Source of the DNA: Pseudomonas sp. B21-015
Lineage (GTDB): Bacteria; Pseudomonadota; Gammaproteobacteria; Pseudomonadales; Pseudomonadaceae
Direction of reading: 5' to 3'
DNA length: 64,000 bases
Assembly (NCBI RefSeq): GCF_024749285.1
Contig: NZ_CP087196.1
Coordinates: 496,001-560,000, forward strand
Shown: positions 1 through 64,000 of the stretch, in pieces
How the letters are laid out: each line of letters begins with the position of its first letter
Numbering within the stretch: position 1 is the first letter of the stretch
Notes under the pieces: model-generated
Told to the model about the DNA's origin: nothing
Database searches by the model: none
What the model saw: only the letters and a program-made list of their open reading frames with translations
Position numbers and translations under genes: made by a program

Positions 1-820
1 CGGCCTGTTCGCAGGCGAACATCGTGCCGGTGCGACCGAAGCCGACGGCGATTTCATCGTGGATCAGGTGCACGCCATAACGGTCGCAGGCGTCGCGCAG
101 GAGCTTGAGGTACACCGGGTGATACATGCGCATGCCGCCGGCGCCCTGAATCAGCGGCTCCAGAATCACGGCGGCCACGGTATCGTGATGGTCGGCCAGC
201 GTTTGCTCCATGGCGGCGAACATATTGCGCGAGTGTTCTTCCCAGCTCATGCCCTCGGGGCGCAGGTAGCAATCGGGGCTCGGCACCTTGATGGTGTCCA
301 TCAGCAGGGCTTTGTAGGTTTCGGTGAACAGCGGCACGTCGCCCACCGCCATCGCCGCCATGGTTTCGCCGTGGTAGCCGTTGGTGAGGGTGACGAAGCG
401 TTTCTTGTTCGGCTGGCCGCGGTTGAGCCAGTAGTGAAAGCTCATTTTCAGCGCGATTTCGATACACGACGAACCGTTATCGCCATAGAAGCAACGGGTC
501 AGGCCTTCGGGCGTCATTTTTACAAGGCGCTCGGACAGCTCGATCACCGGCTGATGGCTGAAACCGGCGAGGATCACATGTTCCAGCTGATCGACCTGAT
601 CCTTGATGCGCTGGTTGATCCGCGGGTTGGCGTGGCCGAATACGTTGACCCACCAGGAGCTGACGGCGTCGAGGTAGCGTTTGCCTTCGAAGTCCTCAAG
701 CCACACGCCCTCACCGCGCTTGATGGGGATCAGCGGCAGCTGTTCGTGGTCTTTCATCTGGGTGCAGGGATGCCATAACACGGCGAGATCGCGTTCCATC
801 CACTGTTTATTCAGGCCCAT
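1..820 (-). CDS. bioA: adenosylmethionine-8-amino-7-oxononanoate aminotransferase, 3' end outside window
   Basis: This is the biotin-pathway PLP enzyme that converts 7-keto-8-aminopelargonate to 7,8-diaminopelargonate with S-adenosylmethionine as amino donor. The start is the ATG at 820-818 (MGLNKQWMERDL). About 273 residues are present and the C-terminal part, including the PLP-binding lysine, lies beyond base 1. Visible family features are WHPCTQMKDH near the N terminus, SSWWVNVFGH, the GDNGSSCIE cofactor-phosphate segment, NGYHGETMAAMAVGD, and IHDEIAVGFGRTGT with the PLP-pyridine aspartate. It is divergent from the amine oxidase gene, with 222 bases between them. Family assignment is firm; only the end is missing. 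Confidence 0.96.
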   Translation of the reverse strand, partial: MGLNKQWMERDLAVLWHPCTQMKDHEQLPLIPIKRGEGVWLEDFEGKRYLDAVSSWWVNVFGHANPRINQRIKDQVDQLEHVILAGFSHQPVIELSERLVKMTPEGLTRCFYGDNGSSCIEIALKMSFHYWLNRGQPNKKRFVTLTNGYHGETMAAMAVGDVPLFTETYKALLMDTIKVPSPDCYLRPEGMSWEEHSRNMFAAMEQTLADHHDTVAAVILEPLIQGAGGMRMYHPVYLKLLRDACDRYGVHLIHDEIAVGFGRTGTMFACEQA

Positions 821-1042
821 ACTCTGTCTCCTCGAGGCTACCCGTGACGTAGGCGGGTAAACAATCGCGCAAGCCTATGCAATGCGCGTCACCGGGACAA
901 CCCATTGTGTCGATTGAGCTACTTTGTATAGGACGATAGACGTTGCTGGCGGCGTTTTGATGGCTGACGTATTCTTCGCGGCTCTTTGAGTCGTCTGACT
1001 CGTAAAACCGCTATTTCCTCGTGTATTTCCGGAGTTCGCTGA

Positions 1043-2911
1043 ATGTCTGCTGGTTGGCTGCGCGCCTGTGCGCTGGTGATGTTGGGGCTGTTCAGCGTTT
1101 CGGCGCTGGCCAAGGATAAAACGGCGATCGTGGTCGGCGGTGGGCTTTCGGGCCTCACCGCGGCTTACGAACTGCAGAACAAAGGCTGGCAGGTCACCTT
1201 GCTGGAAGCCAAACCGACCCTGGGCGGTCGCTCCGGCATGGCCACCAGTGAGTGGATCGGCAACGACAAGACCCAGCCGGTGCTGAACAAGTACGTCTCG
1301 ACGTTCAAGCTGAGCACCACGCCAGCCCCTGAATTCGTGCGCACCCCAGGCTATCTGATCGACGGTGAATACTTCACCGCCGCCGATCTGACCGCTAAAC
1401 AGCCGGCCACCGCCGAAGCGCTGAAACGCTACGAAAAGACCCTGGATGACCTGGCGCGTTCGATCGAAGACCCGCTGAACCCGGCCGCCAACAGCACGTT
1501 GTTCGCCCTGGATCAGATCAACGTGGCCAACTGGCTCGATCGCCTGAACCTGCCAGCCACTGCGCGTCAGTTGGTGAATCAGGAGATTCGTACCCGTTAC
1601 GACGAACCTTCACGCCTGTCTCTGCTGTACTTCGCACAGCAGAGCCGCGTCTACCGGGGCGTTGCCGACCGTGACCTGCGCGCTTCGCGTCTGCCCGGCG
1701 GCAGCCCGGTATTGGCCCAGGCCTTCGTCAAACAACTGAAAACCATCAAGACCGGCTCTCCGGTTTCGTCCATTACCCAGGACAAGGACGGTGTGACCGT
1801 CAAGGTCGGCAGCGTTGGCTATCAGGCGGACTACGTCGTACTGGCCGTGCCGTTGCGCGCACTGAGCAAGATCCAGATGACTCCGGCGCTGGATGCCCAG
1901 CACATGGGCGCCATCAAGGGCACCAACTACGGCTGGCGTGACCAGATCATGCTGAAGTTCAAGACGCCAGTGTGGGAAAGCAAGGCGCGCATGTCTGGCG
2001 AGATCTACAGCAACGCCGGTCTGGGCATGTTGTGGATCGAGCCGGCCTTGAAGGGCGGCGCCAACGTGGTGATCAACATTTCCGGAGACAACGCGCGGGT
2101 GATGCAAGCCTTCGGCGACAAGCAGATGGCCGATCAGGTGCTGATTCGTCTGCACACCTTTTATCCACAGGCACGCGGTTCGTTCACCGGTTATGAAATC
2201 CGCCGCTACAGCACCGACCCGTCGATGGGCGGTGCTTACCTGGCCTTTGGTCCGGGCCAGATCAGCAAGTACTGGCGCCTGTGGGAACGTCCGCTGCAAC
2301 GCGTAGCCTTTGCCGGTGAACACACCGACACCTTGTACCCAGGCACCCTGGAAGGTGCATTGCGCACCGGTCAGCGTGCAGCCAGTCAGCTGGAAGACCT
2401 GGCAGCGGGCAAGTCGTTTGAACCGGTGAAGGTTGTGCCGGCGGCGACCGCAGCAGCGGCAGGCGCGGTGGTGGCGAAGAAAGGCAATTTCTTCAGCAAC
2501 ATGTTCGGTGGTTCGTCCGATAAAGCGGCTGACAAGCCAGAACCGGCCAAGGTTGAAGCGAAAGCTGAAGAGTCCAAGCCTGGCTTCTTCTCGCGGATGT
2601 TCGGCGGTGGTTCCGACAAGGCTCCGGCCAAGGCCGCTGAGCCAGTGGCACCGGTTGCGACGGCACCCGCCCCAGTACCCGCGCCGGCCCCAGCGCCAGT
2701 GCCGGTTGAGGCTGCGAAACCGGCAGAACCTGTGAAAGCCGAGCCGGTGAAGAAGGCACCGGCCAAAGCGTCAGTGAAAAAGCCTGCTGCCAAAACCGAG
2801 GCCAAAAAGGCTCCGGCCAAGGCAACGGCGAAAAAGGCTGAGCCGGTGAAGAAACCAGCGGCGAGTACCGCTGCGAAGACCCCGGCGACGACTGAAACCA
2901 AGACGCAGTAA
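1043..2911 (+). CDS. exported FAD-dependent amine oxidase with Lys/Ala/Pro-rich C-terminal tail
   Basis: A 622-residue flavin amine oxidase-type protein. Residues 1-23 form a Sec signal peptide (hydrophobic core then ALA-K), followed directly by the dinucleotide-binding motif VVGGGLSGLTAAYEL and GGRSGMATS. The FAD-closing motif FAGEHTDTLYPGTLEGALRTGQRAA ends the enzyme near residue 450. The last 170 residues are unusual: two copies of an FFSxMFGGxSDKA motif, then a long Pro/Ala stretch and repeats of KKAPAKA type resembling histone H1-like or AlgP-type tails. The oxidase fold is sure. The substrate and the role of the tail are unknown. The gene lies next to bioA as in other Pseudomonas, but a role in biotin synthesis is not implied. 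Confidence 0.85.
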   Translation: MSAGWLRACALVMLGLFSVSALAKDKTAIVVGGGLSGLTAAYELQNKGWQVTLLEAKPTLGGRSGMATSEWIGNDKTQPVLNKYVSTFKLSTTPAPEFVRTPGYLIDGEYFTAADLTAKQPATAEALKRYEKTLDDLARSIEDPLNPAANSTLFALDQINVANWLDRLNLPATARQLVNQEIRTRYDEPSRLSLLYFAQQSRVYRGVADRDLRASRLPGGSPVLAQAFVKQLKTIKTGSPVSSITQDKDGVTVKVGSVGYQADYVVLAVPLRALSKIQMTPALDAQHMGAIKGTNYGWRDQIMLKFKTPVWESKARMSGEIYSNAGLGMLWIEPALKGGANVVINISGDNARVMQAFGDKQMADQVLIRLHTFYPQARGSFTGYEIRRYSTDPSMGGAYLAFGPGQISKYWRLWERPLQRVAFAGEHTDTLYPGTLEGALRTGQRAASQLEDLAAGKSFEPVKVVPAATAAAAGAVVAKKGNFFSNMFGGSSDKAADKPEPAKVEAKAEESKPGFFSRMFGGGSDKAPAKAAEPVAPVATAPAPVPAPAPAPVPVEAAKPAEPVKAEPVKKAPAKASVKKPAAKTEAKKAPAKATAKKAEPVKKPAASTAAKTPATTETKTQ

Positions 2912-2974
2912 GTCTTGGGATCAAAAAAAGCGCGGCAGTGATGCCTGACGCCAGTCGGTGTAAGGTGCGGAACC

Positions 2975-3064
2975 TGTGGGCGCGGGCTTGCTCGCGAAGA
3001 AGGCGTGTCAGTCGACAGTAATGTTGCCTGATACACCGCCTTCGCGGGCAAGCCCGCTCCCACA
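2975..3064. repeat. REP pair (REPIN), class I
   Basis: Two inverted copies of the GTGGGAGCGGGCTTGCTCGCG-type unit flank a 40-base spacer downstream of the amine oxidase gene. The left copy carries a variant (GTGGGCGCGGG). This is the commonest repeat family in the window. Confidence 0.9.
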
Positions 3065-3129
3065 TGGGTTGCGCTAACTAACTGGCATCAGGCAGAGATG
3101 CCGTGTTTTTTGCTGATTGTGCTTTGACG

Positions 3130-4059
3130 CTAAGCGAGATCGACAATATGTACTTCGTCGCTTTGGTAGTCGCTGATATAGGCACGGTTGTGTTGATCAA
3201 GCACCATGTCATACGGTTCGAAGGCACCTGGGATGGGAATCCTGCGAGCAATCTCATGCGTGGTGGTACTCACTTCCACGACCTCTTTGTTGGTTTGATC
3301 AACGGCATAAGCGTGTTTTTCGCCGAACACTATTTTCCCTTCGCACGTCACAAAATCGAAATGCCGGGTGGTCAATGACCGAGCGTCCAGCACGGTCAGT
3401 TTTCGAGCGTCCAGACCCACGATATACACTTCCTTGCCATCGGGGCTGACGTTAACCGCTGACGGATATTGTTCGGTGTTGATGATGCCGATGACTTCGA
3501 AAGTCTTGCTGCTGATGACCGTGAGTGCGTCCTGATAAGGGCCGGCTGGGGCGTTGGTACTGGAAATATAAAGTCGCGAATCGTCCTGGCTGACATCCAC
3601 ACTTATGGATGGCGAGGGTAATCCTCGCACTCTGCTCACCGCATAAGTGCGGGTGTCAATAATGGCTAGCCATTCTTTATCCTGTCGAACAGTGACGTAA
3701 ACATGCTTCCCGTCTCGGCTCACGACGACTGCGCAAGGGTGCCTCCCCACCGTGAGGTTTCCTACCGCGTATGTTTCGGTATCAATAACCGAAACCGAAC
3801 TTGAACCATAGTTGGTCACGTAAGCTCTTTTCCCCCCATGGCCAAGGGCGATGCTTCGGGGGTAACGCTCGACGGCGATAGTGCGGATTACCTTTTTGTT
3901 CCGGGTGTCGATGACTGACACATTGCCTGAAATGTAATTGCAAGCAAAAACCCGTGATCCATCATCGCTGATGGCGATCCCTCGCGGTCCTTCCCCTACA
4001 GGTATCGAATTGGGTTGACTGTGTGTTATCACGGAAGATGAACTCGAATTGTGATGCAT
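3130..4059 (-). CDS. YVTN-type beta-propeller repeat protein (YncE-like)
   Basis: A 309-residue protein built almost wholly of seven-bladed propeller repeats. Each unit reads like GPRGIAISDDGSRVF followed by NVSVIDT, with YVTNYGSSSVSVID as the clearest copy. There is no signal peptide; the N terminus is a Ser/His-rich stretch (MHHNSSSSS). The ATG at 4059 is preceded by CAGGAG. Codon use and base composition are AT-richer than in the neighbours, which suggests an acquired gene. Such propellers usually bind proteins or cell-surface ligands, but no partner is visible here. Its upstream region holds an 18-bp palindrome shared with accessory genes near 29-31 kb. Confidence 0.75.
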   Translation of the reverse strand: MHHNSSSSSVITHSQPNSIPVGEGPRGIAISDDGSRVFACNYISGNVSVIDTRNKKVIRTIAVERYPRSIALGHGGKRAYVTNYGSSSVSVIDTETYAVGNLTVGRHPCAVVVSRDGKHVYVTVRQDKEWLAIIDTRTYAVSRVRGLPSPSISVDVSQDDSRLYISSTNAPAGPYQDALTVISSKTFEVIGIINTEQYPSAVNVSPDGKEVYIVGLDARKLTVLDARSLTTRHFDFVTCEGKIVFGEKHAYAVDQTNKEVVEVSTTTHEIARRIPIPGAFEPYDMVLDQHNRAYISDYQSDEVHIVDLA

Positions 4060-4124
4060 GATAGAACTCCTGTTCAGACGCTCGTACTCGAATTCAAGTT
4101 CATCAATGACCAGTAATGGAAGCT

Positions 4125-4142
4125 ACTGTCGGATATGACAGT
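4125..4142. promoter_or_regulatory. 18-bp palindrome ACTGTC-N6-GACAGT, copy A
   Basis: ACTGTCGGATATGACAGT has perfect 6-bp arms and sits 66 bases upstream of the beta-propeller start codon. Read on the minus strand it differs by one base in the spacer from the copy at 30618-30635. A candidate operator; the regulator is unknown. Confidence 0.5.
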
Positions 4143-4335
4143 TCTGACGAGTGATATCGGCTTTTAAATGAAGATAAGGAGGGTGCCTGAAGGTTTTTTT
4201 ATCCGGTTAACACTCTCTTAACCTCTCGGCCCCAAGGTCTTGATCGTATTTTTCGATATTTCAAAGCAAAATTTTCCGCTTTAAATCGATAGATAACTCG
4301 ATAGTCTTGGGCGCAGTTCTTACAGGATTTGGGCA

Positions 4336-4887
4336 ATGCAGCTACGTAACTCTTCTTCCCGCTACGGTTGGGTCAGCATCTTTATGCACTGGGGTGTGGC
4401 GCTGGCAGTCTTCGGCCTGTTCGCGTTGGGGTTGTGGATGGTCGGTCTCGACTACTACAGCACGTGGCGCAAAGACGCGCCGGATCTGCACAAGAGCATT
4501 GGTCTGGTGTTACTGGCCGTCATGTTGCTGCGAGCGTTGTGGCGCTTCATCAGCCCACCGCCGCCACTCCTGCCAAACTATAGCCGCCTGACGCGCCTTG
4601 GCGCCAAGCTTGGCCATTCCTTCCTCTATCTCAGTCTGTTCGCTGTGATGATTGCCGGTTACCTGATTTCCACCGCAGACGGTGTTGGGATTCCGGTGTT
4701 CGGACTGTTTGAAGTACCTGCGCTGGTTTCCGGACTACCGGACCAGGCAGACACCGCTGGTGTGATCCATTTGTACCTGGCTTGGGTGTTGGTAATTTTT
4801 TCCGGCCTCCATGCGTTGGCAGCATTGAAACACCACTTTATCGATCGTGATGCGACCCTGACACGAATGCTGGGACGCAAAGCCTGA
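4336..4887 (+). CDS. cytochrome b561-family membrane protein
   Basis: A 183-residue inner-membrane di-haem cytochrome b of the prokaryotic b561 type, about the usual family length. Four hydrophobic helices are visible, with histidines at FMHWGVALAV, DLHKSIGLVLLAV, LGHSFLYLSLFAVMIAGY and HLYLAWVLVIFSGLHALAALKHHF as the likely haem ligands. It starts at ATG 4336 with CAGGA upstream. It lies 32 bases before a YceI-family gene, a pairing common in Pseudomonas; the cytochrome is thought to pass electrons from quinol, but no substrate is known for this pair. Probably one transcription unit with the next gene. Confidence 0.88.
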   Translation: MQLRNSSSRYGWVSIFMHWGVALAVFGLFALGLWMVGLDYYSTWRKDAPDLHKSIGLVLLAVMLLRALWRFISPPPPLLPNYSRLTRLGAKLGHSFLYLSLFAVMIAGYLISTADGVGIPVFGLFEVPALVSGLPDQADTAGVIHLYLAWVLVIFSGLHALAALKHHFIDRDATLTRMLGRKA

Positions 4888-4919
4888 TATTCAATCTCGA
4901 CTCCTAAGGAATAGAAAGT

Positions 4920-5513
4920 ATGTTGAAAAAGACGCTCGCTGCTCTGGCAATCGGTTCTGCTCTGCTGTCGGCTAACGTGATGGCGGCCGATTACGTGGTC
5001 GACAAAGAAGGCCAGCACGCCTTCGTTGATTTCAAGATCAGCCACCTGGGCTACAGCTACATTACCGGTACCTTCAAAGATATCGACGGTAAGTTCAGTT
5101 TCGACGCCGCCAAGCCTGAAGACAGCAAAATCGAGTTCAATGTACGCACCGCCAGCGTGTTCACCAACCACGCCGAACGTGACAAGCATATCGCCAGTGC
5201 TGACTTCCTGAACGTGGGCAAATTCGCCGACGCCAAGTTCGTCTCCACCAGCGTCAAATCCACCGGTAAAAACGCCGCTGGTAAAGACACTGCGGACGTG
5301 ACCGGCAACCTGACTATCCTCGGCGTGACCAAGCCCGTTGTAGTCAAGGCTACCTTCCTGGGTGAAGGCAAGGATCCATGGGGCGGCTACCGTGCCGGTT
5401 TCGAAGGCACCACCAGCATCAAGCGTTCCGATTTCGGCAAGCAGAAAGACCTGGGCCCAGCGTCCGACGCGGTTGAGCTGTACGTGACGTTTGAAGGTGT
5501 CAAAGCGAAATAA
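4920..5513 (+). CDS. YceI-family periplasmic lipocalin-like protein
   Basis: A 197-residue protein with a Sec signal peptide ([22 protein letters not shown], then ADY). The mature part shows the YceI signatures [40 protein letters not shown] and [14 protein letters not shown], and closes with [12 protein letters not shown]. YceI proteins are beta-barrels that bind polyisoprenoids or related lipids in the periplasm. The P. aeruginosa relative in the same neighbourhood has been reported as PasP, a secreted protease; I cannot see classical protease motifs here. It is cotranscribed with the b561 gene and followed by a strong terminator. Confidence 0.92.
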
Positions 5514-5530
5514 ATTTCGCTGCTTGAACA

Positions 5531-5569
5531 AAAAAACGCCCCTGATCGCGAGATCCGGGGCGTTTTTTA
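5531..5569 (+). terminator. intrinsic terminator of the b561-yceI unit
   Basis: The stem ACGCCCC / GGGGCGT is followed by TTTTTT directly after the yceI stop codon. Confidence 0.9.
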
Positions 5570-5606
5570 TGGTCTGCCAGAATCCATACGGACGGTACCG
5601 AGCCAC

Positions 5607-5696
5607 TGTGGGAGCGGGCTTGCCCGCGATGGCGGTGGGTCAGTCAATATCAATGTTTGCTGGACGGACGTCATCGCGGGCAAGCCCGCTCTCACA
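5607..5696. repeat. REP pair, class I
   Basis: Inverted GTGGGAGCGGGCTTGCCCGCG units lie between the two convergent terminators of yceI and rhlE. Confidence 0.9.
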
Positions 5697-5713
5697 GGGT
5701 TCTTCGCCAGCAT

Positions 5714-5752
5714 AAAAAATGCCCCTGATCTTGCGATCCGGGGCATTTTTCA
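5714..5752 (-). terminator. terminator of rhlE
   Basis: AAAAAATGCCCC pairs with GGGGCATTTTT, 15 bases beyond the rhlE stop codon. It can act on both strands. Confidence 0.85.
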
Positions 5753-5766
5753 TGACTTTGAAAAAC

Positions 5767-7632
5767 TCAGCGGTTGCGGGTCAGCAACGCTGGTTTTTCG
5801 CCGCGCGGACGGCCTGGCAGTTGATCCAGTTGCTCGGGTGTCGGGAAGCGATCGCTTTTCGACTCCTTGTGAATGATCTTCGGTGCCGGGCCCCGCGGGT
5901 TCTGCACGGCCGGTTCCGAACGAGGCTGGTCGTCACGGGCCGGGCGGCGGTTGCGGGACTCTTCGCGACGGGCCTGGCCATCACGTGGAGCACCGTTGCG
6001 TGGGCCGCTGCGCTTGGCCGGCGGGGTGCCGGTGGTTGCGCCGCTGCTGTTGCGCGGACCGTTCTGACGGCCTTGTGGCTGGCCGGTGCGTGGAGCACCC
6101 GCGCCTGTGCCTTGTGCCGGTGCGCCCGGACGGCGGCCACGGCCCTGAGCCGGTTTGGCTTGAGGTACGTAGTCGACGCGATTACCGAAGTTATCGATGT
6201 CGTCGTCCAGGAACTCGTCCGGAGCACGGTCAGCGGCGACGCGAGGGGCTGGACGCTGTTGTTCGCGGGCCGGAGTGCCTTCGCGTGGTTTGTGTTCACG
6301 GGCCGGGCGATCGCCACGGCCAGTGGCAGCAGGTTTTTCCTTGCCGCCCTTGTCCTTGCCTTTGTCTTTACGACCGCCACCACCACCGCTGCCATTCGGA
6401 CCATCGCCGCGCGGGCCACGTGGGTTGCGCGGGTTACGCACATCCGGACGCTCGCGAACTTCCGGTTTCTCTGCTTCCACGGCGTTGGAATCGAAGCCCA
6501 TCAGGTCGCCATCGGCGATTTTCTGCTTGGTCATGCGCTCGATGCTTTTGAGCAGCTTCTCTTCGTCCGGAGCCACCAGCGAGATCGCCTCGCCCGAACG
6601 ACCGGCACGGCCGGTACGACCGATACGGTGCACGTAATCTTCGTCGACGTTCGGCAATTCGAAGTTGACCACGTGGGGCAGTTGGTCGATGTCCAGGCCG
6701 CGAGCGGCGATGTCGGTGGCGACCAGGATGCGTACTTCACCGGCCTTGAAGTCGGCCAGGGCTTTGGTGCGGGCGTTCTGGCTCTTGTTACCGTGGATCG
6801 CGACAGCGGTGAGGCCGTGTTTGTCCAGGTACTCGGCCAGGCGGTTGGCGCCGTGCTTGGTGCGGGTGAATACCAGCACCTGTTCCCAGGCGCCGGCAGT
6901 GATCAGGTGCGCCAGCAACGAACGCTTGTGGCTGGCGGCCAGACGGAATACGCGTTGTTCGATCCGCTCGACCGTGGTGTTCGGTGGCGTGACTTCGATG
7001 CGTTCCGGGTTGTGCAGCAGCTTGCCGGCAAGATCGGTGATGTCTTTGGAGAAGGTCGCCGAGAACAGCAGGTTCTGCCGTTTGGCCGGGAGGCGGGCGA
7101 GAACCTTTTTCACGTCATGGACAAAGCCCATGTCGAGCATGCGGTCGGCTTCATCCAGCACGAGGATTTCCACGTGGGACAGGTCGACGCTGCCTTGGCC
7201 GGCGAGGTCGAGCAGGCGACCGGGACAGGCTACCAGCACGTCGACACCGCGGGACATGGCCTGAACTTGTGGGTTCATGCCGACGCCGCCGAAGATGCAG
7301 GCGCTGACGAACTTCAGGTCACGGGCATAGACCTTGAAGCTTTCGTGTACCTGGGCCGCGAGTTCGCGGGTTGGGGTCAGGACCAGTACGCGGGGTTGGC
7401 GCGGACCGTGACGCTGGGATTTGTCCGGGTGACCGTTGGGAAACAACCGCTCCAGAATCGGAAGGGCGAAGCCGCCGGTTTTACCAGTACCTGTCTGAGC
7501 CGCAACCATCAGGTCGCGACCTTGCAACACGGCGGGAATGGCCCGCTGTTGCACCGGAGTAGGCTCGGTATAGCCCGCTGCCTCGATGGCGCGGACTAAA
7601 GCCTCGGAGAGACCGAGGGAAGCAAAGGACAT
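5767..7632 (-). CDS. rhlE: DEAD-box ATP-dependent RNA helicase RhlE
   Basis: A 621-residue RNA helicase starting at ATG 7632 ([21 protein letters not shown]); an in-frame extension to 7947 exists but lacks helicase homology and a better ribosome site. Ordered motifs are the Q motif ([10 protein letters not shown]), [55 protein letters not shown] and [11 protein letters not shown]. The C-terminal 240 residues are a low-complexity Arg/Gly/Pro-rich tail, a region that binds RNA in this subfamily. RhlE-type helicases act in RNA decay and ribosome assembly, often in the cold. It follows a solute-binding-protein gene on the same strand. Confidence 0.93.
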
Positions 7633-7855
7633 GAGTAATCCTGTTTTAGTTAGGGCTTGGCCCAATGGGAGTCTTGCCTGGCGCGAATGGCGTTTAAGAG
7701 GACGCAATCCCGTCCGGTCCTGCTGGGCCTCGAAGGCTCGTCTGGAGCGCTCGCGCGGGCTGGTAAAGCTGCGCTGTAGCGGGATCGAGATGCCTTGAAC
7801 AAGTCCGAGCGTCCGGGCGTGAGCCTGGCGGGAAGGCCGGAGTATAACAGAGCAA

Positions 7856-8671
7856 TCACTGTGCGCCGCTTTCCTGCTGCTCAACGGTTTTTCCGCCGGT
7901 TGCGGTGGCGTGGGCGGCCCGTGCTTCAATGGCCGGGCCGGCGCCATAGCGGGCGCTCAGTTCGGCATAGGCCGGCTCGCGCTTGAAGCGTTTGAGCTCG
8001 GCACCGAAACGCTGCACCAACAAATCCATCCCGGCACTATGGCGTACCGCCAGATACTGGCTTTGCTGGCTGATGACGGTCGGGTTTTCGGTGATCTTGT
8101 CGCGGATGTTCAGTTGATCGAGCAAATACTGGCCGACCCGGCGATCGGTGATCAACAGGTCGATTCGTCCGCGCACCAGTTTGCCGAAATTGGCTTCATG
8201 GGTGGGCGCCGGTTCCCGGGTGAACAGCGTCGACTCGCTGAAATCCTTGCTGTACAGGTAGCCTGGCGAGGTGCCGATGGTCAGGCCTTTCAGGTCGTCC
8301 AGCGTGCGGAACGGAAACGGTCGTTCGTTGGCGTAGAACATCACGAACTCGACTTGCGAGAGCGGTTCGCTGGGGTAGAGCAGGGTCGCGTCGCGTTCAT
8401 CGCTGTGGAAAATATCCAGTGCACCATCCGCCTGGCCTTGCTCAAGCATCGACAGGCAGCGTTTCCACGGCAGGAACTGCCATTCCACGTCGATCCCGAG
8501 GCGTTTGAAGACGATAGCGGTGGTGTCGTAGTCGAGCCCCAGAGCCGTACCGTTTTCCTCATACACGTAAGGCGCCCAGGGTTCGGTGACAATACGCAAC
8601 TTCTCGCCCCGAGCGGTGAAGCTCAGGCAAGTGAACAGAAACACGGTCAGTAACTGAGCGATCAGGGGCAT
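7856..8671 (-). CDS. periplasmic solute-binding protein (SBP family 3)
   Basis: A 271-residue protein with a signal peptide ([22 protein letters not shown]) followed by [19 protein letters not shown], the first strand of family-3 (amino-acid type) binding proteins. [17 protein letters not shown] and [12 protein letters not shown] are typical of the second lobe. No permease or ATPase is nearby, so it is an orphan binding protein, perhaps a sensor-like or ligand-storing member. A similar orphan gene lies at 37928-38665. The ligand cannot be read from sequence. Confidence 0.8.
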
Positions 8672-8747
8672 GGCTTGAGATTACGACGAGAAATCATAAA
8701 GAGCCAGAAACCGGATCCAGAAGCTCTGGTTCGGACCTTAAAAGCAA

Positions 8748-8818
8748 AAGATCGCAGCCTTCGGCAGCTCCTACAGAGGTGCGTATTCCCATATAGGAGC
8801 TGCCGAAGGCTGCGATCT
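8748..8818. repeat. REP pair, class II
   Basis: AAGATCGCAGCCTTCGGCAG and its inverted copy flank a short spacer. This is a second repeat family, unrelated in sequence to class I, placed between the binding-protein gene and metF. Confidence 0.9.
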
Positions 8819-8840
8819 CTTGATCTTGCTTTAACAACTA

Positions 8841-9686
8841 TTAACGCGGCAACTTCAGGTTATTCCACACCGCCAGGCTCGGCTCAGCCTGGTTCAACGT
8901 GTAGAAATGCAGCCCGGGTGCGCCACCTTGCAACAGACGTTCGCACATCTCGGTGACGACTTGCTCACCAAAGCCTTGAATGCTCTGGGTGTCGTCGCCG
9001 TAGGCTTCCAGTTGCTTGCGGATCCAGCGCGGGATTTCCGCACCGCAGGCGTCGGAGAAACGCGCCAGTTTGCTGTAGTTGGTGATCGGCATGATCCCCG
9101 GCACGATCGGGATGTTCACGCCCTTCGCCCGTACACGCTCGACGAAGTAGAAATAGCTGTCGGCGTTGAAGAAGTACTGGGTGATCGCACTGTCAGCGCC
9201 GGCGTTGGCCTTGCGCACGAAGTTGTTGAGGTCGTCTTCGAAATTGCGCGCTTGCGGATGCATTTCCGGGTAAGCGGCGATTTCGATGTGGAAATGATCG
9301 CCGGTCTCTTCACGAATGAATTCAACCAGGTCGTTGGCGTGACGCATCTCGCCGCTGGCCATGCCCATGCCCGAGGGCAGGTCACCGCGAAGCGCAACGA
9401 TACGGTTGATGCCGGCTGCCTTGTACTGGCTCAGCAGGCCGCGCAGGTCGTCCTTGCTGTCGCCCACGCAAGACAGATGCGGCGCGGCAGGGACTTTGAT
9501 TTCGCTTTCCAGCTGCAACACGGTGTTGAGGGTGCGATCACGGGTCGAACCGCCGGCGCCGTAGGTGCAGGAGAAGAAGTCGGGATTGTAGGTCGCCAGA
9601 TGACGGGCAGTGGCGATCAGTTTTTCATGCCCGGCATCGGTCTTCGTAGGGAAGAACTCGAAGCTGTAGCGACGTTCTTGGGACAT
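8841..9686 (-). CDS. metF: 5,10-methylenetetrahydrofolate reductase
   Basis: A 281-residue FAD enzyme reducing methylenetetrahydrofolate to methyltetrahydrofolate, the methyl donor for methionine synthesis. It starts at ATG 9686 (MSQERRYSFEFFPTKTDAGHEKL); the longer reading frame adds only a non-conserved leader. Family features are the FEFFPTK opening, FFSCTYGAGGSTRDRT, ALRGDLPSGMG, ITQYFFNAD and VPGIMPITNYSKL. It lies 161 bases after ahcY on the same strand, separated by a REP pair, so both are likely expressed from the riboswitch-controlled ahcY promoter, as in other Pseudomonas. Confidence 0.97.
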   Translation of the reverse strand: MSQERRYSFEFFPTKTDAGHEKLIATARHLATYNPDFFSCTYGAGGSTRDRTLNTVLQLESEIKVPAAPHLSCVGDSKDDLRGLLSQYKAAGINRIVALRGDLPSGMGMASGEMRHANDLVEFIREETGDHFHIEIAAYPEMHPQARNFEDDLNNFVRKANAGADSAITQYFFNADSYFYFVERVRAKGVNIPIVPGIMPITNYSKLARFSDACGAEIPRWIRKQLEAYGDDTQSIQGFGEQVVTEMCERLLQGGAPGLHFYTLNQAEPSLAVWNNLKLPR

Positions 9687-9734
9687 GGTCATATCCTTGG
9701 AAACACGTAAGCCTGGAAGACGTGCACATCCCAA

Positions 9735-9824
9735 TGTGGGAGGGGACTTGCTCGCGAAAGCGGTAGGTCAGACGACATTAATGTTGAATGATAAACCGCC
9801 TTCGCGAGCAAGCCCGCTCCCACA
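9735..9824. repeat. REP pair, class I
   Basis: Inverted class I units sit in the ahcY-metF gap, inside the presumed operon, where they could form an RNA hairpin affecting relative expression. Confidence 0.9.
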
Positions 9825-9847
9825 GGGAGAGCAGGCGGCAGGACCGA

Positions 9848-11407
<1,560 letters not shown>

Positions 11408-11577
11408 TTACCGTTTTGAAACGGGGGCGATTATAGCGGGCTATGCTGATCTTCCAAAGCCTTTCTGTTGGTCAATGTCTGAACGGTAATCGAGACCATA
11501 GTCGATGCTTAATAGAGCCCTGGTCCGGGCTCTGCCATGATGGCCGGCATCAATCGGCAAGACGGTCAGGAGTGAAT

Positions 11578-12036
11578 ATGAATTTCCACACCCGAAAATG
11601 GGTTAAACCCGAAGACCTCAACCCCAACGGCACGTTGTTCGGTGGCAGTCTGTTGCGCTGGATCGACGAAGAAGCGGCGATCTACGCCATCGTCCAGCTG
11701 GGTAATCAGCGCGTGGTCACCAAGTACATTTCCGAAATCAACTTTGTCAGCGCTTCGCGCCAGGGCGACATTATCGAGTTGGGCATCACCGCCACCGAGT
11801 TCGGTCGTACCTCGATCACCCTGACCTGCGAAGTGCGCAACAAGATCACCCGCAAGAGCATCCTGACGGTGGAGAAGATGGTTTTCGTGAATCTGGGCGA
11901 AGACGGACTGCCCACGCCGCATGGCCGGACCGAGATCAGGTACGTCAAAGACCAGTTCAAGGATGACGTCATCGCGGGTGAAATCGGCGGTGCGGCCTTC
12001 GCGAGCAAGCCCGCTCCCACATTTGATCCTCAGTGA
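11578..12036 (+). CDS. acyl-CoA thioesterase, YciA-type hotdog fold
   Basis: A 152-residue single-hotdog thioesterase. The start is ATG 11578 behind TCAGGAG; an in-frame upstream extension has no homology. Signatures are HTRKWVKPEDLNPNGTLFGG, LLRWIDEEAAIYA and FVSASRQGDIIELG. It should hydrolyse short to medium acyl-CoAs in the cytoplasm. The final residues, reading AFASKPAPTF, are encoded by a class I REP unit that overlaps the gene end, so the natural C terminus has been replaced or extended by repeat sequence. It is divergent from ahcY. Confidence 0.88.
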   Translation: MNFHTRKWVKPEDLNPNGTLFGGSLLRWIDEEAAIYAIVQLGNQRVVTKYISEINFVSASRQGDIIELGITATEFGRTSITLTCEVRNKITRKSILTVEKMVFVNLGEDGLPTPHGRTEIRYVKDQFKDDVIAGEIGGAAFASKPAPTFDPQ

Positions 12037-12095
12037 ACACAGACTTTGTGCACGACAGAGATCCAGTGTGGGAGCGGGCTTGCTCGCTAAAGCGG
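11995..12095. repeat. REP pair, class I, left unit inside a CDS
   Basis: The left unit (GCCTTCGCGAGCAAGCCCGC...) is read as the C terminus of the thioesterase; the inverted unit lies downstream at about 12066-12095. Confidence 0.85.
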
Positions 12096-12137
12096 TCTAT
12101 CGGTCAGCGATGATTTAACGGACCACTGAACAGCTCC

Positions 12138-12177
12138 GAACCTGGCGTGTCGTAATTAAACGACACGCCACCGGTTC
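12138..12177 (+). promoter_or_regulatory. 40-base hairpin before the FNT channel start codon
   Basis: TGGCGTGTCG (12143-12152) and CGACACGCCA (12161-12170) are perfect 10-bp arms around TAATTAAA, extended by GAACC/GGTTC. It ends 10 bases before the ATG and abuts the only Shine-Dalgarno-like CAGG. It may be an operator, or a hairpin that hides the ribosome site. Confidence 0.55.
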
Positions 12178-12186
12178 AGGTGCTTT

Positions 12187-13074
12187 ATGGACACGCCCCA
12201 AGACGGCAAGACCCCTGACCTCTCGGCGCAAGAACAGCGCGAGGTCGACAAGAGCCAGCCGCCGCGCGCGGCGGTGCTGCATGAAATCATTCGCACCCAA
12301 GGCGATCAGGAACTCGAGCGTAGCGTTGCGGCGCTGTGGTGGTCGGCCCTGGCTGCCGGCCTGACCATGGGTTTGTCGCTGATGGGCATGGGGCTGCTCA
12401 ATTCGCGTCTGCCGGACGGCGAAGGCTTCAAGGTGATCGCCAGCTTCGGTTACTGCGCAGGTTTTCTCGCGGTGATACTCGCCCGTCAGCAACTTTTCAC
12501 CGAGAACACCCTGACCGCTGTGCTGCCGATCATGAGCAAACCTACGCTGGGTAATTTCGGTCGACTGTTACGGCTGTGGACGGTGGTTTTGGCAGGCAAC
12601 CTCTGCGGCACCTTGCTGGTGGCGTATGTGATGCTGCACCTGCCGATTTTCGACACCAAGACCGATCTGGCTTTCCTCGACATCGGGCGCAAGGTCATGG
12701 AGAACGACGCCAGCAAAATGTTCGCCAAAGGCATCATCTCGGGCTGGATGATCGCCACGATGGTCTGGATGATCCCGTCGATGGAGAGCGCCAAGATGTG
12801 GATCATCATCCTCATCACCTATTTCATGGCGCTGGGCGATTTCACCCACATCGTGGTCGGATCGGTGGAGGTCTCGTACCTGGTGTTTGCCGGCGAGTTG
12901 CCGTGGAAGGACTTCTGGCTGGTGTTCGCAGGTCCCACGCTGGTGGGGAATATCATCGGTGGCAGTTGTATCTTCGCGCTGATCAGCCACGCGCAGATTC
13001 GCAGTGAAAGCGGACCGCCGAAGACATCTGCGCAGCGGGCTCGGGAGCCCGAACCGCAGAAGATCAAAAAATGA
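12187..13074 (+). CDS. formate/nitrite transporter (FNT) family membrane protein, YfdC-like
   Basis: A 295-residue integral membrane protein. A charged N-terminal segment of about 45 residues is followed by six hydrophobic helices; segments such as AAGLTMGLSLMGMGLL, QQLFTENTLTAVLPIM and AGNLCGTLLVAYV match FNT channels that carry small monovalent anions. The long N terminus and overall pattern resemble the YfdC branch, whose substrate is not settled. It starts at ATG 12187, very close to a strong palindrome. It stands alone between two REP pairs, with no formate or nitrite enzyme nearby. Confidence 0.82.
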   Translation: MDTPQDGKTPDLSAQEQREVDKSQPPRAAVLHEIIRTQGDQELERSVAALWWSALAAGLTMGLSLMGMGLLNSRLPDGEGFKVIASFGYCAGFLAVILARQQLFTENTLTAVLPIMSKPTLGNFGRLLRLWTVVLAGNLCGTLLVAYVMLHLPIFDTKTDLAFLDIGRKVMENDASKMFAKGIISGWMIATMVWMIPSMESAKMWIIILITYFMALGDFTHIVVGSVEVSYLVFAGELPWKDFWLVFAGPTLVGNIIGGSCIFALISHAQIRSESGPPKTSAQRAREPEPQKIKK

Positions 13075-13105
13075 AGGGTAAAGTGCCTGATGCCGGTGCG
13101 AAACC

Positions 13106-13192
13106 TGTGGGAGCGGCCTTGCTCGCGAAGGCGGTGTGTCAGGCGACATCAATCTTGACTGTGCCACCGTCTTCGCGAGCAAGCCCGCCCAC
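13106..13192. repeat. REP pair, class I, degenerate right end
   Basis: Inverted class I units lie downstream of the FNT gene; the right unit ends in GCCCGCCCACC instead of GCTCCCACA. Confidence 0.85.
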
Positions 13193-13211
13193 CTGTATTG
13201 CGCCTTGGCTT

Positions 13212-14381
13212 TTACCCGGACACATTGACTGCGGCGGCACTGCGACGTTGCAGGTAGATGAAGAACAGCGCCGTCAGCACCGTCAACCCGCTGACCAGTG
13301 CGCCGGTCCACGGCAAGTCCGCCAGATCTGCGCCACTGGCCACAACCAACCCGCCAATCCACGCCCCGGCTGCGTTGCCGAGATTGAATGCGCTTTGATT
13401 CAACGTCGACCCGAGGTTAGGCGCCTCATGGGCCTGATCGATGATCAGCAATTGCAGGATCGGGCACAGCGCGAACGCGAAGATGCCCCACAACACCAGC
13501 GTGACCGCCGCCGGTATCACCGAATGGCTGGTCTGGCTGAAGGCCGCCAGCACCACGGCCACGGCCAACGTCATCCCTACCAGTGAAGGCAGCAAACGAC
13601 TGTCCGCCAATCGACCGCCAAGCATGCTGCCCGCGGTCAAGCCGACGCCGAACAACAGCAACATGATGGTCACGCCATGGGGGCTGACGCCGGTAATGTC
13701 TTGCAGGATCGGTGCAATGTAAGTGAACACGCTGAACAGGCTGGTCGACGCCAGTACGCTCATGCCCAGCGCCAGTAGCACGTTGAGCTTGCCCAGCACT
13801 TTGAACTCGCTGGCCAGGTTGGCCTTGTCCATGGGGATTTCCTTCGGCAGCCAGACCCACTGCGCAATAGCCGCAATCACGCCAATCACCGACACCGCCC
13901 AGAAGGTCGAGCGCCAGCCGGCGTATTGCCCCAGTGCGGTGCCCAATGGCACGCCCAGCACGTTGGCCAAGGTCAGGCCGGTGAACATCATGGCAATCGC
14001 CTGGGCTCGTTTGTTCGGCGCCACCAGGCTGGCAGCGACCACTGAGCCGATGCCGAAGAACGCTCCATGGCACAAAGCGGTAATCACCCGTGCGGCCATC
14101 AACGTGGCGTAGTTCGGCGCCAGGGCGCAGAGGATGTTGCCGAGAATGAACATCAACGTCATGCCCAACAACGTGGCTTTGCGCGGCATGTTGGCGGTGC
14201 CGACCGCGAGGATCGGCGCACCGAACACCACGCCCAGGGCGTAACCGGTGATGAGCAGGCCGGCATGAGGAATGCTTACGGCGAGGTCGCGGGCGACATC
14301 GGGCAGCAAGCCCATGATGACGAATTCAGTGGTGCCGATGCCGAAGGCGGCAACGGCCAGTGCAAGCAAGGCGAGTGGCAT
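13212..14381 (-). CDS. MFS transporter, DHA1/AraJ-like efflux family
   Basis: A 389-residue 12-helix transporter. The start is taken at ATG 14381 (MPLALLALAVAAFGIGTTEFVIMGLLPDVA), the typical N terminus of AraJ/YdhP-type arabinose or drug efflux proteins; the open frame runs further upstream without homology. GTANMPRKATLLG is the loop 2-3 signature, and TGLTLANVLGVPLGTALGQ the helix-5 antiporter motif. It probably exports a sugar or small toxic compound by proton antiport; the substrate is unknown. It is divergent from the EamA gene. Confidence 0.88.
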   Translation of the reverse strand: MPLALLALAVAAFGIGTTEFVIMGLLPDVARDLAVSIPHAGLLITGYALGVVFGAPILAVGTANMPRKATLLGMTLMFILGNILCALAPNYATLMAARVITALCHGAFFGIGSVVAASLVAPNKRAQAIAMMFTGLTLANVLGVPLGTALGQYAGWRSTFWAVSVIGVIAAIAQWVWLPKEIPMDKANLASEFKVLGKLNVLLALGMSVLASTSLFSVFTYIAPILQDITGVSPHGVTIMLLLFGVGLTAGSMLGGRLADSRLLPSLVGMTLAVAVVLAAFSQTSHSVIPAAVTLVLWGIFAFALCPILQLLIIDQAHEAPNLGSTLNQSAFNLGNAAGAWIGGLVVASGADLADLPWTGALVSGLTVLTALFFIYLQRRSAAAVNVSG

Positions 14382-14573
14382 GCGCAAGGTCTCTGTCGGT
14401 AGTCTTGACGCTTTGATCAGGCATACGCAGGCCGACAACCGTTCTCGGTGAGAGCGGGCAGTGGCAGGAATTATTGGAATTAATCTGTGCGCAACTGAGT
14501 GCGGCGTGGTCGCTTGCAGTATAAACAGCTGCGGACATATGGCGAATCAATTCTGTGCCTTACCCCCCCCCCG

Positions 14574-14645
14574 GTAGGAGCTGCCGAAGGCTGCGATATT
14601 TTGCTTTTGGAGGATCAAAAGATCGCAGCCTTCGGCAGCTCCTAC
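14574..14645. repeat. REP pair, class II
   Basis: GTAGGAGCTGCCGAAGGCTG and its inverted copy run to within about 30 bases of the EamA start codon. They are preceded by a run of ten C residues (14563-14572). Confidence 0.88.
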
Positions 14646-14675
14646 GGGGGAGGTGGGCAAAACAAGGAGTGTGCT

Positions 14676-15509
14676 GTGCTTGCGACGGTTCTGGTGTTGG
14701 TGGCGGCGCTGTTACACGCGGCGTGGAATACCCTGATCAAATTCAGCGCGGAGCGGCTGTTGGTGGTGGCCTGCATGGACAGCGTGGCGCTGCTGTTTGT
14801 CGCCCTGATGCTGCCCTTCGTAGCGTTGCCACCACTGCAGATGTGGCCTTGGATTCTCGCGTCGGCGGCATTCGAGTTGCTCTATCGCTACCTGCTGATC
14901 CAGGCTTATCGGGTCGGCGATCTTGGTTTGGTCTATCCGTTGATGCGTGGTTTGTCGCCGCTGGTGGTGCTGGCACTAACGCTGATCTTCGCCGGGGAAG
15001 TGCTGACGTCTCAGCAGATATTCGGCATTTTGCTGATCCCGTTCGGCATGTTGTGCCTGCTCTGGCAGGGCGGTGGCGGGGTACGCCTGCCGTGGTCGAT
15101 GCTGCCGGTGGTGGCGTTGATCGGGTTGTGCATCGGCTGCTACACCTTCATCGATGGCCAGGCCTTGCGGCGCTGGTCCCATCCGCTGGACTACCTGGTT
15201 TGGGTCACCGTGCTCAGCGCCTGGCCATTTCCGTTGTTGGCGCTGGTGCGCAAGCGGCCGGCGTTCATGCTGTTCTGGCGCGAGCAGTGGCGGCTGGGGT
15301 TGGCGGTCGGGTTCTGCGTGTTGTTCAGCTACGCTCTGGTGCTGTGGGCCATGCAGCTCGGCTCGATTGCCGAAGCGGCGGCGCTGCGCGAGATCAGTGT
15401 GATTCTGGTGGTGCTGTTCGGCATGCGTTACCTCAAAGAACCTTTTGGCAGACCGCGGCTCCTGGCCTGTGGGTTGGTGCTGATCGGCATGTTGGTGATG
15501 AAGTATTAG
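14676..15509 (+). CDS. EamA/DMT-superfamily permease
   Basis: A 277-residue transporter with about ten hydrophobic helices. The start is the GTG at 14676, six bases after AAGGAG; earlier in-frame codons run through a repeat. Typical features are the opening LLHAAWNTLIKFSA, YRYLLIQAYRVGDLGLVYPLMRGLSPL, and, in the second half, GSIAEAAALREISVILVVLFG with YLKEPFG. Members export metabolites or amino-acid-like compounds, but the substrate cannot be inferred. A MAPEG gene follows 50 bases later and may be cotranscribed. Confidence 0.87.
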   Translation: MLATVLVLVAALLHAAWNTLIKFSAERLLVVACMDSVALLFVALMLPFVALPPLQMWPWILASAAFELLYRYLLIQAYRVGDLGLVYPLMRGLSPLVVLALTLIFAGEVLTSQQIFGILLIPFGMLCLLWQGGGGVRLPWSMLPVVALIGLCIGCYTFIDGQALRRWSHPLDYLVWVTVLSAWPFPLLALVRKRPAFMLFWREQWRLGLAVGFCVLFSYALVLWAMQLGSIAEAAALREISVILVVLFGMRYLKEPFGRPRLLACGLVLIGMLVMKY

Positions 15510-15559
15510 TCGCCCTGATGGGGCTCGATTCTCTATAACTTGGAAGAAGGGACTGCGTT

Positions 15560-15946
15560 ATGACGGTTGCTCTGTGGTGCATTTTGATTGCGATCTTCCT
15601 GCCGTATCTATGCACAGGCGTCGCCAAGTTCAGCGGTGGCAAGTTTGGGCTGAAGCAGAATCACGACCCACGGGCGTTTCTGGATTCGCTTGAGGGCGTG
15701 GCCAGGCGTGCGCATTCGGCGCAATTGAACAGCTTCGAAGTGACCCCGGCGTTTGCGGCAGCGGTGATCGTCGCGCATCTGGCCGGCAATGCCGAACTGG
15801 TAACGATCAATGTGCTGTCGGTGTTGTTTATCACCAGTCGGCTGCTCTACATCATTTGCTATCTGGCGGACTGGGCGATTCTGCGGTCGCTGGTGTGGGC
15901 GGTTGGCATGGGGCTGATCGTCAGTTTCTTTGTTGTGTCGGTCTGA
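15560..15946 (+). CDS. MAPEG-family membrane protein
   Basis: A 128-residue protein with four predicted transmembrane helices. It has the MAPEG pattern: the N-terminal helix LWCILIAIFLPYLCTG, the polar NHDPRAFLDSLEGVARRAHSAQLNSFE loop that holds glutathione in enzymatic members, and paired C-terminal helices. Eukaryotic relatives are microsomal glutathione transferases; the function of the bacterial forms is mostly unknown. It is preceded by GAAGGGA and follows the EamA permease closely on the same strand. Confidence 0.85.
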   Translation: MTVALWCILIAIFLPYLCTGVAKFSGGKFGLKQNHDPRAFLDSLEGVARRAHSAQLNSFEVTPAFAAAVIVAHLAGNAELVTINVLSVLFITSRLLYIICYLADWAILRSLVWAVGMGLIVSFFVVSV

Positions 15947-15973
15947 CTACTACTTCGGTGTTTTTACCGACCT

Positions 15974-16040
15974 CATCGCGGACAAGCCCGTTCCCACAGG
16001 TTATGCGCAATCCCTGTGGGAGCGGGCTTGCCCGCGATTG
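15974..16040. repeat. REP pair, class I
   Basis: Two class I units in tail-to-tail order lie between the convergent MAPEG and mltA genes. Confidence 0.88.
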
Positions 16041-16062
16041 CTATCTATCAGTCGCCGCAAAT

Positions 16063-17247
16063 TCAAGGGCTGGCTTTAACCGCGTCGGCAACTTGAGGTA
16101 CTTGTGGCAACGCTGCCCCTTTAGGCCAAAGCATCCAGATCTGCCCCTGCTGTTTCATGTCGCCGGCCAATTGCCCGGCCGCCTCGCCCGTGCCCCAGAA
16201 CAGATCCGCGCGGACCTCGCCGGCAATCGCGCCGCCAGTATCTTGAGCCGCCACCGGACGCACCAGTGTGCTGCCGTCCGGGCGCGTGGTCGATAACCAC
16301 AACAGGCTGCCGAGCGGGATCACCTTGCGGTCCACCGCCGCGCTATAACCTGCGGTCAATGGCACGTTCAGCGAGCCGCGCGGCCCTTCGTTGCTGTCTG
16401 GGTTGCGATTGAAGAACACGTAGCTGGGGTTGCTGCCGAGCAGTTCGGGAATGCGCGTCGGATTCGCCTTGGCCCAGTTATCGATGGCACTCATTGTTAC
16501 GTCTTCTTTCTTCAACTCTCCCTGATCCACCAGCCAGCGGCCGATGGGTCGATAGGGGTGGCCGTTCTGGTCGGCATAACCGATGCGCAATTGACGGCCA
16601 TCGTCGAGCTGGATACGCCCTGAGCCCTGGATTTGCAGAAACTGCAGGTTCATCGGGTCGGTCAGCCAGGCAATCACCGGCGCTTTCACGCCTTTGGTTT
16701 CAATGGTTGCCGCATCGTCATAAGGTTTGAGCACGCGACCTTCGAGCCGTCCGCGCAGGCGTTTGCCTTTGAGCTCCGGGTAGATACTGTCCAGGGAAAC
16801 GATGATCATGTCCTCGGGCACGCCGTACACCGGGATGTTGGCTTCCTCGGTTTGAGTCAGGCTGCCGGGATACACCGGTTCGTAGTAACCGGTGATCAAC
16901 CCGTTGGGATTGTCATTGGCGGCACGCAGACTGTAGACGTCGAGGTTCTGTTTGAGAAAACCGCGGATGTCACTGGCGGTTGTCGGCACGTTGGCGGAAG
17001 CCGCGCAGGTGCTGCCCCAGACCGGGTCGGCCTTGAGTCGGGTGCAGGCGCTGCGCCATGAGTCGAAACCGGCGACGAGGTCGTTGTCGGACACTGCCGG
17101 AAGCGCTTCCCAGGTGGCGCTGGAGTAGGTCGCCAGTGCGTGGGTTTTCGGTTTGCTGCTGTCGCCACCGGTGCAACCCGCAAGCACGGCCACCATCGGA
17201 AGGGTCCAGGCCAGGTTGTGACGCCATGCCTTGAAACGGCTGTTCAT
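16063..17247 (-). CDS. mltA: membrane-bound lytic murein transglycosylase A
   Basis: A 394-residue outer-membrane lipoprotein that cleaves peptidoglycan to 1,6-anhydromuropeptides. It starts at ATG 17247 (MNSRFKAWRHNL); the signal ends in the lipobox LAGC. The MltA barrel shows GLITGYYEPVYPGS and LQIQGSGRIQLDDG, and the C-terminal 3D domain shows AAQDTGGAIAGEVRADLFWGTG with the catalytic and conserved Asp residues. The length is normal for the family. A longer upstream frame is non-conserved. It is convergent with the MAPEG gene. Confidence 0.95.
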   Translation of the reverse strand: MNSRFKAWRHNLAWTLPMVAVLAGCTGGDSSKPKTHALATYSSATWEALPAVSDNDLVAGFDSWRSACTRLKADPVWGSTCAASANVPTTASDIRGFLKQNLDVYSLRAANDNPNGLITGYYEPVYPGSLTQTEEANIPVYGVPEDMIIVSLDSIYPELKGKRLRGRLEGRVLKPYDDAATIETKGVKAPVIAWLTDPMNLQFLQIQGSGRIQLDDGRQLRIGYADQNGHPYRPIGRWLVDQGELKKEDVTMSAIDNWAKANPTRIPELLGSNPSYVFFNRNPDSNEGPRGSLNVPLTAGYSAAVDRKVIPLGSLLWLSTTRPDGSTLVRPVAAQDTGGAIAGEVRADLFWGTGEAAGQLAGDMKQQGQIWMLWPKGAALPQVPQVADAVKASP

Positions 17248-17375
17248 GGAGTAATTCCTTTGCTGGTTGCCTGAGTGCTCCATGCGCTCAAACAACCCGC
17301 ATTGATAATAGGGCTATTGGTCTTTGCCGGTGACGCGAGGATACTGGCGGCCGTTACCAGTGACCTGAAGCCACC

Positions 17376-17825
17376 ATGACTCTTAAAAGACTTTCTGTTG
17401 TATTGCTGGCCTGCCTGACCTTGTCCGCCTGCGGTGGTGTCGACCCGAATTCGCCGCTGGGTCAGCGCAAGGCGATCTTCAAGCAGATGCTCAAGACCGG
17501 CGAAGACCTGGGCGGCATGTTGCGTGGGCGTATTCCGTTCGATGGCCCGAAATTCGCTGACGGCGCTGTGAAACTCGACACGTTGTCCCGTGAGCCGTGG
17601 AAGCATTTTCCGCAAGTGCGCGAAGATGCTCACACCAGCGCCAAGGACGATGTCTGGCAGAAGCAGGCCCGCTTCCAGGAAATGGCCCGCACCCTTGAAG
17701 GCGCCACCGGTGAATTGGTGATTGCCAGCAAGATTCAGCCCTACAAGGCCAGCAATCTGGGGCCGGCGGTACAGAAGGTCGAAGATGCTTGTAGTGCTTG
17801 CCATAAAGAGTTTCGGGATCATTGA
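17376..17825 (+). CDS. cytochrome c'-type lipoprotein
   Basis: A 149-residue protein with a lipoprotein signal (VVLLACLTLSAC) and one haem c site, CSACH, ten residues from the C terminus, as in the four-helix cytochromes c'. RKAIFKQMLKTGEDLGGMLRG is the first helix and holds a possible haem-facing Met/Leu. Cytochromes c' bind NO and CO and may protect against nitrosative stress; the lipid anchor would place this one in an envelope membrane. It is divergent from mltA. Confidence 0.85.
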   Translation: MTLKRLSVVLLACLTLSACGGVDPNSPLGQRKAIFKQMLKTGEDLGGMLRGRIPFDGPKFADGAVKLDTLSREPWKHFPQVREDAHTSAKDDVWQKQARFQEMARTLEGATGELVIASKIQPYKASNLGPAVQKVEDACSACHKEFRDH

Positions 17826-17847
17826 TTTGCGGCGCTCTGGCTAACGT

Positions 17848-17913
17848 CTTCGCGAGCAAGCCCGCTCCCACAGGAAATCACCGCACATGTGGGAGCGGGC
17901 TTGCTCGCGAAGG
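17848..17913. repeat. REP pair, class I
   Basis: Two class I units in inverted order lie between the convergent cytochrome c' and DUF1090 genes. Confidence 0.9.
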
Positions 17914-17955
17914 CTGCCCGGAGCACGACAAAAATCCTTGATCGTTTACCTCTGC

Positions 17956-18351
17956 TTACTTATCCAACTCATCCAGCGCTTCCTGCAATTCCTTGCGCGA
18001 TTGAGCCAGTTTGTCTTTGCGCTTGTCGATTTTCTCGGCGTCGCCTTTTTTCATCGCCTTGTCGAGATCGGCCTGACGCCTGCTGACTTCGTGCTTGGCG
18101 TCGAGCACCTTGTTTTCCCGTTCCTTCTTCAGGGAGGCGTCGGTGCAATGGGCGGTGACTTCGCTCAGAGCGGTTTCCAGGCCAGCCTGTTGATCGGCGT
18201 TACCGCGGGACTTGGCCAGTTCGATCTGGTTGATGATGCCTTGTTTTTTGGCGGCGCAACCGGTCAGGCCAGGGGCCTCTTCGGTGGCCATCAATGGAGC
18301 GGCCATCACGCTGCACAGGGCCAGCAAGGCGAGCGGTGAAAGAAGTTTCAT
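17956..18351 (-). CDS. DUF1090 periplasmic coiled-coil protein
   Basis: A 131-residue protein with a signal peptide (MKLLSPLALLALCSVMAAPLMA). The mature part is highly charged and helical (ENKVLDAKHEVSRRQADLDKA, KIDKRKDKLAQSRKELQEAL), with two cysteines (TGCAAKK, AHCTDAS) that could form a disulphide. This matches DUF1090/YqjC, a periplasmic family of unknown function. It starts at ATG 18351 with GGAGC upstream. It lies downstream of ligB on the same strand. Confidence 0.82.
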   Translation of the reverse strand: MKLLSPLALLALCSVMAAPLMATEEAPGLTGCAAKKQGIINQIELAKSRGNADQQAGLETALSEVTAHCTDASLKKERENKVLDAKHEVSRRQADLDKAMKKGDAEKIDKRKDKLAQSRKELQEALDELDK

Positions 18352-18442
18352 AAAAGCTCCAGGTGAAAAAGTCGATGTAGCAATGGGCTGTTTGAGCGCA
18401 TCGGTACCTTTGGGTTCCCGGGCCAGCGGGCATCGCCGGCTG

Positions 18443-21519
<3,077 letters not shown>

Positions 21520-21537
21520 CTCGATTGTTTCCTGAAT

Positions 21538-22533
21538 TTACCGATGGTGAGTGTCGCCAGCCGGTCGCTGAAAGTGGCGGACCTGAATCTGGAAACCATT
21601 ACGTAAACCTACATAGAGGCTTTCCCCGGGAACGAGTCCCGCAGCGGTGGCCCAACGGGCCAGATCGTCCTGTTCAAACCCCAACCAGAGATCACCGCAG
21701 GCCTCCCTGGCCCAACTCTGGTTGTGGCTACATAACTCTGTCACTAACAGGCTACCGCCTGGTTGCAGCAAGTCGGCCATGTGCTTGAGCGCTTCGGCCG
21801 GCGCGGCAAAATGGTGCAGCACCATGTTCAGTACAACGCAATCGGCCTGAAGGCTCACACCGTTCAATGCATCGGCCAATTGCAGGCTGACGTTAGCCAG
21901 CGTTTCACGTTCGCAGACCTGGCGGGCCAGTTCGAGCATCGCCGGGCTATTGTCCAGTGCTGTGACTTGGGTAAACCGACGCGCCAACTCTGGCAGAAAA
22001 GCGCCATCGCCGGGGCCCACTTCGATGGCCGTGGCGCCGGGTCCGAAACTCAACTTGTCGAGCAGTGCCACCACGCTTTCGCGGTATTGCGGCAGGCCGG
22101 CGATCAAGTCTTGCTGGGCGCGAAATTTCTCCGCGACCCGTGAGAAAAAGTCCTGGCTGGCCGCAGCCCGTTGCCCGTGGACCTGACCGATCCGCGACTG
22201 AACGTCAGTCGGCAGGGTCAGGTTGTCCACTTCTTCCAGCAGTGCGGCATGTAGCTTGCCGCCCGGCAAGTCGGTGTGGGGCAGGGCGCGACGGTAGAAA
22301 ATCGCATTGCCTTCACGGCGGGTCGCCACCAGATCGGCCTGGGCCAATACCTTGAGGTGATGACTCATGCCGGACTGGCCGATGCCGAAGATCTGCGCCA
22401 GTTCCAGTACGCCGAACGAGTCGTTGGCCAGCGCGCGCAATACATTCAGCCGCAGAGGATCGCCGCCGGCCTTGCACAGGGCCGCCAGCTCATCGCAATC
22501 GTCATGTTGAATGGAAGGCACGCGTAAATTCAT
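21538..22533 (-). CDS. sahR: ArsR-family regulator fused to a methyltransferase domain, SahR-like
   Basis: A 331-residue two-domain protein. Residues 20-100 form an ArsR winged helix (DPLRLNVLRALANDSFGVLELAQIFGIGQSGMSHHLKVLAQADLVATRREGN in several parts); residues 150-320 form a class I methyltransferase fold with the SAM motif AIEVGPGDGAFLPEL and VVLNMVLHHFA. Operon position directly before metK and the domain order fit SahR, described as an SAH-sensing repressor of the methionine cycle in Proteobacteria; that name is from memory of the family. A 30-bp perfect palindrome lies 38 bases upstream. It could instead be an active methyltransferase. Confidence 0.72.
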   Translation of the reverse strand: MNLRVPSIQHDDCDELAALCKAGGDPLRLNVLRALANDSFGVLELAQIFGIGQSGMSHHLKVLAQADLVATRREGNAIFYRRALPHTDLPGGKLHAALLEEVDNLTLPTDVQSRIGQVHGQRAAASQDFFSRVAEKFRAQQDLIAGLPQYRESVVALLDKLSFGPGATAIEVGPGDGAFLPELARRFTQVTALDNSPAMLELARQVCERETLANVSLQLADALNGVSLQADCVVLNMVLHHFAAPAEALKHMADLLQPGGSLLVTELCSHNQSWAREACGDLWLGFEQDDLARWATAAGLVPGESLYVGLRNGFQIQVRHFQRPAGDTHHR

Positions 22534-22571
22534 AAGGCCAGCAGTCTAGTGACGCTCAGAAATCATCGCAA

Positions 22572-22601
22572 GAGCAATATCAAAAAGTTTTGATATTGCT
22601 C
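22572..22601. promoter_or_regulatory. 30-bp perfect palindrome, probable ArsR-type operator
   Basis: GAGCAATATCAAAA and its exact reverse complement are separated by AG. The inner part is a 12-2-12 inverted repeat, the classical operator geometry of ArsR/SmtB proteins, and it stands directly upstream of an ArsR-type gene. Autoregulation of the sahR-metK operon is the likely role; the divergent tkt promoter might also be affected. Confidence 0.75.
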
Positions 22602-22806
22602 GATAGATGGCACTTCTTAACGTTAGGTTCAGTCAACAAACGAGCAGCGGAAAGGTTTCATCAGCCGAATACGTCGTTATGCATGGGAAAAACGCCTTCA
22701 GATGACTATCTGTCATTGCCCCGAGGCGGGTGGGTGAGGGAAAATGCTCGCCTTTTTTCCGTTTCGTTTTATTCACTCTCAATTCAGAACCCGCAGGAGA
22801 TCAGCG

Positions 22807-24804
22807 ATGCCCAGCCGTCGTGAGCGTGCCAACGCCATTCGTGCCCTCAGCATGGATGCCGTGCAAAAAGCCAACAGCGGCCATCCCGGTGCCCCTATGG
22901 GTATGGCGGATATCGCCGAAGTACTTTGGCGTGACTACCTCAAGCACAACCCGAGCAATCCATCGTTCGCCGACCGTGACCGCTTCGTGCTGTCCAACGG
23001 TCACGGCTCGATGTTGATCTACTCGCTGCTGCACCTGACCGGCTACGACCTATCGATCGATGACCTGAAAAACTTCCGCCAGCTGCACAGCCGCACCCCG
23101 GGTCACCCGGAATACGGCTACACCCCTGGCGTTGAAACCACCACTGGTCCATTGGGCCAGGGCCTGGCCAATGCCGTGGGTTTCGCCCTGGCGGAAAAAG
23201 TCCTGGCGGCGCAGTTCAACCGTCCTGGCCACAACGTCGTCGATCACCACACCTACGTGTTCCTCGGTGATGGCTGCATGATGGAAGGCATTTCCCATGA
23301 AGTCAGCTCCCTGGCCGGTACCTTGGGCCTGGGCAAGCTGATCGCCTTCTATGATGACAACGGTATCTCCATCGACGGCGAAGTCGAAGGCTGGTTCACC
23401 GACGACACGCCGAAGCGTTTCGAGTCCTACAACTGGCAAGTGATCCGCAACGTCGACGGTCACGACCCGGAAGAAATCAAGATCGCCATCGAAACCGCGC
23501 GTAAAAGCGCACAACCGACGCTGATCTGCTGCAAAACCACCATCGGCTTCGGTTCGCCGAACAAGCAAGGCAAGGAAGATTGCCACGGCGCCCCGCTGGG
23601 TGACGCGGAAATCGCTCTGACCCGTGAAGCCCTGAAGTGGAACCACGGCCCGTTCGAAATCCCGGCCAACATTTATGCCGAGTGGGATGCCAAGGAAGCC
23701 GGTCGCGCGGCCGAAGCCGAGTGGGATCAGCGTTTCGCTGCTTACTCCGCCGACTTCCCTGAGCTGGCCAACGAACTGGTTCGTCGTCTGAGCGGCGACC
23801 TGCCGACCGATTTCGCCGAGAAGGCCCAAGCCTACATCGCTGAAGTCGCGGCTAAAGGCGAATCCATCGCCAGCCGTAAAGCCAGCCAGAACGCCCTGAA
23901 CGCGTTCGGCCCGTTGCTGCCGGAACTGCTCGGCGGTTCGGCTGACCTGGCCGGTTCCAACCTGACCCTGTGGAAAGGCTGCAAAGGCGTCACCGCTGAA
24001 GACGCCAGCGGCAACTACATGTACTACGGCGTTCGCGAGTTCGGCATGAGCGCGATCATGAACGGCGTGGCCCTGCACGGCGGCCTGGTGCCTTACGGCG
24101 CGACCTTCCTGATGTTCATGGAATACGCCCGCAACGCGGTACGCATGTCGGCACTGATGAAGAAACGCATCGTCTATGTGTTCACCCACGACTCCATCGG
24201 TCTGGGCGAAGACGGCCCGACGCACCAGCCGATCGAGCAACTGGCCAGCCTGCGCTGCACGCCGAACCTCGACACCTGGCGCCCGGCCGATGCCGTTGAA
24301 TCGGCGGTGGCCTGGAAGTTCGCCCTGGAGCGTGACGACGGTCCTTCGGCGCTGATCTTCTCTCGTCAGAACCTGCAGCACCAAACCCGCAATGCGATCC
24401 AGATCGAAGAGATCGCCCGTGGCGGTTACGTGTTGAAGGACTGCGCAGGCGAGCCTGAGCTGATCCTGATCGCCACCGGTTCGGAAGTCGGCCTGGCGGT
24501 TCAAGCCTTCGACAAACTGACCGAGCAAGGCCGCAAGGTCCGTGTGGTGTCGATGCCGTGCACCAGCGTCTTCGAAGCCCAGGATGCCGGTTACAAGCAA
24601 TCGGTTCTGCCGTTGCAGGTCAGCGCGCGTATCGCCATCGAAGCCGCCCACGCGGACTACTGGTACAAGTACGTGGGCCTGGAAGGCCGCGTGATCGGCA
24701 TGACCACCTACGGCGAGTCGGCGCCTGCGCCTGCCTTGTTCGAAGAGTTCGGTTTCACCCTGGAAAACATCCTGGGTCAGGCTGAAGAGCTGCTGGAAGA
24801 CTGA
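22807..24804 (+). CDS. tkt: transketolase
   Basis: A 665-residue thiamine-diphosphate enzyme of the pentose phosphate pathway. The start is ATG 22807 ([28 protein letters not shown]) after CAGGAG; an upstream in-frame extension is not conserved. Visible are [18 protein letters not shown], the ThDP/metal motif [13 protein letters not shown] with the following [11 protein letters not shown], and [17 protein letters not shown]. It heads the tkt-epd-pgk-fba cluster, whose enzymes share erythrose-4-phosphate, glyceraldehyde-3-phosphate and fructose phosphates. Confidence 0.98.
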
Positions 24805-24830
24805 TCCAGAAGTTGCGTTATCCGGACTGC

Positions 24831-24903
24831 CGCCTTCGCGAGCGAGCCCGCTCCCACATGAGATCGCATTCTCCTGTGGGAGCGGGCTTGCTCGCGAAGA
24901 CGG
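24831..24903. repeat. REP pair, class I
   Basis: Inverted class I units in the tkt-epd gap; the left arm carries GAGCGAGCCCGC. Confidence 0.9.
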
Positions 24904-24954
24904 TGGTCCAGCCAGCGCTGCAATGACAGATTCACCACGGTAATCGAGAACCCC

Positions 24955-26016
24955 ATGCCTCAACCGCGTCCTTACAAAGTTGCACTCAACGGCTACGGCC
25001 GGATTGGTCGTTGCGTCTTGCGTGCGTTGTTTGAGCGAGGCTCGACGGCTGGGTTTGAAATTGTCGCGATCAACGATCTGGCGGACATGGCCAGCATCGA
25101 ATACCTGACACGCTTCGACTCCACTCACGGGCGGTTTCCCGGTGAAGTGAAGGTCGAGGGCGATTGTCTGCATATTAATGGCGACTGCGTGAAGGTCCTG
25201 CGCAGTGCCACCCCTGAAGGCATCGATTGGGCGTCGTTGGGCGTCGATCTGGTGCTGGAGTGCTCCGGCGCTTATCACACCCGTCAGGATGGCCAGCGTT
25301 TCCTCGACGCCGGTGCGCCACGGGTGCTGTTTTCCCAGCCGATGGCCAGCGAGGCGGATGTCGACGCCACCATCGTCTACGGCGTGAACCAGGATTGCCT
25401 GACCGGCGACGAGCTGCTGGTGTCCAACGCGTCCTGCACCACCAACTGCGGCGTGCCGCTGTTGCGCCTGCTGGATCAGGCCATTGGTCTGGAATACGTG
25501 TCGATCACCACCATCCACTCGGCGATGAACGATCAGCCGGTGATCGACGCTTATCACCACGAAGACCTGCGCCGCACCCGCTCGGCGTTTCAATCGGTGA
25601 TTCCGGTGTCCACTGGTCTGGCGCGAGGCATTGAACGCTTGCTGCCGGAACTTGCCGGGCGAATTCAGGCCAAAGCCGTGCGGGTGCCGACGGTTAACGT
25701 GTCTTGCCTCGACATTACGATGCAGACCGTAAGCGATACCGACGCCACCGAGGTCAACCGGATTCTGCGCGAGGCCGCCACCCATGGCCCGCTCAAAGGC
25801 CTTCTGGCCTACACCGAGTTGCCTCACGCCAGTTGTGATTTCAACCATGACCCACATTCGGCGATCGTCGATGCCAGTCAGACCCGCGTTTCCGGCCCAC
25901 GGCTGGTGAACATCCTGGCCTGGTTCGACAACGAATGGGGGTTTGCCAACCGAATGCTGGATGTTGCAGAACACTATCTGCAAACAGCTACTCCAACAGC
26001 TTCTCCAAAACAGTAA
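24955..26016 (+). CDS. epd: D-erythrose-4-phosphate dehydrogenase
   Basis: A 353-residue GAPDH-superfamily enzyme. It opens with the NAD fold [19 protein letters not shown] and has the active-site segment NASCTTNC. In this position, between tkt and pgk, the family member is Epd, which oxidises erythrose-4-phosphate to 4-phosphoerythronate for pyridoxal phosphate synthesis. A classical GAPDH cannot be excluded by motif alone, but the sequence around [20 protein letters not shown] fits Epd. pgk begins 18 bases later. Confidence 0.92.
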
Positions 26017-26033
26017 CCCAGGAATTGCGACCC

Positions 26034-27197
26034 ATGACCGTGTTGAAGATGACCGACCTCGATCTGCAAGGTAAGCGCGTACTGATCCGCGAAGACCTCA
26101 ATGTCCCAGTCAAGGACGGTGTTGTCACCAGCGATGCGCGAATCCTGGCTTCGCTGCCGACCATCAAGCTGGCCCTGGAAAAAGGCGCGGCCGTGATGGT
26201 CTGCTCGCACCTTGGCCGTCCGACCGAAGGCGAGTTCTCGGCCGAGAACAGCCTCAAGCCGGTGGCTGACTACTTGAGCAAGGCGCTGGGCCGCGAAGTG
26301 CCGCTGGTGTCCGATTACCTGGGCGGCGTCGACGTGAAAGCCGGCGACATCGTGCTGTTCGAAAACGTGCGCTTCAACAAGGGCGAGAAAAAGAACGCTG
26401 ACGAACTGGCCAAGCAATACGCGGCCCTGTGCGACGTGTTTGTGATGGACGCCTTCGGCACCGCTCACCGTGCCGAGGGTTCGACCCACGGCGTGGCCAA
26501 GTTCGCCAAAGTCGCCGCCGCTGGCCCGTTGCTGGCCGCTGAACTGGACGCACTGGGCAAGGCCCTGGGCTCCCCGGCTCAGCCAATGGCCGCTATCGTG
26601 GCCGGTTCCAAAGTGTCGACCAAACTCGACGTGCTCAACAGCCTGAGCCAGATCTGCAACCAGCTGATCGTCGGTGGCGGCATCGCCAACACCTTCCTGG
26701 CCGCGGCCGGTCACCCGGTCGGCAAGTCCCTGTACGAGCCAGACCTGCTGGACACTGCACGCGAAATCGCCGCCAAAGTCAGCGTGCCACTGCCGGTGGA
26801 CGTAGTGGTCGCCAAGGAATTCGCTGAAAGCGCCACCGCCACCGTCAAGCTGATCGCCGACGTGGCGGCAGACGACATGATTCTGGACATCGGCCCGCAG
26901 ACCGCGGCGAATTTCGCCGAGCTGCTGAAGTCGTCCAAGACCATCCTGTGGAACGGCCCGGTGGGCGTGTTCGAATTCGACCAGTTCGGCAACGGCACCA
27001 AAGTGCTGGCCCAGGCCATCGCTGAAAGCTCGGCGTTCTCCATCGCTGGCGGTGGCGACACCCTGGCGGCCATTGATAAATATGGCGTTGCCGATCAAAT
27101 CTCCTACATTTCTACCGGCGGCGGCGCGTTCCTCGAATTCGTCGAAGGCAAAGTGCTGCCGGCCGTTGAAGTCCTGGAAAGCCGGGCCAAGGCCTGA
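26034..27197 (+). CDS. pgk: phosphoglycerate kinase
   Basis: A 387-residue glycolytic kinase. It starts at ATG 26034 ([25 protein letters not shown]). Visible motifs are [29 protein letters not shown] [46 protein letters not shown] and the ATP-site [16 protein letters not shown]. The length is normal. It lies 18 bases after epd and 35 bases before a small lipoprotein gene, so the group is probably cotranscribed. Confidence 0.98.
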
Positions 27198-27232
27198 GGG
27201 CCGTGCATTTGACCAGGCAAAGGAGTATTCAC

Positions 27233-27454
27233 ATGGTCAGGACCCTGGTGCTGTTGATCGCCGCGGGTATGCTGGCGGCTTGCGGGAGTAACCCGAAAGC
27301 CACGCCGGAACCCGCGCCGCAAACACAGGAAAAAGGCTGCTACCAGGCCGACTGGCAAGCGGAAACCAACCCGGTGATCAACAAGCGTTCCGGGCCGGAT
27401 GGCCTGGACAAATACGAGGCACAGACCCCGGCCAAGGAACATGGCTGCCCTTGA
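27233..27454 (+). CDS. small lipoprotein
   Basis: A 73-residue predicted lipoprotein: VLLIAAGMLAAC is a good lipobox signal, and the mature part is short, Pro/Glu/Lys-rich and carries two further cysteines (KGCYQADWQ and the terminal GCP). It starts at ATG 27233 behind AAGGAG, 35 bases after pgk. It has no recognisable domain. The lipoprotein signal, ribosome site and operon position support a real gene. Confidence 0.75.
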   Translation: MVRTLVLLIAAGMLAACGSNPKATPEPAPQTQEKGCYQADWQAETNPVINKRSGPDGLDKYEAQTPAKEHGCP

Positions 27455-27510
27455 CGGGTCTGACTCTTTACTCAAGGCGGGCGGCGTGCGCCGTCAGTCG
27501 AGGAACACGG

Positions 27511-27843
27511 ATGAAAGGCTTTATCGCCGTTGCGGCACTGGCATTGCTGGCAGGTTGCTCCAGTTTGAATCTGTTCAACGCTGCCAAGCCTGCGGACAGC
27601 TGGACCACCTGGACCTGCGACAGTCAGGCCAAGGTGCTCTGGCGCTACACTGATGTCAGCCGCAAGGAAGTCGACGTTCGCCTGGGCGGTGCTGATCAGG
27701 TTTACCGCCTGAAGCTTGAACCGGGCGCCGAAGGTTCGCTGTACAGCAACGACATGCTGGCGTTTCACGTAAAAGGTGAGGAAGGCCTGGTGTACTGGGT
27801 CGCCACCAATGATTTGATTGGCCGCGGTTGTAAAGCGCAGTAA
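27511..27843 (+). CDS. MliC-family lysozyme-inhibitor-like lipoprotein
   Basis: A 110-residue lipoprotein with the lipobox LLAGC and a mature domain of the MliC/C-type lysozyme inhibitor type: WTCDSQAKVLWRY near the N terminus, a central strand VDVRLGGADQVYRLK, YSNDMLAFHVKG, and a C-terminal GRGCKAQ cysteine that can pair with WTC. Such proteins protect the cell wall from host lysozyme. It follows the previous lipoprotein by 56 bases. The fold is likely; inhibitor activity is inferred only. Confidence 0.72.
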   Translation: MKGFIAVAALALLAGCSSLNLFNAAKPADSWTTWTCDSQAKVLWRYTDVSRKEVDVRLGGADQVYRLKLEPGAEGSLYSNDMLAFHVKGEEGLVYWVATNDLIGRGCKAQ

Positions 27844-27863
27844 CTGACACACCACGGACCTGA

Positions 27864-27952
27864 TGTGGGAGCGAGCCTGCTCGCGATAGCGGTCTGACAG
27901 TCGCTGCACTGTTGACTGCAAGACCGCTATCGCGAGCAGGCTCGCTCCCACA
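27864..27952. repeat. REP pair, class I variant (GAGCGAGCCTGCTCGCG)
   Basis: Inverted units of the GAGCCTGCTCGCGATAGCGG subtype lie upstream of fba; the same subtype recurs at 41103-41192 and 50393-50460. Confidence 0.9.
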
Positions 27953-28094
27953 GTGGGTCTGTGTAGTTCTTGAGATTTTAGTTACACCGAATCCGCAGCC
28001 CGGGCCAACCCCCGATCTGCAATAACTTGAATAGCCGCCGCCGCTACGGCAGGCTGGCACGATTAACGACCCTCAACCGGGAGAGACACACACA

Positions 28095-29159
28095 ATGGCA
28101 CTTATCAGCATGCGCCAGATGCTGGACCACGCAGCCGAGTTCGGCTACGGAGTTCCAGCCTTCAACGTCAACAACCTTGAGCAGATGCGCGCCATCATGG
28201 AAGCCGCTGACAAGACTGACTCCCCGGTGATCGTCCAGGCTTCGGCCGGTGCTCGCAAATACGCAGGCGCCCCGTTCCTGCGTCACCTGATCCTGGCGGC
28301 CATCGAAGAATTCCCGCACATCCCGGTGTGCATGCACCAGGACCACGGCACCAGCCCTGACGTCTGCCAGCGCTCCATCCAGCTGGGCTTCAGCTCGGTG
28401 ATGATGGACGGCTCCCTCGGCGAAGACGGCAAGACCCCGACCGACTACGACTACAACGTCCGCGTTACCCAACAAACCGTAGCCATGGCTCACGCCTGCG
28501 GCGTTTCGGTAGAAGGCGAGCTGGGCTGCCTGGGTTCGCTGGAAACCGGTATGGCCGGTGAAGAAGACGGCATCGGCGCCGAAGGCGTTCTGGATCACAG
28601 CCAAATGCTGACCGACCCGGAAGAAGCCGCTGACTTCGTCAAACGCACCCAAGTCGATGCCCTGGCCATCGCGATCGGCACCAGCCACGGCGCCTACAAG
28701 TTCACCAAGCCACCTACCGGCGACGTACTGGCCATCGACCGCATCAAAGAAATCCACAAACGCATCCCGAACACCCACCTGGTGATGCACGGTTCGTCTT
28801 CGGTTCCGCAAGAGTGGCTGGCGATCATCAACCAGTACGGCGGCGACATCAAAGAAACCTACGGCGTACCGGTTGAAGAAATCGTCGAAGGCATCAAGCA
28901 CGGCGTGCGCAAGGTCAACATCGACACCGACCTGCGCCTGGCCTCCACCGGCGCGATGCGTCGCCTGATGGCCACCAACCCTAGCGAATTCGATCCGCGT
29001 AAGTTCTTCGGTGCTACCGTGACCGCGATGCGTGATGTGTGTATCGCTCGTTATGAAGCGTTCGGTACTGCCGGTAATGCTTCGAAGATCAAGCCGATCT
29101 CGTTGGAAGGGATGTATCAGCGTTATCTGAAAGGTGAGTTGAACGCTAAGGTTAACTAA
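28095..29159 (+). CDS. fba: class II fructose-1,6-bisphosphate aldolase
   Basis: A 354-residue zinc aldolase of the Calvin-cycle/glycolysis subgroup. It opens with [27 protein letters not shown] split across the fold, has the zinc ligands CMHQDHG and, later, LVMHGSS and [14 protein letters not shown], plus the catalytic segment [10 protein letters not shown] and a long LGSLETGM insertion. In Pseudomonas, which lacks phosphofructokinase, it mainly serves gluconeogenesis. The leader of 142 bases after the REP pair probably holds its own promoter. A terminator follows. Confidence 0.97.
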
Positions 29160-29187
29160 GCCTGAGCGTTAAGTCGGTTATTTAAGA

Positions 29188-29212
29188 AACCCGCCGCGAG
29201 GCGGGTTTTTTT
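29188..29212 (+). terminator. fba terminator
   Basis: AACCCGCC / GGCGGGTT stem followed by seven T. Confidence 0.92.
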
Positions 29213-29220
29213 GTGAGGGT

Positions 29221-29270
29221 TTATCGCTAAATTATCTAAATACCTGTCAAGTTTGACAGGTGTAAGTCAT
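29221..29270 (+). promoter_or_regulatory. accessory promoter element with palindrome, copy B
   Basis: TTATCGCTAA (29221) is followed exactly 22 bases later by CCTGTCAAGTTTGACAGG (29243-29260). The same two blocks with the same spacing recur at 30596/30618. The element precedes the 78-codon ORF at 29349. Confidence 0.5.
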
Positions 29271-29298
29271 TTTTAGATCGGTCAAGATAAGTATTGGT

Positions 29299-29340
29299 AA
29301 GCAGTTATACGCTCACATGTGATATCGGCAATAACTGCTT
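29299..29340 (+). promoter_or_regulatory. hairpin in leader of orphan ORF
   Basis: AAGCAGTTAT (29299-29308) pairs perfectly with ATAACTGCTT (29331-29340). The right arm can instead pair with AAAGCAG at 29354-29360, inside the ORF start. Confidence 0.4.
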
Positions 29341-29348
29341 GATGCTTT

Positions 29349-29585
29349 TTGGTAAAGCAGTCCGAGGCTGATGTTGAAAAAATCTTCAGTTCGGTGGGTG
29401 TGGGCAATAAGTGTACATTCAAAATGTCTGCAGGTAATACGCCTAAATCCTATAAGGGTCTACTTCAGAGCTACAGTGTGCCGAAGCGGAAATTCAACGT
29501 CATGATGCATAATTCTGAAAATGGAAATTGTAATGTGGAGTTTAACATGAACGAGTTGGTATCCATCGAGAAATCGGCTAGTTGA
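29349..29585 (+). CDS. hypothetical small protein, orphan
   Basis: An open frame of up to 78 residues beginning at TTG 29349; no ATG start is available before codon 25 (29421), and no convincing ribosome site is seen, so the start is uncertain. The sequence (GVGNKCTFKMSAGN, SYKGLLQSYSVPKRKFNVMMHN, EFNMNELVSIEKS) has protein-like composition and suggests a small beta-rich domain. It is AT-richer than flanking genes and lies behind promoter element B. I do not recognise a family. It may be horizontally acquired. Confidence 0.4.
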   Translation: MVKQSEADVEKIFSSVGVGNKCTFKMSAGNTPKSYKGLLQSYSVPKRKFNVMMHNSENGNCNVEFNMNELVSIEKSAS

Positions 29586-29607
29586 GGTGGAATAAGAGAA
29601 GTCAGTC

Positions 29608-29693
29608 AAAAGGGGGATGTTTAATCGTCCTCTAGTGCTTCTGTGAGGATTAAATGAATCTACCCCAAATCGGTCCCCCTTTTTTATTGTAAT
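29608..29693 (+). terminator. long terminator-like hairpin after the orphan ORF
   Basis: Outer arms AAAAGGGGGA and TCCCCCTTTTTT enclose an inner stem TTTAATCGTCCTC / GAGGATTAAA. The left half recurs as a partial copy at 30455-30493, suggesting duplication of a gene cassette end. Confidence 0.6.
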
Positions 29694-29746
29694 GTTGGCG
29701 ATACTTTTAATTAAGAGAGTCTTCTATTTAAAAATCTTGGGCGCAC

Positions 29747-29784
29747 CACAAAAAAACCGCAGTTAGTTCTACGGTTTTTTTGTG
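29747..29784. terminator. bidirectional terminator, perfect 13-bp arms
   Basis: CACAAAAAAACCG and its exact inverse CGGTTTTTTTGTG flank a 12-base loop. It is suited to stop transcripts from both sides, notably the minus-strand ORF ending at 29868. Confidence 0.8.
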
Positions 29785-29867
29785 AGGTGCGACTTACTAA
29801 GCGCTATCCTACGCAGTAATGTGTCGGAGAGGCCAGCTTAGTGATGACTGTCCTCCACTGAGCTCGC

Positions 29868-30266
29868 TCAAAAGTCCCCAGCACGCCCGTATGCCGCTGA
29901 CTGGCTGCCAGTTCCAATATTTAGGACATCGCTTGCACCTTCCCCTGACAAGTCCATATAAAATGGCCACAGCGCAGTAGCATCGGGGTTGGACTTTTCT
30001 TTTTTCAGGCCGGTCCATTCCTCGAAGAATGGTCCGTCACTATTGTATTTAGCCTCGAAAGTCCAATTTGCGTCAGAGGTGGAAAAACTCAAGTCGGTTT
30101 TCTTGGCCTCGTTGTTAAAATTAAACCATCCACTGATACTTTCCTTGCCTGCAGGTGTAAGGAGCGTACCGCTAAAACGGCCTTTCGACTCATCCATGGT
30201 AGTGACCGTTAGTTGGTGGCCGCGTGGATGAGAGTTGTAAACAGCTTTCATGTTTGAATGGGACAT
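29868..30266 (-). CDS. hypothetical beta-rich protein, orphan
   Basis: A 132-residue protein starting at ATG 30266 (MSHSNMKAVYNSHPRGHQL) with GGAGG eight bases upstream, so translation is plausible. It has no signal peptide or membrane segment. Alternating hydrophobic strands (QLTVTTMDESKGRFSGTLL, SISGWFNFNNEAKKTDLSF, WTFEAKYNSDGPFFEEWTGL) and the G-x-F-S-G-T / E-W-T-G spacing recall avidin-type or other calycin barrels, but this is a weak resemblance read by eye. It is AT-rich, isolated and flanked by terminator-like palindromes, all consistent with an acquired gene. Confidence 0.55.
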   Translation of the reverse strand: MSHSNMKAVYNSHPRGHQLTVTTMDESKGRFSGTLLTPAGKESISGWFNFNNEAKKTDLSFSTSDANWTFEAKYNSDGPFFEEWTGLKKEKSNPDATALWPFYMDLSGEGASDVLNIGTGSQSAAYGRAGDF

Positions 30267-30595
30267 TTGACGCCTCCGCAATAAGTTTCAATGTTCAGAT
30301 CCCTTGATTAATCCCTCAAGAGCTGTTGCATGGGTAGATTAGTTTTGGGTGTGTGTGTTGTCACCTATAAGAACTGACAGTTTTTTATGGCTTTCTACTA
30401 TGGTACATCACGGGTTTGTAGGGGAGTGGTTGAGCTATTGATTGTTGGAAACTAAAAGGGGCAGATATATTTAATCGTCCCTAGTGCTTCTCTCAGTTGG
30501 GTTGGGGCTAAGGCGTAAACCTGTGGGCAAGGCAGACAGTTGATTGGCGTGATAAGCACAGATCATCGCCTTGTCTCGTCTTAACGTATTGAGCG
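30267..30595. other. non-coding accessory stretch
   Basis: No gene is supported. It contains a half site ACTGTCAG on the minus strand (complement of 30367-30374) about 100 bases before the 132-residue ORF, and a partial copy (30455-30493) of the terminator element at 29608-29693. Confidence 0.4.
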
Positions 30596-30645
30596 TTATC
30601 GCCAATGTATCTAAGTGACTGTCATATCTGACAGTAGACAGTCTG
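30596..30645 (+). promoter_or_regulatory. accessory promoter element with palindrome, copy C
   Basis: TTATCGCCAATGTATCTAAG followed by ACTGTCATATCTGACAGT (30618-30635). It aligns with copy B at the same internal spacing and stands 61 bases before the 45-codon ORF. Confidence 0.5.
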
Positions 30646-30695
30646 TATCGGCTCTCTCACGATGAACACTCCACCCTGTAATGGAGTACTCAATC

Positions 30696-30833
30696 ATGAG
30701 CACCAAGGATGTAAAACCAAAAGCGAAAGGCCCTGCACCTTTCACCATTCCAGTTGCGCCACAACAAGAGCCGGGAAGTATCCAAAACTCTAAAGGGCCA
30801 GCGCCTTTCACATTGCCGAAAGAGTCAGAATAA
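30696..30833 (+). CDS. 45-residue peptide with two KGPAPFT(I/L)P repeats
   Basis: ATG 30696 lies nine bases after TGGAG and opens a 45-codon frame ending in TAA. The peptide is polar, Pro- and Lys-rich, and contains the nine-residue motif KGPAPFTIP at residues 11-19 and KGPAPFTLP at 33-41, separated by 13 residues. It has no signal peptide. The internal repeat, ribosome site and upstream element C argue for a real gene. Function is unknown; a regulatory or secreted or modified peptide is conceivable but not shown. Confidence 0.5.
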   Translation: MSTKDVKPKAKGPAPFTIPVAPQQEPGSIQNSKGPAPFTLPKESE

Positions 30834-30979
30834 GCACGTAATAAAAATCTATGGTCACCCCCATTTTTGCAATACTGATCAGTGGGTGAAGTGGTCGGCT
30901 TGCCTAAATCTATCCGGCGTCTGTCTGGGGCATGCCCCGCGCCACGATGAGAGTCGCACCTGACGATCCTTAAAAACCC

Positions 30980-31004
30980 GTCGGCCTCTGAAGCCGATTT
31001 TATT
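30980..31004 (+). terminator. weak terminator after the 45-residue ORF
   Basis: TCGGC / GCCGA stem followed by TTTTATT. Confidence 0.5.
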
Positions 31005-31103
31005 GTCAGGATCCTCGTCAGGCCGGTGGGCCGTTCACGTCATCTGTTGTTCAGCTATCGCAAAACCTGAAGGGTGGATCGTGGTACTGCAACAACCGCA
31101 GGG

Positions 31104-32137
31104 TCAGGCGTTCAGTGCGTCTGGCCCTGCTTCATACTGCGTATGGTGAGTGGCTATCGCCCAAGCAATACGCGCCAACTTGTTCGCCAAGGCACAGGCC
31201 ACCACGTTCGAGTGTCGCCGTCCAAGCAACGAGCGCACCCAGTCAGCCAAAAACCCTTTTTGTTGCTCCAGTCTCTGTAGGTAGACCCGGGCGCACTGGA
31301 CCAACAATCCAACAATCGCCTGAGGTTTTTGTCACCGCGCTTGCTAATACCAAGCAGGTTGGCTCGACCACCCGTACTGTATTGCCTGGGCTCCAGCCCC
31401 ACAAAGGCGGCAAAGTTGCGGCTGCACTTGTACTGCCGACCATCGCCCATTTCGACAGCCAGCAGGCTGGCGGTGATCGGGCCGACGCACGGCAGGCTCA
31501 GCAAACGACAGCCCAGATCATCGTCGGCCAGCTGGCTTGCCAGCTCCTTATCCAGTCCCTTGATCTGCTCGTCCAGGTAGACGAAATGATCGTGCAGGCG
31601 TTGCAACAACACCGTGAGCCGAACGGGCAACTCATGCTCGGCCAGAACATCCGCCAAGCGCTTCATGATCGCTAGTCCCGTGGGCAGGCTGATACCGAAT
31701 TCCAGCAGGAAACCATGCATTTGATTAGCGGTTTTGGTGCGATCACGCACCAGCGATTCGCGCATTCGGTGTAGGACGGAAAGCGTCTGCTAGGCCTCGG
31801 TCTTGGGCGAGACAAAATGCATTGATGGCCGTGAGGCAGCCTCACAAACCGCTTCGGCATCTATGAAGTCGTTCTTGTTGCCTTTGACGAAGGGGCGAAC
31901 GAATTGCGGGGAAATCAGCTTGGTTTCATGCCCCATAGCCATCAGTTGGCGAGTGACAAAGTGCGCGCTGGCACAGGCCTCCATCGCTACAGTACAGGCC
32001 GGATGAGTGCCGAAGAACTGCATCATTTGTTGTCGTGAGAGCTGCTTGCGAAATACCTCTCGGCCCGATTTATCCTGGCCGTGTAGATGAAAACTGTGTT
32101 TGCCGAGATCGATACCGATCAGCGCTGAGTCGCTCAT
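31104..32137 (-). pseudogene. IS110-family transposase, broken by an amber codon and an 8-bp duplication
   Basis: Read from ATG 32137 the frame shows the DEDD nuclease start IGIDLGKHSFHLHGQ, then VAMEACASAHF and DFIDAEAV. It is interrupted by TAG at 31792-31790 (PKTEA-stop-QTLSVLHRMRESL), with the same frame continuing. The C-terminal Ser domain follows (PCVGPITASLLAVEMGDG, RGDKNLRRLL). At 31301-31316 the plus strand has CCAACAAT twice in tandem; removing one copy restores the normal C terminus (VQCARVYLQRLEQQKGF and on to 31104). The transposase is therefore doubly disabled, unless the stop is read through. Confidence 0.88.
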
Positions 32138-32194
32138 GATGATGGCCTCCGAAAACAAAACACCCTGCGAAAGCGTAGCCCTCGCAGGGTGTGG
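31104..32194 (-). mobile_element. IS110-family insertion sequence remnant (ends not resolved)
   Basis: This covers the inactivated transposase and the hairpin CACCCTGCG / CGCAGGGTG at 32161-32191 upstream of it. IS110 elements lack clear terminal inverted repeats, so the exact ends could not be set; they may extend left to about 31040. Confidence 0.75.
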
Positions 32195-32210
32195 GGGTGA
32201 CCATCTCATT

Positions 32211-32234
32211 AACCCGCAGAAATGCGGGTTTTTT
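32211..32234 (+). terminator. terminator-like hairpin
   Basis: AACCCGC / GCGGGTT followed by TTTT on the plus strand. It lies just past the stop codon of the minus-strand 95-residue gene and may serve that gene through its A-rich side. Confidence 0.5.
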
Positions 32235-32250
32235 AATGGCTGAAATTTGA

Positions 32251-32538
32251 TTACTGACCTTTAGGTGTATCGAACCCACGCTGCTCAATCACCCCAAACA
32301 CATCGGCAATGTCCTGGACCATGATCCGGGCGATGTTGGTGACGGTGTTGATGTCGTTCTCGGCGTAGTCAGGCAGACTGGTGCAGACCATGAGGTTGAG
32401 GTATTTGAGGACGGCGTTGAGGCGTTCGCTGACGCAGTTGTGGAGATCGCGTAGTGAGGCGTCATTGTCGATGAAGAGAATAGGGTGGTCGGTGGCGAAG
32501 TGGGACATGGGGGTGAAGCGGCGGGGCGGGTTGCTCAT
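32251..32538 (-). CDS. small Pseudomonas protein resembling DUF3077/DUF6124
   Basis: A 95-residue soluble protein starting at ATG 32538 (MSNPPRRFTPMSHFATDHPILFIDND). Its helical body (LRDLHNCVSERLNAVLKYLN, DINTVTNIARIMVQDIADVFGVIEQ) resembles the short Pseudomonas-restricted DUF3077/DUF6124 proteins, whose function is unknown. GTACAAGGAAG precedes the start. The same frame stays open through the leader to 32679, adding 47 residues, but the upstream ATG has no ribosome site and its sequence is dictated by RNA hairpins, so I prefer the short form. It lies behind a very structured leader. Confidence 0.55.
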   Translation of the reverse strand: MSNPPRRFTPMSHFATDHPILFIDNDASLRDLHNCVSERLNAVLKYLNLMVCTSLPDYAENDINTVTNIARIMVQDIADVFGVIEQRGFDTPKGQ

Positions 32539-32790
32539 AAGTAAATCTTCCTTGTACTCAAAAAGAAGAGCTACTGCCGTTCGCTGCGAAACGAATTGGG
32601 TGGTCGCTGTGCGCGGGTTCGCAGACCGAGGTACAAGGAAACCCGGCAGACCCGAAGGTCTCCCACACACAGCCACCATAAAACTGACGATGGGCGCTGA
32701 TGCGCCCGTCGTTGCTCATTATGGTGCTTGGTTACGACTTGTACTGTAGGGCTGCGAAACCCTATCGCCGATTGCTGTCAGCGACGGGAC
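32539..32790 (-). ncRNA. candidate structured cis-regulatory leader RNA
   Basis: About 250 bases, read on the minus strand. The segment complementary to 32631-32640 (TTCCTTGTAC) pairs exactly with the ribosome site GTACAAGGAA (complement of 32548-32557). A third segment GTACAAG (complement of 32738-32744) can compete for it. Between them are GGGCGC-ATCA-GCGCCC, a GACC-UUCG-GGTC tetraloop hairpin (32648-32661), GGTGG/CCACC closing arms (32673-32677 and 32599-32603), and a direct repeat GTTTCGCAGC (complements of 32583-32592 and 32751-32760). It is likely a translational switch. Confidence 0.6.
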
Positions 32791-32792
32791 GA

Positions 32793-32798
32793 ACTATA
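32793..32798 (-). promoter_or_regulatory. possible -10 box for the leader RNA
   Basis: TATAGT on the minus strand about 35 bases before the first leader hairpin. No good -35 box is seen. Confidence 0.3.
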
Positions 32799-32849
32799 AA
32801 GCGGCGACTTTGGTGACCGCAGCCGGGCTGTAGGACGCAACGTGGTCGT

Positions 32850-32983
32850 TGTGGTGAGGGGGGTTGTCCCTGTTCGGTGGTGCAGCCGTCGTAAAACCGG
32901 GCACTGCGGTGTGTCTGAGGAAATTGGGTCGCAGGACTTGGGGCTGCTTCGCAGCCCAACGGGGGGCAAGCCCTCTCACCACA
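32850..32983. repeat. degenerate copy of the 130-bp composite repeat (class III)
   Basis: The ends GTGGTGAGGGGGG / GGCAAGCCCTCTCACCAC and the inner GGGCTGCTTCGCAGCCCAAC match the composite repeats at 45434, 55033 and 60108 with several changes. Confidence 0.75.
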
Positions 32984-33015
32984 ATGGGTGGATTCCTACG
33001 AGGTTTTCGGAGCTG

Positions 33016-33078
33016 AAGATCAAAAGATCGCAGCCTTCGGCAGCTCCTACAGGGCGCGCGAAGGCTGCAATCTTTTAG
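33016..33078. repeat. REP pair, class II
   Basis: AAAAGATCGCAGCCTTCGGC with a shorter inverted copy GCGAAGGCTGCAATCTTTT. Confidence 0.85.
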
Positions 33079-33081
33079 GGA

Positions 33082-33750
33082 TTACGTATCGTGATCGATA
33101 TCCAGTTTGCTGAACGTCACTTCCCCGCCCTCGCTGGTGTACCCGGTGTTGTCCTGCACATAGACCCCGGCCTTGAAGTACAACGGCTTATCACGCCACA
33201 TCGCGCTGATGTCGGTGTCCCACTGGTAGCCCGCCGCACTGATGCCTAATGCACCGCCCGGGCTGAGGTGGATGAGGTAGGAGAATTCCTGATTGAGTTT
33301 CACGCCGGTGGCGATGGTGATGACCCGGGGGGTGTCGTCGTCGGGGTGCATGCGCACTTTGGCGACGATGTTGCCGGTCGTGCTGTAGTCTTTATATTGA
33401 TACTCGACCTTCACCATGGGCTTCTGGCTGTTGTAGGCGTGGATCTGGCCAATAACGATCTTGCCCGAGCTGGGTACCTTGCTGACCGAAAGGGTCGCAC
33501 GCAGGGAATTGTCCGCGTCGGGGTAGTACCAGTTTTTCAGCGTGCCATTGCTGTAGGTTTCGCGCAGTTCGGTGCGAGGGTAAATCGCGTTTTCAGTGCG
33601 GGAGCCGGTCACCGGAGACCAGAAAAACAACGTGCCGGTATCGGAGTGGAAGTATTGATCCTTGAAGCCGTCCACCAGCTTGGCTGTTTCGACGGTATAC
33701 GGCGGGCTGCCGACAGGAACACTGAGGTTCCAGGTTGCGAGATCGATCAT
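33082..33750 (-). CDS. alginate lyase, polysaccharide lyase family 7
   Basis: A 222-residue single-domain lyase starting at ATG 33750 (MIDLATWNLSVPVG) behind GGAAG. The PL7 regions are complete: RTELRE (substrate-binding Arg/Glu), IGQIH (catalytic His and selectivity residue Ile), and YFKAGVYVQ (catalytic Tyr; usual YFKAGxYxQ). QIH with Ile is often associated with polyguluronate preference. No signal peptide is visible, so secretion by a non-Sec route or intracellular action must be assumed. It is separate from any alginate biosynthesis genes in this window and divergent from the GGDEF-EAL gene. Confidence 0.93.
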   Translation of the reverse strand: MIDLATWNLSVPVGSPPYTVETAKLVDGFKDQYFHSDTGTLFFWSPVTGSRTENAIYPRTELRETYSNGTLKNWYYPDADNSLRATLSVSKVPSSGKIVIGQIHAYNSQKPMVKVEYQYKDYSTTGNIVAKVRMHPDDDTPRVITIATGVKLNQEFSYLIHLSPGGALGISAAGYQWDTDISAMWRDKPLYFKAGVYVQDNTGYTSEGGEVTFSKLDIDHDT

Positions 33751-34067
33751 ATTCAAACTTCCACATTTTTTGCTGCACGCACGTGCCAGACGCTCTAGCA
33801 CGTGCCTTCGGGGGGTCTTTATAAGCGTAGAAGACAGCTTTGTTAACGCCCGTCCGGCAGATGGTTGGCGTCAACATCCTGTCGAAATGCCATCTTTCCC
33901 GGTTTCCGGGGGCTGTAGGACTGACCGTTAGTCGGCTTCTGAAACTTTGCTTGAGTGATGGCACACCGGCAGCTTCTGCTTTCGCGGATCCGGGGCTAGA
34001 GTGAAGTCGCAACATATGTCCGGTTTTCACAAGAGGCCGGCCTGAGTTCCCGAACAAGAGATGCAGC
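33751..34067. other. divergent intergenic region between PL7 lyase and GGDEF-EAL gene
   Basis: No gene is seen. GCACGTGCC occurs twice as a direct repeat (33779-33787 and 33798-33806), 19 bases apart, close to two helical turns and 30-55 bases before the lyase start, so a regulator-binding role is possible. Confidence 0.35.
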
Positions 34068-36191
34068 ATGGAATGCGCACAACTTACGCCAGATGAAGGC
34101 AGCTCAATCCTTTTAATTGTTGATGATTACCCTGAAAACCTGATCAGCATGCGCGCCTTGTTACAGCGCCAGGACTGGCAGGTCATCACCGCGGCTTCCG
34201 GCTTTGAGGCCCTTGGCCTGTTACTCGAACACGATGTCGACCTGGTGCTGCTGGATGTGCAGATGCCGGGCATGGACGGTTTCGAAGTGGCGCGTCTGAT
34301 GCGTGGCAGCCAGCGAACCCGCCTCACGCCGATCATTTTCCTCACCGCCAACGAACAGTCCCAGGATGCTGTGATCAAGGGCTATGCCAGTGGCGCGGTG
34401 GATTACCTGTTCAAACCGTTCGACCCGCAAATTCTCAAACCCAAAGTCCAGGCCTTGCTGGAGCACCAGCGTAATCGCCGTGCCTTGCAGCGGTTGAGTC
34501 ATGACCTGGAAGTCGCCCGAGCCTTCAATGCCTCGGTGCTGGATAATGCCGCCGAAGGCATTCTAGTGGTGGGCGAGGACGGGCTGATTCGCTTTGCCAA
34601 CCCGGCGATGTCTCGCCTGCTCAATGCCACGGTGCACGACCTGCAAGGCAAAGAGTTTCTGGATTTCCTGCAAAAACCGCACATCCCGATCTGGGTCGAC
34701 TCCGAATTGTTTGCCGGCTACAAGCGCGGTGAAACCCTGCGCCTGCACGATGCGTTGCTGCGCACGGCGCCCGGCCAGCAAGTGCCGGTAGCGTTGTCCT
34801 GCGCGCCGTTACCCATCGAACAACACGCCATGGTGGTGACGGTGCTGGACATGTCGGTGGTGCGCCATCTGCATCAGCAGCTGGAGTTCCAGGCGGTGAC
34901 CGACCCGCTGACCGGGCTGCTCAATCGCCGGGGTTTCTATCAGACCGTTGAAAACCTGCTGCTGCGTGGCGAACGCTCCGACAGCACGTGGGTGCTGTTG
35001 TACCTGGACCTCGACGGCTTCAAGCGGGTTAACGATTCCCTCGGTCACGATGCCGGCGACCGGGTGCTGCGTTGGGTGTCCGAGCAGTTGAAGGCGTGTC
35101 TGCGGCCTTTCGACATTCTGGCGCGGATGGGCGGCGATGAGTTCACCGCGCTGCTGGATCTTGAACTCCCCGAGCAAGCAGCAAAGATTGCCGAGAAACT
35201 CATCGAGCGGGTGTCGATCTGTCAGCAAATCGAAGGCATGGACATCGTCTTGGGCGCCAGCATCGGCATTGCCACTTACCCCGATTGCGGGGCTAATCTG
35301 GACGGATTAATGCGCGCGTCCGACATTGCCATGTACGAAGCCAAGCGTGCCGGGCGTCAGCAATATCGTTTCTACGATCACGAAATGAACGGCCGGGCGC
35401 GCTCGCGGCTGATGCTCGAAGAAAGCGTGCGCACGGCCATCGAGAACCGCGATTTCAACCTGGTGTATCAGCCTCAGGTGGCCATTGCCGATGGCCGGAT
35501 TCGCGGGTTCGAGGCGTTGCTGCGCTGGCAGCATCCGAGTGTCGGCGATGTACCGCCGGGGCTGTTTTTGCCGTTGCTGGAAGAGGCGCGGTTGATCAGT
35601 CGCCTGGGCAGCTGGATTTATCATCGCGGGGCCAAACAGCGAAAAGCCTGGGAAACGTTATTTGCCGAAGATCTGGTGTTGGGTGTCAGTTTGAGCAGCA
35701 CGCAGTTCGGTTTGCCCAACCTGGTCACCGAGTTGCGTCAGGTATTGGAGCGTCATGGTTTGAAGCCGCGTCAGCTGGAGGTGGAGGTCACGGAAGAGGC
35801 CTTGATGCATAACCCCGATGAAACCCGCAAACAACTGCGCTTGTTGCGCAATCTGGGGGTGCGGGTGGCGCTGGATGACTTCGGCTCCGGGGCTTGTTCG
35901 CTGGCGCACTTGCGAGATCTGGAACTGGACACGCTCAAACTCGACCGGCATTTGATTGCCCGGTTGCCGGGGTCCGCACGGGATGCGGCGCTGGCGCGCA
36001 GTGTCATCGATTTGTGCAAACAGTTCGGTCTGCTGGTGATTGCCGAAGGGGTTGAAACCGTGGCGCAATATGAGTGGCTGCAGGCCAACGGTTGCCAGTA
36101 TGTACAGGGTTTTCTGGTAGCGCGGCCGTTGATGGCCGAGGACACCCGTCACTTTGTCGAACCGTTCGACTGGAGCGCGCTGACGAGTTGA
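34068..36191 (+). CDS. response regulator REC-PAS-GGDEF-EAL, c-di-GMP signalling
   Basis: A 707-residue cytoplasmic protein. Residues 5-125 are a receiver domain (IVDDYPEN, phospho-Asp in LLDVQMPGMDGF, Lys in YLFKPFD). A PAS domain spans about 155-275 (LDNAAEGILVVGEDG). The GGDEF domain spans about 285-440 with DPLTGLLNRRGFYQ and an intact RMGGDEF. The EAL domain spans about 450-700 with FEALLRWQHP, LDDFGSGACSL, LKLDRHLI, VIAEGVET and QGFLVARPL. The metal-binding Asn of the usual VNLS motif is Ser here (GVSLSSTQF), which may weaken phosphodiesterase activity. No partner kinase is adjacent. Confidence 0.93.
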   Translation: MECAQLTPDEGSSILLIVDDYPENLISMRALLQRQDWQVITAASGFEALGLLLEHDVDLVLLDVQMPGMDGFEVARLMRGSQRTRLTPIIFLTANEQSQDAVIKGYASGAVDYLFKPFDPQILKPKVQALLEHQRNRRALQRLSHDLEVARAFNASVLDNAAEGILVVGEDGLIRFANPAMSRLLNATVHDLQGKEFLDFLQKPHIPIWVDSELFAGYKRGETLRLHDALLRTAPGQQVPVALSCAPLPIEQHAMVVTVLDMSVVRHLHQQLEFQAVTDPLTGLLNRRGFYQTVENLLLRGERSDSTWVLLYLDLDGFKRVNDSLGHDAGDRVLRWVSEQLKACLRPFDILARMGGDEFTALLDLELPEQAAKIAEKLIERVSICQQIEGMDIVLGASIGIATYPDCGANLDGLMRASDIAMYEAKRAGRQQYRFYDHEMNGRARSRLMLEESVRTAIENRDFNLVYQPQVAIADGRIRGFEALLRWQHPSVGDVPPGLFLPLLEEARLISRLGSWIYHRGAKQRKAWETLFAEDLVLGVSLSSTQFGLPNLVTELRQVLERHGLKPRQLEVEVTEEALMHNPDETRKQLRLLRNLGVRVALDDFGSGACSLAHLRDLELDTLKLDRHLIARLPGSARDAALARSVIDLCKQFGLLVIAEGVETVAQYEWLQANGCQYVQGFLVARPLMAEDTRHFVEPFDWSALTS

Positions 36192-36236
36192 ATTCGCTAC
36201 ACTGGCGACCTTTTCGTGACGCGTGTTGCCGCCCCA

Positions 36237-36728
36237 ATGACTGTGTTGAAATACCTCCAGGCCTACCCCGCTGCGTTGCAGGACCAGGTGCGCCAGTTGA
36301 TCGCCGAAAGTCGGCTGGGCGATTACCTGAGCCAGCGCTATCCGGAAAAGCACGGGGTGCAGAGCGACAAGGCGCTGTACGCCTATGCCCTGGACCTCAA
36401 GCAGGAATACCTGCGTAACGCCCCGGCCATCGACAAGGTGTTATTCGACAACCGCCTGGACCTGACCCACCGCGCGCTCGGCCTGCACACCGCGATCTCC
36501 CGGGTGCAGGGTGGCAAGCTCAAGGCCAAGAAAGAAATTCGCATCGCCTCGCTGTTCAAGGATGCGGCGCCGCAGTTTCTGAAAATGATCGTGGTGCATG
36601 AGCTGGCGCACTTCAAAGAGTCGGATCACAACAAGGCGTTCTACAAACTGTGCGAACACATGTTGCCGGGGTATCACCAGGTGGAGTTCGATTTGCGGGT
36701 GTACCTGACGTGGCGGGATATGCACTGA
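36237..36728 (+). CDS. YgjP-like zinc metallopeptidase-domain protein
   Basis: A 163-residue protein starting at ATG 36237; a GTG at 36216 in the same frame would add seven residues. The zinc motif VVHELAHFKESDHNKAFYKLCEHM (here in two parts, HELAH and DHNKAF) is the YgjP/SprT-like signature with two histidines and a catalytic Glu. The N-terminal half is basic and helical. The substrate is unknown; family members are suspected peptidases with roles in DNA-linked protein repair or maturation. It starts 46 bases after the GGDEF-EAL gene, possibly in one transcript. Confidence 0.82.
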   Translation: MTVLKYLQAYPAALQDQVRQLIAESRLGDYLSQRYPEKHGVQSDKALYAYALDLKQEYLRNAPAIDKVLFDNRLDLTHRALGLHTAISRVQGGKLKAKKEIRIASLFKDAAPQFLKMIVVHELAHFKESDHNKAFYKLCEHMLPGYHQVEFDLRVYLTWRDMH

Positions 36729-36732
36729 AAGA

Positions 36733-36800
36733 TCAAGATCAAAAGATCGCAGCCTTCGGCAGCTCCTACGCGCTTGTGGGCGCTGCCGAAGGCTCTTCTA
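36733..36800. repeat. REP pair, class II
   Basis: AAAAGATCGCAGCCTTCGGC with a truncated inverted partner GCTGCCGAAGGCTCTTCT. Confidence 0.85.
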
Positions 36801-36814
36801 TAAGGAGCGCATGG

Positions 36815-37111
36815 ATGGACGTGAGCAAGACCAAGAGCAGCTTCTACCGCCGGTTGTACGTGGCGTACCTGATCGACAGCGGACTGGCCAGCAGCGTCCC
36901 GGCATTGACCGAAGTGACCGGCATGCCCCGGCGCACGGCCCAGGACACCATCGCGGCGTTGGCGGATCTGGATATCATGTGTGAATTCGAGCAGGAAGAG
37001 GGCGCGCGCAACCATGCGGGACGCTATCGGATTCGCGAGTGGGGGGCGATTGATCGGGGGTGGATCGAGCGTAATCTGCGGCAGATCAAAGCGGTGCTGG
37101 AATACCCCTGA
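36815..37111 (+). CDS. winged-helix DNA-binding protein, FaeA/PapI-like
   Basis: A 98-residue protein starting at ATG 36815, eight bases after AAGGAG. The N-terminal helices (SKTKSSFYRRLYVAYLIDSGLAS) lead to a helix-turn-helix ALTEVTGMPRRTAQDTIAAL and a wing ending in AGRYRIREWGAIDRGWI. The pattern resembles FaeA/PapI-type small winged helices found widely in Pseudomonas. The target is unknown. It follows the metallopeptidase gene on the same strand after a REP pair. Confidence 0.75.
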   Translation: MDVSKTKSSFYRRLYVAYLIDSGLASSVPALTEVTGMPRRTAQDTIAALADLDIMCEFEQEEGARNHAGRYRIREWGAIDRGWIERNLRQIKAVLEYP

Positions 37112-37135
37112 GCGCTTGTGGTGATTCGGCTGACG

Positions 37136-37209
37136 CTTTCGCGGGCAAGCCCGCTCCCACACTGGAACTGCGTTCACAGGACTAATGTGTGTGGGGCTTG
37201 CCCGCGAAG
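37136..37209. repeat. REP pair, class I
   Basis: CTTTCGCGGGCAAGCCCGCT and inverted GGGGCTTGCCCGCGAAGG lie between convergent genes. Confidence 0.88.
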
Positions 37210-37215
37210 GGGCCC

Positions 37216-37668
37216 TTACGGGCGGCGCATCCCGATATGCGGAATGTCATCTTCCAGGTATTCCTCTCCCACCACCACAAACCCGTACCGCCCGTAGTAC
37301 CCCTGCAAATGCGCTTGGGCCGAGAGATAGATCGGCATTTCAGGCCAGTGCTTCTCGGCCTGTTTCAACGCTTGGCTCATCATTTCATGCCCAAGCCCGG
37401 TGCCGCGAGCAGCGGGGGCAATGATCACCCGGCCGATCACCACGTCGCCGCCCTGTAACTCCGGGTCGAGCAAGCGCAGGTAAGCCATCAGACGATCCCC
37501 GTCCCAGCCCATCAAATGGCAGGTGTCACCTTCCAGGTCCTGACCATCGATGTCCTGATAAATGCATTTCTGCTCGACGACGAACACCTCGGCGCGCAGC
37601 TGCAAAATGGCGTACAGCTGTTCTTTGCCCAGATTGCTGTGGTGTTTGCAGACCCAATCGATTGTCAT
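37216..37668 (-). CDS. elaA: GNAT acetyltransferase ElaA
   Basis: A 150-residue acetyl-CoA-dependent acyltransferase starting at ATG 37668 (MTIDWVCKHHSNLGKEQLYAILQLRAEVF). ElaA signatures are FVVEQKCIYQDIDGQDLEGDTCHL, the acetyl-CoA loop VIGRVIIAPAARGTGLGHEMM, and the C-terminal LQGYYGRYGFVVVGEEYLEDDIPHIGM. The substrate is not known. The length is normal. It stands alone between a REP pair and the divergent binding-protein gene. Confidence 0.92.
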   Translation of the reverse strand: MTIDWVCKHHSNLGKEQLYAILQLRAEVFVVEQKCIYQDIDGQDLEGDTCHLMGWDGDRLMAYLRLLDPELQGGDVVIGRVIIAPAARGTGLGHEMMSQALKQAEKHWPEMPIYLSAQAHLQGYYGRYGFVVVGEEYLEDDIPHIGMRRP

Positions 37669-37927
37669 CTTCACATTCCTTGAACAACGTTGTTCCGATA
37701 CTAAGCGCCCTGACGCGGGATGTCTTGATGGCAGAGAAATCTGTGATAAAGGCCAAAATGCCATCATTCATTTCTCGCGAGGTTGTCTTCTTTGTGTAAT
37801 CTGCGATGAAGCGCTGTGCAATGGCCTCAATGAGCTAATGTTAGGACCTGGGTTATGCCGGTAGAGGGGCCCTGGAGTTTTGGCTGAAAAAGACGTCGGG
37901 CAGCCCGCCCGCTAAGGATTTTCTGGC

Positions 37928-38665
37928 ATGCCGCGATTACATCGAGCGTTTGCTTGGATTGGATTGCTGTTGCTGACACAGAGCGCGGCAGCGGAAAAGC
38001 TGCGTCTGGTAGCTGATGCCTGGCCACCTTTTACCGACGCCATGCTGGTCAATGGCGGATTGGCCACGGACATCGTCAGTACCGCGCTGGCCCGGGCCGG
38101 TTATGCCAGTGATTTCGAACAGGTGCCGTGGGCGCGAGCCTTGTTTGGGGTCGGCGAGGGGCGTTACGACGTGCTGGTCAACGCCTGGTACGCCGACGAG
38201 CGCACGAAGCTGGGGCAGTTTTCTGGTGAGTACCTGCTCAACCGCGTGCGCTTTCTCAAGCGTAAAGACGCGCCGATCGAATTCAACAACCTGCAACAAC
38301 TGCACACCTACCCGATAGCGGTGGTACGCGGTTATGCCTATTCGCACGAGTTTGACGATGATGTGTCGCTGCAGAAAGTCCCGGTGCATAACTTCGCCAT
38401 GGCCGTGCGCATGGTTGCGGCCGACCGGGTCAAGCTGACCCTGGAAGATGAGTTCGTCGCCAAGTATTACCTCGCTCGGGAATCGTCCAAAGTGCGCAAT
38501 GCCGTGGAGTTTTTACCCAAGCCGTTGAGCGAGAACAGCCTGCACATTCTGGTGAGCCTGAAGAATCCGCAGCATGAACAGATCGTCGCCGGTTTCGACC
38601 GCGAGATTGCGGCGATGAAGGCCGATGGGAGTTATGACAAGTTGCTCAGGCAGCATGGGATGTGA
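37928..38665 (+). CDS. periplasmic solute-binding protein (SBP family 3)
   Basis: A 245-residue protein with a signal peptide (FAWIGLLLLTQSAAAEK), then LRLVADAWPPFTDAMLVNGGLATDIVSTAL, typical of family-3 binding domains, and VPWARALFGVGEGRYDVLVNAWY. It is related in layout to the protein at 7856-8671 and likewise lacks transporter partners, so it is an orphan binding protein. AAGGA lies before the ATG at 37928. The ligand is unknown. Confidence 0.8.
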   Translation: MPRLHRAFAWIGLLLLTQSAAAEKLRLVADAWPPFTDAMLVNGGLATDIVSTALARAGYASDFEQVPWARALFGVGEGRYDVLVNAWYADERTKLGQFSGEYLLNRVRFLKRKDAPIEFNNLQQLHTYPIAVVRGYAYSHEFDDDVSLQKVPVHNFAMAVRMVAADRVKLTLEDEFVAKYYLARESSKVRNAVEFLPKPLSENSLHILVSLKNPQHEQIVAGFDREIAAMKADGSYDKLLRQHGM

Positions 38666-38709
38666 GGTGGGTTGATCCGGGTTTTGTGGTGAGGCGGATG
38701 GCCTTTTCG

Positions 38710-38776
38710 TGAGCAAGCCCGCTCTCACCCTCAGTCTAATTCCTGCGCAAGACACAAGCGGGCCTGCTCGCGAAGA
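38710..38776. repeat. REP pair, class I, degenerate
   Basis: GTGAGCAAGCCCGCTCTCAC and inverted AAGCGGGCCTGCTCGCGAAG between convergent genes. Confidence 0.8.
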
Positions 38777-38799
38777 GGTCAGTCCAGTCACTACAAATC

Positions 38800-40983
38800 T
38801 CAGGTTTCGCTGGTGTCTTTAATGAGATGCGCCGCCAACGTCCGCAACGGCCCCAGTTGCCGGCAGATCAACGCCAGTTGCGTCTGCACCAACCGCTGGC
38901 CTTCATCGATTTCATCCGGCATTTGCTCCAGCCCGTTGGCCAGCGCCTCTTCCTCATCGCTCTGAATCTCAATCGGTTGTTTACTCGCCAGGCCCTGGGC
39001 GATTTCGTCGATGCTGGCGGCCAGGCTCACGCCGGCACCGTCGATCAAATGCGCACGCACGTCCGACGGTAATTGGGTTTCGCGGTGCGCCCCCAACCCC
39101 GACAAATAGCTGAGCAAGGTGTGCGACAGCACCAGGAATCGGAAACCGACATCCGCTTCCTTACGGAAATGCCCCGGCTCCATCAGCATGTTGGCCAGCG
39201 TCGTCGACAATGCGGCGTCGGCGTTGTGCGCGTTACGTCGGGCGAGGCGATAAGCCAGGTCGTCGCTTTTACCGACGGCGTATTGCTGCATGATCTGGCG
39301 CAGGTAAATGCTGTTGCAGGTCAGGGTATTAGCCAGCACTTTGTTCAGGCGTCGACCCTGCCAGTCCGGCAGAAACAGGAACACCGCCAGCCCGGCGATC
39401 AGGCTGCCGAGCAAGGTATCGAACAGTCGCGGCAGGAGCAGCCCGTAACCGTCCCCCACCTGGTTGAAGCAGAACAGCACCATGATCGTGATTGCGGCAG
39501 TCGCTAAGGTGTAGCGGGTGGTGCGGTTGGTAAAGAACACCACCCCGGCAACGATGGCGAAGCTCGACTGGATCAACGGGTTCGGGAATAGATCGAACAG
39601 CGCCCAGGCCACGGTCAGGCCGATGGCGGTGCCGATAATCCGCTGGCCAAGTTTACGGCGGGTGGCGCCGTAGTTCGGCTGACAGACAAACAGCGTGGTG
39701 AGGATGATCCAGTAACCCTGCGAGGGGTGGATCAAATGCACCATCGCGTAGCCGATGCTCAACGCCAGGGGCAGGCGCAGGGCGTGGCGGAACAGCAAGG
39801 ATGTCGGCGTCAGCTGTGTGCGCAAGCGTATCCAGACATCCTTGAGGCTGCGGGGTGAGCGGTCGAGCAGACTGCTGTCGGTGGCGTCTGCGAGCGCATC
39901 GGGGTTGCTGGCGTCGCTGAGCAAACGGTCAAGGGTGCCGAGGTTGGCGGCCAGTGCCCGCAGCGAACGCAACAGACCGCGCCAGGCCGGATTGCTCTGG
40001 ATGCGCAGGTGTTCGAGGGAGGCGTGCAGGTCGCTCAGGGCCTCGGCGAAGCTTGCGTCATAAGTGAACGGCTGACGCATCTGGATCGACTCGGCCAGTG
40101 CGCGGCAAGCCTTGCCTTGCTGGCGCAGCAGGCGCTGACAGCGGAACAGCACGTCGCTGTGGAAGAACGCTTCGGCCAGAGCGTTGTAGGGGTAGTGCGA
40201 AGAACTGGCGCGCTCGTGAATGTCCTGGGCGAGGAAGTACAGCTTCAGGTAGCGGCTGAGCTTCGAGCCTGGCCGGCCATCGCCGACCCGGTGCAGAATG
40301 ATTTCCTTGGCAGCGTTCAATGCAGCAACCACACGACCGTTCTGCTGGGCCAGTTCCAGTCGTCGCGACTCTACATCCATCTGCCGGATCGGCTCGAACA
40401 GCGACGACTTCAGTTTCAGGTAATAACCCAATTCACGGAACAGTCGCGCCAGGCTCTGCTGCACCGGCTGGTTGGAAAACATCGCCTGCCACAGCACCGA
40501 GAGCAAGCCATACCACGCCGCACCGGCCACCAGCAGCACCGGCTCGTGCCAGAAATCGGTGACTGCGCCGCCGCGCTGGTCCACGCCGATCATGGTGTAG
40601 ACCGACAGAATCAGTGTCGCCGAAGCAATCGCGCCATAACGTTCGCCCAACGCGCCAAGCATGGTCAGACAGAAGCTGGCCAGTGCGAAGGCGATGATAA
40701 AGAGGATGGGGTAGGGGAAGAGCAGTTCGACGGACAGGGCGGCGACCATAAAACACACCAGCGTCACGGCCAGCGCATTGAGGCGACCCTGCCAGCTGTC
40801 GTCGGTTTCGGCCAGGGCGCTGGCGATGATTCCCAGGAACAACGGGATCAGCAGCCCCATTTGATCCTGATACCAACACAGCGCCATGCTGCCGGTCAGG
40901 GCGATGAATACCCGCACGCTATAACTGAATTTATCCAGCGCCCAGAGGCGACGCAGAGACTGACGAAATGTGGTCGATGGCAT
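38800..40983 (-). CDS. yccS: YccS-type FUSC-family inner-membrane protein
   Basis: A 727-residue protein with two groups of about six hydrophobic helices (residues 20-150 and 395-530) separated and followed by cytoplasmic helical domains, the layout of YccS/YhfK and fusaric-acid-resistance proteins. Signatures are RVFIALTGSMALCWYQDQMGLLIPLFLGIIASALAETDD in parts and HPSQGYWIILTTLFVCQPNYGATRRKLGQRIIGT in parts. It probably acts in efflux of aromatic acids or envelope homeostasis; the substrate is unproven. It starts at ATG 40983. Confidence 0.88.
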   Translation of the reverse strand: MPSTTFRQSLRRLWALDKFSYSVRVFIALTGSMALCWYQDQMGLLIPLFLGIIASALAETDDSWQGRLNALAVTLVCFMVAALSVELLFPYPILFIIAFALASFCLTMLGALGERYGAIASATLILSVYTMIGVDQRGGAVTDFWHEPVLLVAGAAWYGLLSVLWQAMFSNQPVQQSLARLFRELGYYLKLKSSLFEPIRQMDVESRRLELAQQNGRVVAALNAAKEIILHRVGDGRPGSKLSRYLKLYFLAQDIHERASSSHYPYNALAEAFFHSDVLFRCQRLLRQQGKACRALAESIQMRQPFTYDASFAEALSDLHASLEHLRIQSNPAWRGLLRSLRALAANLGTLDRLLSDASNPDALADATDSSLLDRSPRSLKDVWIRLRTQLTPTSLLFRHALRLPLALSIGYAMVHLIHPSQGYWIILTTLFVCQPNYGATRRKLGQRIIGTAIGLTVAWALFDLFPNPLIQSSFAIVAGVVFFTNRTTRYTLATAAITIMVLFCFNQVGDGYGLLLPRLFDTLLGSLIAGLAVFLFLPDWQGRRLNKVLANTLTCNSIYLRQIMQQYAVGKSDDLAYRLARRNAHNADAALSTTLANMLMEPGHFRKEADVGFRFLVLSHTLLSYLSGLGAHRETQLPSDVRAHLIDGAGVSLAASIDEIAQGLASKQPIEIQSDEEEALANGLEQMPDEIDEGQRLVQTQLALICRQLGPLRTLAAHLIKDTSET

Positions 40984-41102
40984 GAAGTGCGAAGGCCTTC
41001 CGAGGCAATGACGCTAAATTGAGCCACTAATGACGCCGACGCAATGGCGCCGATCACATCTGACAGCAAAATCTGTTCCTTCAGAGATCAACGCATAACA
41101 AA

Positions 41103-41192
41103 TGTGGGAGCGAGCCTGCTCGCGATGAGGCCGGCACATTCAACATTGATGTCGACTGTCAGACCGCTATCGCGAGCAGGCTCGCTCCCACA
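41103..41192. repeat. REP pair, class I variant (GAGCCTGCTCGCG)
   Basis: Inverted units of the same subtype as at 27864-27952. Confidence 0.9.
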
Positions 41193-41206
41193 GGTTATTG
41201 GTTGAG

Positions 41207-42385
41207 TCAGACGTACTGCGCGGCTGCGTAACCGGAGGCCCAGGCCCACTGGAAGTTGAAGCCGCCGAGATGCCCGGTGACGTCGAGCACTTCGCCGATG
41301 AAATACAAACTGGGGCTCTTCAGCGATTCCATGGTCTTGGACGACACTTCACGCGTGTCGACGCCGCCCAGGGTTACTTCGGCAGTGCGGTAGCCTTCAG
41401 TGCCGGCCGGTACGACTTTCCAGCTCGCCAGTTTTTCGGCGATATCCGCCAGTTCGGCGTGGGTGTACTGCTTCATCGGTTTGGAGACAAACCAGTTGTC
41501 CGCGAGCAGGTTGGCCATCTTCTTGGTGAAGATTTCACCGAGCAGGGTTTTCAACTCGCTGTTCGGGCGTTCGGCCTGCTGTTGTTGCAGCCAGGTCGGC
41601 ACGTCGTGGTCCGGCATCAGGTTGATCTCTACCGTGTCGCCGGATTCCCAGAACGAAGAAATCTGCAAAATCGCCGGACCGCTGAGGCCACGGTGAGTGA
41701 ACAGGATGTTCTCGCGAAAGCTCTGGTCGTTGCAGCTCACCAGGCAGTCCACCGAGGTGCCGGACAGCTCGGTGCAAAGCGCCTTGAGCTGATCGGTGAT
41801 GGTGAACGGCACCAAGCCTGCGCGGGTCGGCAGCAAGTCGTGGCCAAACTGCTTGGCGACTTGATAACCGAAACCGGTGGCGCCGAGGGTCGGAATCGAC
41901 AGGCCGCCGGTGGCGATCACCAGGGATTCGCAGGTGATCTGGCCCAGCGTGGTGTCCAGCAGGTAGCCGCTTTCGAGTTTTTCGATGGTCTGGATCGAGG
42001 TGTCCAGGTGCAAGCTCACGCCGACCTGGTCGCATTCGTTGAGCAGCATCTCAAGGATGTCGCTGGATTTGTTGTCGCAGAACAGCTGACCGAGTTTTTT
42101 CTCGTGGTACGGCACACCATGCTTGGCGACCATGCCGATGAAGTCCCATTGGGTATAGCGCGCCAGGGCGGATTTGCAGAAATGTGCGTTCTGCGAGAGG
42201 AAATTGCCCGGTTCGGTGTACATGTTGGTGAAATTGCAGCGGCCACCGCCCGACATCAGGATTTTCTTGCCGGCCTTGTTCGCGTGGTCAAGCAACATCA
42301 CCTTGCGCCCGCGCCCGGCGGCGGTCAGCGCACACATCAACCCTGCGGCGCCAGCGCCAATGATCACGACTTCGGTAGAACGCAA
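41207..42385 (-). CDS. HI0933/YhiN-family FAD-dependent oxidoreductase
   Basis: A 392-residue flavoprotein. I place the start at TTG 42385, seven bases after GAGGA, giving LRSTEVVIIGAGAAGLMCALTAAGRG; the longer frame to 42439 is coded by a palindromic repeat. Other motifs are KKILMSGGGRCNFTN, SLVIATGGLSIPTLGATGFGY, FTHRGLSGPAILQIS and the C-terminal GEVLDVTGHLGGFNFQWAWASGY. The reaction is unknown for the family. The TTG start is the main uncertainty. dbpA lies upstream on the same strand. Confidence 0.88.
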   Translation of the reverse strand: MRSTEVVIIGAGAAGLMCALTAAGRGRKVMLLDHANKAGKKILMSGGGRCNFTNMYTEPGNFLSQNAHFCKSALARYTQWDFIGMVAKHGVPYHEKKLGQLFCDNKSSDILEMLLNECDQVGVSLHLDTSIQTIEKLESGYLLDTTLGQITCESLVIATGGLSIPTLGATGFGYQVAKQFGHDLLPTRAGLVPFTITDQLKALCTELSGTSVDCLVSCNDQSFRENILFTHRGLSGPAILQISSFWESGDTVEINLMPDHDVPTWLQQQQAERPNSELKTLLGEIFTKKMANLLADNWFVSKPMKQYTHAELADIAEKLASWKVVPAGTEGYRTAEVTLGGVDTREVSSKTMESLKSPSLYFIGEVLDVTGHLGGFNFQWAWASGYAAAQYV

Positions 42386-42404
42386 AACGGTGTCCTCACA
42401 CAAT

Positions 42405-42513
42405 GATCGTTCCCACGCTCTGCGTGGGAATGCCGCCATGGACGCTCTGCGTCCGCCGTTATGTGACGCGGAGCGTCACGGGATGCATTCCCACGCAGAG
42501 CGTGGGAACGATC
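42405..42513. repeat. palindromic repeat, class IV (GATCGTTCCCACGCTCTGCG)
   Basis: A 109-base perfect-ended palindrome: GATCGTTCCCACGCTCTGCG at the left and its inverse at the right, with inner GGACGCTCTGCGTCC. A second copy is at 61741-61850. Confidence 0.9.
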
Positions 42514-42516
42514 AGG

Positions 42517-43902
42517 TTAGAGGATGCGCACGCGCAACGAGCGGCCTTTGATCTTGCCGTCGTTCAAACGCTGCAAGGCTTGCTTGGCGATCCCGCGTTC
42601 CACGGCCACATAGGCCTGGAAGTCGAAAATCGCGATCTTGCCGACCTGAGCGCCCGGAATACCGGCGTCGCCGGTCAGTGCGCCGAGAATGTCACCCGGA
42701 CGCACCTTGTCTTTACGGCCCGCACCAATGCACAGCGTGCTCATTACCGGTAGCAGCGGTGCGCCGCCCTGGGATTTCAGGTTGTCCAGCTGATCCCAGC
42801 TCAGCGGCGACTTCTGCAGTTGCTCGATAGCCTGGGCGCGATGGGCTTCGGACGGAGCGACCAGGCTGATCGCGATACCTTTCTCACCGGCACGACCGGT
42901 ACGGCCAACGCGGTGAATGTGGATTTCCGAGTCACGGGCCAGTTCGACGTTGATCACCATGTCCAGCGCATCGATATCCAGACCGCGCGCGGCGACGTCG
43001 GTGGCAACCAGTACCGACGTACTGCGGTTGGCGAACATCGCCAAGACCTGATCGCGGTCACGCTGTTCCAGATCGCCGTGCAGGCCTACTGCGGAAATGC
43101 CTTTGGCGGTCAGGTGATCGACGGTTTCCTGAACCTGCTGCTTGGTGAAGCAGAACGCGACGCAGGAAGCCGGACGATGATGCGCGAGGACTTTAACCAC
43201 GGCGTCCATGCGCTCTTCCGGGGAAATCTCGTAGAAGCGTTGTTCGATCTGGGTGTCGTCGTGGAATGCCTCGGCCTTCACTTGCTGCGGGTTACGCATG
43301 AATTTCGAGGCCAACTGCTTGATGCCTACCGGGTAAGTGGCAGAGAACAGCAGGGTCTGGCGACGTTCCGGGCACTGGGCGATGATTTCTTCGATGGAAT
43401 CGTAGAAGCCCATGTCGAGCATGCGGTCGGCTTCGTCGAGGATCAGGGTGTTCAGGCCGTGGAGTACCAGCGAACCCTTGCGCAGGTGCTGCTGAATGCG
43501 CCCCGGGGTGCCGACGATGATGTGCGCGCCGTGTTCCAGCGAACCGATCTGCGGACCGAACGACACGCCGCCACACAGGGTCAGGACCTTGATGTTGTCT
43601 TCGGAACGGGCCAGACGGCGGATTTCCTTGGCAACCTGGTCGGCCAGCTCACGGGTCGGGCAGATGACCAGCGCCTGGCAACCGAAAAAGCGCGGATTGA
43701 TCGGGTTCAACAGGCCGATACCGAAGGCCGCGGTCTTGCCGCTGCCGGTCTTGGCCTGGGCGATCAGGTCCATCCCCTTGAGGATCACCGGCAAGCTTTG
43801 CGCCTGGATCGGCGTCATCTGGGCATAACCGAGGGAGTCGAGGTTAGCCAGCATGGCGGCGGACAGCGGCAAAGTATTAAAAGCGGTGGCGATGGTGGTC
43901 AC
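42517..43902 (-). CDS. dbpA: ATP-dependent RNA helicase DbpA
   Basis: A 461-residue DEAD-box helicase activated by 23S rRNA hairpin 92 and used in 50S subunit assembly. The start is taken at GTG 43902 (VTTIATAFNTLPLSAAMLANL) behind CAGG; a TTG five codons upstream is possible. Motifs are [60 protein letters not shown] and HRVGRTGRAGEKG. The C-terminal 75 residues form the DbpA-specific RNA-binding domain (RKDKVRPGDILGALTGDAGI, GRSLRVRIL). Confidence 0.95.
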   Translation of the reverse strand: MTTIATAFNTLPLSAAMLANLDSLGYAQMTPIQAQSLPVILKGMDLIAQAKTGSGKTAAFGIGLLNPINPRFFGCQALVICPTRELADQVAKEIRRLARSEDNIKVLTLCGGVSFGPQIGSLEHGAHIIVGTPGRIQQHLRKGSLVLHGLNTLILDEADRMLDMGFYDSIEEIIAQCPERRQTLLFSATYPVGIKQLASKFMRNPQQVKAEAFHDDTQIEQRFYEISPEERMDAVVKVLAHHRPASCVAFCFTKQQVQETVDHLTAKGISAVGLHGDLEQRDRDQVLAMFANRSTSVLVATDVAARGLDIDALDMVINVELARDSEIHIHRVGRTGRAGEKGIAISLVAPSEAHRAQAIEQLQKSPLSWDQLDNLKSQGGAPLLPVMSTLCIGAGRKDKVRPGDILGALTGDAGIPGAQVGKIAIFDFQAYVAVERGIAKQALQRLNDGKIKGRSLRVRIL

Positions 43903-43959
43903 GGGACTGGCCTGCAAAACAAAATGTCGCGCAGTGTATCAGTCCCATGGCCATTCGCC

Positions 43960-45387
43960 CTAAGGCTCTATGTGCTGTTCCGGACGTTTGACGCGCCGTC
44001 CGTCTTCTCTCGACAGCTGCGAGAAGATGGTTGCAGCCAGCATCGCCATGACTCCGACCGTCACGAACGTCAGCTGGAACGCGCCCAGAACCGTGTCCAC
44101 GCCGTCATTGCCGATCTCCGCCGTGAAGCCGCCGAGCAGGGCACCCGCGCAGGCCACGCCGAGGCTCAGGGACAGTTGCGCGACCACCGACAGCAAACTG
44201 TTGCCGCTGCTGGCGCTGGCGTCATCGAGGTCGATCAGGGTGACGGTGTTCATCGCGGTGAACTGCAAGGAGTTGATCGCCCCCAGAATCGCCAACTGGG
44301 CCAGCAGCAGCCAATACGGCGTCTGCTCGCTGACCAGGCCCATGCTTGCCAGCATGATTCCCAACGCCAGTGTGTTGCCGGTCAGCACGATGCGGTAGCC
44401 GAAACGTTCGATCAACGGCCGCGCCACCGACTTGGCGACCATCGCGGCCGCAGCCAGGGGCAGCATGCTCATCCCGGCCTGTGACGGCGAATAACCCAGC
44501 GCCACTTGCAGCAGCAACGGCACCAGAAACGGCAATGCGCCGCTGCCCAGCCGGGCGAACAGATTGCCGAGGATGCCCACGGCGAAGGTCCGGGTCTTGA
44601 ACAGCGATGGCGCAAACAGCGGATTGTCGATGTGCCCGGCCCGCAGCCAATACGCCGCCAGACACGCCATGCCGCCAAACAGCAGCAACATCACCCGCAA
44701 GTGCGGCAGGTGCAGTTCGCCGAGGCCTTCCATGGCGATGGTGATCAGCACCATCGCCGCGCCGAACAGCAAAAAGCCCATGCTATCGAAGCGGGTGCGC
44801 TCGCTGCCGCGCAGGTCGGGAATGAATTTCCATACCGCGTAGCAACCGAGGACGCCCACCGGCAGGTTGATCAGGAAGATCCAGTGCCAGGTCAGGTATT
44901 GCACCATCCAGCCGCCCATGGTCGGGCCGATCAGCGGGCCGAGCAGGCCAGGGATGGTAATGAACCCCATGATTCGCACCAGCTCCGAGCGCGGATACGC
45001 ACGCAGCACCACCAATCGTCCGACCGGCAGCATCAAGGCGCCGCCCAGGCCCTGGATCACCCGGGCGCCGATGAGCATGCTCAGAGTGCTCGACAAGGCG
45101 CAGAGCAATGAGCCGATGCTGAACAACAGGATGGCGCCGAAGAAGATTTTTTTGGTGCCGAAACGGTCGGCGATCCAGCCGGAGGCGGGGATCAGTAACG
45201 CGACGGTGAGCATGTAGGCGATGATCACCCCCTGCATGCGCAGCGGGTCTTCGGCCAGGTCTCGGGCCATGGCGGGGAGGGCGGTGTTGAGGATCGTCCC
45301 GTCGAGGGACTGCATGAAGAAGGCAATGGCAACGACCCACGGCAACCAGCGGGCCGTGACAGCGTCGAGAGGTGGGCGGTTGGGCAT
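43960..45387 (-). CDS. MFS multidrug exporter, DHA2 family (MdtD/EmrB-like)
   Basis: A 475-residue transporter with about 14 hydrophobic helices. Visible are SLDGTILNTALPAMARDL (motif D1 of DHA2 members), WIADRFGTKKIFFGAILLF (loop 2-3), ARVIQGLGGALMLPVGRLVVLRAYPRSE and PLIGPTMGGWMVQYLTWHWIFLINLPVGV (antiporter motif C). The N terminus MPNRPPLDAVTARWLPWVVAIAFFMQ resembles MdtD. The substrate is unknown; no regulator or membrane-fusion gene is adjacent. It starts at ATG 45387. Confidence 0.9.
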   Translation of the reverse strand: MPNRPPLDAVTARWLPWVVAIAFFMQSLDGTILNTALPAMARDLAEDPLRMQGVIIAYMLTVALLIPASGWIADRFGTKKIFFGAILLFSIGSLLCALSSTLSMLIGARVIQGLGGALMLPVGRLVVLRAYPRSELVRIMGFITIPGLLGPLIGPTMGGWMVQYLTWHWIFLINLPVGVLGCYAVWKFIPDLRGSERTRFDSMGFLLFGAAMVLITIAMEGLGELHLPHLRVMLLLFGGMACLAAYWLRAGHIDNPLFAPSLFKTRTFAVGILGNLFARLGSGALPFLVPLLLQVALGYSPSQAGMSMLPLAAAAMVAKSVARPLIERFGYRIVLTGNTLALGIMLASMGLVSEQTPYWLLLAQLAILGAINSLQFTAMNTVTLIDLDDASASSGNSLLSVVAQLSLSLGVACAGALLGGFTAEIGNDGVDTVLGAFQLTFVTVGVMAMLAATIFSQLSREDGRRVKRPEQHIEP

Positions 45388-45433
45388 GGGACCTCTTGTG
45401 GGTTAATGCAGATTCATGGCTGACGTTGAACCC

Positions 45434-45567
45434 TGTGGCGAGGGAGCTTGCTCCCGTTCGGCTGCGTAGCAGTCGTAAATCCGGCGAATGCGGTATGTCT
45501 GATAGAACGCGTTTGCCGATCTAGGGGGTCGCTTCGCAACCCAGCGGGAGCAAGCTCCCTCGCCACA
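45434..45567. repeat. 130-bp composite repeat, class III
   Basis: The ends TGTGGCGAGGGAGCTTGCTC and its exact inverse enclose CGGCTGCGTAGCAGTCGTAAA and CTTCGCAACCCAGCGGGAGC; copies at 55033 and 60108 share both the ends and the interior order. Confidence 0.92.
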
Positions 45568-45576
45568 GTTTTGTGT

Positions 45577-46926
45577 TTACAGGGTCAGGGTCAATCGGCT
45601 GACGAGCGCACCGGGCAACAACGCCGAAGCAGTCGCCCGCTGACTGTACGTGCTGGCCGACAACAACAGCTCGCGTTCCTCGGTCAACGCTTCCAACTGC
45701 GAACCCAGCAAGCTGTAGGCGCTGTCATCGAAACGCATGGTGCTGACCGGCGCCTGAATCTCGCCGTTCTCGACCCAGAAGGTCGCGAACCGTGTCATGC
45801 CGGTCAGGCGCGCCGCCGGTTGGTCCGAGTAGTTCAGGTACCACAGGTTGCTGATGTACAAACCGGTGCCCAGTTGCTTGAGAATCTCGGCATCAGGCAA
45901 CACCCCGGCCGCCATGTTCAACGCACTCGGCGCTTCACCGCCGCTGGCACCGTTGGCGGTCAAATCGTATTCGGCGGCGCTGCGTGAGCCGACCAGTTGT
46001 GCGCCGGCCTTGCCCTCGACAATCAGGCTCAGATCACTGCGCGGATAACCTTCGCCTGAAAACGCCGGGCTCAGGGAACCGCTGACTTTTTCATCCAGAG
46101 ACACCAACGGGCTGAACGAACTGTCGCCACCGTAGAGCTTCTGCAAAGGACTGCTCTTGCTGGCAATCGACTGCGCCGAGAACCCGCCCCAGCTGAGCAT
46201 GCCCATGATTTCTTCCAGGGCCGCCGGCGCGAGGTAAGCGCGGTACTGACCCGGCGCCAGCGTGCGCAACGGCCGCCCCAGAAACGCCAACTGCTCGCGG
46301 GCCTGCTGGAAACGTCTGGCAAACCCTTCGCTGTTCCAGTCGTGCCCGGCATAGCTGGCTTTCACCGCCTGACCGTTTTCATGGAACAGGCTGAAATCGA
46401 AGTTGAAGCTGTTGGCCTGATGCCAGCCGAACGCGCCCGAGGAACTGGCGAAGCCGCGACTGATCGGCCCGGCGGCATAGAAACCCACCAGGTCCAACCC
46501 CTCGGCAGCCTGAGTGATTTCAGCGACCACCTGCTCGGTATCCGGCAGGGGATGATCCTGCACGTTGTTGCTCTGCCAGTCATTCTGGTTGAGCAGCAGG
46601 TATGGGTCCTGAGGCAACAGTGGCAGGGTTTCGCGCAACTGCTGAAGACCTTCGGCCAAGCGCTGAAGGTCGATTTCGGAGTCGCCTGACAGCGTGATAT
46701 TCAGGTCGGCATGACGTCCATCGTTGATCAGTTTGAAACCGACGCTCGCCTGCTGCACCTGTCCGGCCTGACGGACCTTGGCGTGGTTGAAACGCACGAA
46801 GGCCGACGATTCGGCGGCGTAGCTGAGGGTGAATTGTTCAGGCGTACGCAGCGCATCGCGCAGCCAGTTGACCAGGGCCTTGAACGAATCGGCCTGGCTT
46901 TTTGAAGTGCTCGTGGACGTACTCAT
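45577..46926 (-). CDS. TldE/PmbA-like subunit of a TldD/E-type peptidase
   Basis: A 449-residue member of the modulator-of-gyrase family without the HExxxH zinc motif, hence the TldE-like non-catalytic partner. Family features are AESSAFVRFNHAKVRQAGQV near the N terminus, ALEEIMGMLSWGGFSAQSI and GTGLYISNLWYLNYSDQPAARLTGMTRFATFWVENGEI in the C-terminal domain. Its ATG at 46926 overlaps the stop codon of the TldD-like gene by one base, showing translational coupling. The pair differs from the usual unlinked tldD and pmbA genes, so it is probably a second set. Confidence 0.85.
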   Translation of the reverse strand: MSTSTSTSKSQADSFKALVNWLRDALRTPEQFTLSYAAESSAFVRFNHAKVRQAGQVQQASVGFKLINDGRHADLNITLSGDSEIDLQRLAEGLQQLRETLPLLPQDPYLLLNQNDWQSNNVQDHPLPDTEQVVAEITQAAEGLDLVGFYAAGPISRGFASSSGAFGWHQANSFNFDFSLFHENGQAVKASYAGHDWNSEGFARRFQQAREQLAFLGRPLRTLAPGQYRAYLAPAALEEIMGMLSWGGFSAQSIASKSSPLQKLYGGDSSFSPLVSLDEKVSGSLSPAFSGEGYPRSDLSLIVEGKAGAQLVGSRSAAEYDLTANGASGGEAPSALNMAAGVLPDAEILKQLGTGLYISNLWYLNYSDQPAARLTGMTRFATFWVENGEIQAPVSTMRFDDSAYSLLGSQLEALTEERELLLSASTYSQRATASALLPGALVSRLTLTL

Positions 46927-48368
46927 CAGGCATCTCCCCCAAACACATCAACATTGCTGAACACACAGGCCGGCGACGCATGGCCGACGCGGATCACCTG
47001 GTTCGGTTCGCCCTTGCCGCAGTTTGGCGTGCCTAACACTTTGACGGTGTTGGCATCGCCGACAGCGCTGAGGCTTTTCCAGAATTGTGCGGAAATCGCC
47101 CGGTAATTCGGGTTCTTCACCACGCCCTTGAGTTCGCCATTTTCGATCAGTTGGCCCCATTCGCAGCCAAACTGGAATTTGTTACGCGCATCGTCGATTG
47201 ACCACGAACGGTTGGTGCTCATCAAAATGCCGTGCTCGATATTGCCGATCATCTGCTCCAGCGGCTGATCGCCGGGCTCGATGTTGAGGTTGGCCATGCG
47301 GTCGATCGGCGGACGGTTCCAGCCGCAGGCGCGGCTGTTGGCAACGCCATCCATGCCGGCACGAAATTGCGAGAGCGCGCCGCCCAATGGCCGCAGCAGC
47401 AAACCTTCCTTAATCAGAAATTGCTTGCTGGCGGCGCTGCCGTCGTCGTCATGCCCATAGCTGGCGAGTTGCTCGGGGATGTCCGGGTCGAACGTCACGT
47501 TGAGCAGTGCGGAGCCGTATTGCAGGCGGCCGAAGTCTTCTGCCTTGACGAAACTGGTGCCGGCGTAATTGCGTTCGTCGCCGAGGATGCGGTCCAGTTC
47601 CAGCGGATGACCGATGGACTCGTGGATCTGCAGCATCATCTGGTCGGGCATCAGTAACAGGTCGCGCGGGCCTTGCGGGGTGTTCGGCGCCAGCAGCAAT
47701 TGCAGCGCCTGATCGGCGACTTTCGGGCCGCAGCCGACCAGGCCGCAGCGGCTGATCACATCAAAGCCGCCCTGCTGGCCGAAGTTCTCGCGGCCCAGGG
47801 TGCGGGTCTGGCTGTCGCTACCGTCGTAGGCGGTGACGTCCATGCTCGGGTAGACGAAGCGCTGGGCCTGGCGCAATTCGGCACCGGCGTTGTTGAGGTA
47901 AATCTGCTCGACGTTGGTGATACCGATGCTCGCCTGCCAGTTCACCAGTCGCTCGTCCTTGGGCACGGCGGCGGATTCGGCGCCGAGCAGTTGGTAGCAA
48001 TCGCTCAGGGACGGGAAGGGCTGGTCGAGGTTGGGTGAGAAATAGTCGGCGCGGTCGCTGGAGACGGCTTGCTCGCGCAGGTCGAGCAGGGCGTGGGGCA
48101 TGAGTCGACGGGCTTGTTGCTCAGCCCTCTCCAGTGCAGCTTGCAGGCCGGATAGGGACAGGTCGTTGGTCGCGGCGTAGGCTTCGACGCCGTTGACCCG
48201 AACAGTCAGCATCGCCCCTTCGTCCCGGCTCAGGCTCGGCGGTTCGGCGACGTTCTTGCGCACTGACAGGTACTGGCCGGACTCGCGTACATATCGCAGC
48301 GAAAAAAATTCAGCGCCCGTGCGCAACGCAGCGAAGCGCTGCTTGAGCTGGGGGTGGAAATCGAACAT
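46926..48368 (-). CDS. TldD-like zinc metallopeptidase
   Basis: A 480-residue protein with the catalytic HExxxH motif in LQIHESIGHPLELDRILGDE and the third-ligand region near VKVLGTPNCGKGEPNQ; both are typical for TldD. N-terminal sequences such as LRYVRESGQYLSVRKNVAEPP match the substrate-tunnel domain. TldD/E heterodimers degrade or mature unfolded peptides, for example removing leaders of ribosomally made antibiotics. No peptide-antibiotic precursor was found next to it. The gene precedes the TldE-like gene and both should form one complex. Confidence 0.87.
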   Translation of the reverse strand: MFDFHPQLKQRFAALRTGAEFFSLRYVRESGQYLSVRKNVAEPPSLSRDEGAMLTVRVNGVEAYAATNDLSLSGLQAALERAEQQARRLMPHALLDLREQAVSSDRADYFSPNLDQPFPSLSDCYQLLGAESAAVPKDERLVNWQASIGITNVEQIYLNNAGAELRQAQRFVYPSMDVTAYDGSDSQTRTLGRENFGQQGGFDVISRCGLVGCGPKVADQALQLLLAPNTPQGPRDLLLMPDQMMLQIHESIGHPLELDRILGDERNYAGTSFVKAEDFGRLQYGSALLNVTFDPDIPEQLASYGHDDDGSAASKQFLIKEGLLLRPLGGALSQFRAGMDGVANSRACGWNRPPIDRMANLNIEPGDQPLEQMIGNIEHGILMSTNRSWSIDDARNKFQFGCEWGQLIENGELKGVVKNPNYRAISAQFWKSLSAVGDANTVKVLGTPNCGKGEPNQVIRVGHASPACVFSNVDVFGGDA

Positions 48369-48526
48369 TCGGGAACCTCCTTGTTATGGAGTGGCGGCGT
48401 ATCGATGTTGCGAGGGGAGGGTGAAACGTTTGCGTGGCGCTAGATTAGGCCTGCGTGGGGGTAGGATCAAGGGCGGAGCGGTGTAGGAAGGGTTTACCTG
48501 GCCTGCGGCGTCTGGTCGGACCCCAT

Positions 48527-48618
48527 TGAGGGCAAGCCCGCTCCCACAGTGGGCTTGGGTGGATCACAAATTGCGAATCCACCCCGGAACCTGTGGGAGC
48601 GGGCTTGCCCGCGATTGG
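48527..48618. repeat. REP pair, class I
   Basis: GGCAAGCCCGCTCCCACA and its inverse flank a spacer that is itself partly palindromic (GGGTGGAT...ATCCACCCC). Confidence 0.88.
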
Positions 48619-48638
48619 CCGCGATGCGGTGTTACGGC

Positions 48639-50342
48639 TTACTGCGCGGTAGGGCTCACATCACGCAACGGCTTGCCCTTCACCGGTGCATCACCGGCCA
48701 CGTAGTATTTGGCCTTGCTGCGCGGCAGTGGCTTGCGACCGCGGATCTTGTCGGCGATTTTCTCGGCCATCATGATCGTTGGCGCGTTCAGGTTGCCCGT
48801 GGTGATGATCGGCATGATCGAGGCATCGACCACGCGCAGGGCCTGCATGCCATGCACACGACCTTCGCCATCGACCACGGCCATCTCGTCGGTGCCCATC
48901 TTGCACGAGCAGGACGGGTGGAACGCGGTTTCGGCGTGCTCGCGGATGAACTTGTCCAGTTGCTCGTCGGTTTGCACGTCGATGCCCGGGCTGATTTCGC
49001 GACCACGGAAGGCGTCGAGAGCTGGCTGTTGCATGATTTCACGGGTCAGGCGGATGCCATCGCGGAACTCCTGCCAGTCCTGCTCGGTGGCCATGTAGTT
49101 GAACAGGATGCTCGGGTACTCGCGCGGATCCTTGGACTTGGCCTGGATGCGACCACGGCTTGGCGAACGCATGGAGCCCATGTGCGCCTGGAAGCCGTGT
49201 TCTTTCACACCGTTGCTGCCGTTGTAGTTAATCGCCACCGGCAGGAAGTGGTACTGAATGTTCGGCCAATCGAATTCCGGACGGGTGCGGATGAAACCGC
49301 CGGCTTCGAACTGGTTGCTGGCGCCGATGCCGGTGCCGTTGAACAGCCACTCGGCGCCGATGGCCGGTTGGTTGTGCAGCAGCAGCGAGGGGTACAGCGA
49401 GACCGGTTGGGTGCAGGCGTATTGCAGGTACAGCTCAAGGTGATCCTGCAGGTTTTCACCGACGCCTGGCAGGTCATGAACCACCGGAATATCGAGCTTT
49501 TTCAGCAGTTCGGCCGGGCCGACACCGGAACGTTGCAGGATCTGTGGCGACGCGATGGCGCCGGAGCACAGCAACACTTCCTTGCGGGCACGGACTTCAA
49601 CGCGCTCTTCAGCCGCGCCGATCAGGTAACGCACGCCAACCGCACGCTTGCCTTCGAACAGAATCTTGTCGGTCAGGGCATGGGTGACGATGGTCAGGGT
49701 CGAACGCTTCTTGGCGACGTCCAGGTAACCGCGAGCGGTACTGGCACGACGGCCGTTCGGCGTCACGGTGCGGTCCATCGGGCCGAAACCTTCCTGCTGG
49801 TAGCCGTTCAGGTCTTCGGTACGCGGGTAACCGGCTTGCACGCCTGCTTCAACCATCGCATGGAACAGCGGATTGTTGCCGGCTTTCGGCGTGGTCACGC
49901 TGACCGGACCGTCGCCACCGTGGTAGTCGTTCGGGCCGATGTCACGGGTTTCCGCCTTGCGGAAATACGGCAGGCAGTCGAGGTAGGTCCAGTCTTCCAG
50001 GCCGGGCAGTTTCGACCAGTTGTCGTAGTCCATCGCGTTACCACGGATGTAGCACATGCCGTTGATCAGCGAAGAACCACCCAGGCCCTTGCCACGACCG
50101 CATTCCATCCGGCGGCCGTCCATGTGTGGCTCTGGATCGGTTTCGTAAGCCCAGTTGTAGCGACGACCTTGCAGCGGGAACGCCAGCGCGGCCGGCATTT
50201 GCGTGCGGAAATCCAGACGGTAGTCCGGGCCGCCCGCTTCGAGCAGCAGGACGGTGACGCCTTCGTCTTCAGTCAGACGGGTCGCCAGGGTGTTACCGGC
50301 CGAGCCGGCACCGATGATGATGTAATCGAATTCTTGGGACAT
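48639..50342 (-). CDS. betA: choline dehydrogenase
   Basis: A 567-residue GMC flavoprotein that oxidises choline to betaine aldehyde at the membrane. It starts at ATG 50342 ([23 protein letters not shown]). GMC signatures are [37 protein letters not shown], the active-site segment [55 protein letters not shown] in parts. It is third in betI-betB-betA, separated from betB by a REP pair. BetI repression and GbdR-linked control are expected from the family. Confidence 0.97.
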
Positions 50343-50392
50343 TGAATGCACCCTCTTTGAAGTTGGTCAGGTCAGGCGAGTGCTTCGCACTC

Positions 50393-50460
50393 GATCGCGA
50401 GCAGGCTCGCTCCCACATTGGAATGAAGTCTTCTGTGGGAGCGAGCCTGCTCGCGAAGGC
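50393..50460. repeat. REP pair, class I variant (GAGCCTGCTCGCG)
   Basis: ATCGCGAGCAGGCTCGCTCC and its inverse lie inside the betB-betA gap. Confidence 0.9.
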
Positions 50461-50487
50461 GATCTCGCAGGCGAAGCAAATGCCGCC

Positions 50488-51960
50488 TTAGAACACCGAG
50501 GCGTAATCGCCCAGTTCGACCTGTACCGATTTGATGCGTGTGAAGTTGTTCAGCGAGCTGATGCCGTTCTCACGGCCCACGCCCGACTGCTTGTAGCCGC
50601 CGACCGGCATCTTGGCGTCGGATTCGCCCCAGGCGTTGATCCAGCAGATACCGGCTTCCAGTTGATGAATCACGCGGTGAGCGCGGTTCAGGTCTTTGGT
50701 GACAACGCCAGCTGCCAAACCGAACTCGGTGTCGTTGGCACGACGGATCACTTCTTCTTCGGTCTCGTAGGTCAGGATGCTCATCACCGGGCCGAAGATC
50801 TCTTCGCGAACGATGGTCATCTCGTCGGTGCAGTCGGTGAACACGGTCGGTGCCACGAACGCGCCTTTGGCGAATTCGCCATCGGTCAGACGCTCGCCGC
50901 CACACAGCAGACGTGCACCTTCTTCCTTACCTTTGGCGATGTAACCCAGCACGCTTTCCATGTGGGCGAAGCTGACCAGAGGACCGAAATTGGTGTTTTC
51001 GTCTTCCGGGTTGCCGACGCGAATGCGCGCAACGCGTTCAACGATCTTGGCTTCGAACGCGGCTTTCAGATGGCTCGGTACAAACACGCGAGTGCCGTTG
51101 GTGCAGACCTGACCGGAGCTGTAGAAGTTGGCCATCATGGCGGTGTCGGCGGCGCGATCCAGATCGGCGTCGTCGAAAATGATCAGCGGGGATTTGCCGC
51201 CCAGTTCCATGGTCACGTCTTTGAGCGACGAGGCGGAAGCGCTGGCCATGACCTTCTTGCCGGTGTCGGTGCCGCCGGTGAAGGAGACTTTTTCGATGCG
51301 TGGGTGTTCGGTCAACCAGGTGCCGACTTCACGGCCACTGCCGGTCAGTACGTTGAACACGCCAGCCGGCAGGCCGGCTTCGGTATAGATCTCGGCCAGT
51401 TTCAGGGTGGTCAGCGAGGTGACTTCGCTCGGCTTGAAGATCATTGCGTTACCGGCTGCCAGGGCTGGAGCGGATTTCCACAGGGCGATCTGGATCGGGT
51501 AGTTCCACGCGCCGATACCAGCGACGATGCCCAGCGGCTCGCGACGGGTGTAGACGAAAGAGGTGGTACGCAGCGGGATCTGCTCGCCTTCGATGGCCGG
51601 CACCAGGCCTGCGTAGTACTCCAGCACGTCAGCGCCGGTGACGATGTCGACGTAACGGGTTTCGGAGTACGCCTTGCCGGTGTCCAGGGTTTCCAGGGCG
51701 GCCAGTTCATCGTTGCGCTCGCGCAGGATGTCCACGGCGCGACGCAGGATGCGCGAACGCTCCATGGCGGTCATTGCAGCCCAGATTTTCTGGCCCTTTT
51801 CGGCGCTGAGCACAGCGCGCTCAACGTCTTCCTTGGTCGCACGTTGTACGGTTGCGAGGACTTCACCGTTAGCCGGGTTGATGGCTTCGAAGGTGGCGTC
51901 GCTGCTGGCGTCGGAGTAACCGCCATCGATGTAGAGTTTTTGCAGTTCGAAACGGGCCAT
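50488..51960 (-). CDS. betB: betaine aldehyde dehydrogenase
   Basis: A 490-residue NAD(P)-dependent aldehyde dehydrogenase making glycine betaine. Motifs are [32 protein letters not shown] in parts, [12 protein letters not shown], the catalytic Glu in [11 protein letters not shown], and the catalytic Cys in [14 protein letters not shown]. It ends in [11 protein letters not shown], typical of BetB. The length matches the family. It lies 107 bases after betI and 145 before betA on the same strand. Confidence 0.97.
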
Positions 51961-52067
51961 AGTGTCCTCGCAAGTGCATTAAGTGGTTGGCGTTGACCAC
52001 CGGGCGTGCCGTATAGCATTGGCATCGCGGTCGGTAGCGGTTCAGGGGTTGAGCGATTATGTGTGCT

Positions 52068-52661
52068 CTAACTCACCTGCTTGGCCAATTGGAAATCCAT
52101 GTATTCGTAAGCGATCTGGTGCGCTTGCGCGGTGTCGAAAGCGTCTCCCGACAGCGCACCGCGCAACCACAAACCGTCAATGAGGGCTGCCAGGCCGCGG
52201 GCGGCGCTGCGCGCTTGATCAAGCGGCAACACACGGCGGAACTGGCAGCACAGGTTGGAATACAGACGGTGATCGTTGATCCGCTGCAACCTGTGCAAAG
52301 ACGGGTGGTGCATGCTGGTGGCCCAGAAGGCCAGCCAGGTTTTCATTGCCGGGCCATTGACCTGGCTGGCGTCGAAGTTGCCTTCGATAATCACCTGGAG
52401 GTGAGCCCGTGGGCTGGTGTCCTCCAGCGCCTGACGGCGCGCGGTGACGTTCTCGCTGAGGACACTCATCAGATACTGCGCCGTGGCGGCGATCAGGCCG
52501 TTCTTGTCCTGAAAGTAGTGACTGATGATGCCATTCGAGACACCGGCCAAACGGGCGATCAGCGCAATGCTGGCGTCCCCCATCCCGACCTGATCGACGG
52601 CCTGTAACGTGGCTTCGATCAATTGCTGACGGCGGATGGGTTGCATACCGACCTTGGGCAT
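52068..52661 (-). CDS. betI: choline-responsive repressor BetI
   Basis: A 197-residue TetR-family repressor. The start [19 protein letters not shown] at ATG 52661 lies nine bases after AAGGAG; an ATG nine bases earlier sits directly on that site and is unlikely. The helix-turn-helix is [26 protein letters not shown]. BetI loses DNA binding when choline is present. A 20-bp palindrome 71 bases upstream is its probable operator and lies between betI and the divergent betT, so it can control both. Confidence 0.95.
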
Positions 52662-52731
52662 CTTGCACATCTCCTTAGGCCTTCCCGTGGACGAAATACG
52701 CCTACCGGGTTGAGGGCCAGTCTATTTTGTT

Positions 52732-52751
52732 TTGATTGAACGTTCAATCAA
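52732..52751. promoter_or_regulatory. BetI operator, 20-bp perfect palindrome
   Basis: TTGATTGAACGTTCAATCAA is a perfect inverted repeat in the betI-betT intergenic region, the expected place and style for BetI. Confidence 0.8.
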
Positions 52752-52984
52752 CAAAGAATAAGATCTGCGACAATTCGTCGCTGCCTACAGGTTTTTCCTA
52801 CGCGTAGTGGGCGGAAAAACGACATCTAAAAATGCTCGAAACCCACACGCAATGGCGTTCCATGGGTTTCGGGCTTTTTTCGGGGTGTCTTTATATCACC
52901 CGCCGATCGGCTGCCAACTAACCGATTGGTCGGGTAACGCGTTGCCTTGTGTTCTTCTCTCGCACTGCCTGGAGCATCTGTGCC
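52752..52984 (+). ncRNA. structured betT leader with intrinsic terminator
   Basis: Ordered hairpins are GCGAC/GTCGC (52767-52781), GTTTTTCC/GGAAAAAC (52791-52820), GCTCGAAACCCA/TGGGTTTCGGGC with TTTTTT (52834-52880), GGGTG/CACCC, and CCGATCGG/CCGATTGGTCGG (about 52903-52933). The third is a good intrinsic terminator 105 bases before the betT start. It may be an attenuator or riboswitch, or the end of a small RNA. Confidence 0.6.
52834..52880 (+). terminator. intrinsic terminator within the betT leader
   Basis: A 12-bp stem with one G-T pair, a loop with inner ACGC/GCGT pairing, and six T residues. Confidence 0.8.
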
Positions 52985-54991
52985 ATGAGTTCTGCCTCTC
53001 TAATAAAAACCCCACCCGAGAAGGTGACGGTCAACGGTTGGGTGTTCTACACCTCTACCGCGTTGATCCTGCTATTAACTGCCATTCTGATCATCGCCCC
53101 GCAAGCGGCCGGTAGAATGCTCGGCATTGCCCAGGCGTGGTTGTCCCGCAGCTTCGGCTGGTATTACATGGTGGTGATCGCCGCTTACCTGGTTTTTGTG
53201 GTTGGCCTGGCGTTTTCGTCCTACGGCAAGCTCAAGCTGGGCAGCAAGGACGATACCCCGGACTTCAGCTATGGCGCCTGGGCGGGGATGCTGTTCTCCT
53301 CGGGTATCGGCATTTCCTTGCTGTACTTCGGTGCGTCCGAGCCGCTGGACCACTACTTCAATCCGCCGGAAGGCGTGGCCGGCAGTAACCTTGCCGCACG
53401 TCAGGCGGTGCAGCTGACGTTCCTGCACTGGGGCCTGCATGGCTGGGCGATCTACGCACTGGTCGGCCTGGCCGTGGCGTACTTTGCCTATCGTCATAAC
53501 CAGCCACTGGCGTTGCGTTCGGCGCTGTATCCGCTGGTCGGCGAGCGTTGGGTCAAAGGCGCGGCCGGTCATGCGGTGGACGGCTTCGGCATGTTCGTGA
53601 CCCTGCTGGGGCTGGTGACGAACCTGGGGATCGGTTCGCTGCAAGTGTCGTCGGGGCTGGAAAACCTGTTCGGCATGGAACACAGCAACACTAACCTGCT
53701 GATCGTGATCATCGTGATGAGCACCGTGGCGACCATCGCCGCTGTGTCCGGCGTGGAAAACGGCATTCGCCGTCTGTCCAACCTGAACATCGTGCTGTTC
53801 AGCGGTCTGCTGATTTTCGTCCTGCTGTTCGGCCCGACCCTGCACCTGCTCAACGGCTTTGTGCAAAACATCGGCGACTACCTGAACGGTGCGGTCCTGA
53901 AGACCTTCGACCTCTATGTGTATGAAGGCGACAGTGAGAAGTCCGACCGCTGGTTGGGCCTGTGGACCCTGTTCTACTGGGCCTGGTGGATTTCCTGGGC
54001 GCCATTCGTCGGCATGTTCATCGCGCGTATTTCCCGGGGTCGCACGGTGCGTGAACTGGTGGCTGGTGTGCTGCTGATTCCGCTGGGCTTCACCCTGGCA
54101 TGGCTGTCGATCTTCGGTAACTCGGCCCTGGACCTGGTGATGAACCATGGGGCGGTGGAACTCGGGAAGACGGCGCTCGAACAGCCGTCGATGGCGATCT
54201 ACCAGTTGCTCGAGCATTACCCGGCGTCGAAGGTCGTGATCGGCGTGTCGATTTTTGTCGGTTTCGTGCTGTTCCTGACCCCGGCGGACTCCGGCGCGGT
54301 GATGATGGCCAACCTTTCCTGCAAGGGCGGCAACGTCGACGAAGATGCACCGCATTGGCTGCGGATTTTCTGGTCGGTGGTGATCACCCTGGTGACCATC
54401 GGCCTGCTGTTAGCCGGTAACTTCGAAGCCATGCAAACCATGGTGGTGCTGGCGGGGCTGCCGTTCTCGGTGGTGCTGGTGTTCTTCATGTTTGGCTTGC
54501 ACAAGGCCATGCGCCAGGACGTGCAAATCGAACAGGAGCAAGCGGAACTGGCGGCGCGTGGTCGTCGTGGTTTCAGCGAGCGTCTGACCCAGCTGGATCT
54601 GCAACCGAACCAGTCGATCGTTCAGCGTTTCATGGACAAGCACGTCAGCCCGGCGCTGGAAGATGCGACTGTGCAATTGCGTGCTCAGGGTCTGGATGTG
54701 CAGACGTTGCTGGGCAAGTCGAAACGCTGCATGGGCGTGCGGATCGAGATGGAAGAGGGCAACCCTTTTGTCTACGAAGTGAGCCTGGACGGTTATCTGG
54801 CGGCGGCGAGTGACACGGTGTCGGCTGAAAGCGCCGATGAACCGCGCGCACGTTACTACCGTGCCGAGGTGTACCTGCACAACGGCAGCCAGGATTACGA
54901 CTTGATGGGCTTCACTCAGGATCAGATCACCCGTGACGTGCTCGATCAGTTTGAAAGCCATCGGCAGCTTCTAGGCCGGGTTTATAGCTGA
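52985..54991 (+). CDS. betT: high-affinity choline transporter BetT (BCCT family)
   Basis: A 668-residue betaine/choline/carnitine transporter. The start is ATG 52985 (MSSASLIKTPPEKVTVNGWVFY). Twelve helices are followed by a cytoplasmic C-terminal domain of about 150 residues (from residue 515), typical of osmotically tuned BetT proteins. The substrate-site signature is in WTLFYWAWWISWAPFVGMFIARISRGRT (read in parts), and the loop GMLFSSGIGISLLYFG is characteristic. It should import choline with protons for osmoprotection and catabolism. It is divergent from betIBA and preceded by a structured leader. Confidence 0.95.
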   Translation: MSSASLIKTPPEKVTVNGWVFYTSTALILLLTAILIIAPQAAGRMLGIAQAWLSRSFGWYYMVVIAAYLVFVVGLAFSSYGKLKLGSKDDTPDFSYGAWAGMLFSSGIGISLLYFGASEPLDHYFNPPEGVAGSNLAARQAVQLTFLHWGLHGWAIYALVGLAVAYFAYRHNQPLALRSALYPLVGERWVKGAAGHAVDGFGMFVTLLGLVTNLGIGSLQVSSGLENLFGMEHSNTNLLIVIIVMSTVATIAAVSGVENGIRRLSNLNIVLFSGLLIFVLLFGPTLHLLNGFVQNIGDYLNGAVLKTFDLYVYEGDSEKSDRWLGLWTLFYWAWWISWAPFVGMFIARISRGRTVRELVAGVLLIPLGFTLAWLSIFGNSALDLVMNHGAVELGKTALEQPSMAIYQLLEHYPASKVVIGVSIFVGFVLFLTPADSGAVMMANLSCKGGNVDEDAPHWLRIFWSVVITLVTIGLLLAGNFEAMQTMVVLAGLPFSVVLVFFMFGLHKAMRQDVQIEQEQAELAARGRRGFSERLTQLDLQPNQSIVQRFMDKHVSPALEDATVQLRAQGLDVQTLLGKSKRCMGVRIEMEEGNPFVYEVSLDGYLAAASDTVSAESADEPRARYYRAEVYLHNGSQDYDLMGFTQDQITRDVLDQFESHRQLLGRVYS

Positions 54992-55032
54992 GACTTGAGG
55001 TGATGCGGTGCAGTGATGCACCGCAGTTCTAT

Positions 55033-55165
55033 TGTGGCGAGGGAGCTTGCTCCCGCTCGACTGCGCAGCAGTCGCAAATCCGGATAACGCGATCTCTCTG
55101 AAATACCGCAGTGTCTGGGTTTTGGGCTGCTTCGCAACCCAGCGGGAGCAAGCTCCCTCGCCACA
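55033..55165. repeat. 130-bp composite repeat, class III
   Basis: The same ends and interior as the copy at 45434-45567. Confidence 0.92.
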
Positions 55166-55199
55166 GTTGTCAGTATTCCAAGATAAATATCTGCACTAA

Positions 55200-55232
55200 C
55201 AAAAACGCCGCGATCATCTCGCGGCGTTTTTG
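55200..55232 (-). terminator. choV terminator
   Basis: AAAAACGCCGCGA / TCGCGGCGTTTTT, usable on both strands, just after the choV stop codon. Confidence 0.9.
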
Positions 55233-55245
55233 TGTCTGCTGTCTC

Positions 55246-56424
55246 TTACCCCAGGTTCTTGCCGAGCAGCGCGTGGTACAGCTCGCTGTCACCGAGGATC
55301 CCGACAACCTTGTTGTTGTCATGCAGCACCAGCTTGTTGCCGGTCTGGTAGCGAATCTGCAGCGCATCGCGCATGCCGATGTTGGAATCCACCAGCGTTG
55401 GCCGACGACCCAAACCTTCAACCGCTTGCCCCGGTATCCAGTTCTGCAGGTCCAGGTTCGAGCCGTTCTGGCGTGCACCTTTGATGGTGTTGCCTTCGGC
55501 CAGGTCCAGCCACGAGTCGCCGCCCGGATCGAGGCACACCGAACCGTTGATACGTTTGCAGTTGTCCAGAGTGCGCATCAGGCTGCGACCGCACAGTACG
55601 TTCAGCGGATTGGTGTGGGCGACGAAGGTGCGCACGTAGTCGTCTGCAGGGTTGAGGACGATTTCTTCCGGCTTGCTGTACTGGATGATCCGGCCGTCTT
55701 TCATGATCGCGATACGGCTGCCGAGCTTCAGGGCTTCATCGAGGTCGTGGCTCACGAACACGATGGTTTTGCTGAGCTTGTTTTGCAGTTCCAGCAGTTC
55801 GTCTTGCAGGCCTTGGCGGATCAGCGGGTCGAGGGCCGAGAACGGTTCGTCCATCAGCAGGATGTCGGCGTCCATCGCCAGCGCGCGGGCCAGGCCCACA
55901 CGTTGCTGCATACCACCGGACAGCTCATCGGGTTTCTTGTTGCGCCACTGGGTCAGGCCCACCAGCTCAAGCTTCTCGTCCACCAGTTTGCGGCGTTCTT
56001 TCTCGGGGCGACCCTGCATTTCCAGGCCGAAGCTGATGTTCTCGCGCACCGTCAGCCAAGGCATCAGGGCGAACTTCTGGAACACCATCGCGATGCGCTT
56101 GGTGCGCATCATTTTCAGTTCCGCGGGGGTGCAGGAAGCGATGTCGATCTGCTTGCCTTCGTGCTCGACGAACAACTTGCCACGGCTGACGGTGTTGAGG
56201 CCGTTGATGCAGCGCAACAGGCTGGATTTGCCGGAGCCGGACAGGCCCATCAGTACGCAGATTTCGCCTTTTTCGATGTCCAGGCTGGCTTTTTCAACGC
56301 CGACAATCTGCCCGGTCTTTTTCAGGATCTGGTCACGGGTCATGCCCTGGTCGAGGAGTTTGAGCGCCTCGCGCGGGTCTTTGGAGAAGATTACGTCGAC
56401 GTCTTCGAAGCGAATAATGCTCAT
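55246..56424 (-). CDS. choV: choline ABC transporter ATP-binding subunit
   Basis: A 392-residue ProV/OpuAA-type ATPase. It carries Walker A GLSGSGKSSLLRCING, the Q-loop MVFQKFALMP, signature LSGGMQQRVGLARALAMD, Walker B ILLMDEPFSALDP and the switch VFVSHDLDEA. The C-terminal 120 residues form a CBS-like regulatory region (LVLHDNNKVVGILGDSELYHALLG). The start overlaps the choW stop by four bases, so the two are coupled. P. aeruginosa names are cbcV/choV. It imports choline and related quaternary amines. Confidence 0.95.
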   Translation of the reverse strand: MSIIRFEDVDVIFSKDPREALKLLDQGMTRDQILKKTGQIVGVEKASLDIEKGEICVLMGLSGSGKSSLLRCINGLNTVSRGKLFVEHEGKQIDIASCTPAELKMMRTKRIAMVFQKFALMPWLTVRENISFGLEMQGRPEKERRKLVDEKLELVGLTQWRNKKPDELSGGMQQRVGLARALAMDADILLMDEPFSALDPLIRQGLQDELLELQNKLSKTIVFVSHDLDEALKLGSRIAIMKDGRIIQYSKPEEIVLNPADDYVRTFVAHTNPLNVLCGRSLMRTLDNCKRINGSVCLDPGGDSWLDLAEGNTIKGARQNGSNLDLQNWIPGQAVEGLGRRPTLVDSNIGMRDALQIRYQTGNKLVLHDNNKVVGILGDSELYHALLGKNLG

Positions 56425-57266
56425 GCGTCACCCCCTACTTTAGCGTCGGGTTGTTTGCAGATACGGTCGAGCATGATCGCCAGCAATACGATCGCCAGGC
56501 CGGCTTCGAAGCCCAGGGCGATATCAGCAGTGTTCAGTGCGTTGACCACGGGTTTGCCCAGGCCGTCGGCGCCCACCAGTGCCGCGATCACCACCATCGA
56601 CAACGACAGCATGATGCACTGGGTGATGCCGGCCGCGATGCTTGGCATGGCGTGAGGCAGTTCAATCCGTGAGAGCAGTTGACGGCGCGAGCAGCCGAAG
56701 GCTTTGCCGGCGTCCATCAGTTCCTGTGGAACATCGCGAATGCCCAGGTAGGTCAGGCGGATAGGCGCGGCAATCGCGAACACTACCGTCGAGATCAGGC
56801 CCGGGACCACACCCAGACCGAAGAGGGTCAGGGTAGGAATGAGGTACACGAAGGTCGGTACGGTCTGCATCAGATCGAGCACCGGACGCATCAGTGTGTA
56901 GAACATCGGTTTGTGCGCGGCGACGATGCCCAACGGCACGCCGATGACCACGCACACCAGGGTGGCGAACAGCACCTGGGCGAGGGTTTCCATGGTTTCC
57001 TGCCAGTACCCCAGATTGAGGATCAGCAGAAAGGAGGCGATGACGAAAACGGTCAGGCCCCATTTGCGTTGAATGAGGTGTGCCAGTAGCGCGATGAGGC
57101 CGATCAATGCCAGCGGGTTGAACCAGGTCAGCGCAAAAGTCACGCCGTGGATCATCGTTTCCAGTGACACGGCGATGGCGTCGAAGGTGCTGGCGCCGTG
57201 TTGCGTCAACCATTCAACGAAGCCCGCGATGTACTGGCCTAAAGGGATTTTCTGATCAATCAGCAT
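56421..57266 (-). CDS. choW: choline ABC transporter permease
   Basis: A 281-residue ProW-type permease starting at ATG 57266 (MLIDQKIPLGQYIAGFVEWLTQHGAS). It has six to seven hydrophobic helices and the cytoplasmic EAA-like loop DVPQELMDAGKAFGCSRRQLLSRIELPHAMPSIAAGITQ (in parts), which contacts ChoV. The longer frame upstream crosses the gap after choX and is not conserved. It lies 65 bases after choX and overlaps choV by four bases, forming choXWV. Confidence 0.95.
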   Translation of the reverse strand: MLIDQKIPLGQYIAGFVEWLTQHGASTFDAIAVSLETMIHGVTFALTWFNPLALIGLIALLAHLIQRKWGLTVFVIASFLLILNLGYWQETMETLAQVLFATLVCVVIGVPLGIVAAHKPMFYTLMRPVLDLMQTVPTFVYLIPTLTLFGLGVVPGLISTVVFAIAAPIRLTYLGIRDVPQELMDAGKAFGCSRRQLLSRIELPHAMPSIAAGITQCIMLSLSMVVIAALVGADGLGKPVVNALNTADIALGFEAGLAIVLLAIMLDRICKQPDAKVGGDA

Positions 57267-57331
57267 GGTAGTGAACGTCCGCATGCAAGGGAATAAACAG
57301 CCCGGGCGAGCGAACTCGCCCGGCATAAGCA

Positions 57332-58279
57332 TTACTGCGCGAGCTTGGCTTTCACAGCCTCCAGGCCAGGTTTACCGTCAATGGTGGTTACGCCAGCCAG
57401 CCAGGTATCGAGCACCTGTGGATTCTTTTTCAGCCAGGCCTTGGCGGCCGCGTCAGGCTTCATCTTGTCGTCCAGGATGTTGCCCATCAGAGAGCTTTCC
57501 ATGTCGACGGTAAATTCCAGGTTTTTCAGCAGTTGGCCGACGTTGCTGCATTCTTCGGTATAACCCTTGCGAGTGTTGGTCGCAACCGTGGCGGCACCAA
57601 AGTCCGGGCCGAAAAAGTCATCACCACCGGTCAAGTATTGAATCTTGAAGCGCTTGTTCATCGGGTGCGGTGCCCAGCCGAGGAACACCACGGCGGTGTC
57701 GCGTTTTTGCGCGCGGTCGACTTGCGACAGCATGCCCGCTTCGCTGGACTCGACGACTTTGAAACCGGCGGTTTTGAGACCGAAGGCGTCTTTGTCGATC
57801 ATGCTCTGGATCAGACGGTTGCCGTCGTTGCCAGGCTCGATGCCGTAGATCTTGCCGTCGAGTTCTTTCTTGAATTTGGCGATGTCGGCAAAGTCATGCA
57901 GCCCTTTGTCGTACAGCGCTTGCGGCACGGCGAGGGTGTATTTGGCGCCTTTGAGGTTGGTGCGCACGGTTTCCACGGTGCCGGCATCCCGATAGGCCTT
58001 GATGTCGTTTTCCATGGTCGGCATCCAGTTACCCAGGAAGACGTCCATGTTCTTGCCGTCGGCCAGGGACTTGTAGGTCACCGGCACGGAAATCATCGTG
58101 GTTTTGGTCTTGTAACCGAGGGCGTTGAGCACAACGCTGGTGGCCGCGGTGGTTGCGGTAATGTCCGTCCAGCCGACATCGGAGAAGTTTACGGTACTGC
58201 ATTGGGCCGGTTCTGCGGCTTGAGCCATGAACGGCAGACTCAGCATGGCGGCCAACAACAACGACGGGGAACCTTTCAT
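57332..58279 (-). CDS. choX: periplasmic choline-binding protein
   Basis: A 315-residue binding protein starting at ATG 58279 behind AAGGAG; the signal peptide ends at MAQAAEPAQC. The mature part opens STVNFSDVGWTDITATTAATSVVLNALGY and contains FLGNWMPTMENDIKAY and VVFLGWAPHPMNKRFKIQYL, with the Trp residues expected to make the aromatic box for the choline ammonium group. It is first in choXWV. Transcription is probably driven by GbdR from the 437-base divergent region shared with sdaA. Confidence 0.95.
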   Translation of the reverse strand: MKGSPSLLLAAMLSLPFMAQAAEPAQCSTVNFSDVGWTDITATTAATSVVLNALGYKTKTTMISVPVTYKSLADGKNMDVFLGNWMPTMENDIKAYRDAGTVETVRTNLKGAKYTLAVPQALYDKGLHDFADIAKFKKELDGKIYGIEPGNDGNRLIQSMIDKDAFGLKTAGFKVVESSEAGMLSQVDRAQKRDTAVVFLGWAPHPMNKRFKIQYLTGGDDFFGPDFGAATVATNTRKGYTEECSNVGQLLKNLEFTVDMESSLMGNILDDKMKPDAAAKAWLKKNPQVLDTWLAGVTTIDGKPGLEAVKAKLAQ

Positions 58280-58716
58280 AAGGGGGGACTCCTTGGTGTT
58301 TTTTTTGGCAGTGTTCCGACTGGACCACCGCACTTATCTGTTGCGGTTGGATGGCGTTTTGGAGACAGCTCTACCACGGCGCCTTGCAATCGAGTCGATA
58401 CGATCATGTACCAGTGAAAATCTGACGCCTACAGGGTGCGTCGTAACCAGTACAGGGATGGTCGCATCCAGTGTCGGTAACGTCGTTTACAGCTTTTTTC
58501 AGCCCGTTTTGCTTCGCTGATCCGCAAAAAAACGGCGAAAACATAGCGTAAGCGGCCTGCGGCGCTAGCGGACATGAGTGCGTCGGTGTGAGACGTTGAA
58601 GGACATGGCAAAAGCCTGATGATGCGGCCATCTCGGCGGATTGCAGCTTGAGCGTAGCAGCTCCGTCACTGGGCGCTTTTGCGCCTGGAGCAGGCACATC
58701 CAGGAGTTCAGCAGTA
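58280..58716. other. divergent promoter region of choX and sdaA
   Basis: No gene or repeat is seen in 437 bases. GbdR activation sites are expected here from work in P. aeruginosa, but I could not place a site with confidence by eye. Confidence 0.4.
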
Positions 58717-60093
58717 ATGGCTATCAGCGTTTTCGACCTGTTCAAAATCGGCATCGGCCCTTCCAGTTCGCACACCGTGGGGCCTATGCGCGCCGCGGCG
58801 CTGTTCGTGCAAGGTTTGCGCGAGCGGGGACTTTTGGAACAGGTACATCGCGTCGAAGTTCAACTTTATGGATCGCTCTCGGCCACCGGCATCGGTCACG
58901 GCAGCGACAACGCGGTGATCATGGGGCTTATGGGCGAGTGGCCGGACGCGATCGATCCGTCGCAAATCGGCATTCGCATCGAGGCTCTGCGTGAAACCCA
59001 AACGCTATTGCTCGACGGCCGCTTGTCGGTCCCGTTCATCTGGGCCCGGGACATGCGTCTGATCGACGAGAACCTGCCGTTCCATCCCAACGCCATGACC
59101 CTGGTTGCCGAAGGCGATCACGGCGAGCTGCATCGCGACACCTACTATTCCATCGGCGGCGGTTTTGTCGTCGATCAGGCGCAGGCTTCCAGCGGCGTGG
59201 TGGATCTGGATCGCACCGTGCTGCCTTACGACTTCTCCAGTGCCGTCGAACTGCTCAGCCTGTGCAAGAAGCACAACCTGCGCGTGGCCGAATTGATGAT
59301 GGCCAACGAGAAGGTCTGGCGCAGCGAAGAAGAAATCCGCAGCGGCCTGATGAAACTCTGGCGCGCCATGCAGGATTGCGTGGAACAAGGCCTCAAACAT
59401 GAAGGCATCCTGCCCGGCGGCCTCAATGTGCGCCGTCGCGCGGCCAAGTTGCACCGTAGCCTGCAAGAACTGAACAAACCCAACGTGATCGGCTCGACCT
59501 TGAGCGCGATGGAGTGGGTCAACCTGTTCGCCCTGGCGGTCAACGAAGAAAATGCCGCCGGCGGGCGCATGGTCACGGCGCCGACCAACGGTGCGGCGGG
59601 GATCATTCCGGCGGTGTTGCACTACTTTATGAAATTCAGCGAGGCAGTGACTGACGCCAACGTGGTCGATTACTTCCTCAGTGCCGCGGCGGTGGGGATT
59701 CTGTGCAAGAAGAACGCCTCGATCTCCGGTGCCGAAGTCGGTTGCCAGGGCGAAGTCGGTTCGGCTTGCGCCATGGCGGCGGCCGGGTTGGCGGAGGTTC
59801 TCGGTGCCACGCCGGAGCAACTGTGCAACGCGGCGGAAATCGGCCTGGAACATAACCTCGGCCTGACCTGCGACCCGGTGGGCGGGCTGGTGCAAGTGCC
59901 GTGCATCGAGCGCAATGCGATTGCCGCGGTGAAAGCGATCAACGCTGCGCAGATGGCGTTGCGGGGCGACGGTCAGCACTTTATCTCGCTGGACCGGGTG
60001 ATCCGCACCATGCGTGATACCGGTGCCGACATGCACGACAAATATAAAGAGACCTCGCGCGGTGGGTTGGCTGTCAGTGCAGTTGAGTGCTGA
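58717..60093 (+). CDS. sdaA: L-serine ammonia-lyase (iron-sulphur type)
   Basis: A 458-residue single-chain serine dehydratase starting at ATG 58717 ([27 protein letters not shown]) behind CAGGAG. The serine-binding SSSHTVGP motif and the iron-sulphur cysteines in [21 protein letters not shown] and [20 protein letters not shown] are intact. It converts serine to pyruvate and ammonia, completing glycine betaine breakdown (betaine, dimethylglycine, sarcosine, glycine, serine). The location beside gbdR and choXWV matches P. aeruginosa sdaB. Confidence 0.96.
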
Positions 60094-60107
60094 GACCGAG
60101 TTGACCC

Positions 60108-60202
60108 TGTGGCGAGGGAGCTTGCTCCCGCTCGGCTGCGCAGCAGTCGTAAAGATTTTAGGGCCGCTTCGCACCCCAGCGGGAGCAAGCTCCCTCGCCA
60201 CA
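60108..60202. repeat. composite repeat, class III, shorter copy
   Basis: The same ends as at 45434 but with about 35 bases missing from the interior. Confidence 0.9.
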
Positions 60203-60630
60203 CCAGACCAGTCAAAACTGCGCGCTAAGTGAACACTCGATTCAAAACGCGCCACCTTTTAGAGCGTCGCAAACAGATAAGCCTGCCTGCCCCGGTCAGG
60301 GATCCAATTCAAGCCTGACCGTCCGTCACCCGTGCTTGCGGTGACACTCTCTCCTGGAGCGTCGTAGCCCTGTTCCCACAAGTGCTACCGATTTGCTCAC
60401 ACGCAACGGGGCAGAGCGCTGCGCCCCTTGATGACACTTATAACCTCCTGTCTCTACGAGTCATATTTAGACACATCGCGACGTCGTTTTCAGGAGTTAT
60501 TGAACGCGCATTCAATTTAGGCATGGCAATTGCTCTGTCATTACAAAGCCCGTCTCCCACGCGAGAACGATGGCAATAAAAAGAGCCTCCGCCTGAGGCC
60601 ATCACCCGCTTTGTGTGAGGAGATACCGCG
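60203..60630. other. gbdR upstream region
   Basis: There is no gene in 428 bases. It contains ATTGAACGCGCATTCAAT (60499-60516), a 6-bp-arm inverted repeat resembling the BetI site half TTGAACGTTCAA, and a GC-rich hairpin GGGGC...GCCCC at 60410-60428 without a T run. Confidence 0.4.
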
Positions 60631-61734
60631 ATGACGACGTTCAACTCCGGGGCTCAACCCCAGAACCGTGCGCCTCAATCCATCGGCTTTTTGCTGCTGG
60701 ACAATTTCACGCTGATTTCTCTGGCCTCCGCAGTGGAACCCCTGCGCATGGCCAACCAATTGTCCGGCCGCGAGCTGTATCGCTGGACCACACTCACTGT
60801 CGATGGCGGGCAGGTCTGGGCCAGTGACGGTCTGCAGATCACCCCCGACGCCTCCATGCACAAAGCGCCGCCCCTGGACACCGTCATTGTCTGCGGCGGT
60901 ATCGGCATCCAGCGCACCGTAACCCGTGAGCACGTGTCGTGGCTGCAAAGCCAGGCGCGTCAGTCCCGTCGTCTCGGCGCGGTCTGCACCGGCAGCTGGG
61001 CCCTGGCGTGCGCCGGCCTGCTGGACGGTTTCGATTGCAGCGTGCACTGGGAATGTCTGGCATCGATGCAGGAAGCTTTCCCGCGGGTGGCCATGAGTAC
61101 CCGGCTGTTCACCCTCGACCGTAACCGTTTCACCAGCTCCGGCGGCACCGCGCCGCTGGACATGATGCTGCACCTGATCAGCCGCGATCACGGCCGTGAG
61201 CTGTCGGCAGCGATTTCGGAAATGTTCGTCTACGAGCGCATCCGCAACGAACAGGATCACCAGCGCGTGCCGCTCAAGCACATGCTCGGCACCAACCAGC
61301 CGAAGTTGCAGGAAATCGTCGCGCTGATGGAAGCCAACCTCGAAGAGCCGATCGACCTCGACGAACTGGCGGTGTACGTCGCCGTGTCGCGTCGTCAGCT
61401 GGAGCGGCTGTTCCAGAAATACCTGCACTGCTCGCCGTCGCGTTACTACCTGAAACTGCGTCTGATCCGTGCTCGGCAGCTGCTCAAGCAAACGCCAATG
61501 TCGATCATCGAAGTGGCGTCGGTATGTGGTTTCGTGTCCACGCCGCACTTCTCCAAGTGCTACCGCGAATACTTCGGCATTCCGCCGCGTGACGAACGTG
61601 TAGGTTCCAATACGACTCAGCAGGTAGCGATGATGCCGCTGCCGCAAGCCTTGGTGCTGTCACCGTTGTCCGGGCCGCTGTCGGCGTTGAGCCAGGCGCG
61701 TAATGAGTCGACGTTTGCCAGCGTAAGGCTCTAA
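60631..61734 (+). CDS. gbdR: glycine betaine/dimethylglycine-responsive activator GbdR
   Basis: A 367-residue AraC-family regulator with an N-terminal DJ-1/PfpI-like (GATase1) domain. Visible are IGFLLLDNFTLISLASAVEPLRMANQL, LGAVCTGSWALACAGLLDG (pseudo-nucleophile elbow) and WECLASMQEAFP; the C-terminal HTH pair is DLDELAVYVAVSRRQLERLFQKYLHCSPSRYYLKLRL and IIEVASVCGFVSTPHFSKCYREYFG (read in parts). It starts at ATG 60631 after GAGGAG. The choXWV-sdaA context identifies it as GbdR, the activator of betaine, choline and carnitine genes. Confidence 0.95.
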   Translation: MTTFNSGAQPQNRAPQSIGFLLLDNFTLISLASAVEPLRMANQLSGRELYRWTTLTVDGGQVWASDGLQITPDASMHKAPPLDTVIVCGGIGIQRTVTREHVSWLQSQARQSRRLGAVCTGSWALACAGLLDGFDCSVHWECLASMQEAFPRVAMSTRLFTLDRNRFTSSGGTAPLDMMLHLISRDHGRELSAAISEMFVYERIRNEQDHQRVPLKHMLGTNQPKLQEIVALMEANLEEPIDLDELAVYVAVSRRQLERLFQKYLHCSPSRYYLKLRLIRARQLLKQTPMSIIEVASVCGFVSTPHFSKCYREYFGIPPRDERVGSNTTQQVAMMPLPQALVLSPLSGPLSALSQARNESTFASVRL

Positions 61735-61740
61735 TGCTCT

Positions 61741-61850
61741 GATCGTTCCCACGCTCTGCGTGGGAATGCCTCAATGGACGCTCTGCGTCCGCTTCGGCAG
61801 GGACGCGGAGCGTCCCGGGCTGCATTCCCACGCAGAGCGTGGGAACGATC
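61741..61850. repeat. palindromic repeat, class IV
   Basis: The second copy of the GATCGTTCCCACGCTCTGCG palindrome, directly after gbdR. Confidence 0.9.
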
Positions 61851-61865
61851 ATGGCGAGGCGGTAC

Positions 61866-62129
61866 TCAGGCGCTACGGCTTTGCTGATACTCCGCCAACG
61901 CGGGCAGCAATTGCTTGTCGATGGCCTGGCGCACGGCCGGCAGGATGGTCGCGCTGCTGGTGTACATCTGCTTGACCATAGTGCGCAGCGTCATCGCACG
62001 CTCATCGTTCAAGCCTCGCACTGCACATTCGCAAGCCTGCTCGGCTGTAGCGCCATTCGGCACTTGAAACCCCAACGATTTTAGCTGGCCCAACAGGTCT
62101 TCCTGGTCAATCAAATCGGCGTGCATCAT
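61866..62129 (-). CDS. uncharacterised small protein
   Basis: An 87-residue soluble, helical protein. The start is ATG 62129, seven bases after AAGGA; a second ATG follows at once. Sequences such as DLIDQEDLLGQLKSLGFQVP, ATAEQACECAVRGLNDERAM and VKQMYTSSATILPAVRQAID look like a compact helical bundle with one cysteine. I do not recognise a domain. It lies between gbdR and the gamma-butyrobetaine hydroxylase gene; a link to carnitine metabolism is only positional. Confidence 0.7.
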   Translation of the reverse strand: MMHADLIDQEDLLGQLKSLGFQVPNGATAEQACECAVRGLNDERAMTLRTMVKQMYTSSATILPAVRQAIDKQLLPALAEYQQSRSA

Positions 62130-62202
62130 GACGCAATCCTTCTTCAGGGAACGGTGTCGTGGCTCGATTCTGGTAGGGGCCGGGGATGGCGGCAAGGACG
62201 AT

Positions 62203-62377
62203 TTGTCGCAATGGCCGCATTACCTATGAACAGGTCGTTTTCGGCTAACTTGCGAGCGGGGAGAGTAGGCACACTGGATTCAGCTGGCTTCACGAAGGTT
62301 TGGTCACCCTCGCGCAACAGCTCCTCAACAGTACCCTCTGCCCCGATCCTGTCACGGCTTGATCGGGGCTTTTTTTT
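62203..62377 (+). ncRNA. candidate small RNA with promoter and terminator
   Basis: TTGTCG (62203-62208) and TATGAA (62225-62230), 16 bases apart, form a plausible promoter. CCCCGATC / GATCGGGG with eight T (62341-62377) is a strong plus-strand terminator. No plus-strand gene lies between, giving an RNA of about 140 bases. Confidence 0.5.
62341..62377 (+). terminator. orphan plus-strand intrinsic terminator
   Basis: Perfect 8-bp stem, 12-base loop and T8; there is no T run on the minus-strand side. Confidence 0.88.
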
Positions 62378-62419
62378 GCGTGTGTGAATCAGTCATGAAA
62401 GTGTTGATTGGGCTGACGC

Positions 62420-62486
62420 TTTCGCGGGCAAGCCACGCTCCCACAGGACTTGCGAATAACCTATGGGAGCGTGGCTTGCCCGCGAT
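62420..62486. repeat. REP pair, class I variant (GCCACGCTCCCA)
   Basis: TCGCGGGCAAGCCACGCTCC and its inverse; both arms carry the same compensating change from GCCCGCTCC, so the hairpin is preserved. Confidence 0.88.
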
Positions 62487-62501
62487 GAACGATGACTCGG
62501 T

Positions 62502-63665
62502 CTAGCGTTGCAACACAAGGATGCGCGACAACAACTCATCACGATCCACATAACACCCCTGGAAATGCCGGGCACCAGTAGCAGGGTCGAAGGCGTTGCG
62601 GGCGTGGAGGGTGCGGCGGTTGTCGAAGCACCACAACTCGCCGTGGTTGAGCCGCGTCATCACCCGGAAGCGCGCCTCGCGAGTCATCGCAATGAAGCGC
62701 CGGTAAGCGCGATAGAGCCTGGGCATCTGCTCCACCGAAGCATCGAACGGCCCACGCAGAAAGTTCGCCATGCGGATTTCCGACACTTGCCCGAACGCAC
62801 CCAGGGCAATGATCGGCGCCAGGCAGCGGTAGTCGCTGTGGCGGTCCTTGTTGCGGAACTCCACGGGGATTTCACACAAGGCTTGAAACGCCTCGGGATC
62901 TTCCTCGCGCAAGGCTTCGGCGATGGCAAAACCGTCGACGAAAATGCTCTCGCCACCGTCGGCGTCATTGACCAGACAATGCAGAAATTGCAGCCCCGGT
63001 TGCAACTCTCGGGTTGGCAGGTCGCTGTGCAGCGGCAGGTTGAAGGCGGTGTAGGCATTGCTGTCTGCATCGGCCTTGGATTGCACATTGAACAGCACGC
63101 CGAAATTGCTCTCGCGGATGAAAGAGATCCGCTGGGCGATCAGCTTCAATGAACCCGGCTCGGTGGGTACGCCGCGCACTTGAGTCAGGCCGGTATCGCG
63201 CACGGCCAGCAGCCATTGCAGCAAGGCGTCGTTGTTCTCCATCAGGGCCTGGTATTCGAATACTGGTAGTTGCAAATCGCTGTGCCAAAGCCTGGCTTTC
63301 GGTTTGCTGGCCTGGCGTTCAGCGCGGGACTCATCGTCATAGGCGTGAGCCCGTAGCCAGCCCGGATCGAAGCGGCTGAGGTGGCCGTCCTGCCAATCGA
63401 CGCACAGACAACCTTGGGCATCGACCGTGGCGTTTTCAGGCGTCAGGTGCTCTGCGACATCGACGATTTCCAGCACTTGCTCGCGGGTCACCGTGTAGAC
63501 GCACAACGGGCACGGGCAGTTGTCCCGCAGCCATTGATGATGAAAAGGGCTGACCCGACCGTCCGCCCATGTCACTTGAATTCGGTCCGCCAGGGTACGC
63601 ACGGCGGTCAACGCGCTAATCAACGGGTAGGTGCGGAAATCGGCAAAAGCGGCGGCGGTGTTCAT
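62502..63665 (-). CDS. gamma-butyrobetaine dioxygenase-like enzyme
   Basis: A 387-residue Fe(II)/2-oxoglutarate dioxygenase starting at ATG 63665. The N-terminal zinc-binding domain shows WLRDNCPCPLCV. The catalytic barrel shows the iron ligands LHSDLPTRE (HxD) and the distal His in FDNRRTLHARNAF, with the 2-oxoglutarate Arg soon after. It should hydroxylate gamma-butyrobetaine to L-carnitine. The position beside a thioesterase and close to gbdR fits a carnitine-catabolic block. The family is certain; the substrate is strongly suggested. Confidence 0.88.
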   Translation of the reverse strand: MNTAAAFADFRTYPLISALTAVRTLADRIQVTWADGRVSPFHHQWLRDNCPCPLCVYTVTREQVLEIVDVAEHLTPENATVDAQGCLCVDWQDGHLSRFDPGWLRAHAYDDESRAERQASKPKARLWHSDLQLPVFEYQALMENNDALLQWLLAVRDTGLTQVRGVPTEPGSLKLIAQRISFIRESNFGVLFNVQSKADADSNAYTAFNLPLHSDLPTRELQPGLQFLHCLVNDADGGESIFVDGFAIAEALREEDPEAFQALCEIPVEFRNKDRHSDYRCLAPIIALGAFGQVSEIRMANFLRGPFDASVEQMPRLYRAYRRFIAMTREARFRVMTRLNHGELWCFDNRRTLHARNAFDPATGARHFQGCYVDRDELLSRILVLQR

Positions 63666-63678
63666 GGCGGGTTCCTTG

Positions 63679-64000
63679 TTATTTTTCGGGGGGTAAAGCA
63701 ATCACTCGGCCGATCCAGGCGGGTGCGGGCAGGTCGGCTTGCTCGGCGACAATGGCCTGCAGTTTGCTCAAGGTTTCTTCGCTGAACGGTGCGGATCGCG
63801 GCCCGTTGAGGTCGACGTGCAGCAGCATTTGTTCATTGCCCGCCAGCTCCTTGTCACCGCCCACCAGATGCAGGCTGTGGTAGAGGTGCAGACGCTTGCG
63901 GTCGTGGCCGATGATCTGAGTGTGCACTTCGACGTCGGCATCGAGCTTCACTTCGTGCAGATAGTTGAGGTGCAGCTCGAGGGTGAACAGCGAGTTGCCG
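63679..64000 (-). CDS. cdhB: thioesterase of the carnitine cluster, 5' end outside window
   Basis: The C-terminal 106 codons of a hotdog-fold thioesterase (TLELHLNYLHEVKLDADVEV, HTQIIGHDRKRLHLYHSLHL, NEQMLLHVDLNG), open at the window edge. A small thioesterase accompanies carnitine dehydrogenase in Pseudomonas (CdhB), where it takes part in turning dehydrocarnitine towards betaine; the name rests on this context. It lies 13 bases before the dioxygenase gene on the same strand, so the two are cotranscribed. Confidence 0.7.
   Translation of the reverse strand, partial: GNSLFTLELHLNYLHEVKLDADVEVHTQIIGHDRKRLHLYHSLHLVGGDKELAGNEQMLLHVDLNGPRSAPFSEETLSKLQAIVAEQADLPAPAWIGRVIALPPEK

Follow-up and report, generated by a model that had tools for sequence, protein, structure and literature searches.

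A predicted chromosomal C4 antisense RNA upstream of a small protein gene, and its repetition in the genome of Pseudomonas sp. B21-015

On the minus strand of the DNA analyzed here (the window, a stretch of 64,000 nucleotides from Pseudomonas sp. B21-015), a 252-base leader lies in front of a gene for a small protein. A sequence-only reading of the window had picked out three leader segments, one of them at the ribosome-binding site (RBS), and had taken them for a translational riboswitch or attenuator that belongs to no named RNA class. All the segments that it named were confirmed from the sequence at their places on the minus strand (Table 1). What kind of RNA does this leader encode? If it controls the gene behind it, does it do so from within the messenger or as a separate RNA, and is the arrangement peculiar to this one locus?

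RNA family and anatomy of the leader

The central part of the leader scored 76.8 bits with the Rfam model of C4 antisense RNAs (RF01695), whose gathering score is 45; the E-value for the 64 kb searched was 3e-13. An Rfam scan of the 64-kb window gave two matches over threshold, this one and a distant SAH riboswitch. The companion family, c4-a1b1 (RF03163), was matched under permissive settings and below its gathering score, though both a1 and b1 are present. The earlier view that a regulatory RNA with alternative pairings can cover the RBS of the small downstream gene was right and agrees with the predicted C4 match; the statement that no named class applies was wrong, since the leader matches RF01695 and, below threshold, RF03163. 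By these matches the leader is a predicted chromosomal C4 antisense RNA, of a class that already has a name; its setting, much repeated, is new.

Table 1. Features of the C4 unit and its surroundings, numbered from the first base of the window
Feature	Position	Strand	Remarks
SAH riboswitch (RF01057)	11281-11379	minus	67.6 bits
IS110-family transposase, two pieces	31154-32210	minus	PF01548 part 31790-32209, PF02371 part 31154-31765
Terminator-like stem-loop of the C4 unit	32211-32236	minus	T-run apparently shortened by the adjoining IS110-type insertion
Small protein gene, 95 aa	32251-32538	minus	ATG 32538-32536 (most likely start); no named family found
a2 target, GTACAAGGAA	32548-32557	minus	overlaps the Shine-Dalgarno sequence of the small gene
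b2 target, GTTTCGCAGC	32583-32592	minus	one end of the direct repeat; predicted duplex with inner C4 part -13.9 kcal/mol
C4 antisense RNA (RF01695)	32596-32683	minus	full-length match, model positions 1-87
b' antisense segment, TCTGCGAAC	32617-32625	minus	placed by the C4 alignment; inner C4 part predicted to pair with b1 and b2 regions
a' antisense loop, TTCCTTGTAC	32631-32640	minus	exact complement of GTACAAGGAA; predicted duplex of inner C4 part with RBS region (a2) -16.9 kcal/mol
UUCG-tetraloop hairpin within C4	32648-32661	minus	from sequence, C4 alignment and predicted fold
GGGCGC/GCGCCC hairpin	32692-32707	minus	from sequence; separates a1b1 and C4
a1, GTACAAG	32738-32744	minus	upstream target copy; predicted duplex of a1 region with inner C4 part -14.0 kcal/mol
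c4-a1b1-like element (RF03163)	32744-32799	minus	22.9 bits, gathering score 46.7, E 0.0022 (801-base search)
b1, GTTTCGCAGC	32751-32760	minus	upstream copy, within c4-a1b1-like element; predicted duplex with inner C4 part -19.8 kcal/mol
Likely -10 box, TATAGT	32793-32798	minus	read from the sequence
Weak -35 box, CTGCGG	32817-32822	minus	18-base spacer to TATAGT; read from the sequence
Repeats GGCTGCTTCGCAGCC and CAGCCTTCGGCAGCTCCTACAGGG	32840-33060		upstream of the unit; presumably REP-like

Alignment to the family and the predicted fold give the window C4 an outer stem (the GGTGG/CCACC arms), the UUCG hairpin, a hairpin bearing a' and a single-stranded b', with UUUUAUGG as the 5' end; a GG at C4 positions 7-8 is, by analogy, a putative RNase P site. 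The three segments first noticed are real and correspond to the a1, a' and a2 of the c4 family, with the direct repeat as b1 and b2. The complementarity by which C4 is recognized is found as well, a' and b' matching the surroundings of the RBS of the gene behind the leader, and the inner part of C4 is predicted to form duplexes with all four target segments. When the 252-base leader was shuffled 1000 times with its dinucleotides kept, 12 of the shuffles had an exact complementary pair of at least 10 bases; the 10-base complement is a modest observation by itself and suggestive alone, and we regard the leader structure as more than chance because of the covariance-model match. Within the C4 consensus, both-side changes were seen in 15 of 21 pairs, a pair being counted when one or more of 38 sequences from the same genome showed such a change (the weakest, 39th match was excluded from this alignment). 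From the same alignment RNAalifold recovered the outer stem and the tetraloop hairpin and missed the a' hairpin.

Could the leader act in cis, with a', a1 and a2 pairing alternately in one mRNA, C4 never released, and a ligand, a protein or a ribosome on the leader deciding the outcome? A single transcript presumably carries all three segments, and their pairings exclude one another. Against this, an 88-nt part of the leader is a well-formed C4 domain with exposed loops, and the C4 class is described as processed and acting on target mRNA in the sRNA account of PMC5320573. No Rfam riboswitch match was found at the leader in threshold and permissive scans; a novel aptamer would lie outside Rfam's reach. 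We consider such a switch improbable, and the layout is better explained by an antisense RNA whose target is present twice than by a ligand-sensing riboswitch or attenuator.

A likely promoter precedes the leader; at the matching position in relatives, for instance L099, the sequence is TTGCAG-N17-TATATT. At the other end, the terminator stems in the relatives shown mostly finish in GCGGGTTTTT-like sequence, and that of the window in GCGGGTTAATG. The IS110 pieces lie directly beside this stem, and the T-run of the relatives is missing in the window. Similarity to many relatives ends sharply at 32211, and often also near 32840 or 33011; the REP-like repeats lengthen some of the alignments. A mobile cassette was considered, but its edges are a terminator, a promoter and REP-like repeats, and 14 of 80 related loci have the same alginate-lyase flank as the window. 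Mobility is not claimed, because divergence of intergenic DNA explains the sharp edges equally well.

The small gene and its relatives

The coding sequence most likely begins at the ATG at 32538. Among the best 120 of 243 homologues, 112 have 93-104 residues, one has 109 and seven have 142-157, and we place the start there because of those 112. The 95-residue protein had no match in Pfam, PHROGs or PADLOC, and the 142-residue frame that contains it had none in NCBIfam. Many of its database homologues (95-97 residues) carry the label fructose-bisphosphate aldolase, which is very likely wrong, the protein being too short.

Is the leader itself translated? The sequence-only reading had found the frame open throughout the leader, which is correct, and had allowed for a 142-codon gene starting at 32679. 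The seven longer homologues are in keeping with such a gene, as is a weak resemblance of the first part of the frame to Phage_ASH (13.3 bits, or 16.5 bits for a longer stretch; cut-off 26). That openness is not conserved, however: of the 38 C4 loci of the same genome, 17 have it open, near the figures for the other two frames (13 and 10), as do only 23 of 63 relatives, and the lengths of the 112 homologues agree with the ATG at 32538. We regard a real gene of 142 codons as extremely unlikely. Phage_ASH as a translated C4 was tried separately and dropped (weak matches only, in 3 of 8 sequences, at most 16.5 bits against the cut-off of 26).

Homologous genes lacking the leader had been named beforehand as evidence against a regulatory RNA. 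In the best 80 of 168 loci that encode a relative of the window protein, C4 is full in 67, cut by a contig end in one and absent in 12. One of the full copies (L156) abuts a truncated gene. By eye, nine of the 12 C4-less relatives retain an a1b1-like stretch and have a different hairpin where C4 would be, one (L103) retains a1b1 close to the RBS, one (L107) is cut by a contig end, and nothing clear was seen in the last (L154). In the nine (L080, L082, L085, L087, L109, L128, L134, L149 and L152), part of the upstream sequence, for example CTAAAAAGAAGA, is again by eye similar to the complement of the RBS region. In these relatives pairing in cis may occur, which is a point in favor of the switch considered above.

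The pairing segments vary among the relatives. We found 37 distinct a' segments among 66 loci, and their predicted duplexes gave a mean of -14.18 kcal/mol for cognate against -11.41 kcal/mol for non-cognate pairs (lowest of 10000 permutations, -12.96), with the own target best for 6 of the 37 RNAs. The alginate-lyase flank that marks the chromosomal site of the window is present over its length in 14 of the 80 loci, and in part in a fifteenth (L138); at this site the a' types appear by eye to differ between genomes.

C4 units across the genome and their pairing specificity

The genome of Pseudomonas sp. B21-015 has 39 C4 matches, 38 of them over the cut-off, and 14 control genomes have none. 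A small ORF follows C4 in 38 of the 39 loci; an ATG lies 25-75 nt past C4 in 38 of 39, where chance alone would give about half (starts were chosen by hand among the listed ATGs, one per locus). The genome carries about 38 RNA-gene units, nearly all before small protein genes. The targets comprise 21 DUF6124 proteins, four DUF3077, 11 of the superfamily of the window protein, one BRO-N and one QslA-like protein; in this tally one DUF3077 is the second ORF, and L035, whose frame is split, and L039 were put in the window superfamily by eye. Conversely, by coordinates, 21 of 29 DUF6124 and four of six DUF3077 matches in the genome lie just downstream of a C4, eight and two having none. The gene at L076 matches both DUF6124 and DUF3077 and adjoins a PrrF sRNA match.

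A c4-a1b1 match (E<=0.001) lies upstream of 32 of the 39 C4 matches, 13 of these over the cut-off. The genome total is 37, so that five stand without C4 (G000:C1 4835437, 1348305, 1227975, 5646436 and 1304396); three of the five precede DUF6124 or DUF3077 genes. In nine C4-less loci that were examined, c4-a1b1 was matched in three, one over the cut-off.

C4 is not confined to this strain. It is present in 110 of 119 Pseudomonas genomes, our own counted, and over the cut-off in 109; among the matches listed, the median is 13 per genome, and 46 genomes have at least 20. Over 54 genomes from the rest of the Pseudomonadaceae the median is two, with at least five in 16. Across the phylum, 21 of 150 genomes have C4. 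Six of these belong to the family, two of the six being Pseudomonas; among the matches listed, the copy number in the remaining 15 is one or two in 12 genomes and 3, 6 and 10 in the other three.

One of the own-genome targets resembles chain E of PDB 4ng2 (E 5.3e-11), an entry that we take to be the QslA-LasR complex. Its Pfam score for QslA was 24.3 against a cut-off of 25 when 130 residues were used as query, and over the cut-off in the genome search. QslA is reported to bind LasR (PMC5767178). Matches to the QslA family occur in 30 of 148 genomes of the Pseudomonadaceae and, taking one locus per genome, C4 lies upstream at 25 of the 30 loci. The distance from C4 to the QslA domain in these 25 is 118-779 nt (407-437 nt in 15), and in 23 of them the first ORF past C4 is, by eye, a short peptide of 22-58 residues. 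In the genus of genome G358, C4 was found at 16 of 18 fetched loci, several of them the same places as in the set of 30 (the QslA loci are L003 and L175-L222, and the two sets overlap). The QslA-like frame follows C4 directly in L192 and L200. In L192 and L206 the protein encoded directly past C4 is closely related to the solved QslA chain; the closest relative compared (L192/L205) scored 97.6 bits.

The BRO-N target matches anti-repressor families of PHROGs (130 residues as query), and the target at L171, outside the family, starts by eye like a phage antirepressor. A tiny first ORF of 52-57 residues, for example MHALNPSKIRAAAHRAMALAALHANSSLATRLSRYN, occurs in 18 of the 46 loci with C4 taken from other genomes (L040-L043, L053, L056, L057, L059, L060, L064, L067, L159, L161-L163, L165, L166 and L170); one of these peptides had no NCBIfam, PHROGs or Pfam family. 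That these targets are phage genes was considered and rejected, as one DUF6124 protein, the window protein and one DUF3077 protein match 1, 1 and 0 of 50,697 phage records. Among viral contigs, 72 stretches matched a pattern, and in all of them relatives of the window family are absent; the DUF3077 protein has one match among 72,556 plasmid records.

Does each C4 RNA recognize its own neighbor? The a' segments of the 38 own-genome RNAs are all different. Paired with their own RBS, they gave a mean of -14.24 kcal/mol against -9.00 kcal/mol for permuted partners (z -13.1; none of 10000 permutations went below -10.73), these duplex energies ignoring the folding of each partner. A preference was also found for the own upstream a1 region (z -8.4), and none for a control stretch within the ORF, at 60-90 nt (z 0.0; each of these tests with n = 38). 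In an independent set, made up of the top-scoring C4 from other genomes, z was -15.7 (41 of 46 loci), and -14.0 (29 loci) once duplicates and one wrongly cut row had been removed. The single best partner was the own target for only 12 of 38 RNAs in the own genome and for 16 of the 29 RNAs in this other set. The matched letters of a' and a2 suggest that each unit is largely self-specific. Cross-talk is possible, because the exact run is shorter than seven bases in 19 of the 38 cognate pairs and reaches at least seven in 28 of 1406 non-cognate pairs.

Those non-cognate runs raise the question of whether the C4 RNAs mainly hit genes of other units, or invading phages, as a network in trans or a phage defence. 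The five c4-a1b1 matches among 37 that stand without an adjoining C4 would suit such a role, and incoming phages or bacterial transcripts were proposed as targets in Acinetobacter baumannii (PMC5320573). The strong average preference for cognate targets in both sets speaks against it, as does the lack of a PADLOC defence family for the four proteins tested, and we consider a mainly trans-acting role unlikely.

Proposed action and known C4 systems

We think it very probable that the leader is a chromosomal C4 antisense unit, in which C4 is released, pairs through a'/a2 and b'/b2 and blocks the translation of its own downstream gene. The RNA family, the anatomy, the cognate complementarity, the coevolution of the segments and the genome-wide repetition are what the sequence analysis shows. 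Transcription would begin shortly before the a1b1 element and continue through C4 into the small gene as one RNA, from which C4, folded and about 80 bases long, would be cut, presumably by RNase P. The a' loop would then pair with a2 at the RBS, and b' with b2, on the mRNA of the same gene, and so repress it. The upstream a1b1 copy would be able to pair with the same C4 loops and may delay or tune C4.

C4 in this genome seems to be a control module that recurs on the chromosome, its copies differing in specificity and each matched to its target. It offers a way into the regulation of DUF6124, DUF3077 and the window family, all without known function, and it predicts antisense control of QslA-type quorum-sensing antiactivators. 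Natural near-orthogonal antisense pairs of this kind should be useful for studies of RNA-RNA specificity. More tentatively, Pseudomonas chromosomes could hold tens of near-orthogonal C4/small-protein modules derived from phage immunity, whose proteins might be anti-regulators that bind transcription factors and silence them: the BRO-N protein in the manner of an antirepressor, and the QslA homologues by sequestering regulators of the LuxR type. The same might extend to DUF6124, DUF3077 and the window family. The a'/RBS pairs would then diversify like keys and locks, so that similar genes could be switched singly. Among titles and abstract openings of open-licence papers, we found none that describes an array of C4 units in Pseudomonas, the pairing with targets or a control of qslA by C4.

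The best-known C4 is a single phage RNA that guards a single antirepressor operon. Another phage-related RNA, isrK (RF01394), which we take to be linked to the Gifsy-1 antirepressor, gave a weak match overlapping the stretch upstream of the window C4 (16.9 bits, gathering score 50). It adjoins C4 in Burkholderia cenocepacia, as described in PMC4603805; the match in the window is below threshold, and a relation of isrK to the C4 unit is unsupported.

In phages P1 and P7, c4 is cut by RNase P from a common transcript, at the GG in the outer stem, and pairs with the RBS of the gene (PMC5320573, PMC12197685, PMC8198154). The window unit resembles this c4 (RF01695 with RF03163), as far as described there, in its fold, UUCG hairpin, variable a' loop, b' and a1b1-like upstream copy, and in having its target at the RBS of the downstream gene. 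In the window a' covers the Shine-Dalgarno sequence and b' pairs upstream of it, whereas the wording in PMC5320573 is the opposite. Unlike that of P1 and P7, our unit is chromosomal, with no phage gene recognized beside it (the neighbors tested were the two IS110 pieces and one alginate lyase); its target is a 95-residue protein and not icd/ant, and about 38 units with different a' segments share one genome. The phage immI operon (c4-icd-ant) was rejected as a description of the locus, the downstream protein having no PHROGs family and one unannotated match among the phage records.

The table of Weinberg et al. (2010) lists c4 antisense RNA in 'Proteobacteria, phages' (PMC2864571), and the same study is quoted for C4 in Pseudomonadales (PMC5320573); unlike the present analysis, its entry for c4 gives no Pseudomonas copy number, target family or specificity test. 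Another close parallel is the group 1 sRNAs of A. baumannii AB5075, 21 C4-like RNAs with variable a' loops on one chromosome, expressed and apparently processed at GGW (PMC5320573). In the account of that group no downstream targets were assigned, whereas here each RNA is matched to its neighbor gene, which offers a testable answer to the question left by A. baumannii, namely what the targets of chromosomal C4 RNAs are.
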